Shown here piece by piece: positions 1 through 64,000 of a stretch of DNA of 64,000 bases (its first letter is position 1; each line of letters begins with the position of its first letter). The stretch comes from Siphonodentalium dalli (lineage: Eukaryota; Mollusca; Scaphopoda; Gadilida; Siphonodentaliidae): positions 129,661,282 through 129,725,281 of the forward strand of contig CP136062.1 of NCBI GenBank assembly GCA_032622095.1. Reading direction: 5' to 3'. A program made the translations under genes and the position numbers. The notes beneath the pieces are model-generated. The model saw nothing but the letters and a program-made list of their open reading frames with translations, was not told where the DNA came from and searched no databases.

Positions 1-770
1 CACCGACGTGTGTCGCGTTACTTTCTATCAGTTTATCACACACAGAAAAACAATAAGTTAAAACCACAAAACGTGTGCAACGAATATTTCTATTTTGGTT
101 GATTGAATTGTCTATGTTGTCATTTGCGCAGCACTAAACTCTACGGGAAAGTTTGTTAGTATATTCCAAAATGGTATCTAATATCCCGAAATAGTTTCTT
201 TATTCTGATATCAAATTATCATTAGTTCATGTCAATAATAGAGTTCGTGGCTTGTGATTTTCAGCACTGTATAACCTCCAGATATTCCTAGAACTATAAC
301 ATGGCTTGCCAGTACCGGTACAGGAACCACGGTACTAGCAAAGTATCGATACCGGTACCGGCATGTGTGGTACCGGCGGTACTTTGAGAAGCCCGATTCC
401 ACCTAGATCATCATGTGATCGACCATACATGGGATGTGACGACCTGGTTGAATTAAGAGCGGTTTGATGGATCACTTCTGTCTTCGAGCTAGATTATACT
501 TATGCTATTTAATGGCATGTTTCTAACGTGGAGGAGTAGATATTATCGAGACCCCACTACTCTTCAATTCACACCAAGTTCTCAGCTGTCATGTTCGGAT
601 ATTAGAACCCATAGACATAATATATGGTTTATTTTGTGTATACTAGTATAATATAGTTATTTTCAGTACCTTTATATACCAGTAGTGTGGATAACAATGC
701 ATATATATATGTGTATATGTATATTGATTCAACGGATTCAGTGGTTTTGTTCATTAGTCTATCAAATTTG
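1..770. other. no gene seen
   Basis: AT-rich sequence without a convincing reading frame. At about 312-395 there is a cluster of GGTACC/CCGGTA-type palindromic words (GGTACCGG and variants), which looks like degenerate simple sequence. Confidence 0.5.
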
Positions 771-1290
771 CGGGGAAAACATGGCCACCAGCAGTACACC
801 CTGCCAAATTTCAAATTTGAATCAATTGGCGCACCCTGCAGCCAGAATTTATTGGAGAACTGATTCTAATGTGGATATTTTGGGTCACCACTAGATGGGA
901 GCCATATTTTGTTCTCAAAATTTCCTTGTGAAAACATCACTGCCACCGGTGATCTTGAGTTTTACTATTTTTATGGCTAAATAATTTGGTTGATCCTACA
1001 GACGACATACATTTTCCGATCATCACCAGATTCCACAATGATCTTCTGGATAACCAGGATGAGAGTGATCTATTTTTTTCCGAATTTCGTTAAAAACATG
1101 ACCACAGACAGCAATGTTGTATCTTACTCTTTGTATGACTGAATTCTTTTCTTTGGCACCTCTACAGACCACATCCCTCATATGATAGTCACCAAACTTC
1201 ATATTGATATTCGGGATGACCACTAGATGGGAGCTATCAAATTATTTGAATTTCTTTGGAAAACATGGTCGCCAGCAGCATCTTCTATTT
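771..1290 (-). repeat. degenerate tandem monomers, 'AAGATGGCCGC' family, minus orientation
   Basis: Read on the minus strand, this stretch repeats the monomer seen at 27240-28250. Landmarks are 'atggctcccatctagtggt', a 'ggtgac..atgagggatgtggt' block, 'gtgccaaag', and the rc of 'aacatggccaccagcag' at about 778 and 1262. At least two to three decayed monomers are visible. The short reading frames here follow the repeat and are not genes. Confidence 0.6.
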
Positions 1291-1613
1291 TGCTTTTTAT
1301 ATACATGTATATCTCTTCGTACGGATAGCCAGTATTACTTGGGCAGTTCAACTTTCCACATTCATGTCATCATTTGAAATATAACAATTTACCTGATACA
1401 TGTAGTCCAATGAAAATTAACAAGCGTCCATAAATTAAATTTACCTATGATCTTATTATTCCTCACAATCACATGCACCCTTCAAAATTTTGTTTCGTCG
1501 CATCTAATTTTTAATGACCCCTATGGTAATATTGATATAGATACATTTGTCAAACATTTCTTTGTACAATATACAGGTATAAAGTTTGTAACTAAATCTA
1601 GAACTATATAATA

Positions 1614-2739
1614 CTAGCAGGTTAGCCCGCCACTGGCGGCGTTCGTCAGAAACATGACAATTTTTAATTTTTTTAATTAATTTTTTTAGTTAATTTTTAT
1701 AATTAATTTTTTGATTAATTTTTTTGTTTTTCAATGAGTTAATATTCAGTTTTTGTTTATAACATGAGTTAATTGTGCATTTTTCCCGATTTTGACCTTG
1801 AATTGATCATTTTTCAAGGTCAAGGTCAGGGTCACAATTTAACCCGTCCATGACACTTCCCGTAGGTAGCAAGTTTGAGCTCAATTGGTTCGAGTCTATA
1901 AAGGACACACACATATAATTTGTGGGTACCCGTTTCAAGGTGAAGAAGACATAAGAATCACAACACGCAGTACCCGTCCCTAAAAGAGGTATGATTTAAG
2001 GTACATCGGGCGGAAAAAGTGACCCGATGAAAAATTCCCCCGTTACTAGGAACGACAGACATAAGAATCACACAACACGCATTTTTTTTTTCACACAACA
2101 CGCAGTACCCGTCCCTAAAAGATGTATGATTGAAAAATTTCCCCGTTCCTAGGAACGACAGACATAAGAAACACACAACACGCATGTTTTGTTTTCCGAT
2201 GAGTTAATTCTGCCTTTTTAATCAAGATAAATGCATTTCGCGTTTTTCGTCCGCAGTTTCGTAGGCACATCCGAGCGTTTAGCAACGTCGATGACAATAA
2301 AGAGCGTTAGTCTGTTAACAACTCCAAATATGGTCAATATAAAGATCGTGCCTGCCTTAACCCCCGATGTGCCGTTTGCGGTGATTTTGATGATTGGGAG
2401 TGGAGAATGAGTGCTCAGAGCTTGTCTAAAATGCGACGTTGACCATTCCCGTGGGTTTATCTGGACAAACTATTTTTCAATTGGTCCAGAAACATGCCTA
2501 TATCAGCACGTTCGATGACATGGTCGCACGTGAAATTGGACCCGTCCATATTGCTCCCGGGATCGAAGTAGTCAGTCCTACACACAAATTTTAGTCGGAT
2601 CGGTCAAGGTCCAGAAACATGCCTATGAGCGAGGTCAGGTTGACACGTTAAATACCAAATCCGAGTCGGATCGGTCGAGCAGTGTGCGAGTCTATAACAC
2701 ATACATACGTGCATTCATACATACATACATACAGACAGA
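1614..2739 (-). mobile_element. non-autonomous Helitron-like element
   Basis: On the minus strand the right-hand terminus reads a hairpin (stem CCGCC/GGCGG, 1627-1639), about nine bases, then CTAG (1614-1617) followed by T. This is the diagnostic Helitron 3' end. The other end begins TCTGTCTGTATG at about 2739, preceded by A, so the element sits between A and T as Helitrons do. Inside are direct repeats of roughly 105 bp (1945-2190, with 'gacataagaatcacacaac' and 'gtacccgtccctaaaag') and a 'gacc(c)gtcca' block resembling the 15.3-16.0 kb array. No Rep/helicase reading frame is present. The 3' end is well supported; the 5' end less so. Confidence 0.65.
1945..2190. repeat. ~105-bp tandem repeat inside the Helitron
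   Basis: Two to three copies of a block containing 'cagacataagaatcacac', 'cacgcagtacccgtcccta' and 'ttccccgttcctaggaacg'. The two small reading frames called here on the minus strand are shadows of the repeat. Confidence 0.6.
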
Positions 2740-4110
2740 TATTCCAAAATGTATAATCGATAGCTACAAGAATTCTATGGTAAATAGTTCACGGGCGATC
2801 TGATGCATGCATCTTAGTTTTCTTGTTGACACATGACGGTCAAATGGTCGTAGCCAGTGTGGTTGAATGATTACGGACATCACGAAACACCGGGCGATTG
2901 TATCTTCATAACAAGTGACACGCAACGTCATACACGAGTTTAGCCACTAATGCAGAACATATGCACGCGCTCACAAATTATTTGCGTTATTTACTTACTA
3001 GAAATTTACACACTCGTTATATTATGTGTCTTTTAACAGGTTCACAGAAGGTTCATAAGAGGTGATCTTTACGGATCCAGACGAGTTGCAAGAAGGGCAA
3101 GGTCATATTATCAGGCTGGATTTGTATTGGGCGTAATATGTTGGATATTGGGTTTACTTATACTGCTTTCTCACATCCAGGCGATATGAAGACAAGATAA
3201 TATATCCAAACATTGTTTACTACTTCGTGGATTCACGGATACCGGTGCATCTGTCACGTGATATTATTGTAATTTGTTCTTTAAATATGTATTCCGGATT
3301 CCAGACCTACAGTAACAGCAAAAATACACAAATTCTTATTTAACACCGACAATTGCCCATTGCAACTATATGGCATAAGTTCAAATAAGGTCAAAGTGAT
3401 GACTATACCCTTAGAAAATGTCATTAACGTGAAAACTGATTGACTTTATAATTTTCCCAACAAAAACTGACTATTTACATCTATAATCCGTGAATACCAC
3501 AATTAAGACCAGAACCCGAGCTATCGCGCTCCAGTCTGCATTAATTAATCGTTTCTCAATTCGATTATCAATTACCCGAGCATGAATTTGTACGCGCCCA
3601 ACTAAACTCTTTGTATAACTGTATAACATGACTTCTTTCTTTAAAAGCATGAGCGTTGTGTCACCCAATCGCCAGCGGAATAACAATCTATTAATCTCTT
3701 TACAATAATTATATCACATCTAATATCTGCTACATGTACGTGTATGCTTTCCTTACTATCACCAGTGTGAGAATGGCCCAAGTAAGGTTCTACATCACTG
3801 GGGGGTGTACAATTTTGAGTGGAAGCATATTAAATGTTTCAATGTATCTTTACTATAATGTATGTGTATTGCATCTGTTAGTCTGATGTTCCTGTTATAT
3901 CTATTTCTTCAATAAACATTTAAAAAAAAATAGTGTCTTTCGGGTGGAGAGTTGTGATCCAACTGCAATCGTGTCATGTTATACACCAGAATATTATTAA
4001 AGCCACATGGCGATTTGCGCTCCAATATATACCTAATAATATTCGCTTTTGAAATGTTCCCGGCATCGGACTAGGTCGACAATTACTTAAACTACCTTTC
4101 TACCGGCACT
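2740..4110. other. no gene seen; possible polyadenylated retrocopy end at 3780-3930
   Basis: No convincing coding region. At 3912 an AATAAA is followed after four bases by a run of A, which is the arrangement of a polyadenylated transcript copied back into DNA. Upstream sequence (from about 3740) is not recognised. The segment 3990-4110 is related to 33010-33125 ('gctccaa.ata.acctaat', 'aactacctttct'), another dispersed repeat. Confidence 0.35.
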
Positions 4111-4112
4111 AT

Positions 4113-5320
4113 TAGTCCAGTGCATTTATGAGAAAATAGGGGTGAACCTCAAAATAATTGCAACACAAAAGATTTTGTTTTATTTTGGTTGGGAGCATCA
4201 TAGAGTATACTCAGCTAAAAATCAACAAAAATCTGAACATGCGAAATGGCCTTTTTGAGGCAAAAAGTGGCGAAAATGATGAAAAATTGGTGAAAAATGG
4301 AGATTAACATTTTTTGTTAATAACTCTGGATGTAAACATACAATTGTTATATTTTCACAATGATAAACTGTGGTACAATTGTATCCAAGATTTTGTATCA
4401 TTTTATTCTATAAATATTGATTAAATTTTCGAAATTTGGGTAAAAAAGTTGAACAATTTGCCAAAATTCAGTGAAAAATGGAAGTCTACAATAACTCTTG
4501 ATGCAGTTGTAAAATTGTCATAACTGGGCTTGGAACTATTGTTATATAGTTATATCCACAATTGTGGGTTTTTTTCATGTTGTTACTACAAGCAAATAAT
4601 CAAAATAATCAAAATATTTTAGGGTGAAAAGATGTAAAAATGGCAAGAAATCAGAGAAAAATGGAATTTCACATTACATATTTATGCATTAGAAAATTGC
4701 CATAGTTGGACTTGGACTGTTGTCAGTCAGTTATATATGGGATTTTCCATCAATTTTGGGCCAGGTTGTGGTATCAATGACACTAAGTTGTCCATATATT
4801 GTGGCAAAATAGTGAAAAAATAGAACAAAAATAGAAATTCATTAAAAAAATATAGAATTTTGAAAAAATAATAAGTCTGGATAGAACGTTCTGATTTTCT
4901 GATAAGGCATGTGCACCTATTGCTTTTGCAGTCCGTTTTATATTTACAACGAATGATGTTCAGTAGTTCCTTTGGAGCTGGTGGTTCCTCACATTTGATA
5001 GGATTAAGCCGCCCATCCTTAACCTGCCATCCCCAATCAGTTGGTTCCAATTTAAGCCCTTCCAACACTGCACCTGGTGATAGTGTATGTAAATGAAATC
5101 CTTTTCTACCTAAAGGTTTGACACAGCAGGTTACATCACCTGTGGTCGGCGCTTTGGCAACAGTGATAAGCCTCTGAAACAAGAGTTGTGGGTCGATGTG
5201 TTCAACGTCGTTGTCGATCTTGAGAGACAGAGCACTCATTATTATTGCTTGGGATGTTCGCTTGAATACATAACTCATAACATCTTTCCCTCCCATGTTC
5301 ATAAGGATCTTCCTGCCTAT
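4113..5320. mobile_element. partial copy of the TAGTCCAGTGCAT foldback family
   Basis: It starts with the same terminal sequence (TAGTCCAGTGCATTTATGAG, then 'aataattgcaacacaa') that starts the next element at 5321 in the same orientation and ends it inverted at 8039. Between 4200 and 4720 are degenerate direct repeats around 'gtgaaaaatgga' and 'ataactctggatg', then a reading frame on the minus strand. The copy is cut at 5320 by the terminus of the next copy. Confidence 0.6.
4865..5320 (-). pseudogene. transposon-associated ORF fragment with CxxxTDC..RCxC cysteine motif
   Basis: Function is not known. On the minus strand an open frame carries blocks seen in uncharacterised proteins tied to repeats in molluscs and other invertebrates: 'DPQLLFQRLITVAK', then 'WGWQVKDGRLNPIKCEEPPAP', then a cysteine cluster C-x3-T-D-C-x4-R-C-x-C. 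In related proteins a second cysteine block normally follows. Here the frame passes instead into AT-rich sequence coding mostly for F/Y/L, so the C-terminus is lost. The N-terminal side runs into the terminal repeat of the next element at 5320, so the apparent start codon (5353) lies in the repeat and is not a true start. It is a remnant, possibly of the protein partner of the foldback family. The cysteine block may be related to the Tesmin/TSO1 CXC domain, but this is only a resemblance. Confidence 0.5.
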
Positions 5321-8039
5321 TAGTCCAGTGCATTTATGAGAATAAAGTGCCAAACCTCAAACTAATTGCAACACAATGTTTCTTAGCAGGAATAAGTCTA
5401 TTAACCAATTATAAACAACATACTAAAAATCAAATTTGGTAAAATTTTATAGCTTTTCAAGGATGTTTATAAAAAACTTCTTTTCACATGTGCTTCCATT
5501 TATATATCAATTTTGTTGAGTACATAATCCTGATTACAGAACAGAAAACATTTTCCAGATACGTTGAGAATTTTTCGAGTTATGTGCCTCCAAAATTGGG
5601 AGTTTGTCTAATTTCGGAGCCTCAATTTATGAAGAATTAGCTAAAATCCATATTTTAGGGTCTAGTATTTTAAAAACTAGAGAACAATGAAGGGATATCA
5701 TACTGTTGTATTAGTTGCCTTACTATATTGTGCACAAAAAATGATTTCTTTATGCATCTATGATCGAGAAGACAAAACTATTCTTAAACAAAATGTGTGT
5801 TCCATTGTATGGACACATAACTGGTGTGATGAAATACCATATTTGAGGTCATACAACTCAATAAATTTATATCCATATACCCTGTATTTCTCATAACCTC
5901 TTACGTATACTAGGTTAAATACACTGTGCTGGAATTGCTAAACACATATTTGCCATAATCAACTTATGGCCCTATGAATCCTTTGTATTGACTCTTTTCC
6001 AAAAATGCCATTTTGGACTGTTTTGTGGTGTTTTTGTCCATTTTAAAGTTTTTTGTGTGCACAAATAGTGAACAACAATGAATACAATTAGTGTTTAATG
6101 TGTAAAATCATTTGAACGTTCCTCCTAAAACACTTAGTGTTGGTAAAAATATGATTACATTGGTTATGCCAATCAACAGTCACTGGATTTCACATATTTT
6201 TCAAGAAACTGACTCCAAATTTGAATGTTGATAATGGGGTAGGTGAAATCACAAAGGCTATGATCTTGTCACCATATTCTAGTCATTGGAGACAAAGGGT
6301 TGTTTTATTCCAGTTTGTGCAGATTATTCTTGCATGGTAAACAGTTTAGTACTTTAATAATTAATATTTACACACTAAGTGTTGTCATCACTAAATCCAG
6401 CATTCTGATTGGTCGGCGCCCACGTGTCTAGTTGCAGTTATTTCTCGGTGAATTCGCAACGCCTCATAACACCAATCTCATAACACCATCGATACGTCAT
6501 TGGGTTTGGAAAGACGAACGCGTAATGTTTTGGGCGCATTTGGACTCGCGCAGGATTGACTTAATACATCATCGGGTTTCAATATGAAGAGAAATTGTTC
6601 CTGTTAACTTTTGCCAAGGGTGCTATTGGGTATTTTGGGCTGATCTTGTCACGATACACTTTTCGATTTAAATACATTTACAAAAGTGGCTTTTTCGCTA
6701 AATGTATATAAATATAAGGATTAACTGTCATGTGGACTATTTTTATGGAGATGTAACCGTGAGGTAAGTGGTCATAACTTGTAAGTGAAACCCTTCGGGT
6801 TTTAGACAAGTTATGTCCTCTTACCTCACGGTTGCATCTCCATAAAAACAGTCCACATGACAGTTAATCCTTATTTAGATGTTTATTTATAACTTTTATC
6901 AGCATGTTATATAGAACCAGCCCGAAATAATGATTCGCCATTGAGTTATAAACATCAAAACAGGAAGCAGTTTACTCTGTATGAAAGAATAAGGTTTGTA
7001 GGAGCTGGTGATGTTAAAGTTTTATGCATCAAGGTCCATATTTTCTAGATTTTGTCAATATGGTTTCCCCTACTCCATTTTTCAGATATTCAAATTTGGC
7101 ATCAGATTCCAGAAAAATTAGTGAAATTCAGTGACATTCATTGACATATCCAACATAAGGCATTTATTTCAAAAATAAAGTGTTTCTGGAGGAAAGTTCA
7201 AATGATTTTGCACATTAAACATACATTGTTTTTACAATTTATACACAAAAACCTTTAAAAATGAACAAAAAACGCCCCAAAATGGCATTTTTAGATGAGT
7301 CAATTCTAAAGATTAATAGGGCCATAATTTAATTTTCAACGCCATGATTTGGGAAATTCCTTTACAATGTGTTTAACGATGTATACTTAAGTGATTGTGA
7401 GAAATACAGGGAATATGCATATATAATTATTGATTTGTATGACATCAAATATGCTATTTCATCACGCCGGTTCGGGACCACAGGCAAATTTGGCTGTCCA
7501 TACAATGGTGGAACACACATTTTGTTTAAGAATATTTTTGTCCTCTCAATCATAGATGCATAAAGAAATCATATTTTGTGCACAACCTAGAGAGGAAATG
7601 ACTAAAATAACAAGGAATCCCTTCATTTTCCTTTATTTTTTAAAATACAAGACCATAAAAAATGGATTTTAACTCATTTTGAGAAATTGAGCCTCCGAAA
7701 TTAGACAAACTCCAAATTTTGGAGGCACATAACTCAAAAAATACTGAACGTATCTAGGAAAGGTTTTCTGTTCTGTAATCAGGGTTGTGCACTCTACAAA
7801 ATGTATATATAAATGGAAGGATATGTGAAAGGAAGTTTTTTATAAACATCCTTAAAAAGCTATAAAATGAGTATTTTACCAAATTTTTACAAATTTATTT
7901 CACAAAATTCATCAATTTCGCATTTATTGAGTCTTGTTGATTTTTAGTATATTATTTGTGATGGGTTAAAGTACTTATTCCCACTGAGAAACTTTGTGTT
8001 GCAATTATTTTGAGGTGAAACCATATATGCACTGGACTA
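5321..8039. mobile_element. 2.7-kb foldback element with ~0.9-kb inverted arms
   Basis: The ends are inverted copies of TAGTCCAGTGCAT...AATTGCAACACAA (5321 and 8039). The arms continue inwards: 5480-5700 matches 7620-7870 inverted ('cctgattacagaacagaaaac' against 'gttttctgttctgtaatcagg'), and 6050-6250 matches 7066-7260 inverted. This gives arms of about 930 bp. The centre contains a second, near-perfect hairpin at 6715-6874. Flanks are 'tat' on both sides, a possible 3-bp target duplication. The small reading frames in the arms (5687, 7362, 7369) are shadows. No transposase is present. Confidence 0.75.
6715..6874. repeat. ~160-bp near-perfect hairpin (MITE-like)
   Basis: 'taaggattaactgtcatgtg' at the left is answered by 'cacatgacagttaatcctta' at the right. 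Pairing continues through 'gatgtaaccgtgaggtaag' to a small loop around 'cccttcggg'. It sits at the centre of the larger foldback. Confidence 0.8.
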
Positions 8040-8332
8040 TATATGTCCCAACAAAGACGCATTGAGGTCCTAAAAATACTTATACCTCCTTCCTAATCAC
8101 GTAGACAAAATTTGGAAGATCGAATGAACCATGTCCGTTTAAGTAAAATATGTTTCATAAAAAATGGCATGGAACACTGAATACATCTTTAACCCTTTCT
8201 ATACTAAATAGATTCTCACAGTCAGTGAAAAAGTGTACATCGGAATGGTCTATTATTGATTTGGAGGGATTTTAATGCGACATAAGCAATTGACAGATAT
8301 ATAAAAGAGCCCTATTTATTGAGGGAAATGTT

Positions 8333-8388
8333 CAGATAACAAATTCAACAAATGGTCGTTTGTTGAACATATTATCTGAACATTTCCT
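8333..8388. repeat. hairpin GGGAAATGTTCAGATAA family, copy 1
   Basis: 'gggaaatgttcagataa' pairs with 'ttatctgaacatttcc'. The same hairpin and about 170 bp of left flank recur at 34810-35034, so this is part of a longer dispersed repeat covering about 8080-8390. Confidence 0.65.
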
Positions 8389-8399
8389 ATTATATGAGA

Positions 8400-8692
8400 C
8401 TAGCTGAAACAGGCTCCCTTCTGGAGCCTAAATACATATAAAGAGCATATATCTGGTAGGCCCATAGTGAGCTTATTTGTTTTTCTGTTTTTTTTTATTG
8501 ATTTAATTAAATTTGTTTTAATCAACATTTTGAAAAACTAACGCCATTATAATCCCCTCATAACCACCACCAGGGTACACCGAGTCACCACACTAAATTT
8601 GGTTGAAATCGGACCAGCAGTCTGGGAGAAAACTCAGACAGACGGACAGACAGACATATAGACATATCCTACACTTTTATATATAAATATAA
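8400..8692 (-). mobile_element. short non-autonomous Helitron-like element
   Basis: On the minus strand the 3' end is hairpin GGCTCC..GGAGCC (8412-8428, one mismatch), then TGTTTCAG, then CTAG|T (8400-8403). The 5' end on the right reads 'ttatatttatatataaaag', close to the usual TCTATATATATAAAAG start but with TC apparently mutated. The middle ('ttttgaaaaactaac.ccattataa') matches the Helitron part at 49060-49090. Confidence 0.65.
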
Positions 8693-8820
8693 CTAGTCTT
8701 CAATAATGCTTTGGTAATGTTTTGGTCAGAATCTATTTGAGATAACATTCTTAGAAATGTGGCATTCTAGTCTCAATTACTCTTGTTATAACTGGGGGAA
8801 CAGCTGGTTATTTAAACAAT

Positions 8821-8960
8821 TAATGTAGTTTGAGTGTGTTTTATTGAAGGGTAGCTGTGGCTGTTGGGCACATTGTGATAAGCGTGAAGCGGTTCACACA
8901 AAATGTGTCTCGACCGCCACAGCGAGATACCCCCCAATAAAACACACTCGAATTACATTA
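8821..8960. repeat. 140-bp imperfect foldback MITE
   Basis: 'taatgtagtttgagtgtgtt' at the left pairs with 'aacacactcgaattacatta' at the right. A second block of pairing lies around 'gggtagctgtgg' / 'ccacagcgagatacc'. No coding content. Confidence 0.75.
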
Positions 8961-9056
8961 ATTTCTTATATTTATTTAGCCTTTTCCTAATAAATTCTAT
9001 AACCCGGCTGGATGTTTACACCCTGCACGCAGCACTATATAAGTGAGATCACTTAG

Positions 9057-9450
9057 TTGCGACCATATTAGACTCATCCACCCCCCCCCGATACGCGGTT
9101 TAAGTACTACAGGTCAAGGTTCTGGAGGTGCATTCCATATATGGAACTTTTGAATATTCATGATTCCATATATGGAGCTCTTTAATATTCATGAATTCCA
9201 TAAAAGGAATCATGAATATTCAAAAGTTCCACACGATTTTAAATTTATAAGCGCGATCACTGAGGCGAGGCCATATTGGATTCATCCAGCCCCCCCCCCC
9301 CCGTTCCGCGGTTTAAGTGCTACATGTCAAAGTTCTGGAGGTGCATTCCATATATGGAACTTTTGAATATTCATGATTCCATATATGGAGTCTTGTAATA
9401 TTTATGAATTCCATAAATGGAATCATGAATATTCAAGATCGGTTGTCAAC
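9057..9450. repeat. two tandem ~214-bp units with palindromic CCATATATGG words
   Basis: Each unit runs from 'gcgaccatatt.gactcatcca', through a C run and 'cgcggtttaagt.ctaca', to 'gttctggaggtgcattccat' and an inverted block 'gaatattcatgattcc...ggaatcatgaatattc'. Four exact CC(A/T)6GG words occur (9135, 9165, 9348, 9379). Related sequence is found in the MITE at 32188-32416. The reading frame at 9160-9366 is a shadow. Confidence 0.7.
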
Positions 9451-9611
9451 CGAGAACGCACATGGAAAATATTTATGTAATGGATTAAATGAATTTTATT
9501 TTTTATGATTTGTCATGATTATATAATATACAATTCTGAAACACATAATTCAATTGGATGACAGTTAAAAAATTATTTATCCAAAGTTTTAGATACTTAA
9601 TGTCAAGGTTG

Positions 9612-9687
9612 TTCTAAATTTAGGTTTTTGCTTGTTCGATAAAAGTCAAAATTCTAGTTAGTTTCATTGTGAATATCATATATTTTT
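9612..9687. repeat. direct repeat A, left part
   Basis: 'ttctaaatttaggtttttgc' to 'atatcatatatttttg' is repeated nearly identically at 11467-11543. It continues after the inserted TTAA element as 10540-10755, matching 11565-11780. Together these give an approximately 300-bp direct repeat on either side of the LINE fragment. Confidence 0.75.
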
Positions 9688-10539
9688 GTACGGTTGGCCT
9701 TGGCGGTGGGTATCCTGTGAAAATATTTCCACCCGTCGAAAACCGCCACAAACAGAAAGAACATAAAAATGTAGACAGACTTTGTCCGTATACACATAAG
9801 AAATATCGCATAAACAGTATGTTATTGTCAAATGTTTGACCATTGTTATGTAAACAAAAGCATAAAAAGTAACTTTTCTGGTGTTTGTTTATATTATGAT
9901 GGTAAACATAAAGAGCGTTCTTTGTTGGTGAATTCCTTATATAGAAGTAATAAAGAGCGTTTGTGCCATTTATAATAATCATATCATTTATATAGCGCTT
10001 AATCCCTGGTGTAGATCTAAGCGCTTACATTATTACCCCAGCTGTTTTTTATGAGTAATGCCGAGTCTTGTGCCTGCTGCCATTTTACAGGCGCTTCACT
10101 AGAGCGGCTTACGGATACCCAACAACCAGGTACCTATTTCTCGTCCAGGTACGACGAAGCGAGCACAGTACAAGTGACCTGGCGCGAGATTTGAAACAGC
10201 GTGTGGCTATATATAGCACACACACACCGCTCAATTCGGCCAAGCCACTGTTGTGGAGACAATAGTCCACCGAGCGAGGCGCGAACTCACGCCGGTGCAT
10301 TAACACCATACAAGTCCGACACTCTACCCACTGGGCTACCACATCCATTTGTGTGTGATTAGCCAGTAGCATTGTGCTGTCATCTGCAACACAATCTGGC
10401 TCTTGCTTAGGTAAAACATAGTATGTCTTTATGATAACATGCTGTTTACGTGATGGTCATGGTATATATGAACGAAACTGTATGCGTTTTAATGTTTTTC
10501 TGTTTACGGTGATCAGAACAACTAAGGCCTCATGTGCCT
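9688..10539 (+). mobile_element. TTAA-target non-autonomous element, copy 1 (left end eroded, split by SINE)
   Basis: Starts 'gtacggttggccttgg' and ends 'ggcctcatgtgcct' followed by TTAA (10540-10543). It is the same family as 24882-25375 (complete) and 56848-59977. The uninterrupted host sequence is at about 11543-11565 ('...atttttgctaatttacttaagtcttcg'). Comparison with it shows that the left TTAA and a few host bases were lost. It contains two 'taaagagcgtt' words. A 370-bp SINE interrupts it at 9972. Confidence 0.8.
9972..10346 (-). mobile_element. tRNA-derived SINE
   Basis: On the minus strand the head reads GGATG.. followed by an exact box A (TAGCCCAGTGGG, 10327-10338) and a degenerate box B around 10279-10290 (GAGTTCGCGCC). 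The tail reads 'aagcgctatataaatgatat', an ending common to invertebrate SINE families. The target duplication CCATTT flanks it (9966-9971 and 10345-10350). The same host element without the SINE is seen at 59757-59790 and, inverted, at 25080-25100, which proves the insertion. The anticodon arm is not tRNA-like enough for a functional tRNA. The reading frames 10068-10265 and 10109-10372 are shadows. Confidence 0.88.
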
Positions 10540-10755
10540 TTAAGTCGTCGTCTGTTCGACACGCCCAATGTGAGTTTTGTCAAATTTCCTCAATAAAAAA
10601 TTATATTTTGTTTGCAGTTGTACTATTCTGTTTTAGATTACTCCGATCACCAAAAACCATTCCATTTCACTTTTGCCCATGGTAATTTACACATTGTAGC
10701 CCAGCGTAATGAATGGAATAGCACCGTGTTCGTTTGTCAGGATTCTCACTCTCCG
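10540..10755. repeat. direct repeat A, right part
   Basis: From 'taagtcgtcgtctgttcgac' to 'ggattctcactctccgaatt'. It is repeated at 11565-11780 with a few substitutions. Confidence 0.75.
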
Positions 10756-10761
10756 AATTCG

Positions 10762-11466
10762 AGAGAGAGATAATGTTTATTCCTCCAACACATGAAGATA
10801 ATATATATATATACATGAGTGAGTTGCACCGTCAATGGCATGACCAGTGATGTACAAACAATAATTATATACAGAAAGAGTGCACATGAATGTTATATGC
10901 TATTAATCATACATGGATGTGTCAATTAAGCACAAAATACCTATAAATGTGAGGCAGTCCATGAACATAATTTCCTCGTCACATAATTGCGTCATAATTG
11001 GGTGACTGGTGCTACCGGCTGCATATGCGAGAAATGCTTCTGGTGTGAGATTGTCTAGCAATGTGTATACTTGCACTCCGTGTTTGTTTAGAATTTTGTA
11101 CCAGAAGGCGTTTCTCAGTTCCTGAATGTGAGGGGAGAAGCAGTGAAGGAACATATGTGACATCAGGTATGAATACGAGGAGTGGCAGTGTTTGCACACT
11201 GCAGCGTTGTCATATGTAGTTTTGCAGAGGATGTTTGCCATGCAAAGAGATTTCGCCAATATTTTGGGTTTTTCTCTAGCGATCAAACAACCTCTCCATA
11301 CTGAGTTTGGACAAGGCTTTACCGTGCGGAAAAAAGTCAGATGTGCATTCGTTAAGTTGGCAGTAGCTGTTGCGTTAGGGGTATTAATATTCATGTTCAC
11401 GAGCTCCTTCCAGTGGCTTTGCAATGGAAACATTCCGCTATTTACAAAGGTATTGAGATATTGGTT
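10762..11466 (-). mobile_element. 5'-truncated non-LTR retrotransposon (LINE) 3' fragment
   Basis: The minus-strand frame 10903-11433 (176 codons) reads like the C-terminal end of a LINE ORF2. It has a zinc-knuckle-like C-x2-C-x9-H-x4-C (residues about 80-98), then 'LRNAFWYKIL' and 'LLDNLTPEAFLAYAAG'. Endonuclease and reverse transcriptase domains are absent, consistent with 5' truncation. The 3' tail on the minus strand has AATAAA followed by a TCTCTCTC run near 10765-10790. It is flanked on both sides by an ~300-bp direct repeat. The exact clade (CR1/Jockey-like?) cannot be told. Confidence 0.7.
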
Positions 11467-11780
11467 CTAAATTTAGGTTTTTGCTTGTTCGATAAAAGTC
11501 AAAATTCTAGTTAGTTTCATTGTGAATATCATATATTTTTGCTAATTTACTTAAGTCTTCGTCTGTTCGACACGCCCAATGTGAGTTTTGTCAAATTTCC
11601 TCAATAAAAAATTATATTTTGTTTGCAGTTGTAACTATTCTGTTTTAGATTACTCCGATCACCAAAACCATTCCATTTCACTTTTGCCCAGGGTAATTTA
11701 CCCATTGTAGCCCAGCGTAATGAATGGATTCGCACCGTGTTCGTTTGTCAGGATTCTCACTCTCCGAATTTGGGGAGGGA
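11467..11780. repeat. direct repeat B (uninterrupted copy)
   Basis: Uninterrupted partner of repeat A. It carries 'ctaatttacttaagtcttcg' where A carries the TTAA element, so it serves as the empty-site reference. Confidence 0.75.
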
Positions 11781-13250
11781 GAATCTAGACACGAGAGAGC
11801 ACATTCTTGCTGTGTTCCTGACATGTTCTAGTGCATACTAATTATGACACTCATGTCACATATTAGTGGTCTACTGTTCGCGAACATAGAAGAACACGGA
11901 TTCGAATACACCAGGCCCCACGATTCGCGTAATCGAGTACAACCGAGTTGTTTACTATAGCTACGACTAACAAGACGTACCCAGAGATTTTATCACCATA
12001 ATAAGGCTATCTCTTTTCGTAGCAGTAATGCTGATAAACTTGCTTTTCATACAGTGTCTGTAATGTTTTGTGGTGGATTGAATTACAATGTAGATAAACG
12101 TACCCTGTTTCGTTGGATATTCGAGTATGAAAACAGTTTGTGAACTCGCGGGCAATCTTTTTCCATGCTCGAATTCATGAATATATCCATCTCAACAGAG
12201 TAAATTTATCTCCTAATTGGGAATGGGAATCAAAGAAAACAGAAATTTAAATCAATATGAGGATCCCAAAAAACAATTGTGCATGTAGCATAGTCGCCAT
12301 GTTCTGACTTCTGGTCCCTTGTCGCTTCCAGTATGATATTACATTCAGCACATTGTAGATGCCACGTATACGTGCACCGTATATATACCACCATGTATAC
12401 ACCTATACGCTCTTCGTAGCTGTGAATTCGTTTCACACAAAGAATAAAGCATAACAACACATCATGTCTCCATATAGATACGCATGCATAGCGCCGGAAA
12501 TTAAAATTGTATAAAAGATTTCGCAGATATGTATGCTGGGAATAATTGGAATAAAACCGCATTTATTCCTGCGGGATTTCATTCGCCCTCAATATATATA
12601 AGTAGAGTATTCCACTAAATACCAACAGATTGATAGAAACACTTCACCATGCTTTTAGCTGATGAATAAAATGTCGAATTGAATTGATGATTTTATTCAG
12701 CAGATTTGTTGCCTCGATGGAACTCAGACTATTAGAGCGGGCTCTTGGTAAGTGCACATAATTGAAACATAATTCGGTTATTGTTATGCAAAGTTTTATT
12801 GATTACTCCTGACCTTTTGTTATTGTTCGGTGATTCTGTTTGATGGGTGCCAAATTATGGCAGAAAGAACGATCTTTCTTCCAGTTAGCTGAGCGCAGTT
12901 TGGAAATTCCTCATGGATACCAATGGATTATCTAATGTTAGGTAAGCCTGTACGTGATAGTTGTCAACTGCCGCTGATAAAATGCACGTTTACACTTCAG
13001 CGTATTATTCGCTTTTTTCAACATCTTCCGGCGATCAAAATATGACAAACTCTTACCGGATTACCGGCCTGTATTATACCTCAGGAATTGCAATGATATA
13101 AAGTATCGTCACAAAGAGATAAACGGGTCCCGTTCAGACTGAAGCATAAAACAAAGAAAAAAAACGGTCCCTATTTACGTTTACTTCACCTCTACCGCGT
13201 TGTCTCAGGAAACTGTGACGATGATTATCTGAGCATAAATTAACGATGTG
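11781..13250. other. no gene seen
   Basis: AT-rich. The 110-codon minus frame at 12230-12562 shows no motif, no splice context and no repeats, and is not called. Confidence 0.5.
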
Positions 13251-13251
13251 C

Positions 13252-13370
13252 GCCCTGGGGTCAATACTATGAACAATTTATATACCTGTAAATACAAATA
13301 GTATTTATTAATTTGTAATTACAAATTTGTGTTAACTATCACAGTGGTTTCATAGTACAGGGAAAATTTA
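13252..13370. repeat. short inverted-ended repeat (CAATACTATGAA / TTTCATAGTAC)
   Basis: 'ggtcaatactatgaac' at the left and 'ggtttcatagtacaggg' at the right. A related piece occupies 19033-19205 ('tttcatagtact...ttcatagtattgaccccc', with 'tttgtaaatacaaa' inside). Probably a MITE family. Confidence 0.4.
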
Positions 13371-14138
13371 GCCGTATTATTGTAATACCTTAGACTTGGC
13401 GAGGGGTGAAACCCCTAAAACGTAGAAAAAACTAACTCACCACTCTGCTCCCATTCACCCGTTATCAGTGTTATCTGAACACCAGTTCAAATTACACGGA
13501 CATGTATATAGAGCTAAAATAACTGACAACAATTTCTATGGGAAAGTTACAATGCTTGCTATTATTTTGTGATTAGTGATATCGCCGGTACTATGAAACG
13601 ATGAGCTAACAAAATCTCGCAAATTTCACAAAGATCTGCTGTTGATTATTGTAGATTGCTTACGGGCAAAACGTTACCTGTAAGTGATTCACAATATATT
13701 GAATCACGGCAAGCCAAAGTTACAAAAGAATTAACCAATCATAAGTTGAGAGGTGATAGCTTATCAGAGCTATCCAATCGGTACACGGATTGCTAAGTTG
13801 ATGACCACTTGTCTCCGCAAAGTTAACTAATAAACTGTTCGTTTGTAGAGTGTGTATGTAAGTACAAGTCAGTGTAATATCGAGTACTACAACCAATTTG
13901 GTATCATTGTTTTCACAAATTACAATCATTCAGTTTGTGAAAACAAAATATTATTTTGATGGTATAACATTATTTACGCCACAGGTGTAAGATGTTTTGG
14001 TAATTTTATTTACGTGTGGACCAATGGGCGAATGCATTATGGGTGATTATGTATTCTTGTACTTGAGTAAACCGTACCGATATAGTCACGATAGTCCGAC
14101 ACAGATTAGCACATGTGTTTACGCCACCGGTGTAATTG

Positions 14139-14386
14139 GGGGACATGTCTCTATTTCGAAGGTTCGCTATCCAGAAAGTCCACTATTCCGAAGGTTCTCT
14201 ATTCTGAATATTTGCTATTTCGAAGGTTCACTATTCCGAAGGTTCGCTATTCCGAAGGTTCTCTATTCCGAAGGTTTTTGTTATTTTAAGGTTAATTCTA
14301 TATTCTAAAGTATTGAGAGGGTTCATTGTCACGAAGATTCTTTTTATGAAGGAAATAACTTAAAACATTAAATGTGATTTTGTTTT
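14139..14386. repeat. 16-bp minisatellite plus flank, copy 1
   Basis: Runs of 'ttccgaaggttcgcta' with variants (ttctcta, ttcacta), followed by 'ttttgttattttaaggttaa' and 'gaggaaataacttaaaac'-like sequence. The whole block recurs at 14613-14861. The reading frames at 13997 and 14532 translate the minisatellite and are not genes. Confidence 0.8.
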
Positions 14387-14612
14387 GTTCTCGCGGGTTT
14401 TCTTGAGATTTAATGTCATACCTTTGAATTCTTGGCATATAATATGAATGTTGCGGTATATATGGACCCTCCTGCATTGGGACATGACACAGGTACAGTT
14501 GACTTAAGTTCTGTTCTGTGCGGGCTCCAATTTGGGGTTCAATATTTTAAGGGCCAAATTTAGAAATTTATGGGCCCATACCTTTGAACTCTGGGCATAT
14601 AATATGAATATT

Positions 14613-14861
14613 GGGGGGGGGGGCATGTCTCTATTCCGAAGGTTCGCTATCCCGAATGTCCACTATTCCGAAGGTTCTCTGAATGTTCGCTACTCCGAAG
14701 GTTCACTATTCCGAAGGTTCGCTATTCCGAAGGTTCTCTATGCCGAAGGTTTTTGTTATTTTAAGGTTAATTCTATATTCTAAAGTATTGAGAGGGTTCA
14801 TTATCACGAAGATTCTTTTTATGAAGGAAATAACTTAAAACATTAAATGTGATTTTGTTTT
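14613..14861. repeat. 16-bp minisatellite plus flank, copy 2
   Basis: Second copy of the 14139 block, following a G run. The ~40-bp flank 'cctttgaa.tct.ggcatata' is also duplicated (14421 and 14580), so the whole segment is tandemly duplicated. Confidence 0.8.
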
Positions 14862-15330
14862 ACGTATGACCTTATTTCTCGTTACACATTCACGCCACGC
14901 AGCCCACACAATTGCTATGTTTCCATGAGATTTAATGTCATTACGTGTGACGTAATATCTCAATAATCTCAGAGGTAAGAATACGCAAGCTAAAGGCGGA
15001 TTATAACAGTGGGGCTATAACGCTTAATGAATACTGGAGGCTATAACAAACTGCGCAGCAGAATATCGCTGAATAGACGAGTATGATCCTAACTGCAATT
15101 GTGACTTTGTTTAAAGGCCCACTTAATTTTCGAGTCATCGATTTTTTTTATAGTATATACGGTTTTAATAACAATTTATGCCATAAAATTTGAATAAAAT
15201 ACTATAATTCATCACCATTTGAAACGCAGAATACTTCTATCTCCTAGTTTGAAACACCCTGAAACACCTTTAAAAACCGCGTCAAGTCGTGCGTCGTATA
15301 ACTAGCAATTAGCAACTAGCATGTCCCCTT

Positions 15331-15975
15331 CGGCTTTCCATAGAATTCGACGTAATTTGATACTTAGTGGTTCTTGTGTCCGGGAAGTGTTTTTGAACGG
15401 ATCAAATCGTGATCCTGACCTTGACCTTCAAAATGGTCAATCCAAGGTCAAATTGGGTAAAACGGACGAATTTCGACGAAATTTGATACCTAGGGATACC
15501 TTTGTCCGGGGAGTGTTTTGGACGGGTCAAATCGTGACCCCGACATGACATTGACCTTTAAAACAGTCACTGCAAGGTCAATTTGGGTAAACGGACGGAT
15601 TTCGACGAAATTTGATACCTAGGGTTACTTTTGTCCGGGGAGTGTTTTGAACGGGTCAAATCGTGACCCCGGCGTGACCTTGACCTTCAATATGGTCAAT
15701 CAAACGTCAAATCGGGTAAAACGGATGGATTTTGACGAAATTTGCTACCTATGGATACTTTTATCGGGGGAGTGTTTTGGACGGGTCAAATCATGACTCC
15801 GACCTGACCTTGACCTTCAAAATTGTCAATTAAAGGTCAAGTCGAGTAAAACGGACGAAATTTGATACCTAGGGGTACTTTTCTCCGGGGGGGGGGGGGT
15901 GTGTTTTTGACGGGTCAAATTATGACCCTGACCTGACCTTGACTTTCAAAATAGTCAATTCAAGGTCAAATCGCG
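15331..15975 (+). repeat. ~128-bp tandem repeat, five copies
   Basis: 'acgggtcaaatcgtgacccc' recurs at about 15395, 15521, 15650, 15780 and 15909, giving spacings of 126-130 bp. Each copy also has 'tgaccttgaccttcaaaat', 'acgaaatttgatacctaggg' and 'tttgtccggggagtgtttt'. It runs up to the Helitron end at 16032. The frame at 15321-15548 is a shadow. Confidence 0.85.
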
Positions 15976-16032
15976 CCTTTCGCCGGAAATCAGATGGGAA
16001 ACAGCCCGGGCGAAGTAGGGCCCAACAGCTAG
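15331..16032 (+). mobile_element. 3' part of a Helitron-like element carrying the 128-bp array
   Basis: The sequence ends '...gggcgaagtagggcccaaca' then CTAG (16029-16032) and T. The hairpin is weaker than in the other copies (GGGC 16008-16011 with GCCC 16020-16023). The internal array is related to the 'gaccttgaa..aaggtcaaggtcagggtcac' block of the 1614-2739 element. The left end is not located. Confidence 0.55.
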
Positions 16033-16154
16033 TGTAATAAAGAAGACAGTTTGAAGAATGTAATGTATAACACGAGAAACGGGAAAACTTAATATATGGA
16101 AGTATGCAAATTTCCCACATGAAATTTGAAAGCTAGTTTATATTATAATTATAT

Positions 16155-16206
16155 TATAATTTATATTTATGGTTAATAATATGATCTTGGTGGCGTTACC
16201 ATTTCT
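16155..16206 (+). repeat. ~50-bp duplicate of the start region of the 38483 reading frame
   Basis: 'aataatatgatct.g.tggcg' followed by 'ttaccatttctgactatggt' and 'tttcttgt' matches 38468-38516. The first codon is GTG-like rather than ATG, and the frame soon ends. It is a fragment, not a gene. Confidence 0.6.
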
Positions 16207-16259
16207 GACTATGGTTTTCTTGTATATATTGTGCCCATCATATGATTTCAAACTGATCC

Positions 16260-17440
16260 GCTACTCATAACACATCGAGACAGGAACGTGGCCCCATTTT
16301 ATCAGGGGGTGTCCATCACAGTATCGAAGCAGGGACGTGCTAAGGCTCTCGGTTATAGGGGGGGTGGTAATTTTATAATTTCAAGCTGCTCCGATATCTT
16401 ATAATATATCGAGATAGGAATGTGGCTATATGGGCTCCGTTTGGTGATGGGGTGTCCATCCTATAATTTCAATATGCACCCTTTGAATAAAAAAATGCCT
16501 ATAAATTCTACTGCTAAATCTATATCGTCATCGGAAGAATACGCCATTGTAAATGGACAGTTCAAAACAGCTAAATACAGAATATATATACCGGCGTAGA
16601 AATAAATCGGACAAACTTCACTCACCGTTAACATTCTTGGAGATATCGTTGATTATGGTAAGTACATGTTACATGCTAATGTTGGCTATAATCCGCAAGT
16701 ATCACTCACTATTTATATCAATCACCAACGTTTGTCAGAGACGTTGTGACTCATAGGATTTGGCGGCGACTCGCCCTTCCTATTCTGAACAGCTGTAATG
16801 TGCCAGGCATCGTGTTCCCAAGACCACTATCGCCATGTCCCTGTTTATGAGATTTCCATTGATAAAGCAATTTCATAAGGGGGTCGCTAAATCCCTGCGA
16901 ATCAGATGGTTATATGGTCCGATTTAAGGGTGTGAAAATCAACCATTTATGTTTGACACCCTATATTGACCTTCTAGACAAGTTCCTTAACGTTGTAACT
17001 TTCAATAAATGGGGTAATTTTAGTAGTTACAAGGAACACATACTGCTACCTCACATCCAAGCTGACACCCCCTGAGGTTTGACACTTTCTAAATATAGGC
17101 CATTTCAATCCAAACTTTTTACCAAAGGAGCTAAATATGCAAATGTTGGTCCAAAACAAACACACCCTCTAATAAATTGTTGGAAAAACAAAATAAGAGA
17201 ACAAGTTCAACCTATTGTTGTAAAATTTCCAATTCATGTTGTTTCAGGTATTAAATTTCCAACTGTTGAACGTGTTGATAAAATGTTTGGAGCGAGAAAC
17301 ATAACCCAACCCCCTTGTCGCGACGTCCCTGTGGGTTGTACATGAGATTTCCAGCTGACAAAACATTTTCACAAGGGGGTGAATCGACCCCTTGTCGCCA
17401 CGTCCCTGCGTATCATAGATGGGTATTATATTATCCGGGT
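16260..17440 (+). repeat. G-run / TTTCCAACTGTTG repeat family, copy 1
   Basis: Contains 'ggaacgtggccccatt', 'gggggtgtccatcac', 'aaatttccaactgttgaa' and 'ccccttgtcgc.acgtccctg', shared with copies at 17940-18715, 19785-20690 (inverted) and 31680-32050. It includes the TTA site (16987-16989) that is empty here and filled at 17501. The frame 17079-17345 is a shadow. Confidence 0.65.
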
Positions 17441-17503
17441 TAAGGGTGCGAAAACTGATTATGTTGGACACACAATACGAAGACCTTCTAATCACATTCC
17501 TTA

Positions 17504-19002
17504 GGGCGCGTACACATGAAGCTGCAAGAAAATATCTGCAAGAAAATATCAGGTACAATTGTACTCTGATATTTTCTTGCTGCAAAGATTACGCCCTTGA
17601 GAAAGCGTCGGATTATATGGCGTCGATTGAGCTCAATGTGACTAGCGTTAGTCGTGTTTGTTGAAGTGAATTACTGCGGACAAACAACCTATAGTCCATA
17701 TCGAATATTCATAGAGTTATAAAGTGTTATGGAAAATTGTAAATGCCACCTATTTTAACGAGAAAGGAACGCACACTCGTCGTCGGAGTAGGGATGTGTG
17801 TTCTTCATGAACACACGAAAGGACATCTAAACAGACGTTGGTTGGTTCGGCCCTGGGCCACATCCCACATGCGAGAAGAGCGAGGAGCCGCCAACAATTT
17901 CTTATTCGAAACGTACATACAGTCCAAATTAAAGTAAAACAACTAAATCATGGCATGTGAGGTACCAAATATAAAGCATCCCCATACACATAGGAACGTG
18001 GCTAGAGGGAGGGTTTCCGTTAGGGGGGTGTCCACCTTGGGAAATTCCAACTGCACCCCCCCCCCCTTGAATCAGAATCAGACCAAACACAAGTTTTCCA
18101 TAATTCCATTTGCACCCCCTTGCACCTCAGAGCTCTTAGACCTAATATTAGACCATGGTTCGGCCCGGTGTGCGAACATTTTGTAATCTTAACAAGAAAA
18201 TAGCAAAATCCTACCATCTAGACTATCCTCAAGCATTCCTAGAGTTGGAAATTTCAAACCTGACACCCCACTTAGGTTGGAAAATGTACAACTGATGACA
18301 ATTCCAATAATAATGTTGACCAAATGTATGACAATATTGTTTTCTTAAATTAACTAGTAGTTTTTTACTTTTGACTGGCCACGGGGGAGGGACCAGGACA
18401 CAAGCTTTCCAAGTGTTGGAAATTTCCAACCTGTCAACCCCCCTGAGGTTGGAAAGTTTCCAACTGATAACCATTTCAGACCATATTTTTTTTACCAAAA
18501 ATAGGGAAATATGCAAATATTGGTCCAAAAACAATTAATTCCCCCCAAGAAATTTTTGGGAAATCAAACTACAAGAACATTTTCAAACTATTGTTGGTGT
18601 GAAATTTCCAACTTATGTTTTGGCAGGTATGAAATTTCCATCTGTTGAAAAATTTGACCAAAGTTGGGGGGTGAGACACCCCCAACGACACCACCCTGTC
18701 GCCACGTCTGTGCACACACGTATATACATGTATATATATAATAGATCAGCGGTTCTGACAACCAATATAACATGGAAATACGTAGTATGTTGAAACAGAA
18801 GATACTATTGATGGATCATAACTCGAGCGTTAGTTAACGGATACCGATGGCCACCTATCAAGGTGAACACGTATCACCAATTGGCGATAAAATATCAGCG
18901 CGCTGCCTTCGTCTGATATTTTCCGGTATTATTTATTTCATTGGTCAAGTAAGTCACATGGGGCATACCTGATATTTTCTTGCTGGCCATGTGTACGCGC
19001 CC
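17504..19002. mobile_element. Harbinger-like non-autonomous element, TTA target duplication
   Basis: Terminal inverted repeats: GGGCGCGTACACATG at the left and CATGTGTACGCGCCC at the right, continuing with GCAAGAAAATATC / GATATTTTCTTGC. Flanked by TTA (17501-17503 and 19003-19005). An uninterrupted version of the host repeat reads 'gaccttctagacaagttcc TTA acgttgtaact' at 16968-16999, proving the insertion. It encodes no transposase. It contains another copy of the G-run repeat family (17940-18715) and a small hairpin at 17519-17586. Confidence 0.85.
17940..18715 (+). repeat. G-run / TTGGAAATTTCCAAC repeat, copy 2 (arm of inverted pair)
   Basis: Blocks 'ggaacgtggctagaggg', 'gaatcagaatcagaccaaac', 'gttggaaatttccaacctg' and 'ttgaccaaagttggggggtg' occur inverted at 19785-20690. 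The reading frames on both strands here (17950, 18020, 18229, 18588, 18599) are translations of the repeat. Confidence 0.75.
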
Positions 19003-19229
19003 TTAACGTTATAACTTTTAATTAACTTTCATAGTACTCGAACATTCTTTGTGATTGGGAGATATTTGTAAATACAAAGAACACGTACTATTTGTGATTT
19101 ATGTTTGTAATCGTAGGTTCATAGTATTAGCGGAATGATAAATTGTTATTTCTTACAAACAATTGTAGATTCTTACAAAGAAAACGCTTCATAGTATTGA
19201 CCCCCGATAAAAGAAGCCACATTAGATAT

Positions 19230-19560
19230 GTAGATTAGATTAGATACATGTAGACATTATTGTACAAAATTTCGGTTTTTTATTGATGAATATTGAGTTT
19301 GAATTCGAGGAGTCTATTTTTCTCAGAAGTAAAGCATGGGCATCGAGTCGGTGCTCTCCGTGATTTTTGGTTCATCGTCTGTTTTATAAGTTCCCAATAT
19401 TTCATCCTAGAATTGTGTACCAGTTTTGTAAAATATAGCCTTTACTCGATCGATTTACGTTGCTATTTTATGAATCGGTTCAGGCGTTTGTGAATTATGA
19501 CCGACAAGTAATGAGTTATTCAAAATAGTGAACTCCCTTGTGGTAATGCATTATATCAAT
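19230..19560 (+). repeat. inverted repeat partner of 21310-21600
   Basis: 'ggagtctatttttctcagaa' to 'gtgctctccgtgatttttgg' is matched by the rc of 'catggagagcaccgaatcga' and 'agaaaaatagacccctcgat' at 21465-21530. No gene is visible in either arm. Confidence 0.65.
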
Positions 19561-19784
19561 ACATCCGATTGCAAGCGACCCGTATGATTCAGTTACAACA
19601 TCAACTGTGTCTCACCAAAGTCTCCAATTATTACCCATAATGTATCACATCGATACCAGACGCGGCATCATAGTCGCCAACAATTGTCACTTTTTAATCT
19701 TTGTCAATGCGGTTTGAACGGCAAGCGAATGTCGTTGCTAAATTCAGTAATTCCGAGTCCTTCTTCGATCTGGAAGTGTTTAAC

Positions 19785-20690
19785 ACGTGCAGAGACGTGG
19801 CGACAGGGGGTTTGGGGGGTGTCTCACCCCCAACTTTGGTCAAATTTTTCAACAGTTGGAAATTTCATACCTGCCAAAACAGTAGTTTCACACCAACAAT
19901 TTAAGTTAATTTAAGAAAACAATATTGTCATACATTTGGTCAACATTATCATTGGAATTGTCATCAGTTGGAAATTTTCCAACTTGAGTGGGGGTGTCAG
20001 GTTTGAAATTTCCAACTCTAGAAAGGCTTGTGGCTAGTCTAGATGCTAGGATTTTGCGATTTTCTTGTTCAGGTTTCAAACTTTTCCCACACCCGGCCGA
20101 ACCACGGTCGGCCAGGTGTGTCATTGTGCCTCCCCGTGGCCAATACAAAACTGCTAATTAGTTTAACAAAACAATATTTTACTACATTTGGTCAAACGTG
20201 TGGACTGAAATGGTCATCAGTTGGAGAATTTTCCAACCTGAGGGGGGGGGGTATGAGGTTTGAAATTTCCAACGTGCACTATATATAGGAAAGCTTCAGT
20301 TGAGACCAGTCCAGATGCTAGGATTTGCGATTTTCTTGTATAGTTTTCAAAATTTTCTCACACCGGGCCGAACAATCAGTCATCCCGGTGTGTCCTGGTC
20401 TCTTGTCCCTAGCCTGTGCATTTGTCTGGAGTTAGACCACTAGATGTTAGGATTTATGCATTTTTAAAGGTTTAAATATCTGAATGTTCTCATATCCGGA
20501 ATATAGAACCATGGTTCATGAATATATAGGATATTAGACCTGGGCACTGAGGTGCAAATGGAATTATGCAAAAACTTGTGTTTGGTCTGATTCTGATTCA
20601 AGAGGGTGGGTGCAGTTGGAATTTCGCAAGGTGGACATTCCCCCAGCGGAGACACTCTAGCCACATTCCTGAACACGTGTCGCCTTAAAC
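19785..20690 (-). repeat. G-run / TTGGAAATTTCCAAC repeat, copy 3 (inverted)
   Basis: Inverted counterpart of 17940-18715: 'gtgtctcacccccaacttt' at 19830 answers 'ggggggtgagacaccccc' at 18665, and 'ttggtctgattctgattcaa' at 20582 answers the block at 18070. It contains two internal sub-copies (19980-20060 and 20200-20420). Confidence 0.75.
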
Positions 20691-22160
20691 GTAAACAATC
20701 ATCTGGTTTACACGTGTACCCTGGTACTCGGAATGAGCATATGAACTTGTCTGTCTTGACATAAAAATTAAAACAGGATTACACACTGTTACACACCATA
20801 CGCGTATCAGCACACGAAATAACACACCCACTGCCGATAAATGTTGCCGTCTTATATCCGTTGTTCCCGATCTGAATTAATGGCGATCACCAACACAACG
20901 ACTGGCTTTCATCTCGGGTATACCGGGTATTTCCGTATATGTGCACACACTTAATATTGCTTCAGCCATAGCGTTAACCATAGAATTAACCTGTGCCCAC
21001 AGCGTTAACATTGCACGTTTCCAGAGGTTTATGAACAAATTGACTCCGGAGATTGTCTGACATGAACGATCCGTAGACTAGTTGAATATTCCGAATCAAG
21101 TAAGTAGAGAAGTACATGCACCAAGCACTGAACTGAACGATTCTAAACCGCTGCTGAAAACACACAATTATAAACTCCAGCCCATATAGGGTGTGTGTCG
21201 TTAAAAACGAGTGAAATATATTTTAAAAATCCGAATTAAAAACGAGCATACCACTTTAACAAACCCATCGCTTTTGATATAATACGTTACAAGGGAATTC
21301 ACTATTTCGAATACACATCATTAATTTTAACGACCATAATTAAAAAAACGGCTGAATATTACTCCGAAAATTGCAACTCAAATCGATCGAGTAAAAAAGC
21401 TATAATTTACAAACCTGATACACAATTCTAGGATAAACTTATAAATCAGACGAGAACAAAAACTCATGGAGAGCACCGAATCGATGCCACGCTTTACTAC
21501 TGGAGAAAAATAGACCCCTCGATTTCTAAATCAATATTTATCGATAAAAAAAAACCGACACTTTGTAAAAAAAATTCTGCATGTATCGACATATCTGATG
21601 TCATTCTGCACATATCAATCGAATATTTGAACCCAAGTATCCTCTCATTTAAAATATTTAAGCAATCATTTCAAATTAGTTTGCATTGAAAATGAAGTCA
21701 ATTACCTGCTTGGCAACCACGTAACGAATATTCTGATCGTTGATTGGTTAAACCGACATCAAGCGTATTTTGTCTACTTCGAAATCGCTTCGTAATTATC
21801 TTTAGGTCTTAATAAAACTACATGTAATATGCCTAAATCGCACATGAATTCTTCGGAAGTTGTAGCCAATTATATTTTCATTTTGTTGGTCCATTACCGA
21901 TTATGCGCTTTGGCAATCTCCACGCAGTTGCTAACCGATACACGTAATCAGATTTTTAGCTGATTGTATAGTATAGAACAAATAATATGACGCCTTTCAC
22001 CTCTAAGTAACGTGTAGGCATTAATAATAGAATATTCCAATCTATTCATTTATAACTGCATGGGAGGAGCCGTGTCGGATTCAAACCCAAACAAGAAATT
22101 ATGCCCACATGTGTAACATCCCGGGTCGATCTGGTGATAAAGTCGATCAATAAATTAAAT
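20691..22160. other. no gene seen
   Basis: No substantial open frame. It includes the second arm (about 21310-21600) of the inverted repeat with 19230-19560. Confidence 0.5.
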
Positions 22161-22162
22161 AC

Positions 22163-22294
22163 CACATATATTGGACATAAAGTAAAAACACAAACGTTTT
22201 ATTTGAAATTTTATCGTATGTTATATAAATAACGTTATTACAGATTGTAAAATCTCAAATAAAACTTTTCTTCACTTTATGTCGAATACATGTG
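22163..22294. repeat. 132-bp foldback MITE
   Basis: 'cacatatattggacataaag' pairs with 'ctttatgtcgaatacatgtg', and 'gttttatttgaaattttatc' with 'aaaatctcaaataaaac'. Confidence 0.7.
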
Positions 22295-24790
22295 TTAATT
22301 AAGAAATAAGTCTTGTTTCGATTAAGGTTATGCAAATATGACAGTTTGTTTGCGCGTTAAAGTAAATTCGTCAATTGGCAGGATAGTCCTAACCGAAGGA
22401 ATAATGATGCAGTATCGAAATTCCCTTTTAAATTGTAGGAAGTGTTTTCCTGAGTTTTCCTGTATAGTTTTAGGCACGTGAACGCGGTAAAAAGCCGTTG
22501 TCATTTCACCCGATGCTGCTTTAATTTCTGTAGCGGAAAGTAATCAAGAAATTTAGGATATCGATAAATAAAGCGCAAAGTGTGACAGCCAATTGTTTTA
22601 CAGTATTCCGCGAATGGACAGCTTGTGACTAAATTATAAAGGCCTACTTGTATACGGATCAAATCAAATCATATTATATAGTTTAGAAAAATCGGGTCCC
22701 GATGTAGCATTAAACAATTTGCAGTCTTGGTAAACGACAGACCCACATACTCACACCGCACAATCGTTCTGACAATTCAGCGACCAATTTCACGATTCAG
22801 AGGCTTGTCAACAACGGTGTAGCAACATGTTAACGATTCAGTGACCAAATAATATGGAAGAAAACTGAAAATATACACAGAAATGAAATGAATATGTTAT
22901 ATTTCTATTAGGTACGCTGATCTTCCATTCAATAATCTGTAAATAATTCAACACAAGGTGGTTAGCACAACAATACATAATCCTTGACATAAATAGACCG
23001 GTTGTTTTGGTTTTCTAACAAACACTGTATGCAATTCGTCTTGACTGTTGAGAAAATCTTTCCTATTATATTAATTGGAAACCAAATATTAACGTAGCCA
23101 TAAGGCGTTGGCCGATTTTCCACGAATACTGCTCACCTCAGTTTTGTGATTGATCGCTTGATATCCATACTTGGGGGGGGGGGCTACCATCACACTCAAT
23201 TGACAACGCCCAGTATGCGACTGCGGCAACAACAATTATGCGACCAGCAATTGAAATTTCATCCACTTATGTTCCCGAGAAGTCGTTTTACAATGAAAGT
23301 CATGCTCACTAGACATTCACATATGAGTCTTACGTTATTAGTTTGTCCAGCATATGTGTGGGACTGATATGGCACCGGATACCTGGTGACAAGGTGGGGG
23401 TTGGTGTTGTCTCATTATAGAATATCTTGTTTATTTGTGAGTAAAATCTAGATAACTAAAATTCCATATACACACAGCGGTCGGGTTTACTCCAATAATA
23501 ATACAAACCCAAAGGGTCGTGTTAATAATATATTATGGCCTATACCGCCAAATTAGCACCCGATCCAAGGGGGGGGGGTGGACATTAAAACAATCCAGAC
23601 ACGTATAAGCTAATATTTTTCATTTTGGGCACTTTTCGGGACTCACGGGCCCAGTTTTCTACTATTTTATATTTTAAAAACGTTTACTACATGTATTCTG
23701 GTATCCATCCCTTTTATTTTTATTCAAATAATGTGTTGCTCATTATTTTGAGTTTGCGACACCCACTCTTTTAAAGAATTTTCGCTAATACTTTCATATA
23801 AACACCTTTAAAAAGGTATCTCAACAGTCAGCAATTTTTCGAGGATATCTTTAGATGTAGGCCTACACGGTAATCAAAATATGACTTAAAATATCTTATA
23901 ACTCATGTTATGGAGATTGGCGACATTTTCGAATGAACAATCAACTTTCCAAAAAATATAAAACCACTGGGTTCATGGGAAAATGTTTAGGTATGCTAGG
24001 CAATTGATCGTGTTCAAATGTCAGAATTATCAGGTGGACCTCTCCTAGGTGACCTGGACCTATATGGCATCAAAGGCGGGGGCAGTCTACAAATTATTAA
24101 ATCCAGGGTCTACTCATTATATGAGGGCATGGTTTCTACAATTGTGGATGTATAGCATGGGCTTATACATGCAGAACTAAGCTCCCCGGTCATGCAGTTC
24201 CATGCAGATACGTCTTTCAAATAAAAATTGCCAACGAGTCACATAATCGTCATTGCCATGATCGAACCGGGGCGTTGTCAAATAGTCGACATTATTATTG
24301 CGTCAACAGAGGTACGAATTTGATAAATCCTAGAATTATGCATATCAGAACTTAAGTTGGATGTTAATTTTCGCATCATTAATGCCTCCCTGTAGCCCAA
24401 TAAATAGCTTTTCGCTGTCGGTTCACGGTTTGAGCTGACGGTCCCTATTTAACCAAGTCGATTGTGACTCATTTTGCGTATATATCTCATCCCCGTATGT
24501 ATTTTGTGAGTCAATTTGGTGGACTTTCAAAATCTACTCTATACAATAAACAGAAGAAACCCACTTATTTATTATCGTCCCAATTCCGTAGAAAGCCCCT
24601 TTATCTAAGTTTGTCATAAATTATCATGTATAATACAGTCGCTGAATTGTTAAAATGCCGTTGCACCGTTGTTGTCAAGCCACTGCATCGTGAAAATGGT
24701 CGCGGAATCGTCACAACGATTGGGCCGTGTGATACTGTGCCAATATGACTCGGGTGTAAGTTTACAGACTGAGTAATAGAGTGTTCCTTG
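22295..24790. other. no gene seen; one inverted pair
   Basis: The segment 22740-22830 ('gttctgacaattcagcgacc', 'cgattcagaggcttgtc') is matched inverted at 24640-24745. G runs occur at 23165 and 23570. The rest is unassigned. Confidence 0.45.
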
Positions 24791-24881
24791 TTAATCTATT
24801 CCCGATATGGTAAAAATAAAGAGCGTTTATCTCATACATGTGGGAAAAATTGAACACTTTTGTAAATTTGCGATGACTTAA

Positions 24882-25375
24882 AGGCACGTGAGGCCTTAAT
24901 TGTCGAAAATATTCATATTTGTTCCAATCACCGTAAACAGAAAAACTTTAAAACGCATACAGTTTCGTTCATATATACCATGACCATCGCGTAAACAGCA
25001 TGTTATCACAAAGACCTACTATATTTTACCTAAGCAAGAGCCTGATTGTGTTACAGAAGACAGCACAATGCTACTGGCTAATCACACACAAATGGCATAA
25101 ACGCTCTTTATTAGTTCCATATCAGGAATTCACCAACAAATAACGCTCTTTATGTTTACCATCATAATATAAACAAACACCAGAAAAGTAACTTTTTTAT
25201 GCTTTTGTTTACATAACAATGGTCAACAGATGACAATAACATACTGTTTATACGATATTTCTTATTTGTATACGGACAAAGTCTGTCTACATTTTGATGT
25301 TCTTTCTGTTTGTGGCGGTTTTTGGCGGGTGTAAATATTTTCACATGATACCCACCGCCAAGGCCAACCGTACCT
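24882..25375 (-). mobile_element. TTAA-target non-autonomous element, complete copy
   Basis: 494 bp between two TTAA (24878-24881 and 25376-25379). Terminal inverted repeat AGGCACGTGAGGCC / GGCCAACCGTACCT (imperfect; 10 of 14 match). TTAA duplication is the hallmark of the piggyBac superfamily, so a piggyBac-type MITE is the likeliest class, though the termini lack the usual CCC start. It contains two 'aacgctctttat' words. The 60-codon frame is a shadow. Confidence 0.85.
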
Positions 25376-25379
25376 TTAA

Positions 25380-26230
25380 AGACGATTATCTTTCAGAATT
25401 GATATAGCCTCTATCGATATTTCGTATATGTATGGACCTATCTTATCCCGCTGTCCAATTTACATAGATTTAAATGTACATAATTGTGATGACGTGAAAT
25501 AATAAATCGTGTTCCAAATCCGGGATTAGAATTCGGCTGAAGTCGTACGCTTCCATGTTGGCTGGATATATGTGCATGATTGCGATTTTGCACTGCAAAT
25601 TTGCACTAACAATTAGTTACTTGCATGCGGAAAATGTCACAATCTTCTATAACTACGTGCACGCGCACTAAGTTAATAAGGCAATCTGCGCATATTAAGA
25701 GTTGCGTTTGAGACTGCAAAAGTGCAAATTAAACGGGAATCACTTGTTATTGCAGAAACGTGACTAAGCGGTCATCTTTGGAAGGTGTGGTGTCCCCTTC
25801 GCGATTTTCCAATTACTCTCGGGATCTATATACGGTGCGGAATTAGATGGCCTGTCGACAATTTCGTTGAAGCCATCAAGAGCACCGGTGGTATATGTAA
25901 TGGCTATATATATATCACATCCAACCCCTATTATATTATTTAAAAAGCCATTACATATTTCCTAATATCTCGCTGGTGATGAATAAGCGTCTTGGCATCG
26001 CGCAAAAAAGGACCACGCGTCGATGTTTACACTGATTGAGGCGGATTAATACTATTTCGAAAAGACACGCATGGTATCAACATCAGACGATACAAAATGA
26101 TTGCTTCGTTGTATAAACGTTGTATAAGTGTAATGCATTTTGCAACTTCTCTTAAGGTTTATTTTTATTTGTTAAAAAGGCACAAAGCTCTAGTTTTGTT
26201 CATGTGATAGACATGTACAAGTTCTTCAAC
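25380..26230. other. no gene seen
   Basis: AT-rich; nothing recognisable. Confidence 0.5.
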
Positions 26231-26233
26231 TCG

Positions 26234-26355
26234 TTATGTTGGGATATAAGATTTTATGAAACTCGTTAGATAAATTTGATTCACAGCTCGTCTACGACTC
26301 GTTTGTAAATAAAATTTATCAAACTCGTTTCATAAAATCTTATATCCCAACATAA
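26234..26355. repeat. 122-bp foldback MITE, 'actcgt' family
   Basis: 'ttatgttgggatataagatt' pairs with 'aatcttatatcccaacataa', and 'tttatgaaactcgtt' with 'aaactcgtttcataaaa'. The same 'acgagtttcat' motif forms the hairpin at 39526-39645. The minus frame at 26330-26533 starts inside it and is not called. Confidence 0.75.
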
Positions 26356-27239
26356 CTCGTGGGAAATCCTCTATATATACGATGTCTACGGAGTAATATA
26401 AATTCTGAATGTAAACGGTGACTGCCTCCCCTTTCTGGGGGGATTCTCGCGCTATCAAACTATTAGTACTAGAACTTAACAGTTCGTGCATGGTCCTCGG
26501 GATTGCTCTGCTACATTTTAAAAAGTTGTTCATCTATGACAATACAGTATACGTGCATACATATTGTATGATATAGACACTAATGAACATCGTCTTATAC
26601 ATCGTTTCTATCAGATGAATACTACCCTGAAAAGAACCCCTTGTCGTTATAGCACTGTGCGGTGGATATGATTCACCAGAAAGTATCGCACATCTACCGT
26701 ATATCGTATATAAGTGTTCTGATGTCCATCCACTGATATCTTGTGTATTTATCGACCATGATTTGTCCCTACTACCAACATTACTGGAGTTCGTTTTCAC
26801 AGACTGTGTTTATTTTATAAACCGAATAGTTGATTTGGTAGCGACTGAACGCACAATGTGCATTCGCTAGCATTTATGATACACAATGTCGTCGATATGA
26901 GGACAATATCTATCAGATTTGCCTTTCGTCAATATACACCGCCTCACGACCAAATCGCAAGCATGAACCGTATATAAAATCTGCAGTACAGGGACGCAGA
27001 CTGGATCTTTCTGCGGAATGAGTGTTTAAGATATAATTGTGCTGGTGGATACTTCGGGAATCACGTATCCCTTCATATATCCCAGAATGTGGACGTTGAT
27101 ACATATTAATGAAAGAGTCAGTTACACTGCAGCTTATCGTGGGGAGCGGATAATATCATACATTACTGTCAATGGAGCGACAAGGAATGCGTAAAGTTTA
27201 AATATTTACCAGAGGTCAACACAAAGAGCCACATGAAGT
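26356..27239. other. no gene seen
   Basis: Minus-strand frames of 88 and 63 codons (26534-26800, 26913-27104) carry no recognisable motif or splice signals. Confidence 0.4.
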
Positions 27240-28250
27240 TTAGGATCAATCAAATCCAATATGGCCACTAGCGGCCATGTTTATTAACGAACTTTGGAAA
27301 ACAATTAATTGGTCCCATCTAGTTTTAACCCCGAAGATCCCTATACAGTTTAGTGACGATGGGATGAGTCATGTAAAAAGTAATATCCAAGATGGCGGCT
27401 GGTGGCCATGTTTTTCAATGAAATTCGAAGATCCATATGATGATTGTTGACGATCGGATGAGGGATGTGCACGTGGTCTATATGGTGTGCCAAAGAATTT
27501 AGTCATGCAAAGAAACAATCGAAGATAGCTGCGGGTGGCCATTGTTTTCTTCAAAACTCGTTCAAATTCGATATCCCCTATCTAGAGATGATCATATACA
27601 TGCTTGTAAATTTTAAATGTCGACTGCATGGTTTGTCAATGGATTCACATCTGAAATCCAAGATGGCTGCTGCTGCCATGTTTGAAAACTAATTTCGGAA
27701 AATAATTGATGGCTCTCATCTAGAGATCACACTGAAGATCTTTTTTGAAATTTGGTGTTGATTGGATGAGGGTTGTGGTATTTGTGGTGTGCCAAAGGAT
27801 ATAGACATGCAAGGTGTAAACTCCAAGATGGCCGCTGGTGGCCTGTTTTTCAACGAAATTTGAATTTATTTTTATCCCATCTAGTGGTCACACTGAAGAT
27901 CCATATACAGATTGGTGACAATCGGATGAGAGATGTGGTAAGCAGTGTGTGCCAAAGTATCTATTCGTGCAAAGAGTAAATTCCAAGATGGCTGCCGGCA
28001 GCAATGGTTTTCATCGAAAATCGTTCAAATTTGACATCTTCCATCTGCCTGTAAAGATTTCTTCGCTAAATGCGTGCTGCAAGGGCAATATATTCAAATG
28101 TGAATACAAGATGGCTGCTGGTGGTCATGTGTTTTAAAGAATTTCGGGGGAAAATCGATGGCTCCCATCTAGAGATCACCCGAAGATCCATATGAATATG
28201 GGTGACGATTGTATGAGTGATTTGGCATGTAGAATGTTCTAAAGAAAATT
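27240..28250 (+). repeat. tandem array, ~120-165-bp monomers with AAGATGGCSGCTGG
   Basis: About seven diverged monomers, with the AAGATGGC-type word at about 27256, 27391, 27519, 27657, 27823, 27985 and 28107. Consensus order: 'gaagatccatata', 'ggtgacgatcggatgaggga', 'gtgtgccaaagga', 'catgcaaagagtaaa', 'tccaagatggccgctggtgg', 'ccatgtttttcaacgaaatt', 'gatggctcccatctag'. The same family is at 771-1290 and as one copy at 55437-55470. All reading frames here (27369-28137) are shadows. Confidence 0.85.
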
Positions 28251-28476
28251 GTTGACGAACGCACGTACGGATGACGGTCGCCAACTCATGGCAATAGCTC
28301 AAACTTGACAAAGTCAAGTTTCCTAACAACGCATTCCTTTCTGAAGTGGTATAACATAAATTCACGACATTTCCCACTGTTGCTCATGCTTGAAATGAAC
28401 CAAACCATTTACTGATACTACTATGGGGGGTTTGGGATTTGACCCGGGAAGATTTGAAAGGGGCGGCACCCCTTTC

Positions 28477-29014
28477 CTACAACCCACTGTTGATTTTAAT
28501 GAAATACATGTTATGGTAATACATAAGCATGAATTGGTGAGGGTGAAATGAAGATGATCTAGACATTATTTCTTTTTCTTGGCTTTTTTTTTTTCTGTGT
28601 TGGAGTTCTTCTTGTTGTCGTTGTTGTTGAAATTTGATTGACTCGGCCAGCACTCTGTCGGAATCTGCGATTGTTTTATCGAGTCTTAGTTGTACTTCTG
28701 CAGCTTCGCGATTTCGCTTTTCACGTTCAGCTTCCCACTCTTCAGCTTTAGCTTTCCGCTCTTCAGCTTTAGCTTTCCGCTCTTCAGCTTTAGCTTTCCG
28801 CTCTTGTTTTTGCTTTTGTAGCTGTTGTTCTTGTTCGATATTTCCTTGTTCCAACCATCTCATGGCTTCTGAGATTATCTCCTCGTTTGAACGGGTGGTG
28901 GCTGTGCTGGTGTTGTCGCTGGTGATAGTAGAGCTGGGGGACACCGGATATGCGCATGATGATTTTATATGTAACCGGCAATAGTAGTCAACATATGATC
29001 GCCGTCAAATCCCC
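28477..29014 (-). CDS. charged coiled-coil reading frame, fragment
   Basis: Unrecognised. The open frame runs from a stop near 29015 to a stop near 28477. The longest start-like codon is GTG at 28944, and there is no in-frame ATG upstream, so this is an internal exon, a fragment or a non-gene. The product begins Ser/Thr-rich, then 'NEEIISEAMRWLEQGNIEQE', then a long Glu/Lys/Arg/Gln-rich coiled coil. The coiled coil contains the heptad ERKAKAE three times in a row; in DNA this is a 21-bp tandem repeat at about 28738-28802. The length of ordered amphipathic sequence suggests real coding ancestry. Such proteins occur in invertebrate transposons as well as in host genes. The plus-strand frame 28634-28984 is its shadow. 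Confidence 0.4.
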
Positions 29015-29836
29015 CTGATTGGATAACTAGCTGCCAATACTGTCAGAAACATCAAAGATTTACGGTGGGTCAATTATCGATAAACTGTCGCGAACTGTAG
29101 TCCGCTTCAAAGGCACCGACACGCGCTCCAATGTTGGATATTTCTACGCGTCAATTTTAACAGCTGATTTCCGTTAGTTGGTTGCTACATAAACAAACAA
29201 AAATACAATGGCGCAACTTTTGCGGAACTGTTACTTTTTGGATGGGTTAACGGAGGCCGATTTAGATTTATTGTTTATTTTGTTATTGAGATTGAAATTA
29301 GTTTAGTGAACTGAAACTGACTTTAAAGATAAATATTGTCAATTAAATTGCGAGTTCTCAGCAAGTCAGTCGGTGACCAAATTTTAATGCCAACTATAAA
29401 ATTGAAAACCAAAATTGGTCAATAAAATTGACTCAACAACGGGAGAGACTCGGCGGAATCGATAGATAAACCTGTTTCAAATGTTGATATATGGCACATA
29501 TCCTTGTATATCATTGTCTCGATATCATGTGACAAAATTTCTTGACACGAAACAGCATTTTTCCAAGATTGCAGTCAAATAAAAATAGGCGAAAATGGAT
29601 CAGGTCATCGTCGGAACAAATAATTTTTTAGTGATAACAATCTGAATAAGACAACTACTACATGCAGAAACTAACTGTTGTGCATATCTATTTCTATTCG
29701 AGATACTAGATTTTCACCATTATCAGCACTTTTAACGATAAGAGCGATGTTGAGAGACTATATTTTATCCAGCGCATTAAATTTAAAACAAAAAGTCTTG
29801 AATTGGCTGAATGTTTTCTATGGCTGCACATTTCGT
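29015..29836. other. no gene seen
   Basis: AT-rich; no motif. The minus frame 29706-29993 overlaps the foldback at 29845 and is a shadow. Confidence 0.45.
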
Positions 29837-29844
29837 TGATAATT

Positions 29845-30886
29845 GCCACAGGGGCCTGTAACGCGCTCCGCTGTCCCCCCCTTTGCGCTGCCCATATACG
29901 CCACTTCAATATATGCGCCTGCTTCACGTTAATGGTAGTATAATAGAGACAAGGGGAACTGTAGAAATTCACCTTTTTACCATCGCTCGGCAATCGGACA
30001 AATTTATCCCATTCACCCCAGTAATGCTAACGATATAGCCACGGATGTATCGGCGAAGAATTCATATTTCAATCAATACCACAAACTCCCATCAGAACCA
30101 TTCATATACATAGCATTTGATACATTTTTAACCACCGCATATTGTCTCCGGAGAGCGTAAATTTCCAGTTTGACCCGTCTCAGTAGCAATGGCGGATATG
30201 TTTCTCGAAATTCACCACCCATACAGCTTACTATCATTAAAAATCGGTCAAACGATCGACTAAACATCTGGAGCTCAGTGATTTCTTGTCGGCTAATAAT
30301 TTATTTACTCATACAAATCAACACATCGTCAGTAAACAATTTCTATAGAGGAGAAATCTGTCGATAATTCCAACTTTTTTTCATTTTTTGTTTACTATTC
30401 ACGCAGCTCCTCATTTTAATATTCATTATGACCTGACCTTTACATGACTGCCATAGTAGAAACAGCCAATCACCGCTCAGTATTAGAATCGATGTCAGGT
30501 CGTTTTGAATATTAAAATGAGGAGCTGGGTGGATCGTAAAAAAAATAATGAAAACGGATCAAACTGGAAATTTACTCTCTCCGGAGACAATATTCGGTGG
30601 TTAAAAATTTATCAAATGCTAAGTATATGAATGGTTCTGATGGGAGTTTGTGGTATTGATTGAAAGATGAATTCTTCGCCGATACATCCGTGGCTATATC
30701 GTTAGCATTACTGGGGTGAATGGGCTAAATTTGTCCGATTGCCGAGCGATAGTAAAAAGGTGAATATCTACAGTTCCCCTTGTCTCTATTATACTACCAT
30801 TAACGTGAAGTAGGCGCGTATATAGAAGCGGCGTATATGGGCAGCGCAAGGGGGGGGGGGACAACGGAGCGCGTTACAGGCCACTG
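29845..30886. mobile_element. hAT-like foldback element, 8-bp target duplication
   Basis: TGATAATT occurs on both sides (29837-29844 and 30887-30894). The ends are CAG(G/T)GGCCTGTAACGCGCTC inverted; the left end has four extra bases before CAG. The arms extend about 345 bp with high identity, e.g. 'ccacggatgtatcggcgaag' against 'cttcgccgatacatccgtgg'. Pairing resumes at 'cagctcctcattttaatatt' (30404) with 'aatattaaaatgaggagctg' (about 30507). The left arm carries about 190 bp (30180-30370) missing from the right arm. CAG...CTG ends and 8-bp duplications fit hAT elements. No transposase is present. Confidence 0.8.
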
Positions 30887-30947
30887 TGATAATTACAAGA
30901 CATGAGTTTGTCGAAATAACGTTTTAAGTTAAAAGAGAATTAGAATG

Positions 30948-31116
30948 GGATTAACAGTATGGTGTTTTGTGATTTCGGAAACGTACAGGGCGAATATACT
31001 GTGGCAAATAGCCGTTAATGGGCTCCGGATCCAACGTCGCCCATTAACTAAGTTGGCCACAGTATATTCGCCATGTATACCTTTTCCGAAATCAGAAAAC
31101 ACCACACCGTTATCCC
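30948..31116. repeat. 169-bp foldback MITE
   Basis: 'gggattaacagtatggtgtt' pairs with 'aacaccacaccgttatccc', and 'ggcgaatatactgtggc' with 'gccacagtatattcgcc'. The arms are about 75 bp around a short loop. The frame 30945-31175 is a shadow. Confidence 0.8.
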
Positions 31117-31679
31117 CTAAATATCCGGGGATCGACGGATACCGATATATTCACGTTAAGGCGAGATTCCGCTAAAATTTCTAAATATCATCGAGAGAAT
31201 GATAGTGATACTGATTATAACCTCATATATCAGCTAACATTTGGACCCAATGAACGTACGATATACCTAAATGAAGAGTAAGTTCCTTTGATTGCAACCA
31301 TTCTCACTGTTTTAATGACTTTCCAGTGGCCATGGCATAGGTTGGTTCACGAAAGTACGATTTGGCATTCGTTCTATTTCACCAAAGCTAATCGTCCATC
31401 GAGGGAATTTTCATGTGGTAGTAGACGACAAAGATTTTACTACAGTGTCAGTTCCACTTGAACAAATTGCCAAAAAAAGCGAACCGAATTTTTCATTTAT
31501 TTCGTGAACAAAATGTCTATTATTTTATCTCGAAAAGTTGGAGCACAACTTTGACCTTTTACCTGTGATTTACAACAAACAAACTGGATAAAGGATCACA
31601 GATGCCGTAACAGTCCAAGTCAACTTGGAGATATATCAAGATCTTCACTATCGTCGTTTTCATTGATACATGTACTCCA

Positions 31680-32050
31680 GGGATGTGACTCTTTGTCTCC
31701 GTGGTGGGGGGGGGGGGGCTTAAAGTTTCCAACTGCACTCCTGGAACCAGACCAAAGTGTTCAAGTCGGGGAATTTCTGTCTGCACCCCTTTGGTTTACA
31801 TTTTCCAACTGGTACATCAGACTTCTCAACTGTTGGAAATGTCCAGCCTGGCACCCCATAATAACCAATTCAGTCCGAAAAAGTTCACCGAAAATAATTT
31901 AAAAAATGGGATTTTGTTATAATGGTTCACAATAAATACTGGTTTGAAAATCAATCTATCGGAACACTTTGTATCCAATTCCAAACTGATGTATAAGGTC
32001 AGGCATGGGCCTAATTCTGGACAACTGTTTACCATGTTGACCAAATCTGA
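31680..32050 (+). repeat. G-run / TTTCCAACTG repeat, copy 4
   Basis: 'gtttccaactgcactcctgg', 'ttttccaactgg' and 'caactgttggaaatgtccag' after a 13-base G run, as in the 17.9-20.7 kb copies. All reading frames here are shadows. Confidence 0.65.
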
Positions 32051-32187
32051 GCTGGTACGCCTATATAATACATATTCGTAATATTCGTATAACGCTCGAT
32101 CAGCACCTTCTCGCTATATTCACAACACCACCATTGTGTTATCCTGATTTTGTGAAATTTTGGTTGAATAGTAGTCCACGTTGAATA

Positions 32188-32416
32188 TGCCCTATCACTA
32201 ACTCGCGGCCATTTTGGATCCACCATGTCCAGTTCCGTGGTTTTACTTAACTTTCCATATATGAAGTCATGAATAATTCAACAGTTCCATATATGGAAAT
32301 GCTACTCCAAAACTTTGACCTGTAGCACTGAAACCACGGAACCGGTGATGGATGAATCTATGAAACCACGGAACCGCCTTGTGGATCCAAAATGGCCGCG
32401 AGTTAGTGACAGGGCA
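32188..32416. mobile_element. 229-bp MITE with TA flanks
   Basis: Inverted ends TGCCCTATCACTAACTCGCG / CGCGAGTTAGTGACAGGGCA, continuing through 'gccattttggatccac'. TA is present on both sides (32186-32187, 32417-32418), consistent with Tc1/mariner-type insertion. The interior contains a CCATATATGG word (32287) and sequence related to the 9057-9450 repeat. Confidence 0.75.
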
Positions 32417-32525
32417 TATAAAGACGATAATTTGGATATATACCGTATTCGTTTCTAAATTTGCGCTCTACTATTTTTCGCTCAGATTCTAAAAAACGCT
32501 ATATCTCTTCCTGACGCCTCGCCAA

Positions 32526-32580
32526 AACAACAACAACAACAACAATAACAACAACGACAACAGCGACGACGACGACGACA
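32526..32580. repeat. (AAC)n/(GAC)n microsatellite
   Basis: A run of aac units turning into gac/gacg units. Confidence 0.9.
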
Positions 32581-32599
32581 AATATTATTGTTATTGATA

Positions 32600-34809
32600 C
32601 TGGTTCAAATGATAAATTTCATTTTGGGTAAGGGAAAAGATACGGCATCATCGCTAATTTGAAAAACAATACTGCGATAATTTAAATATGGTGACGGTAA
32701 CCCAATCAGGGATGTAGATCTAGTCCAAGTTCCCTGCGACGTAAACCAGCTTGTGATATATGTAAGGATATATACATGTCGATACTGCTTTACGTTGACG
32801 CATCTTCCCTGTATCTTACGCTATCCGGTTCGGTTTGCGCCCAGACCCATGTAATTTCGAGATTTTCCGTCAATTAAAAATCGACTTTATCACATAAATC
32901 AACACATTGCATCATAATTTCGAATCTTTTATCGAGCTCGTTGCGGACGCCGCATAGTTACATTTCGCTCGAGATATATCGTTGCCCCATCTGCCACTCA
33001 TTCGATATAAGATTCTCGACGAAAGCCACTTGATGGTTTGTGCTCCAACATACACCTAATTATGTCCACTGTTTATTTGTTCCCGTGTCGATAAATACAT
33101 GAACTACCTTTCTGCGTGCATTTTATGTCACAGAAAGATGCATTGAAATAATAATAAAAAAAAACTTTGAACATGTTTGTGTCCCATAACAAAAAAACCC
33201 AACAATTTGCACGGCATGGAACGGAAGAGAGCGATCGGTGTTATATTAGTCTATTCTTGATAAGGTAGAGATAAAGAGCGTTTGTTTCACTTCTGTGCGA
33301 AAAATTGAAAACAGCTGGAAGATGGATATTACCATAAACAGTATTTTTCCAGAGCATATGGAGCCGGTATATCATTAATTCGTGTATTTGTCAACATATC
33401 TTATACCTCCTTCCAAATTACGTAGACAGAATTTGGAATCTCGAATGAGCCATATCAGTTTATGGTGCGCGCTGTGTTTTTATTTAGTATACACCGTTGT
33501 GTCAGATAAATTAAATCAATGACTGCCATGTTCGTTGATACTATATAGACTATGAGCTGCATGTAAACCCCCTCCCACGTGCGGCTTTTTGGTGTAGTTA
33601 TGATAACTCCGTAGAGCTAAATCAGTCCTTCGTGTTGCTGGTTGTTTGCCATCTGGCTGTTGGGGCTTTCTAGAGTTATCGGTCATTGAATCCAGGATGG
33701 CCGCCAAAATTGAATATCTGACCTGGTAAATTTTAATTCGCAATTACTCTGAAAGTTTATGAGGTATTAAGTCGTGCGATATGTCATTCTATTGATAATT
33801 GAATACTCCTTATTTATAAATATATGAATAAATTTCATATATTTAAAACGGCCGCCGGAAGTGGAAAATATGATGCTCTTTCACTAATATATTCTAGATA
33901 AGTTTCTCTTGTTTGAAACTGCTTGATAAATGTAAGTTTATTTTCGTATTTTTTTTTTATTAAGTGATCATTGGGGCAATGAAATAAGCAATTATTGGGG
34001 TCCTAGTCCCTGCTGACCCTCTAAAATTTGATTTTACAGAACGCGGTATAAACTTTCATAAAACAATCGCAATTGAGTTTCTCGTCATATATTTCAACAA
34101 GAAATGGGCAGAACTGGAATGTAAGTGATGCATATAATTACCCAAGCATATTCCAAGTCATTGGTACCAAAATTGATACTTTGGCTAAAAATGGCAATTA
34201 CAAAGAGACTCAATACTGTAGCATTTTTGGCAAACTACTTCCTTGAACGAAAATAGCGACAACTCCATATAAAATAAACACGTAAAGTACTTGTCACCAA
34301 GAGGACTACTACTGTTTTCCCTGTTGTATTTTAATTGTTTTCACATCTTTCAAACACGTGGTCCGCGTGCTGTTATTTTCTGCTCGTAGTCACATGATCA
34401 TGACCATGGCGACGCCCCACCATGTATTTCCCCGATTTCGTTGTGAATTTTAGAACCTTATTCCTGCCAAAATAACCCCATACAAGCCATAATACTACTT
34501 TATAATTTATCTATGACGTCATGACAACAATACCATTGGGCGTTGCACATAGCAAAATACTCGCAACTAAAGAATTTAGAATATTGAAATCCTGCAACAT
34601 AAAATACAATTTTCTTCATGAAGACAACGAAAACAGTTGTTTCAGTCATATCTATACCTTCAGACTAATAAGTTGTGCAATATCTGAGCTTAGGATCGCC
34701 CCAGTTCTACTATTTTAATAACTGGTCATTTGTTCCTCTCGTGCCATAGTTTACCATTATCTCCCCTTCAGCCTTGCCAGGTACGGTATAAACCACCTGC
34801 ACTTTATTT
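32600..34809. other. no gene seen
   Basis: It contains dispersed repeat pieces: 33010-33125 (related to 3990-4110) and 33400-33480 (related to 8085-8160). No convincing exon. Confidence 0.45.
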
Positions 34810-35034
34810 AAACCCACGTGATGAGTCGAATGAGTCATTTCCGTTTAACCATTTCTGTACTAAATGGATTCTCCCACTATTATAAAAGTATACATTAAAA
34901 TGGCCTGTTGTTCATCTGGAAAAAAATAGAATACAGATAATAACAATGCAGAATGAGTCAATGTATTGAGGGAAATGTTCAGATAATAATGGTCGTTGGC
35001 TGAACTTATTATCTGAACCTTTCCTAATGCATAC
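34810..35034. repeat. hairpin GGGAAATGTTCAGATAA family, copy 2
   Basis: The hairpin at 34970-35034 and the upstream flank ('gtcgaatgagtcat.tccgttta', 'ctgtactaaatggattctc') match 8130-8388. Confidence 0.65.
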
Positions 35035-36823
35035 CGATACTACTTACCAATGGTTATTTGTATATAAAGGGTTAAACAAATCAGTGTAATTCTTATTTAA
35101 ATCTGTGTTGTTCTCGACAGTCGATGCATTCAAAGTATTAAACATTATATAATACCTATACTGCATGACTGTTGTGTTATTACGCCATCTATGGTGTTTT
35201 CTGTGATCGTATTATGGTGATGTCAGTGGAGACATGGAGGTTCTATTTATAGAAATGTGATTTAAAAGGTACTAGCAATTTCCGTACCGGTTAGACTTTT
35301 GCAGGATGTATGTACTCGCCGATGTATCTTCGCGGATGCCTCATTGTTACAGTATGTAAATTTTATGACAGCGTAATTGCTTTCGATAATTTTGTGTGAA
35401 CAATAGCTGGAAGAGTCTTGAAGAGTTTATTGCGGGAATACAATGCATAATATAATGTTCAGGTAACTTCGCTGTACCGTAAAATGTGGTGACTTTGGAC
35501 AGCGAGGTTACTTCGGTCAGTACAAACATCTAACGCTTTCTTATGACACATGCTTTTATAAATCCACTTGTGTTTTAACTTATCGGTCAACCCTGACCTT
35601 CATTTTAAATGTTGTTTGAGCTCGAATACGTTCCAGATATTACTGGGAACGGTCTGTAATGCAGTTGAAAGTTTTTTTTCTTAATGTGCGTCAAAACTTG
35701 ACGCCCTGATAATTGCATTAATTGAATGACATATTGAAAACAAATTATGACCGATAAACATGCATGTTCAATTATGTGGTCTAAAATGAGACAAAAAATC
35801 AAACTCAACCTTTTGGATTTTTCACATTGGAAACACCCCTTTGTTGGCCCTTAAAATTCCTTTGGTGATTTCGGACCCTAGCCCAGGGTAAGCATCTTCC
35901 GCCACGACCGCTAATATAGCCTATATATTCAATTTCACTGTAAATGAAATGTGACCAGACTTGCAATTATGTCCAGAGAAGGTATATTTTTATCATTCTT
36001 AATGCTAACATAGCGATGTTGTTATATTTGTTTTTATTACCCCTTGGTGAAATGTGAACATGTGTCTTCGTTGGAATGTAGTCTAAAGGTCTTATTGCGA
36101 AGTATCCGGGTGTATATAATCCGTTTAGTAGATGTTTGGTCCATATTTAGAGGTTTTCTGGTGTGGTGAACGAGAAACGTTCAGTGATTAGCCGCAGTTG
36201 TTGTAATGATTTGAAGGATTAGTTGTATTAACGGAATTCGGAGGTGGTGCTTTCATGAAACCTTGAAGGCATTATGATTAGTTAGTCTCCATAATCGGTG
36301 GTGAAGGAAACCTTATCGGAAATTATTTCATAATGACTCTCGAGATTCAGTGTTCAGCCGCCGTAGATTGGCTTCTGTCAGTCAATTGTAGACCTCTATT
36401 TCGATAGAACTTAGAACAAATAACAAAGAAAAGCTACATGCCAGCCGAAAACAATTCTAATGTCGTATAAGAGAACCGAGAAAATAACAGTTTAGTGTAT
36501 TTGCCGCGAGCTGGCAACACGTCAACATAATAACATGTCAGTCGTCAAGGCGTTTGTCATTTTATTGGCAGTGGGTGTTTGGTTATAACCAATAATACTT
36601 TGGTGTATCAATGCAATGGCCGTTGCATGTTTGGCGATGAACCTTTCAACCAATTGTAACGTATGCGTCCTTTGTGAACACATCATGTGAACACATGTAT
36701 GTGTGTACATGTTTCGTAATTATTATAACTTTAGTTTGGCGCGTCCGATTTAACAAAATGTGTTCATATGCTTTCTCACCAATCACATACTATACACATA
36801 TACCAACATTACATATAGTCAAC
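35035..36823. other. no gene seen
   Basis: No recognisable coding region. The minus frames at 35347, 35605 and 36522 lack motifs. Confidence 0.4.
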
Positions 36824-36827
36824 TATA

Positions 36828-38390
36828 TAGAGGGCCCCTCCCCCCTTTTCGTACGCCGGATTCGACCCATTTTGGACCCGTACGCCGGATTCAAGACACA
36901 AATTAAGCTGGATTCCGGATTCATGTATTTATATAAACGGATTCCATTTCGGGTGAAATATTGCGATTTAGTTCCTCATTTGGTCATAATAGATCATAAT
37001 ATCATGAATTTTATATGGGATCCAATCTGATGCACACTCTTATAGGACTTAGTCCGTGTATATTCGTTTGTATACCGTGCTCTTTATCTTTCCGGTCATT
37101 ATTTGCGACAACATATCTCAAAAATGCCCCAAAGATATAGCAAAACAATTTGGATGATGGACTGCCAATTATATTTCCGTGAAAATGGGCTGTGGGCATA
37201 AACTTAACCCACAATTCAAAAATATGTATGTTATATTGGGCTACCATCAACATATAAACAACGGTACCTCCGATGGCTAGTTAAAACAATATAACCTTGC
37301 CAGTATAGTATGTGGATTTCAACCATGCTATATGTAAAACTGTTTACTCGCCGACACTTAGCTATATCATCAAACACATTAATTCAAATGGCGTTTGTTT
37401 GGCGGTTTACATGCGATGTGTTAAGCATGATTGTTAATAGTATTATCTGGGACCCAAGCGGCCATATACACGCATGCAAATACATGGATGTGTATTGTTT
37501 GACTACCAGTGGATATATACATATTATCGGGAGCTCCAACTCCCGTGCTACATGCATATATTTATATATCAAAATCAATATGTAATCATAGATTAATCCC
37601 CAATTTTCTAGTGGAGCGTGCGCATTATAATGTTATTGACCGTCTGTCCATCCATCATTCGGTATTGGTTTATGTGTGGTGGCTTAAGATACGTATCAAC
37701 TTTCTAAACTTAATTTAGTATTTGGGTTTTCTAACACAGAGTGCAGGCCGGGACCACGTGTTCGATGACCGCCGGCCAATTTCCGCTATAGAATACGGCC
37801 CCCTTTTTTGTTGGGATTTCCTTCCACGTGCATGCGTCCCCATGTGGGGGCTTGGTAAGCTTCCAAACTGGTTTTACTGGGATTACTGATCCGGCGCAGG
37901 TTGGGTTCGAGTTTGGAGTCCACCCGAGGGTTTTACATGTGTTATCACACGGGGTATTAATTCTGGGTCAATATATCACGCCTATATAAAGAGCGTTTAA
38001 TTTATTAGTTTTTACACAGGAATGTGATAAAGATCGGTTAATCCAAGGAAGTCTAGACGCATATTCTATACCTTTGTTACTCTTATCCTAACATTTTGTA
38101 AACTGCCGCAATGTAGACTGCTCTGGACCTCATTGGTGAAGTTTCCACTACCGGGGTTCAATACAGGGGTGCCTTTATATGTGGGACCGGGATGCGAGTA
38201 TCCACCTGCTCATATATTATGGGTATCACAAAACTAATCTATAATATCATGTAAACTGATCGTGAAATCGGTATTTGTTTCTTAAACTGGATTCCGGATT
38301 CCAGGGTCAATTTGAAGCTGGATTCCGAATTCCAGCGTCATTTAAAAACTGGATTCCGGACTCAAGGGGGGAGGGGGAAGGGGCCCTCTA
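36828..38390. mobile_element. TATA-flanked element with TAGAGGGCCCCT ends
   Basis: The left end TAGAGGGCCCCTCCCCCC is answered by 'aggggccctcta' at the right, with TATA on both sides (36824-36827, 38391-38394). Both ends carry a short tandem word 'ctggattccggattc' (36905-36950; 38285-38365). The interior has no recognisable protein. The short reading frames (36674, 37011, 37310, 37384, 37509, 38275) are not supported. Confidence 0.65.
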
Positions 38391-38482
38391 TATACACACA
38401 GCCATTACCTATATAGACCTTTTTCACAATCACTACATTAAAGCTCCAATATATTTTATATATGCCTAATAATATGATCTAG

Positions 38483-38812
38483 ATGGCGTTACCATTTCTG
38501 ACTATGGTTTTCTTGTCATTTACAGTGCTTGTGATGCTGATACAAACGATATCGTGCACGTCATGTAGGCAATCGATTCGGTGCCGTGGATATATTGGAG
38601 ACCAACAAAGACGGTGTTGCAATTATTACATGATTCCTATGCGAAAGAGGGTTACTTTTATAGCACAAAGGGATTACTCTTCCGTGCCTTCATTGAGCTA
38701 CACACCGGAACATCACGGGGACCGGATAGGGAGGGTATATCTTCCTACCAAGCAACGTTATCCAAATGACTATTTATACTCTTCGAAGAGGAAGAACTTG
38801 ATGTGGAAATGA
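38483..38812 (+). CDS. candidate small secreted cysteine-containing peptide precursor
   Basis: 109 codons, ATG to TGA. The first ~23 residues are strongly hydrophobic and look like a signal peptide, with a plausible cleavage before the first cysteine (Cys25). Cysteines follow at 25, 28, 34, 45 and 46, then the basic cluster MRKR (53-56) and, near the C-terminus, SSKRK. This layout recalls secreted neuropeptide or peptide-hormone precursors, but no family was recognised. A caution: 'tttctgactatggttttctt' followed by 'gtcatttacag' (to 38525) also looks like an intron end. The true exon might therefore start at 38526, with the first 14 codons being intron. The ATG region is duplicated at 16155-16206. 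The frame 38581-38769 is a shadow. Confidence 0.4.
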   Translation: MALPFLTMVFLSFTVLVMLIQTISCTSCRQSIRCRGYIGDQQRRCCNYYMIPMRKRVTFIAQRDYSSVPSLSYTPEHHGDRIGRVYLPTKQRYPNDYLYSSKRKNLMWK

Positions 38813-38829
38813 TGAAACGTTGAATGTTT

Positions 38830-39520
38830 CGTTTGTCCGATCGAGGAATGACCCCATGTCGACTTATGTGAAATCGTATCTGACTTTGTTCCTGGGGTGA
38901 CAGTCGGTTCATCGAGACATTAGTCATATGGATGTGAGACTACGTAGCACTTCGCATTCGATGGCGTCGACACTATCGTGTTCTAAACGTTATACGTGTA
39001 TTTGTCCGGGGAAAAATCACCCGGTAGTGATGCGACTATGCTATTTTTTCTAGATGATTTAGTGTTAGATATATAAAAGATCTACAAAGAGTCCCCAGTT
39101 TATAGCGAAATTTACAAAACTCGTTCTGTAAATTTGGTCTACGAGTTGTAGATTATATTTATTACTTGGTCCAAAATTTCCATAAATCAAAGTTAAATCA
39201 ATAAACGCGACGTGAAGCTAACAGCGGCTTTTTTATGCATGTCTTGACATTACACATAACTATGCGTTGTTTGCCAGCGTAAATAAATAGTCCCAGATAA
39301 ATAACACTCTTTGGCGTATTTAATGAAACATTTGTTCAAACTAAATCAACAATATTCACAAACATCGATTTAAGTCAAAGGCCACGTTTGCGCAATAATA
39401 ATACATTTGGGTACACCTGGCACTATTTCCTGTTATACAATGGTCGTTGTATATCATTATTATATAATGGGTTTAATGATTGGAATACGGGTCGGATCAT
39501 GTAATACATAGAGGATATGA
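38830..39520. other. no gene seen
   Basis: AT-rich. It includes a piece of the 'actcgt' foldback family around 39060-39170 ('aaatttacaaaactcgttct'). Confidence 0.4.
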
Positions 39521-39525
39521 AATGA

Positions 39526-39645
39526 GTGTTTCTCTCATATGATATTTATGAAACGAGTCTAAGAATTTTCAGCTTTCTCGAGCCTCCGGCGTGAGAAAAC
39601 TGAAAAATCGTGACGAGTTTCATAAATATCATATGAGAGAAACAC
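39526..39645. repeat. 120-bp foldback MITE, 'actcgt' family
   Basis: 'gtgtttctctcatatgatat' pairs with 'atatcatatgagagaaacac', and 'ttatgaaacgagt' with 'acgagtttcataa'. The adjacent 26 bp 'acgaattacatattctattt' recurs at about 39886. Confidence 0.8.
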
Positions 39646-41130
39646 GAATTACATATTCTATTTATCATATGACACCTATAAATTGATTATGATGTCCAAA
39701 ACGCACACAAATCACTAAATAGCTATATGACATCGGCAGCAAAAGGTTAATGTGACGTCACTTCATTGCACCGGAAGCCCAATTACACCTGGTGAACTAG
39801 CAGAAATAATATGCACGCGAAGATATAGTGCGCTATTCTGTTCTCAGTTTGTGACATTACATCGTATGTTTATTAGATAAATACGAATTACATATTCTAT
39901 TTATCGTATAACAATGTCCAAAACTATATATTTCAAGATTATAATTGCGAGAATTTCGGCATCGCGTTGATTCGTGTATTTGACGCGCACGAATTTTACC
40001 TGCATTTAGCCAGAGATGCGGCTCGGCCCCCGGCTGCCATTCAGCCAATCAGAACACACTTTTTGTCAACAAACCAATCAAATTATCGGAAGGTGATATG
40101 AATTAGTAATTGATATGAAACTGATTTATAACATAGATTCCAACGTAAATAATGATTGAGTCATATGATAAATTTAAATATGAAACGCAGCATTCATATA
40201 CCGCACCCATCTAAACAACTCACGTGTGGACATTATCAACATATTACAGTTCGGCGTAGGACTATCATTGGAATATTGTATGCATCACATACAATTGTGT
40301 AATTTGTTGATATTCGAATGTGTCTTACAAACTAATCGCTTTTAAAACAACTTAAAACATGGCTATCACGTCACTCCTTTGTTCATTTTATATGACTTCC
40401 ATGTATGCTACCATAATGTTTGCACGGAGTTATCAAAAGACAACGTTTTTCAAGTATAATATCGCTCTTATTGAGTGCAAGAACATGACAGACAGGGATA
40501 GACCTATATATAGAGCCTCATCACCGGGGTTGATGTGAGCTGGGGGGGGGGGGGTATAACTTCAAATTCCAGGCATGTCGTTTCACAAATAGCCATTGAA
40601 TTTTCAACTATTAAAATTGCTCGAATCTAATTACGTTCCCGGTGGCATGTTGTAGCACCCCTCACGATAAAACCAAAAACTAATATAGTAATTTATATGT
40701 AGTCCTTCGATCTGCAGTATTATGCGCGATCTCAAACTACAAAATCGCCAAATCTCCGATTATGCATACCGCTCGCACCAATCTGCCATTCAATGTATAG
40801 TTCTCCGCAAAATTTGAAATATGCCGCATAAATAATTGACTACAAATGCCGAAATGTAAGGGCAAAATTACCGATGATATTCGTAAATCTATCGCAGAAG
40901 TAGCTCATTGTCGGTACGTCGTGTTCATTCAACCGTCGGGAACGCAATGGGGTACTGCATGTCCATTAAGTTGACAATGGGCCAAGATGTCACGCCATCC
41001 GTACAGCCAATGAGCGAGTGGGTAAGGCCGAACACATGGTACAACGTAGGTGTCTTGATCCAATTTCGGGTTAATCCATTCTGATAAGAGGTGACGCATC
41101 AAACAAATGGACTCGGCCATATTTTAAGTC
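39646..41130. other. no gene seen
   Basis: No motif-bearing reading frame; a G run at 40541-40553. Confidence 0.4.
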
Positions 41131-41131
41131 A

Positions 41132-41236
41132 GATAATAGCTTCAAACTGTACATTATTTCAGCGAATGGAACGATATCGGCCTGCGGCCTCGATCGATCC
41201 ATTCCGTGAAATAATGTACAGTTTTCAGCCATTATC
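41132..41236. repeat. 105-bp foldback MITE
   Basis: 'gataatagcttcaaactgta' pairs with 'tacagttttcagccattatc', and 'cattatttcagcgaatgga' with 'tccattccgtgaaataatg'. The frame 41091-41324 crosses it and is a shadow. Confidence 0.8.
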
Positions 41237-41854
41237 CTATACTTATTTGTCTCTGATCGTGTTTAAACATATATACGGACCGGATATTGGGTCACCCTTT
41301 AATTACTCGCTCCCATCACAGTAATTGACTTACAATAAATAATACATCATGTATCGACATGACATCATAAATAGACATGCCGCGATATCTGATATCAAAA
41401 CCATAAGCGAAATGGGACATATAGCAAGTGAAATCAGCACGAATTAATCACTGATCTGACCTTTCGCGAATTTAAAGCAACACATAGTGATGGAAATCCA
41501 TTGCTAAATATGTATTCATGGTTTGAGACCTCCAGTTACAGCAACATACCTTTTCAATTTAACACCGGTTACTTTCTTTTTCCGCTGAATAAATTATGAA
41601 AACTAAATGTGACATATATATATATATATATAAATGTGACCTATTTCCACACACAAAAGAATGTAATTTTATTATTAGCAAAATAATTATTGATGTCCGT
41701 CTAAACATACATAATTTGGATTTAATAAATGACAGAAGAGTTGATATCGAATAAGAGTCTTTCAGATGGAAGTTCTCGTCCGAATGTGCTATTTTACACA
41801 CTTGAATCTGTGGAGCAACTGGGACCGGAATTGGGCCTTATGTTTAGAGTTCAA

Positions 41855-42105
41855 CCATGTGGAAGAGTAACAAACTGAATTATATATTAAAATCTCCGCA
41901 TTGATACAGCGGATAACATACATGTGTTGTCTTTTCGTGTAGTATTGTACGATTTCTTATTTTGGGGTAAAATTGGCTTTTACGTGAATAAAACCAGTGA
42001 AAAATGGAATCCAGCTGCCAAAATAACATTTACATCTATTTTTGGATGGGAATACAACTAAGCAATAGAGGTTGGACATGTTTACATATTTTAAGATAAT
42101 TTTGT
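41855..42105 (+). repeat. ~250-bp direct repeat, copy 1
   Basis: 'gaaagagtaacaaactgaat'-type start, 'ttgatacagcggataaca', 'tttggggtaaaa', 'aataacatttacatctattt' and 'aatagaggttggacatgtt'. Repeated at 42445-42695, about 590 bp downstream. Confidence 0.8.
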
Positions 42106-42444
42106 AGTATATCAATGTTCTAGGGTTCGTTTTTGGGGTAAAAATCGCTTTTTTGTGAAAAATGAGAGAATTCTGGAATCAACTTGAACAACATGATATG
42201 CATCATTAATTCATTCCATTTTATAAAATTTCCCAGTTTCATTTTTTAAATATTAAGTGTTAGATGTAAGAAATAAATTAACAGGGCGTTGATGGAATAA
42301 GGCAGGTGCTATGGTTTCCAGGGTAATTTTATTTGAATTAATAAAATAATGAAAACTGGAATCAAGTATGAGTAGCATCCCTATATTTATATATATGCCC
42401 TATAAACATTTATTAGTTGGGAGTAGAATCAGCACTTAATTAAA

Positions 42445-42695
42445 TTGAATCATGTGAAAGAGTAACAAACTGAATTATATATCAAAATGTCCGTATTGAT
42501 ACAGCGGATAACAATGCCGGTGTTGCCTTTTTGTGTAGTGTTGTACGATTTCTAAGTTTGGGGTAAAACAGGCATTATCTTGAATTAAACCAGTGAAAAA
42601 TTGAATCCAGCTGCCTAAATAACATTTACATCTATTTCTGGGTGGGAATGCAACTAAACAATAGAGGTTGGACATGTTCATATCTTGTAAGAGAA
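42445..42695 (+). repeat. ~250-bp direct repeat, copy 2
   Basis: Second copy of the 41855 block with about 15% differences. Part of it (42540-42640) is also matched inverted at 42915-42990 ('gttttaccccaaa', 'tccattttccactg'), so the area is a mixed direct/inverted repeat cluster. Confidence 0.8.
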
Positions 42696-43414
42696 TTTTA
42701 CCCTGGTACAGAACCTGCTTAATTCCACCAGATCCTTCCTACATATATTAATTACATCAAAGACTTAAATTATTACTCGATAAAACTGGAAATTTATAAA
42801 CAAGGGTATGCATTAATTATAAATATCTTCTTGTGATGGATTCCAGAATTCTCTAATTTTTCAACATGATCAAATGTTGTTGTTTAGATAAGTTTCTGAC
42901 CAGAAATAGAGGGAAATCTTATTCAGGCAGTTGGAGTCCATTTTCCACTGTTTTTTTTCACTAAAAAGCCTGTTTTACCCCAAACACAAGAAATTCAATT
43001 AATTGAGGAAAAACACCCACTATCCAGAGTGGTAATGATAAGCTATTGGAGGGTCTACTAGTTCGCATGCAAAATAGCATAATAACATTGAATGTCTCAC
43101 TGACATCAACAGCTTGAAGATGGGAATAACCCACCATATATGGTAGATATTCAACCAGGCTCTGCTTAAGTTTGTTAATTGATGACTGATGTACATGTAC
43201 AATACACACAAATAGTAATAACAATTAACGTTATGATTTTGAAACTAACCATGATAGAATATTGACAGTAAGGTGGTATTAACTACTACGAGTACTATTA
43301 GTAACAATAGTACTAATTTTCTAGCATAATATATGTGTAGGGCCTACATGATGTATGGGAAATATTAAAGGACAAAACAATAGTTACAATACAATTATAA
43401 CAATTTTTTTTTAT

Positions 43415-43900
43415 TTAAGCGCAAGAAGAGCTAATTGCGCTTAAGTGCAATATGGGAATCTATATTGTGCTTAAGCGCAATATGAAAGTATTTAACTGTG
43501 TTTAAGTGCAATGATGGAATTTTCATATTGCGCTTAGATAATAAAACCCAATAAGGTATCTCTTAATAAGGAATATATTATATAGTGTACATAAACTCCC
43601 TGTAATTCAGGTGGTGTAGTCCATTCCCATGGTACAATGGGTGGAACAAATATAGGATTATTCTACTATTTGCACAAGGGCGATCTAATGAGATATATAT
43701 TAATTGCGCTTAAGTGCAATATGGATGTAATTTCGCTTATGTGTAACAAGAAATGTCTTATTACACTTAAGCGGAATAAGAATATTCCTTATCGCACAGG
43801 AATATCATATTGTGCTTAAGCGCAATAAGGTATCTCTAACTTCGCTTAAGCACAATAACTTAAGGAATTTTCTTATTGGGCTTGAGCGCAATTAGTTATT
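43415..43900. repeat. array of degenerate ATTGCGCTTAAGCGCAAT palindromes
   Basis: About nine full and three half copies of an ~18-bp self-complementary word, near 43433, 43464, 43495, 43528(half), 43701, 43730, 43760, 43788(half), 43806, 43838 and 43876. Neighbours are mostly spaced 28-33 bp. The spacers are themselves partly repetitive ('ggaatct', 'aaggaat'). Confidence 0.8.
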
Positions 43901-44331
43901 CGGTTAGTTAAATAATAAGTTATTCGATATGTTTTTTTTCATTACCGTGCAGCATTAATTAGAGATTCCTTAAGTTATTGCAGTTAATCGAAATTCTCTA
44001 TTAAATGTCAATGTGGTTTCCCATAGAGATCATCAACGATGCCTATGCGCAAGGGGGGACCCCCGCCAATCTTCTCTGTTGGGATTCCATTTGTTGGCTT
44101 ATTAAATATGCACATATGCTTAAGATCTCCCAGTTAATGAAAATATCATTGAAATAATCGGTTTTACCCCAATAAACATCCATCTATTCAATATACATGT
44201 TTTTGGAGCAGAATTAGGCAGTCCATATTGTACGCCATCATGGAATTTATTTTTTTTGGTTTAATTTTCACACATATTTATTAGTTATGTGGATGGAGTT
44301 CTCATTAAACCTCACATCCTTATATTGGTTA

Positions 44332-44460
44332 CAGTAATGCCCAAAGTAATTCACCACTTAACCACAGCATAATTATGAGTAATTTTTCAGGATTTAAAAT
44401 CCTGAAAAAATACCCATAATTCTGCTGTGGTTAAGTGATCAATTACTTTGGACATTACTG
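44332..44460. mobile_element. 129-bp palindromic MITE, copy 1 (TA flanks)
   Basis: CAGTAATGCCCAAAGTAATT at the left, inverted as AATTACTTTGGACATTACTG at the right. Pairing is nearly continuous to the centre (AGGATTTAAAATCCT). TA duplication at 44330-44331 and 44461-44462 suggests a Tc1/mariner-type insertion. Confidence 0.88.
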
Positions 44461-44506
44461 TATGATGATTGAGTTATCATTAAACCTCAAATCCTTATAT
44501 TGGTTA

Positions 44507-44635
44507 CAGTAATGCCCAAAGTAATTCACCACTTAACCACAGCATAATTATGTGTAATTTTTCAGGATTTAAAATCCTGAAAAAATACCCATAATTCTGC
44601 TGTGGTTAAGTGATCAATTACTTTGGACATTACTG
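44507..44635. mobile_element. 129-bp palindromic MITE, copy 2 (TA flanks)
   Basis: Same length and almost the same sequence as copy 1. The flank 'cattaaacctca.atccttat' is also duplicated, so this copy arose by a 175-bp tandem duplication rather than by a new insertion. Confidence 0.88.
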
Positions 44636-44939
44636 TATGTAGATGGAGTTAAACCTCACATCAGTGTGTTGGGGATTTGGACCTTGACTTGGGACCTTTG
44701 GTTTTTAACGCAACAAATGCTCGTACACCTTATACACAAATTTCTTATGTAGCCAGAGTTTTTCTTGGAAAAGATGAGTTTGAAGCCTGCTTACATTTCA
44801 AAATGTTGTCAGTTTTGTATTGTCTGCAGCGGAACTCGGCGTGTTGAAGCAAAAGTTACAAGAGATAAAATGTGTACGTAACGAGACTATAATACAAATG
44901 AAAAAATAAATTGAGGGAGGGGTGGGCAATACAGGGAAC

Positions 44940-45640
44940 TAAGGGTTGAACCGATATAAATTTGTAGAGCGATAACGACCAATGTTGACATATTATGCAT
45001 CTCAACTCTACTGTTGCAACAAGGCTATAAAATAGGGGGTGGTCATAATCTTAGTCATCTCTATATAGTGCCAGAATAGCCTCATTTATGGACTTCTATA
45101 GTGGTACGGGATAAGATGTTGGGTTGTTTATATGGACTCGGAGGAAAGGGGGTTCGTACCAATGAACTGACATAAATTAGTGGAGCGATGTTGCCATGTA
45201 ATGCATCGCGACTGTACTAAAGCAGCAATGATATCAAATTGGGGGGGGGGGGGGTCTGAAATTATCGCTATCTCTATAGATGGCACCAGGATTATATAGA
45301 AAGGAATAGCAATTGATATACGTATACAGTATACTATAGTAATACCATAAACATATAAGTACAAGTATCATGCGATAAAATATTACGTAACGTGACTATA
45401 GCGATGAAAAAATTAATAAATTGGACCGGGATTAGAGGTTGGGTTGGTTATATGTGGATAATTGGATATGGAATTCATACCGATGAAACGATACAAATTA
45501 GTGGAGCGATAAAGACCAATGTTGACACTTAGTCAGGCTACGCAGGGGAAAATAGGGGTTGATACGATAGACCGAAATAAATTTGTCGGGTGATAATGAC
45601 CAATGTTGATGTATAAAGTAACGCGACTGTACTGTCGCAC
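44940..45640 (+). repeat. degenerate tandem repeat around 'gcgataacgaccaatgttga'
   Basis: The block 'acc(ga)tataaatttgt.gagcgata', 'gaccaatgttgac' and 'cgcgactgtactgt' recurs at about 44950, 45165, 45490 and 45580 with uneven spacing. The minus frame 45128-45364 is a shadow. Confidence 0.6.
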
Positions 45641-45714
45641 AATTATCAGGTAGAACTGGTCAAATATGGACTCTGGTGCCCAATATGGAACAGCTCAGAA
45701 AACATTTGCAGGGC

Positions 45715-46265
45715 CCTAAAATTTATTTAACATGGGATCTGCCATACTAATCGATTTATGTCGATAAATCTCTTATTTTTCAAAATTTTAAGCTGAGACT
45801 TGGTGTGTCTGCGTGGGATACTTATATATTCCTAAAATGACAGGGTACAGTACGTAATTATGTTTTAGATGGAAGAAATAAATTTTTTCGATGATAACAT
45901 TTAACATGGCATTTGTCATTAAAATCGATTTATGTCGATAAAACTGTCATTTTTCAAAATTTGGAGCTGAGACTTCGTGTGTCTGTGTGTAATACTTATA
46001 TATTCCTAACATGACAGGGTAAAGCACGTAATTATTTTTTGGATAGAAGAAATGATTTTTTTTCGATGATAAAATTTAAGTTATGATTTTAACACAGGAT
46101 TTCCCATTAAAATCGATTTATGTCGATAAAACTGTCATTTTTCAAAATGTTTAGCTGAGTCTTGGTGTGTCTGTGTGTAATACTTATATATTCTTAAAAT
46201 GACAGAGTCCAGCGCGTAATTATGTTTTAGATGGAAGAAATTGAATTTGTTTTCGATAATAAATT
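45715..46265 (+). repeat. ~180-bp tandem repeat, three copies
   Basis: 'aatcgatttatgtcgataaa' at about 45750, 45925 and 46112, followed each time by 'tttttcaaaat', 'gctgagacttggtgtgtctg', 'atacttatatattcctaaaa' and 'cgtaattatgtttta'. Spacings are 175 and 187 bp. Confidence 0.85.
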
Positions 46266-47967
46266 TAAAGCGTGGACGTGTCATCGAGTACACGCATTTT
46301 GTAAACAAGCTTTTCGTCAATAGCCGTTTTGGTCAAACTAAACCTTTTTCGACCGGGACAGCAGATCCGAATAGTAGCTAAGATGTATTTAGATAGAATT
46401 ATGAACAGAATTTGACCGATTAGGGTGCATTTTAAGAGAATCGAGTGGAGAAATCTTGGTGACATTTTCACAAAAACACGCCGATTCGGCAATGACTGTA
46501 TACTTGCAGACGAGCGCTCGTTAATATTCATGCCAAGAAATGCAGGCGTCAAACTCATCTTTTTGGAAGGTTAATCCAACATTTATATATCAGAACAATC
46601 CTTCCAAAACACCTTCCAAGATATCCAAGAAAGTTTTAATAGCTTAGAAGACTGAACAGCCGAAATTAATTAATTAATAATCGCCATTGGAGGCTTCGAT
46701 TCGCAGTGACGGTTGGCAATTATCGCAATACGATAGGGGAACACTTTGACGTTCGTACTCATATTTCACCAATTTTTGTACCTGGCTTGCCTATCCTAAG
46801 TTTCACGGGAAAATGGCTAATTTTACTCTATTTGTCGTTATATACATATTATACATATTTATCACCCCATTTATTATTCATTTTCATAAAAATAAAATAA
46901 AAGAAGCCGAAGATGACATGTTTAAACTGTTTGAAGCATGAATTTGGCGATAAGTTGTTATCAGAGTACGTTATACTTGTGATAGTTACGTTACGCACAC
47001 CGTGTTCCCATATCCTATTGCGATAATCGCTTAACCTTTCGGTTTTCATTTGGTTGAAATTGAAATTTCTCTAGTTCCAGCTCAACACGAATCTAGTTAT
47101 CCAATTGGTAGAAATACTTTAGCAGTAATTCTTAGTTTTATAAGTTATAACTCTAATTTTATTGACGATACGAGCTCAACATCATAATATGTCACTGTTT
47201 ATGGCGGTGTTATCAAAACGTGTGCTTTGATAATGATTATAATTTTATTTTGCGATCAAACGTCAGTGCAGCTCAGCAGAAACGCATAGGCACTAGTTCA
47301 ATTCAGCAGAAACGCATAAGTCCTACGATTATAGACACCCATTCGGTCAGTGGGTGAATTATTCGGTCAGTGGGTGAATAAATAATCGTACAACATCTCA
47401 CGAAAAAGGCAACATCGGCATGCTATCCGCCCTATTGAAACGAACAATTTGAAATGTGTTTCAGTTTGTTACGTTCCGCCATGGTTGGACCGATTTTTTC
47501 CCGGTCTGCTGCTCACTAGTAAGTAATTTTTTTTTCATAAAAAATGGCATGTAGCCTTTCATACATTACATATATAATTACATATCGGTAGAGAGAACAA
47601 TCAAATTGAATTTTAAAAACTACCCACCGATATTGACATGCATCATTCTATGAAGTCCAGACGCCTTGTGTGAATACTCAATTCAACAGTCACAAATCAT
47701 TTAATTTTATCTCTTCCCGGTTAATTCCACACTTGCATGTCCTAAAAAGGGGAACCACATTCAAAATAATATTTTTAAAACATTATCGTCGTTGTAATAA
47801 TTAAAAGTATAATGCAAGTAAATTGTACGAACAATATTATGCGATCGGAATTGGACTTGGATCATTAATCATAATCGGGAGGGCTTTCCGATTGCGTTTG
47901 GTGGTTTCTAGACCGTATAAATCTTTTAACAAATAAATTTGTCAGATCTTAGAACCTGTTGTTTAGC
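46266..47967. other. no gene seen
   Basis: The 97-codon minus frame 46265-46558 has no recognised motif. Short duplications occur at 47274-47320 ('cagcagaaacgcata') and 47340-47378 ('attcggtcagtgggtgaa'). Confidence 0.4.
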
Positions 47968-48164
47968 CGGGGGAGGGGGGGGGGGGGGGGTAGTAAAAAA
48001 TTGCAGGAAGGTATTCCGTTTTTTTTCATCTGGCAAACGCTACTGATATCACTCATATGGCTGGGAATTATCTCAGTTAGTTCAAATAACAGTTTATCCT
48101 GTTTCAGAAGCTGTTTTAATTAAAAACAAATGTTTTATAAATTGCTGATCATCTGTAAACCTTG

Positions 48165-49770
48165 GTCATTTTGCAGGATACACACAATTTCATAATTTCT
48201 ACTTCCTGATTAGTCTGTCAACCAGCCCATTATCTAACATATTCCACCACTTATGTTAGTCTACTGGAGCAACTTACTTCTATTGTACTAAACTAGCTGA
48301 AACAGGCAGGCTCCCTTCGGGAGCCTATACTCAGTATCGGAGATACCTGTGCCCCCCCCCCCTTGTGGGACTTCTCAAACATTTTGATCTTAGCCTTCAT
48401 TTAGCAGCAGCCCCTTTGTGCGATTTCAAGCACATTTGGTCATTGAAACATTCTGATATAGGCCCTATAGACTGTTTTAATAAAAAAAAAATATATATAT
48501 GACAAGCAGTCACAACATTATACCAGACTTGGATGCATTTGGTCTTGTGAGAGATTATCTGAGTTGAATGACATGCAATAATTCACTGATTGGCTTGATG
48601 CACTGATGACAGATATTTTCTGCCCATTGATAGTCACATTAATGTTTGAGCCAGTTGCTCGCTCTTTTCACATGCAAACAATGATCTTGGCATTTGTTAC
48701 ATCAGGACAAGTTTACTTATATATATGCAAACTTAGGTCATTGTATAGGATACACACAATTCCATAACTTCTAACCATTTTCCTGTCAGTCTGTCAACCA
48801 GCCCTTTATTTAGCTTTGTGCCTTAACACTTTTGTTAGTCCACTGGAGCAACATCAGCGTCGGAGATACCTGATGCTCCCTTTGTGGGACTTCGCGCACA
48901 TTTTTATATTAGACAGAGCCTTTATTTAGCGGCGGCCCCTTTGTGCGCTTCAAGCACATTTTGATCATTCAAACATTTTGATTTATATATATTGTTTTAA
49001 TTGATTTTTTTAGATTGAATTCTTTGCTCAATTTAACAAAACCATTTTTTTTTTTAATGCAAAATTTTGAAAAACTAACATCATTATAACATCCGCGAGG
49101 GTATCCCGAGTTGGTTGAACTCGGTCCAGGGGTCTGAGAGAATATCCTTACAGATCCTACTCTTTTATATATATAGATGAAAGCAGTCACAGCACTATAC
49201 CAGACTTGTATACTTTAAGTCTTGTGAGTTGATAGACATGCAAATAATTCACTGATTGGCTTGATGCACTGATAACAGATAGTTTCTACCCATTGATAGT
49301 CACATTAATGTTTGAAACAATTGTTTGCTCTTTTTCCAAGCACACACTGATCTAGGCGTTAGTTTATTTATATATGCAAACTTAGGTCATTTTACAGGAT
49401 ACACACAATTCCATAATTTCTAACCATTTCCCGAGTAGTCTGTCAACCGGCCCATTATCTAGCATTATGCCTTAACACTTTTGTTAGTCTACTGGAGCAA
49501 TGTCTGTTATAATAAATGACAAGCAGTCACTATGCCAGACTTGGATATTTTAGGTGTTGTGAGAGTAACAGAGCATATGAGTTGATAGACATGCAAATAA
49601 TTCACTGATTGTCTTGATGTACTGATGATCAGTGTGATGAGAGTTATATTCTAGCCATTGATTGTCACATTAATGATTGAGACAGTTGCTCGTTCTTTTT
49701 CCAAGCACACAATGATCTAGACATTAGTTACATCAAGACAAGTTTATTTATTTCAGTTTTAAATTTCTCG
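48165..49770 (+). repeat. ~330-bp tandem repeat R, four units
   Basis: The unit starts 'gacaagcagtcac.a..atac' (48501, 49179, 49515; the first unit is truncated) and continues 'aataattcactgattggctt', 'ccattgatagtcacattaat', 'gcaaacttaggtcat' and 'ggatacacacaatt.cataa', ending 'ttgttagtctactggagcaa' (about 48270, 48853, 49499). It is interrupted by the Helitron parts. Confidence 0.8.
48293..49177 (-). mobile_element. Helitron-like element, split by a repeat unit
   Basis: On the minus strand the 5' end reads TCTATATATATAAAAGAGTA (from 49177, preceded by A). The 3' end is a perfect hairpin GGCTCCC/GGGAGCC (48309-48325) then CTAG|T (48293-48296). The Helitron is in two overlapping parts, 48293-48500 and 48854-49177, which share 'cggagatacctg', 'tgtgggactt' and 'gcccctttgtgcg'. 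An ~350-bp unit of the surrounding tandem repeat lies between them, so the structure comes from unequal exchange. A degraded piece of the same family lies at about 58020-58330. Confidence 0.75.
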
Positions 49771-49969
49771 AAGCTTCTTTCCGAAGGGTGTCTGGAAGGA
49801 ATTTGTTCACCCCACCGTCCCATATGCAACATGCCATAGCTTAATGTCATCTCCACTAAGGTCCATATGAGGTCCCCAGCAACATAAATATGTTGGTTTT
49901 GCTTTTATAAATTCTTATAATAAGTTTTAAACTGTTTTAAACAAATGTCAAATAAGGGCACAAAAGGTC

Positions 49970-50040
49970 TTTAGTAAAAAAAATTGCATGACAAAAACGC
50001 GTTTTTTACAACATCATGCAATTTTTTTACTAAAGACATT
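49970..50040. repeat. hairpin 'gtctttagtaaaaaaattgc'
   Basis: 'tctttagtaaaaaaaattgc' pairs with 'gcaatttttttactaaaga', with 'aaaaacgcg' in the loop. Confidence 0.75.
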
Positions 50041-50149
50041 TTAGGCGTTTTTTACAACCTCATGCAATCGGGCCACACACCCACCCCGGAATACCTTCCT
50101 GCAATTTGTTTACTACCCCCCCCCTTGGGTTAGCACTCTTTTTTCCTCG

Positions 50150-51488
50150 AAGAATAATAAATTATCAACACTCAGAATACTCACACTGGTCTATACATGT
50201 AACGACCCTTCAGCAAAAGAACTAATGTACATACTTATGAGCACTCGGACTAGAACATGTTCAGAAATAACGAACTTATCCGAACCTTTGGAGATAAGCA
50301 TGAAGCTCGAGTATATTTCTCTCATCTTTTAACATTCTCATAATTAAAATTTAATACGGAAACATTGTTTGTTGTGATACAACGAATCAGCCCATTATGT
50401 GAGTAGAGGTGCAACATAAACACACCCAGATAATTATTCTTGACCTGTAATTATTCGATGTTTCTTGAATAGATCGCATTAAAGCCAAGCACTCCCACAA
50501 TGTGGGTCCACACCTTGCTACAGTGTCTCCAGCTGACTCAAGTGCCAACAACCCACGCCAACCACATAGACATGCATCCCCATGGCTATGCACCTAACGA
50601 CTAATATGATTGCATTTTGGTCCTGGTCGAATTCAAAGGTTGGGAGTGGTGGTCATACAAAGAAAGGATGTAGAGACCTGCAACATCCAGTCCGACCATC
50701 ATTCACGGCCTTCGACCTGAAACGACTCAACTAACTGTGGGGTCAGTCATACGACAACTCTAGATGACCCCTACAAGCTCTGAGCGTGTTTGGCGACTCA
50801 TATCCATATATGAATATAGTTGTTTTAAGAAATTTGCATCAGGCTGAATTATATGTAATAAGTATTGTTTAAATTAAGGGTACGTTCACACGCTGGCAAT
50901 GTTACAGGAAATTTGTCATAGAAGGTTGAACTGTCTATATGTTATTTGCGACAAACTGTCTATAAATGGAAATGCCTGGCCGATTGGTATACGGGCAGTT
51001 CCTTAAGTAGTGAATATGTTACTATAAAATTTCTTAGGTTATTTTATAACTGACATTTGACCGAAATTAGCATACAAAAATATCGTAACAATCAATCAAT
51101 AACTCGTGGCATGTCAGCGTTCGAATTGGCGCCACAAGAATCAAAGAAAAAAATTCTAAAGTTAATACACAAAAGTGTGCATTATCTGTGAAAAATTTCA
51201 TAAAAACGTGCCAAGAAATGTTACAATATATGTGAACCTACGTAGCCTAAGAATTACATGCTTGTGTTGTCAACTCTGAAGGGTGATCGTCAAATAGGAT
51301 AGTCGAGAGTATACGTGGGTTTGTCGATAAAAATCGACGCGTGCGTGTATATTGTTCGAAACAGACCCCGGATACCACGAGCAAGATACGATAGTTTCAC
51401 ACACCCCTGCGTGTGTGTTCTGTAATGAATAAGACGTATTCGGATGTAATATAAATTTAATCTGACACTCCGCGGTTGATTGATGCTT
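50150..51488. other. downstream flank of the tyrosinase-like gene; no other gene seen
   Basis: AT-rich. No confident polyadenylation signal was located for the minus-strand gene. A possible Harbinger-type end (TTA followed by AGGGTACGTTCACACG at about 50877) has no visible partner end. Confidence 0.4.
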
Positions 51489-52182
51489 TCAGAATCTTCC
51501 CCTCTCCATCAAAAATGGCAATAAGCTAATTGCGAAACAGCGGTTCAACTCGCACATGAAATACGGAGACCTGCATGTGTTGTTTCTACAAGATCCAACG
51601 GGTGAATATGTGTATACATGCCGCGTATAGATATTCTTTAGGCCGTCGATGTTCCTGAATTTACCTATCCCCATAGGTGATTTGGGTGCGTGCACAGTGC
51701 CTTGCGCAGATTCCGGATAATCTTTTTCCGGGTCGATTCCACGACGCCTTTGGTAATGACGAAATAGCACCCACACTTTGTCGAAAAAAGCTTGGACGAA
51801 AAAGAATACAGGGTCAATGGCTGCAGTCTCCAAGTCATTCATGTCGCCTCCGATCCACGAACGCACACGATACTGCAAGTCCTCAATGCCAGTAAGGCCC
51901 TCAGAAGTGGGTCGAGAAATGTCGGACAATCGGCTCTTCCAGAATACTTGGATAACTTCAGCTCGTGTCGGGAGCGTCCCCTGCTTGCCAATGTTTCTTG
52001 TGATTATATTGCCCGATTCTTTAATCCATCCAGCGAAAGGCCCACTTAGTACTGGTCCGAATCCCGGGCCGAAGAAATCGTCAGTGAAAAGCACATTTGA
52101 TGTCTGCGCTCGTTCATCGAGAGTGAAGTCCCAGTAAGGCATTGTAACTGAATGGTCTATCTCTCTTAGAGCAGTCTCCACC
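51489..52182 (-). CDS. tyrosinase-like protein, last exon (CuB domain with all copper ligands replaced)
   Basis: The exon starts after ...ATTTACAG (intron end at 52183) and runs to TGA at 51489-51491, giving 230 full codons. It opens with ALREIDHSVTMPYWDFTLDE, the strongly conserved segment after the first copper site in mollusc-type tyrosinases. It continues through LEVIQVFW-like sequence to the second copper region and then 'RRRGIDPEKDYPES', 'FRNIDGLKNIYT' and a C-terminal cysteine segment (C..NNTCRSPYFMCELNRC), all typical in order and spacing. The CuB pattern H-x3-H-x22-H should fall at residues 103, 107 and 129/130 of this exon. Here they are Gln103, Arg107 and Val129-Gln130 (codons at about 51873, 51861 and 51792-51797). 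The frame is otherwise undamaged. A normal family member oxidises phenols in melanin, shell or periostracum formation; this one should lack a working dinuclear copper site. The last ~16 residues after the cysteine segment are not conserved. Confidence 0.85.
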
Positions 52183-53865
52183 CTGTAAATGCGAACCCAT
52201 AGTCAGTACCATAAAACTTCTATTAGTGTAAATTACAAGTTACAAATTACAGGTGCCTACCTAAATCTCATATATATTGTGCATGTAAAGAGAAACCAAT
52301 ATTAATACAAATCCGAGAAAACACGAGCACAAGGCGTGTACATGTTTTATTACCTGTTATAGTATTCCATTTTAGCGTCTTGTAAATTACTCGCGCAGAA
52401 GTTTATAATATTGACCTTCGAATGACACCACTACTTGACGGACTGGTTCTTATGAACAGTTGAGCATAGCCCGAATTAAATAAAAGGCCGTTAGGCCACA
52501 TGTCCCCCCGAATACGGTGGCTTTATTGTTTTAGAAATGAAAATTTGATTCTGGGAACAATCATTGAATAACACGTTGCGTCAAACTGCCTACGTTGCTA
52601 ACACGCCTATAGTTTTATTTATTTAGGAACCACAGTAATCAATTTGTGGATCATCATAACTTTTAGTTATCATCAGGAAAACGAAATAGTAAGAAAACTT
52701 GAAATTAAATCGAAAAAGGGGGATAACTCCGTCAGAAATATTTGAACTGGATCCAAATTCGAACTTGACCGAGACACTATCTCATATAAAGGCGACATTC
52801 CAAGTTTTATAAATTTATGGCAAATAGTTCTCATGTTATTATTCCGAACAAATGTTTCGCAGCACGGTGGGCCCAACCTATGGATGGACGGACGCCCTGA
52901 CGGACGGCCACTGCTCTAGCAAAAATCTGCGCTGTTGAATTCGAATACGAGAGGCACGAGACCCGGATACATTTTTAGGGTTCAGATGTCATTTACAAGG
53001 AAATTTGCAAAATTATCGTCAAATACGAGGTAGATTTTATTAAAATGTATCAGTTTAATTCAAAACTATTGATTGAGAATTAGTGAAAACATCTTGATAT
53101 TGTTTGATGCAAATGGAGTTTGAGATTGGTATCTTGAGCGGCTCAGTTGATATTTTGATAAAAACAATATCAATATATTCCGAGTTTTACTACACCCCCA
53201 TTGCACATTGTAACTAGCTGCACGGTCCAAATTGCATGAATCGAAGAGAAAGAGGCTTGTATCATTTCTTTTCATTCAATTGAAACTCAGAACAGAACGC
53301 CTCCAGTGTTATTCTTCCAATCTGTCGACAAAGCTTTTCTTGTGATGATTACTGCATGATAATTTTCGACAAGGCTGTGACCCCCATATCAGTGCCTGCG
53401 AGGCGTTTAAAAAATGCACGATAAACACACAGCATCGTTGAAACAACGCGAAACGGTGGGACTGTACCCTAAATCCGACCATTTATGGAACCATGTCCTT
53501 TTATACTCAACAGAATATATGCAACAAATCAATGAATGTTAGCCATGGATTTGTGCAAATTACACTCGTTTGCTCTATGAACGATGCAAACAACATAGTA
53601 AATACAATGCAAATTAATTTATGACTGGAGTCATAAAATTCATTTTCATTATACCTATGATGTTGTTTGCTGATTGTATTTTGCACTCATCCATGGCTCA
53701 AATTCATTGATATGTTGCATATATTCTGTTCAGTATAAAAGAAGATGATCCCATAAATGGTCGGATTTAGGGTACAGGGTATAGTCCCCCTTTAGGGTAT
53801 ATATATATATATGTCTATCGATAGTATAGTGAAGTATCGTGTTATGTGTCTATGCATATACTCAC
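52183..53865 (-). other. intron of the tyrosinase-like gene
   Basis: Donor GTGAGT (53860-53865) and acceptor ACAG (52183-52186) on the minus strand. The joined reading frame is continuous: two bases AT from the upstream exon plus G make a Met codon. It contains a foldback MITE at 53458-53788 and a (TA)n run at 53797-53812. Confidence 0.8.
53458..53788. mobile_element. 331-bp foldback MITE inside the tyrosinase intron
   Basis: 'gggactgtaccctaaatccg' at the left; 'cggatttagggtacagg' and 'tatagtccc' at the right. The arms of about 120 bp include 'accatttatggaaccatg', 'acagaatatatgcaac' and 'atcaatgaatgttagccatgg'. Confidence 0.8.
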
Positions 53866-53987
53866 ATCAATACGAACACTCGGTGCCAGCCGAGGTACGA
53901 CGGCCCATCATGTCCAGCTCCACCGAGGTTTCTATTGTGTATCTTGACCAGCAAGTCGTATTTACTCGGTAAGATCTGGCCATCCAT
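53866..53987 (-). CDS. tyrosinase-like protein, CuA exon
   Basis: 122 bp on the minus strand, between acceptor ...TATATATCCGCAG (53988-) and donor GTGAGT (53865). It encodes 40 codons plus two bases. The product contains the complete first copper site: His in KIH, His in GGAGHDGP and His in LGWHR, spaced H-x8-H-x8-H as in mollusc-type tyrosinases and hemocyanin functional units. The exon joins in phase to the exon at 52182. Upstream exons (signal peptide and N-terminal region) must lie further right on this strand and were not identified in 54000-60200, which is filled with repeats. The gene in this window is therefore incomplete at its 5' end, or broken there by the duplication at 54.5 kb. 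Confidence 0.85.
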
Positions 53988-54488
53988 CTGCGGATATATA
54001 ATGAACCACATTAATATTCTGTTTTGCTCGTTGCTAGACATGACAGCCACACATACCACACTGTGTGCAACTATTTCCATCTGCATGAATTTCTCACCTT
54101 GAATACACAAATTCATCCTGTCATCTTATTATGTTCCACCTTTTGGGCGAGGAAAGGGACGTCTCTAAGTTGACAATACCTGAGTCCAAACCCCATGTAC
54201 ATGTATATAATTTATTTACAATAACATATGTTTAAAAGTAAAAGACATACTCAGAACTGACCGGCGAATTTGTAATTTTCAGTTAAACCAACAGTCTAGT
54301 GCGTTTTCAAAACTAGTGACAACTAACAGCCACGAGTTCGATCTAAACTTATATAGTTTATGATGACGTCCTGCCACTTCGAAATATCTTTTAAACTTCC
54401 AAAGTAAATATAATCAACATATCAGTATTTCATATAACCTGTACCTGATAACGCACATAACAATTTAAACATTATGTCACTAACTTGT

Positions 54489-56034
54489 TACGTGCGCTCG
54501 CGCAACAGTATGGCGATCAGACAGATTCGTAGCTTGGTAGCTTGGTAGCTTGGTGTCACACTCCATGACGTCACCAAAAACGACGTAAAACCTCGTGGCG
54601 TTCTGACATTTTTACTGTGCCGCGTTTTTGCTATGTTTATTTTATGTGTTGTTTTCGATTATTTGTTTGTCGCCGATATCGCCATTTGTCAGGATTCCCT
54701 GTTTCTATATTTAAAACTGGCATGCTCGTAGTTGGCCTCGATTTCGATTTTTTCTCCCAGGTCAAAATTCGTCAGAGTTATGACAAAAATAGATCGACCT
54801 ACATTTTCTCCATCGATCTACATCAAAGAGTCTATAGACTCCTTCGGGACCTACATAGACTCCTTCATTTGGGTATTTTCACTTATAATTGGGAAGTTTT
54901 ATCATTTTTGGTTCGTGCGAAGACCTCTTTTTATCGTGCGAGAAAAGAGAGACATTCAAAACGCGATTTCGTAATTCGACGCAATAGGCTGAATAGCCTA
55001 ACCTTCAGCAGAGTTCCGGGTCAAATACGACGAATGACGTAACACAAAACAAAACGCATTTGTTAACACAAACACCGTTTGAAGAGTTTATTATTACATA
55101 AAATGATCGTTATTGATTAATTATTGATTAATTATTGATATTTATTGTTGCATATTGGCTGCTATCAATATTTACAAAAATAGTACTAATTATTTCTTAT
55201 AATTGCAGGGGGGCGGGGGTGAAAAAAAAATTTCGGCACGTATGCCGGGGTGGGTGGGTGGTCAAAGCCACCAACAAGCAATTTTTTCCGGAACTAAAAA
55301 AAAAATTCCTGCTTGTTTTTTAGTGTTTTGGCAATGAGTTGGGCTTCAAAACCACTTTGAATGAGAGAAATAATGTAATTCTAACTGGTAAACTGCAGGC
55401 AGTTATCGTGTTGTATTTTGTTGCAAATTTTGAAATCCAAGATGGCCGCTGGCGGCCATGTTTTTTTGGCCGAATGACTTCAAAATGACTCATTCCTATT
55501 TACATGTCCATGTTAACATCCATGATAAATAGTATGCACAGAAGTTCATATACAGCTGTTTACAGTGAATTTTCCCCCGCAAATCTCTGTTTTAGTGTTA
55601 AAAGGGGGGGGTGGGTGTCAAAAAATGGTCGGAAAAAACTGCCGAAAACGGAAAAAAATTTGGCGGTGGGGGTGGGTGGGTACAAAAAATGATCGAAAGG
55701 GAAAAAATGCCATACGACCCCCCCCCCCCTGATAATTGCTCCTTTGGTCAACTTTGACTATCGGAAAATGAAAATGAAAATATGCCGCTGAAAAAAATGT
55801 AATCGATATTAAAGTCTCATCCTTTCGGCAACATGGAATTGGTTTTAATTACTTAAATGATTAATATAGTAAATTGCCTTTTATCTGTGATGAAATGAGA
55901 AATGGTAATTGTCTTTTTTTTGCTAACATTAAATTAAATTAAATAAATTAAGTAAAATACAGTGAAACTATTTTTTTAATTATTGTTTATTACATTTTTG
56001 CGCACGTTGGCATCTCTCTGAGTGCATTCTAGTT
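54489..56034 (+). repeat. tandem duplication unit 1 (with hAT-like insertion)
   Basis: Begins 'ttacgtgcgctcgcgcaaca' and ends 'gagtgcattctagttgt'. Without its insertion it is about 1.02 kb. It is repeated immediately at 56049-60208. Conserved blocks include 'ccatgacgtcaccaaaaacg' and 'aaaacctcgtggcgttctga'. The reading frames at 54617-55042 and 54732-54974 have counterparts in unit 2 (56181, 56344), but stops and frame differ and no domain is recognised, so they are not called genes. Host sequence to the left shows no second target duplication. Confidence 0.85.
55207..55733. mobile_element. hAT-like MITE with CAGGGGGG ends, inserted in unit 1
   Basis: The host sequence 'ttataattgctcctttgg' is intact in unit 2 (56765-56782). 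Here it is opened: 'ataattg' then CAGGGGGGCGGGGGT ... ACCCCCCCCCCCCTG then 'ataattgctcc'. This is a 7-8 bp duplication (ATAATTG(C)) with CAG...CTG ends, as in hAT elements. The interior holds one 'ccaagatggccgctggcgg' monomer at 55438. The frames 55135, 55504 and 55560 are shadows. Confidence 0.85.
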
Positions 56035-57598
56035 GTGTTTTTTTTTGTAATTACGTGCGCTCGCGCAACAGTATGGCGATCAGACAGATTCGTTCGTAGC
56101 TTGGTGTCACTCTGTTCCGTTTCACTCCATGACGTCACCAAAAACGACGTAAAACCTCGTGGCGTTCTGACATTTTTACTGTGCCGCGTTTTTGCAATGT
56201 TTATTTTATATGTTGTTTTCGATTATTTGTTTGTCGCCGATATCGCCATTTGTCGGGAGTCCATGTTTCTATATTTAAAACTGGTATGCTCGTAGTGAGC
56301 CTCGATTTCGATTTATTCTCCCAGGTCAAAATACGTCAGAGTTATGACAAAAATAGATCGACGTACATTTTCTCCATTAGAACTCTACATCAAAGAGTCT
56401 AAAGACTCCTTCTGGACCTACATAGACTCCTTCATTTGGGTATTTTTACTTATAATTGGGAAGTTTTATCATTTTTGGTTCGTGCGAAGACCTCTTTTTA
56501 TCGTGCGGGAAAAGAGAGACATTCAAAACGCGATTTCGTAATTCGACGCAATAGGCTGAATAGCCCAACCTTCAGCCGAGTTCCGGGTCAAATACGACGA
56601 ATGACGTAACACAAAACAAAACGCATTTGTTGACACAAACACCGTTTGAAGAGTTTATTATTACATAAAATGATCGTTATTGATTAATTATTGATTAATT
56701 ATTCATATTTATTGTTGCATATTGGCTGCTATCAATATTTACACAAATGGTATTAATTTTTTCCTTATAATTGCTCCTTTGGTCAACTTTGACTATCGGA
56801 AAATGAAAATGAAAATATGCCGCTGAAAAAAATGTAATCGATATTAAAGGTACGGTTGGCCTTGACGGTGGGTGGGTATCCTGTGAAAATATTTCCAACC
56901 GTCAAAAACCACCACAAACAGAAAGAACATCAAAATGTAGACAGACTTTGTCCGTATACAAATAAGAAATATCGCATAAACAGTATGTTATTGTCATATG
57001 GTTGACCATTGTTATATATTTACATACACCTGATACCTCTTCCGATTTCCCCATAGCGTTACGGTAGACACGCCCCCTTATTCAATGCGTTCATAAACCT
57101 ATGAACGTAACGTGACGTCACTTCCAATGTCGTTCATAGGTTTATGAACACATTGGTCCCGGATATCACCGGGGATTGTCGGACATTACCGACTGCTTGT
57201 GTATCTAGTGCGTCCGGATTTGGCAAGAAATTTGTTCCGGTCTATAATCAGTGTTGTTGCTCGGTGTTACTGAGCGTTGATGTTAAAAAAAACGTGCTAC
57301 TCAATAGAGTTTTATCATTTTCCTTGCCGCTACAAATATTCCCCCGAACCTCACAAATATATCATTATGGTAGAACGGCGTGTTGTCGATTTCTTATCCG
57401 CAGCCGAAACTTAATTGTTAGTTTCAGATATTAATCATTCTTGAAATCAACACGTCTACATTAGTTACTAGCTAAACAAGACATTTTGTCATATGTGTAT
57501 ACTTTACTGTGAAATTGCGTTTTACCCGTTCTCCATGAACGGATTCTCAAAATGTTTGGTTTCCAAAAAACAAGGATTCGAACTGTCTGAACTGAACT

Positions 57599-59414
57599 CC
57601 ATGGCCGGATTCGTCATCTCCGGTTTAAACCTCCGAGTTTAAACCTGGTTTAAACCTACATTGGCGGTCCAGCCAAACCGGGTCTAAGGGGGCGTTTTTG
57701 TCATTCAGTTACCAACTAATTGACAACTCGATTTGGTGATATGAGCATACAGTCAAACTACCCTCTTACCTATCGGACCAAAAGACAAGCCGATGTAATG
57801 GTTATTGACATGTCATAAATCATCGCGAACGCGTGCACGATTTATTCATTGAGAAATGAATATCGCTCATGGACCATTAATCCGATCTCTTTGTGGGTTT
57901 AAATCAATTTGACAAAGGGCATGTTTCTCAACACGAGCTTCACGCGCTGTTTATCACTTTGTTTGTGATTGATTTTCTACAAGATGCTTTACCCGCAAAG
58001 ACAAAATATGGTGTATCTACATGTATATATTAAAGGATATAGAAGCTGTATATATGTTTGTCCGTTAGTCTGTTTGCAACTGTTCTAAAAATGATTTAAA
58101 GATAAGAATAATTTAATTTGAAATAAAATGAAAAAATTGTGTTGTTAAATTGAGCAAGGAGTTGTATCTAACAAGACACAATATTGAAAATTTATATTAA
58201 TATTTGTTTGTTTTCAATATAATAAAAAAAAAATGATCAAATGATCAAAATGTGCGCAAATGTGCCGCAGGTTCCTGTCACACGAAGGGGCCGCAGGACC
58301 CTCTGACGCTGCATGAATAAAGGCTCCATAATCGTGTCAATCCTGGACCAAGAGGTTAGTTAAGTAAAAGCAATGTGCTTATGAGTACACACCAGAAGCG
58401 GCATCTGAACTGTTTAAAGTGGGCAACTATATAGAGGCACAGCATTTAATAAAGAAATATATTACATGCGTTGCTTTTTTTCAATGTAAAATATTTTCCA
58501 TCATGCAGAAAATCCAAAAGTTCCCAGGTTTTGAATTGGTGGAATATTATGGAAATTTATGAGCGGAGCCAGAGTAGAGCTTTGTGGCATGATCTACATA
58601 AAAATAAGTTATCAAATTTGACTCATATAGCAATATAAGTTTAGGATTGCAAACAATGTGTATAGCATATATGGTCATGCAGTAGCATGGTTTTGGTGCA
58701 AAATTAAAACGTTGAACCAATCAAATGAATTCGTAGAAGCACCAGTATTTGTGATTGCCACAAGCCAAAAAAAAAACACAAGATAGTTGTAAAATCATAC
58801 TGAAGGAACGTGTCAATATCTGAGCAAAGCTCGCATGGGAATGAATCAACTGTGACATGATAACACCAGTCAGCAACCGCCACTTGGACACGCCCTCACT
58901 CGAGATAATTTACAGCTCCACCCTTTGATTGATTGTCTGACAATTCTAAACCGCGATGAAGAAAAGACGGATTCGTCATCTCAAGTTTAGCCTCGAGAAA
59001 GCAGGTTTAGCTGGACCACCTAATTAGATGGTTTAGTTGTCGGTTTAAGCTTATAAAACGCAAATAAAACATCGAAATTGACAAAAACTTATCCCCACAC
59101 GCTTTATTGGTGTGAGTGCTTCTCGTTTATAAATTTCCAATCAAGATAAGGTCGCTGTCGAAATTATTGATTTTTGCAATCAATAAAACGAGGCGGTCCG
59201 CATTAGGAAAGTACGATTAATTTTCTCGACGATACAGAGACACTACTGCTAAACCACTGGTCTGGCTGGACCAGGTTTAAACCAGAGATGACGAATGCGT
59301 CACTTAGACCTGCGGTCGCGGGTTTAAACCACGGATTTTGCTGACTCACGGCGGTTTAAACCTAGAGGTTTACGTAGACCAGGTTTAAACCTGAGATGAC
59401 GAATCGGGCCCATG
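57599..59414. mobile_element. inner element with GATTCGTCATCTC / GGTTTAAACC ends
   Basis: The left end 'ccatggccggattcgtcatc' then 'tccggtttaaacct' is answered at the right by 'aggtttaaacctgagatgac' then 'gaatcgggcccatg'. Further GTTTAAAC words (57632-57652, 59273-59395) and a second 'gattcgtcatctcaag' (about 58970) lie near the ends. No coding content was recognised. Confidence 0.6.
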
Positions 59415-59496
59415 CGTTCGTTTAAATAGATGAATAAATAGTGGGAAAGACATACAATCCTAGTTCATAATGAATTTAAGTATATAAATATAAATA

Positions 59497-59637
59497 ATAA
59501 ACGGCGGATTCAACGTGGTCATGGGTTTTGACCGCGTTAAAAAATCAGCAAACTCCGCATGAACCCCTTCGGGGTTCATGCAGTTTGCCGATTTTTTCTC
59601 GCGGTCAAAATCCCATGACCACATTGAAACCGCCGTT
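59497..59637. repeat. ~140-bp near-perfect hairpin
   Basis: 'acggcggattcaacgtggtc' pairs with 'gaccacattgaaaccgccgt', and 'tcatgggttttgaccgcg' with 'cgcggtcaaaatcccatga'. The loop is around 'gaaccccttcggggttc'. The frame 59528-59737 is a shadow. Confidence 0.8.
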
Positions 59638-60208
59638 CATTTCTTATGTAAACAAAAGCATAAAAAGTTACTTTTCTGGTGTTTGTTTATATTATAATGG
59701 TAAACATAAAGAGCGTTCTTTGTGGGTGAATTCCTGATACGGAACTACTAAAGAGCGTTTATGCCATTTGTGTGTGATTAGCCAGTAGCATTGTGCTTTC
59801 TTCTGTAACACAATCAGGCTCTTGCTTAGGTAAAATATAGTAGGTCTTTATGATAACATGCTGTTTACGCGATGGTCTTGGTATTTATGAACGAAACTGT
59901 ATGCGTTTTACTGTTTTTTTGTTTACGGTGATTGGAACAAATATGAATATTTTCGACAACTAGGGCCTCACGGGCCTTTAAAGTCTCATCCTTTCGGCAA
60001 CATGGAATTGGTTTTAATTACTTAAATGATTAATATAGTAATTTGCCTTTTATCTGTGATGAAATGAGAAATGGTAATTGTCTTTTTTTGCTAACATTAA
60101 ATTAAATTAAATAAATTAAGTAAAATACAGTGAAATTATTTTTTTAATTATTTTTTATTATATTTTTGCGCACGTTGGCATCTCTCTGAGTGCATTCTAG
60201 TTGTATTT

Positions 60209-62340
60209 GGGAAGGGGCGATCGCCGTTGTTATAATTTCTGTCCCAACTGTACAAAAATGACACCATAAAATATGTTTAAATTCGACGGCCTATTTTGAC
60301 CACCGAAACATTGCAGAAGACATTTAGGATAATTTTAATGAGTCTGCATGTTATGTGTCTCCTCGATTCTGATGGTATGCCCGAGTTAGGGAATTTGTGT
60401 TCTTGTGGTCCAATGACATACGGGAACACGTGACCACTAGATGTACATGAAACCAGAATACTAGACGTAAGGGTATTTAACTCATGCATGCATGGTCAGC
60501 TGTCTAAATTTGTAAATGGCACTTAACTATTGGTGTAGCCCCGCATGCCTTCTGATTACATGATTCGAACTGTCATGGAAATGAAGAGTGTATGGACCTC
60601 TACGCTGTGTACTTTCATAACCGATTGGGGGAATCTATTCAGTAATCAAGGTGTTAGTTGTAGGTGGAGAAAGCCTACATTAGACAGTTCACAACAATGA
60701 TGGCGCCCGCAATTGCGTGCTTGTATCTGCTCGATGTTGATGGAACAGCTCAACAGACTATTCAAATTGGCCTTGACAGCAAAACCTTTGGTTTATATCG
60801 GTTTGACTGAAAGCAATTATCACCAATCTAGTGGGAGTTAATCCTGAATATAAATTTCCACAACACAGCAAGGCAGGGAGTTTCCTGCATCTATATATAT
60901 GTGTGCTATGACCCTAAAATATAGCTATCAGTCAAGCATCTCATCGATCGTTCTCTTGGGTGCGCGTTATGTTCAAATGTTAGTCATTCGGTCAATTGAA
61001 TAATGTCGTCCTGTCGTGTGCCTTTGCGAATTAGCATAAGTGACAAGCCGAGCAAATTTATAACGTTCGCATAATTTATATCTACGATCTACGCAGTGCC
61101 GTATGCTTACTTAGTTCGAATGGGGGTTATATGAGTTAGTGTAACCCGAGTGGTTTTCGGAAAAAATAGTTATCCTATCATTAATTTACCAGTTAGTCGT
61201 AAGCTTATGTATGATGGCGAATAGTAAGACTTAAATTTGCGTTGAACGTTCGCTGCGGAATATTTAGATCACTTCATAGTATACAAGTTTAACTAGGTAT
61301 TCTGCGACATTTGAAAGGGTAATTCAATATAATTTATGTACGAAGTTTCTTTCTACATCTACATAGTGTATGGTGCCGTAAATATATCCGTGAGACTTAA
61401 GTCCCAGGCACGTTCAAAGGGCAACGCTCGTCAAATACACATAACATGCAGCTGTGCCAAATATCTACCATATATACGCCGCATTTTAGTTTAGATTCAT
61501 ACTTCAATTATTAAATTAATAAACGCTTTTGAGTTTGGAGTTTGATAATCAGCTGAAATGAAGTTGACAAGAGTTAAGGGCCAGAACGTCACTAATGTAA
61601 TCTCTAAATCGTCGCTCCAGACATTAGGATAGATGCTATCTAGAACGCGTGCAGCGCATGAGCTAGATTTATATGTTGCGCGAGTTATTGTACATACCAG
61701 TGGAAGGGTTTAAGTGCATTTTACCAATATATATTAAATGGTTGAGGTGTGATTGATGTTAAAAATTGCGGCATAGCCTATTTCCCTTGTAAATTTCAGT
61801 TATATAAATATGACTTGCATTAGCGATTACTGACTTATAATTACACCCACTTCATGATATATAGTAAATTGCCGTTGAGTTTATCAAAGCTAATGTAATT
61901 ATATCGGATAATTACATTAGGTCGAGATTTTATCAGTGCAACAAAAACGACCCAAAAGTACTTGCGCGCAATGATATTTGTAGTCCGTTGTATAGTAACT
62001 AAGGGCGCCGCTTTCTTCGCACTCGCTTCGCAGTACACATTTTTGTTTCAAGAACGGTGTGAAAGCCAATAAAAGAGTAATAAATAAATATCCAAATAAA
62101 GACAATGCCCCAATGAAATAAACATTCCGAAGCTGTTTACAGAGTATAAATTTGGTCGTATTTGCGACGTTTTGTTACGAAATGCACGGCTAAACTAGCA
62201 CAACTTTTGTGTTTTATTGTCATTTTTCAATAAAACTCAAAGCCAAAAACTACGTCCACCCCCAGTGCAACCTTTCCACCTTAACCCACCTGATGGTATC
62301 GCCTGGTTACCTGCACGCGAATGACGATGTCATATGTACG
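60209..62340. other. no gene seen
   Basis: AT-rich. The minus frames at 60277 and 61841-62105 show no motif. It could hold promoter or upstream exons of either flanking gene, but none could be shown. Confidence 0.4.
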
Positions 62341-62343
62341 GAG

Positions 62344-62350
62344 TATAAAA
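62344..62350 (+). promoter_or_regulatory. TATA box-like site
   Basis: TATAAAA 60 bp upstream of the ATG at 62404, in the right place for a start near 62375. No other core element was verified. Confidence 0.5.
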
Positions 62351-62403
62351 GATAGAAATTTTGAAGAAAAAAACGTTATTCCAGTATTCTCAGCTTTAGA
62401 CTT

Positions 62404-62796
62404 ATGCCTATCATAATGGAGGTCGGTGAATTCGGGTTTGACCCAGAACTATTATTTCTGTTTGGTGATGCCAACAACCAAGATGATATCGATGCAGCTT
62501 TCAAATTCAATCAATTACCTGATGTTGGACCAGGAGGTGATGCCAGTTATATTGCTAATATTCCAATGATAGACGATGAAGAAATGTTATATTGATCAGG
62601 CATATGATCAACTGATGCCAGTGATAGATTCAGCTGCAACTTGTGCAAGTTCACCAATCATCAAGACCAGCTGAATTCCGAACACAGTATTGCGAGCACA
62701 AGGAGAACAATGGATAACTTTACATAATAATAATAATCATATACCTGATCCTGATGTGGAACAACTTACTGAAACTGCTGCGATAGAGAGGTTCGT
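62404..62796 (+). CDS. first exon region of the right-edge gene (frame broken)
   Basis: From ATG 62404 an acidic product of 63 codons (MEVGEFGFDPELLFLFGDAN...DDEEMLY) ends at TGA 62593. The neighbouring frame then stays open with similar composition ('YIDQAYDQLMPVIDSAAT') to a TGA near 62672. The same frame then continues ('EQWITLHNNNNHIPDPDVEQ') to a possible donor AG|GTTCGT at 62796. The donor leaves two bases, which fits the phase of the next exon (one base). So the exon may be 62404-62796 with one frameshift and one stop. Alternatively, the first 63 codons may be a separate small protein. No domain is recognised in this part. Confidence 0.4.
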
Positions 62797-63171
62797 ACTC
62801 ACTTTATGATTATCCCACCCTTTATTAACTAAATCAAAAGATCCATATCCTTAAGTTAAAGGGACCTTTAGTTTTAATTTATCACATAATGACATTGTTT
62901 TAAATTTAAGACAAATTAGTTTTGGACCAAATTGGATGCAATTGAATTGCAAATAGTGAAATTGACAAAATTCTTGTTATCAATTTCAATAACTGAACTA
63001 GTAGGCCTACTAGATAAAATAAATGTAAACAAGTGTTTATCGCATCAGGAACAATGTGACATATAATAAACGCTATTTATTTAACGAATAATTTTCATCT
63101 TGGTTTTCTAATATAATTACAGTCTAAAGGTATATGCTGAATCTATCTATATTTTTTATTTTGTATTTTAG

Positions 63172-63338
63172 TGCTACTGTTAATCAACTTAACAATGAAG
63201 GACTACAAGAATGCCAAGATGATAATACAAGTACTTCCAGTACCGATAAGAGTGGACAAACAGAAACAACTGAAACCAGTGAAGGGAATAGCCACGAAAC
63301 GAGTGTGCCAATGGAGGTGGGCCAATTTATAAGTGGGT
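63172..63338 (+). CDS. second exon of the right-edge gene
   Basis: Acceptor ...TTTTGTATTTTAG before 63172 and donor GG|GTAAGT at 63338. It enters with one base and leaves with two. It encodes a Ser/Thr/Glu-rich low-complexity stretch ('CQDDNTSTSSTDKSGQTETT'). Such disordered linkers carry no functional signal. Confidence 0.55.
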
Positions 63339-63609
63339 AAGTTCAACGCTTTGTTATAATAAGTGAGAATCGCTATTGGAAAACAAAATGTAACAAGGGT
63401 CTAAGTAAAAACAAACACTGCCCTGTTCTAAAATTTGCATCTGTCATAATTCAGTGCCAATGTTTACAGAGTTATGTAATGAAATCCATCCAAAAAGTTT
63501 TTGTTATGCACCAATCTTAAGGAAGCTTAGTACAAATATAGTAATAGAGATATCAAAAACATATAAATCCCATGGATGTAATAAGTTAAATTGAATATTG
63601 TACTTCCAG

Positions 63610-63795
63610 GTCCCGGGTGTCAACTGATCATTCCAATTCATTGTTGACTTCAAGTTCAACTGGAACAATCAGGAACAGCAGCAATAATACACGATTCAAG
63701 AAAATGACAGAAGATGACATGAATGAGCTTGAAAGTCATCATCGATCAAATGCGACGAAAAAAAAACAACCAATGGGGATTGAAAGTATTTGAAG
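63610..63795 (+). CDS. third exon: start of a KIAA1958/DUF3504-like domain
   Basis: Acceptor ...TACTTCCAG before 63610 and donor GAAG|GTGCGT after 63795; phase matches the previous exon (2+1). The product has a Ser/Asn-rich part, then RFKKMTEDDMNELE, then NATKK. After a run of nine A the frame is lost by one base. In the next frame the sequence continues QWGLKVFE, the expected follow-on in proteins whose N-terminal recombinase-like core reads roughly N-T-x(n)-W-x-L-K-x-F. That pattern is typical of KIAA1958-like and DUF3504 proteins related to Crypton tyrosine recombinases. The catalytic part would lie beyond the window. The single-base problem in a homopolymer may be a sequencing error or a true mutation. 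Confidence 0.4.
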
Positions 63796-64000
63796 GTGCG
63801 TATTAATCTGATAATCATGAGTAATAATTTCATCTAATAAATTTTATTTAAATGATAAATGTTGTATAATACACTAATAGGCTATCTTATAAGTTATACT
63901 TAATAGTAAGGATTTAAGAAACAACATCACTGTACCAGTACCACTACCAATCAGTGCAATCAGCTTTCAAGTTTCGCTTTGCGATTTATAAGTTTTATAT

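Follow-up and report, generated by a model that had tools for sequence, protein, structure and literature searches.

The focal gene is a tyrosinase-domain gene on the minus strand, and two of its three coding exons lie inside the window (the whole 64,000-nucleotide stretch of DNA that was analysed). It keeps its CuA histidines, it has lost every CuB histidine, and it is probably a selectively kept pseudo-tyrosinase, encoding a non-enzyme that has been preserved, and not a dead gene.

The exon encoding the CuA half-site (53866-53987, minus strand) is translated as MDGQILPSKYDLLVKIHNRNLGGAGHDGPSYLGWHRVFVL plus two further bases and is flanked by the acceptor ccgcag and the donor GTGAGT. Paralogous exons occur at loci L016, L017, and L018. 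Taken alone, this exon aligns with positions 1-39 of the PF00264 profile at 20.2 bits, which is below the 22.6-bit cut-off. The last coding exon (51489-52182, minus strand; acceptor ttacag) carries the remaining tyrosinase domain, the CuB region, and the C-terminal cysteine segment as far as the TGA, and its score of 55.4 bits exceeds the curated cut-off of 22.6. A possible poly(A) signal, ATTAAA, lies just past the stop codon (51456-51461, minus strand) as a weak, six-base match; AATAAA was not found in the 1,488 bases searched for such a signal, which contain one further ATTAAA. The spliced protein matched 43 distinct PDB sequences at E values up to 0.01, with multi-domain hemocyanins scoring highest (best E 1.3e-79), followed by tyrosinases. 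We take the best-scoring hemocyanins to be molluscan and the matched tyrosinases to be bacterial. The intron 5' of the CuA exon contains a direct repeat (window positions 54559-55116 and 56123-56683) made of two blocks of 255 and 300 bases, which are 96% and 98% identical and are spaced by 1564-1567. The repeat probably stems from an element that is mobile or was duplicated.

A candidate first coding exon was located at G000:C2:129736051-129735791, approximately 10.5 kb past the right end of the window, which places it 20.5 kb upstream from the CuA exon. It combines a hydrophobic leader, an RIREEMR motif, and a phase-0 donor. The scan used a 28-residue motif built from the five other tyrosinase-domain genes and gave a single clear match on the correct strand, which reads RIREEMRMLTTLQKMRLFNAFRELKSET, scores 49.7, and has a phase-0 GT donor. 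As a control, left-out true exons scored 39-45, and the next unrelated score, among the matches listed in five 10-kb stretches, was 15.2 on the opposite strand. The open frame ahead of the motif begins MHKFRRFFIIGTLLHIAGLSPVSS, which appears leader-like by eye, and an acceptor closely precedes it, an arrangement shared with the paralogues. Homology, strand, and phase make this exon a candidate part of the focal gene, whose protein is probably secreted. Within 20 kb upstream of the CuA exon, no N-terminal exon could be recognised, and a truncated gene with a lost signal peptide had been considered; this idea was dropped because the next 40 kb yielded the clear candidate. A whole-genome search with the N-terminal exon of the sister gene returned only that exon itself, so the focal first exon is too diverged for that search tool.

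With the candidate first exon included, the frame runs unbroken through 358 codons and a stop across three coding exons. Both introns, of 20.5 kb and 1.7 kb, are GT-AG, and the exon-junction phases match those of the L002, L005, and L006 genes. Stops, frameshifts, and broken splice sites were looked for throughout the 358 codons as marks of a pseudogene, and none was found, in agreement with the intact frame reported in the original prediction.

On the CuA side, His104 (CAC, 53937-53939), His113 (CAT, 53910-53912), and His122 (CAC, 53883-53885), all on the minus strand, are kept with x8 and x8 spacing, in line with the H(n)H(8)H pattern. On the CuB side, the H(3)H(n)H pattern is absent: the three ligand places read Gln231 (CAG, 51873-51875), Arg235 (CGT, 51861-51863), and Gln258 (CAA, 51792-51794), the last preceded by Val257, again on the minus strand. 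The retained H-x8-H-x8-H in exon 53987-53866 and the replacement of all three CuB histidines had both been described before and are borne out here. The earlier exon numbering Q103, R107, and V129-Q130 corresponds to Q231, R235, and V257-Q258 of the focal protein, and the range 51792-51875 spans exactly these ligand codons. The accessible text of PMC3658974 places a Phe four residues before and an Asp four residues after the third CuB ligand, as well as a Phe four residues before the third CuA ligand. F254 and D262 are kept around Gln258, and by this rule the lost third CuB ligand is Gln258, the second residue of V257-Q258. The first histidine of the CuB pair is present only in L003 among the six genes, and its loss is ordinary here.

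Each replacement codon could arise from a histidine codon by a single base change (3/3, against 14/59 codons in general; chance 0.013). This could reflect recent loss, or polar residues could have been favoured. The CuA side is also altered, since the Phe four residues before the third CuA ligand is Tyr in the focal protein (F118Y) and P120G lies nearby, both beside the CuA ligands and at sites where the other five genes do not vary. The original prediction had described the surrounding framework as preserved. It is not untouched: 35/106 gap-free columns (residues 60-345) that are identical in L002, L005, and L006 differ in the focal gene, F118Y and P120G included. In the CuB block, changes hit 3/3 ligand columns and only 2/15 of the other conserved ones (hypergeometric p 0.012); for the whole domain the same test gives p 0.034, both on small numbers and run once the pattern was known.

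We compared the focal gene with its paralogues in the same genome. A PF00264 profile search returned six matches in six genes, with no run of hemocyanin-like units among them. A search for hemerythrin gave no match; the 14 control genomes in which that search did respond include no animal, and it may miss animal exons that are split. The last-exon query recovered these six genes again, with eight matches, and the CuA-exon query gave five, namely four of the six genes and a weak match at L019 (E 1.78), which was taken as chance. Which exons belong to which gene was decided from their proximity, order, and strand. In aligned columns, the ligands kept number 6/6 in L002, L005, and L006, 3/6 in the focal gene, 3/6 in L001 (a lower bound, as the CuA histidines of L001 may align differently), and 0/6 in L003. 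The nearest paralogue is the L002/L008 gene, which shares 40% identity over the last exon and has all six histidines; it stands head to head with the focal gene on the same chromosome, with approximately 132 kb between the start codons. Both lack the intron inside the CuB region that is present in L005 and L006. The tree suggested in the original prediction, here built from six sequences of one genome, groups the focal gene with the six-histidine genes L002, L005, and L006 at 100/100 against L001/L003; the sister grouping of the focal gene and L002 received 89/93, which is under the threshold of the tool. No close duplicate of the focal gene for a recent dN/dS estimate was found in homology searches that score the best candidates only.

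Several further features of the family were observed. L005 and L006 (G000:C2:122.94 and 123.01 Mb) are neighbours with 89% protein identity over 334 gap-free columns, and both retain the full set of six ligands and carry a long additional stretch at the C-terminus; by this identity, the pair appears to be a fairly recent duplication. L003 (G000:C1:162338312-162341830, frame 1033-2925 on the plus strand) lies approximately 58 kb from L001, which has at least three ligands. The aligned ligand columns of L003 read Y, V, N, S, R, and I, so that all six copper ligands are missing there. Its domain is preceded by a cysteine-rich stretch, which by eye we take to be von Willebrand C-like, and is followed by many GYDxxG-type repeats, so that its product looks like a matrix protein. 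Arg occupies the second CuB ligand place in both the focal gene (CGT) and L003 (AGA), and the differing codons suggest that it arose twice, although with two cases this may be chance. In addition, a short hairpin-like repeat, translated as CANAFSYICESTIGRLAYIRECIGL, recurs at L002, L017, L021, and L022.

A codon model of four genes and 278 codons gave an omega of 0.05 on the focal branch and 0.17 elsewhere, a non-significant difference (2dlnL 2.56, p 0.11); the focal value was 0.09 when the sister branch was also freed. An omega of 1 on the focal branch was rejected (2dlnL 16.2, p 6e-5), and none of 60 data sets simulated at omega=1 reached 16.2 (0/60; maximum 6.4). This is the dN/dS check proposed in the original prediction, and it points to purifying selection as an average over the whole branch. 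The branch is long and saturated, at approximately 4.75 changes per codon, so its omega averages in time before the ligand loss. The claim of selection rather than random decay thus stands for the branch as a whole and for the ligand-focused change in CuB, and does not extend to the timing relative to ligand loss. Moreover, among columns of residues 60-345 that are free of gaps and identical in L005 and L006, private changes number 35 in the focal gene and 33 in L002, and the tree branch lengths are 0.64 and 0.83, respectively. Half of the copper site was therefore lost without visible acceleration.

If the ligands were lost recently from a gene that is no longer needed, stops may simply have yet to appear, and the focal gene would be a young or dying pseudogene. 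Each of the three changes is a single-nucleotide step from a histidine codon, a recent loss leaves little time for the gene to break, and conserved columns near CuA are altered too (F118Y, P120G). We estimated how often free drift would produce the observed state, starting from the present coding sequence with an assumed transition bias of 2, under which 4.0% of point changes create stops. Over distances of 0.02 to 0.50 changes per site, and counting the one exact ligand pattern, the probability of losing the three CuB ligands while keeping the three CuA ligands and gaining no stop peaks at 1.3e-4, at approximately 0.05 changes per site. If the loss of any three ligands out of six is counted, it rises 20-fold to approximately 2.6e-3; including indels, at an assumed rate of 0.1 for each substitution, reduces the probability. 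Random decay of the focal gene is disfavoured by this calculation, which leaves aside a gene that lost its ligands while under selection and died only very recently. The splice sites and the candidate first exon are intact, and the focal gene has no surplus of private changes over its intact sister. On balance, we regard a pseudogene as unlikely.

Two other explanations concern the ligand codons themselves. In one, the focal protein would still be a metalloprotein with altered chemistry, in which CuA holds one metal and the carboxamides of Gln231 and Gln258 weakly hold a second, giving a new or weak activity. The retention of CuA (3/3) with the loss of all of CuB fits this, with a chance of 0.05 for such a split in a post hoc test on few ligands, and a title cited in the accessible text of PMC6639325 reports that carbonic anhydrase II keeps activity when His ligands are replaced by carboxamide residues. 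However, the cationic Arg235 at the middle ligand place should repel a metal, and the CuA loop is altered by F118Y and P120G, which leaves this explanation doubtful. In the other, the ligand codons would be assembly or sequencing errors. A distance of one base from histidine in every case is what such errors would look like, yet they would have to strike three separate ligand codons and leave no frameshift or stop in 358 codons. The focal protein is in any case just 40% identical to its nearest paralogue, and L003 in the same genome has 0/6 ligands. Error at these codons is thus very improbable.

We therefore return to the kept pseudo-tyrosinase as the preferred explanation. The gene would have originated by duplication within the six-histidine tyrosinase lineage, with L002 (head to head with it) as the likely sister. 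Its product retains the domain core, the C-terminal cysteine segment, and the CuA ligands, with a leader-like N-terminus in the candidate first exon, and lacks all CuB ligands; one metal ion might be held in CuA, stabilising the fold. According to the accessible text of PMC3658974, the family mechanism depends on a pair of coppers at one site, each bound by three histidines. Without CuB, the coupled two-copper site could not form, and the usual route of phenol oxidation should be closed; from its sequence, the focal protein is predicted to be inactive as an oxidase. It would instead act by binding, either within an extracellular matrix or coat or together with active paralogues as their partner, and we infer that the gene is expressed. 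Any single binding role is far less sure than the kept pseudo-enzyme itself. Provided that the animal is a mollusc, one may reasonably guess at a role in the shell or periostracum. A more specific and rather improbable version is that CuA holds one metal for stability, while Arg235 replaces the charge of the CuB ion and the two flanking Gln residues hydrogen bond to Arg235, keeping the core folded without copper chemistry. If this were true, the Arg of L003 at the same place (AGA) would point to a repeatable route from a tyrosinase to a structural extracellular protein.

Enzyme families often produce members that no longer catalyse and have taken on binding or structural tasks. This one genome seems to carry the copper domain with its ligands complete, halved, and wholly lost, the last of these (L003) with repeats after the domain. 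Such a series would be useful for testing how an enzyme fold turns into a structural or partner protein, and whether it can do so at an unaccelerated pace of evolution.

Finally, we compared the focal gene with known systems. With the type-3 copper alpha group of tyrosinases and hemocyanins it has in common the PF00264 domain, the CuA H(n)H(8)H pattern, and the Phe and Asp around the third CuB ligand. In contrast to that group, its CuB ligand places read Q, R, and Q, and the Phe four residues before the third CuA ligand is Tyr (F118Y). Among the open-licence papers listed, considered by title and the start of the abstract, none dealt with a single-domain tyrosinase that lacks every CuB ligand, and the accessible parts of PMC6003135, PMC5105077, and PMC3334994 make no mention of ligand loss in tyrosinases. 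Mussel nacrein MgNACR is a metalloenzyme relative in which the three zinc histidines are not all conserved, and it is among the most abundant carbonic anhydrase transcripts of the mantle edge (PMC6639325, accessible text); its family is unrelated to tyrosinase, and the likeness is an analogy only. In Biomphalaria glabrata, canonical copper histidines are replaced in Hcl-1 and Hcl-2, and Hcl-1 is expressed, with its protein present in the albumen gland and egg fluid (PMC5201427, accessible text). These belong to the same superfamily as the focal protein and share with it the replacement of copper histidines. The Hcl proteins are multi-domain, with one histidine replaced per unit in Hcl-1, whereas the focal protein has a single domain, has lost the whole of CuB, and is known from the genome sequence alone. 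By analogy, Hcl-1 (as protein) and MgNACR (as transcript) are precedents for products with replaced metal histidines that are still made.

The millipede protein CleHcBI2, the insect hexamerins, and the crustacean cryptocyanins lost copper histidines after duplication and are presumed to have a role other than oxygen transport (PMC6034248, accessible text). The focal protein resembles the hexamerins and cryptocyanins in having lost copper ligands, in its case 3/6. According to the same text, CleHcBI2 lost three ligands across both sites and evolves approximately 4.5 times faster than its sister. Unlike this member of the arthropod hemocyanin family, the focal gene has all of its losses in CuB and, by its private changes, no acceleration. 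Collectively, these comparisons indicate that the focal gene most likely joins a known kind, the copper-family proteins stripped of copper ligands.
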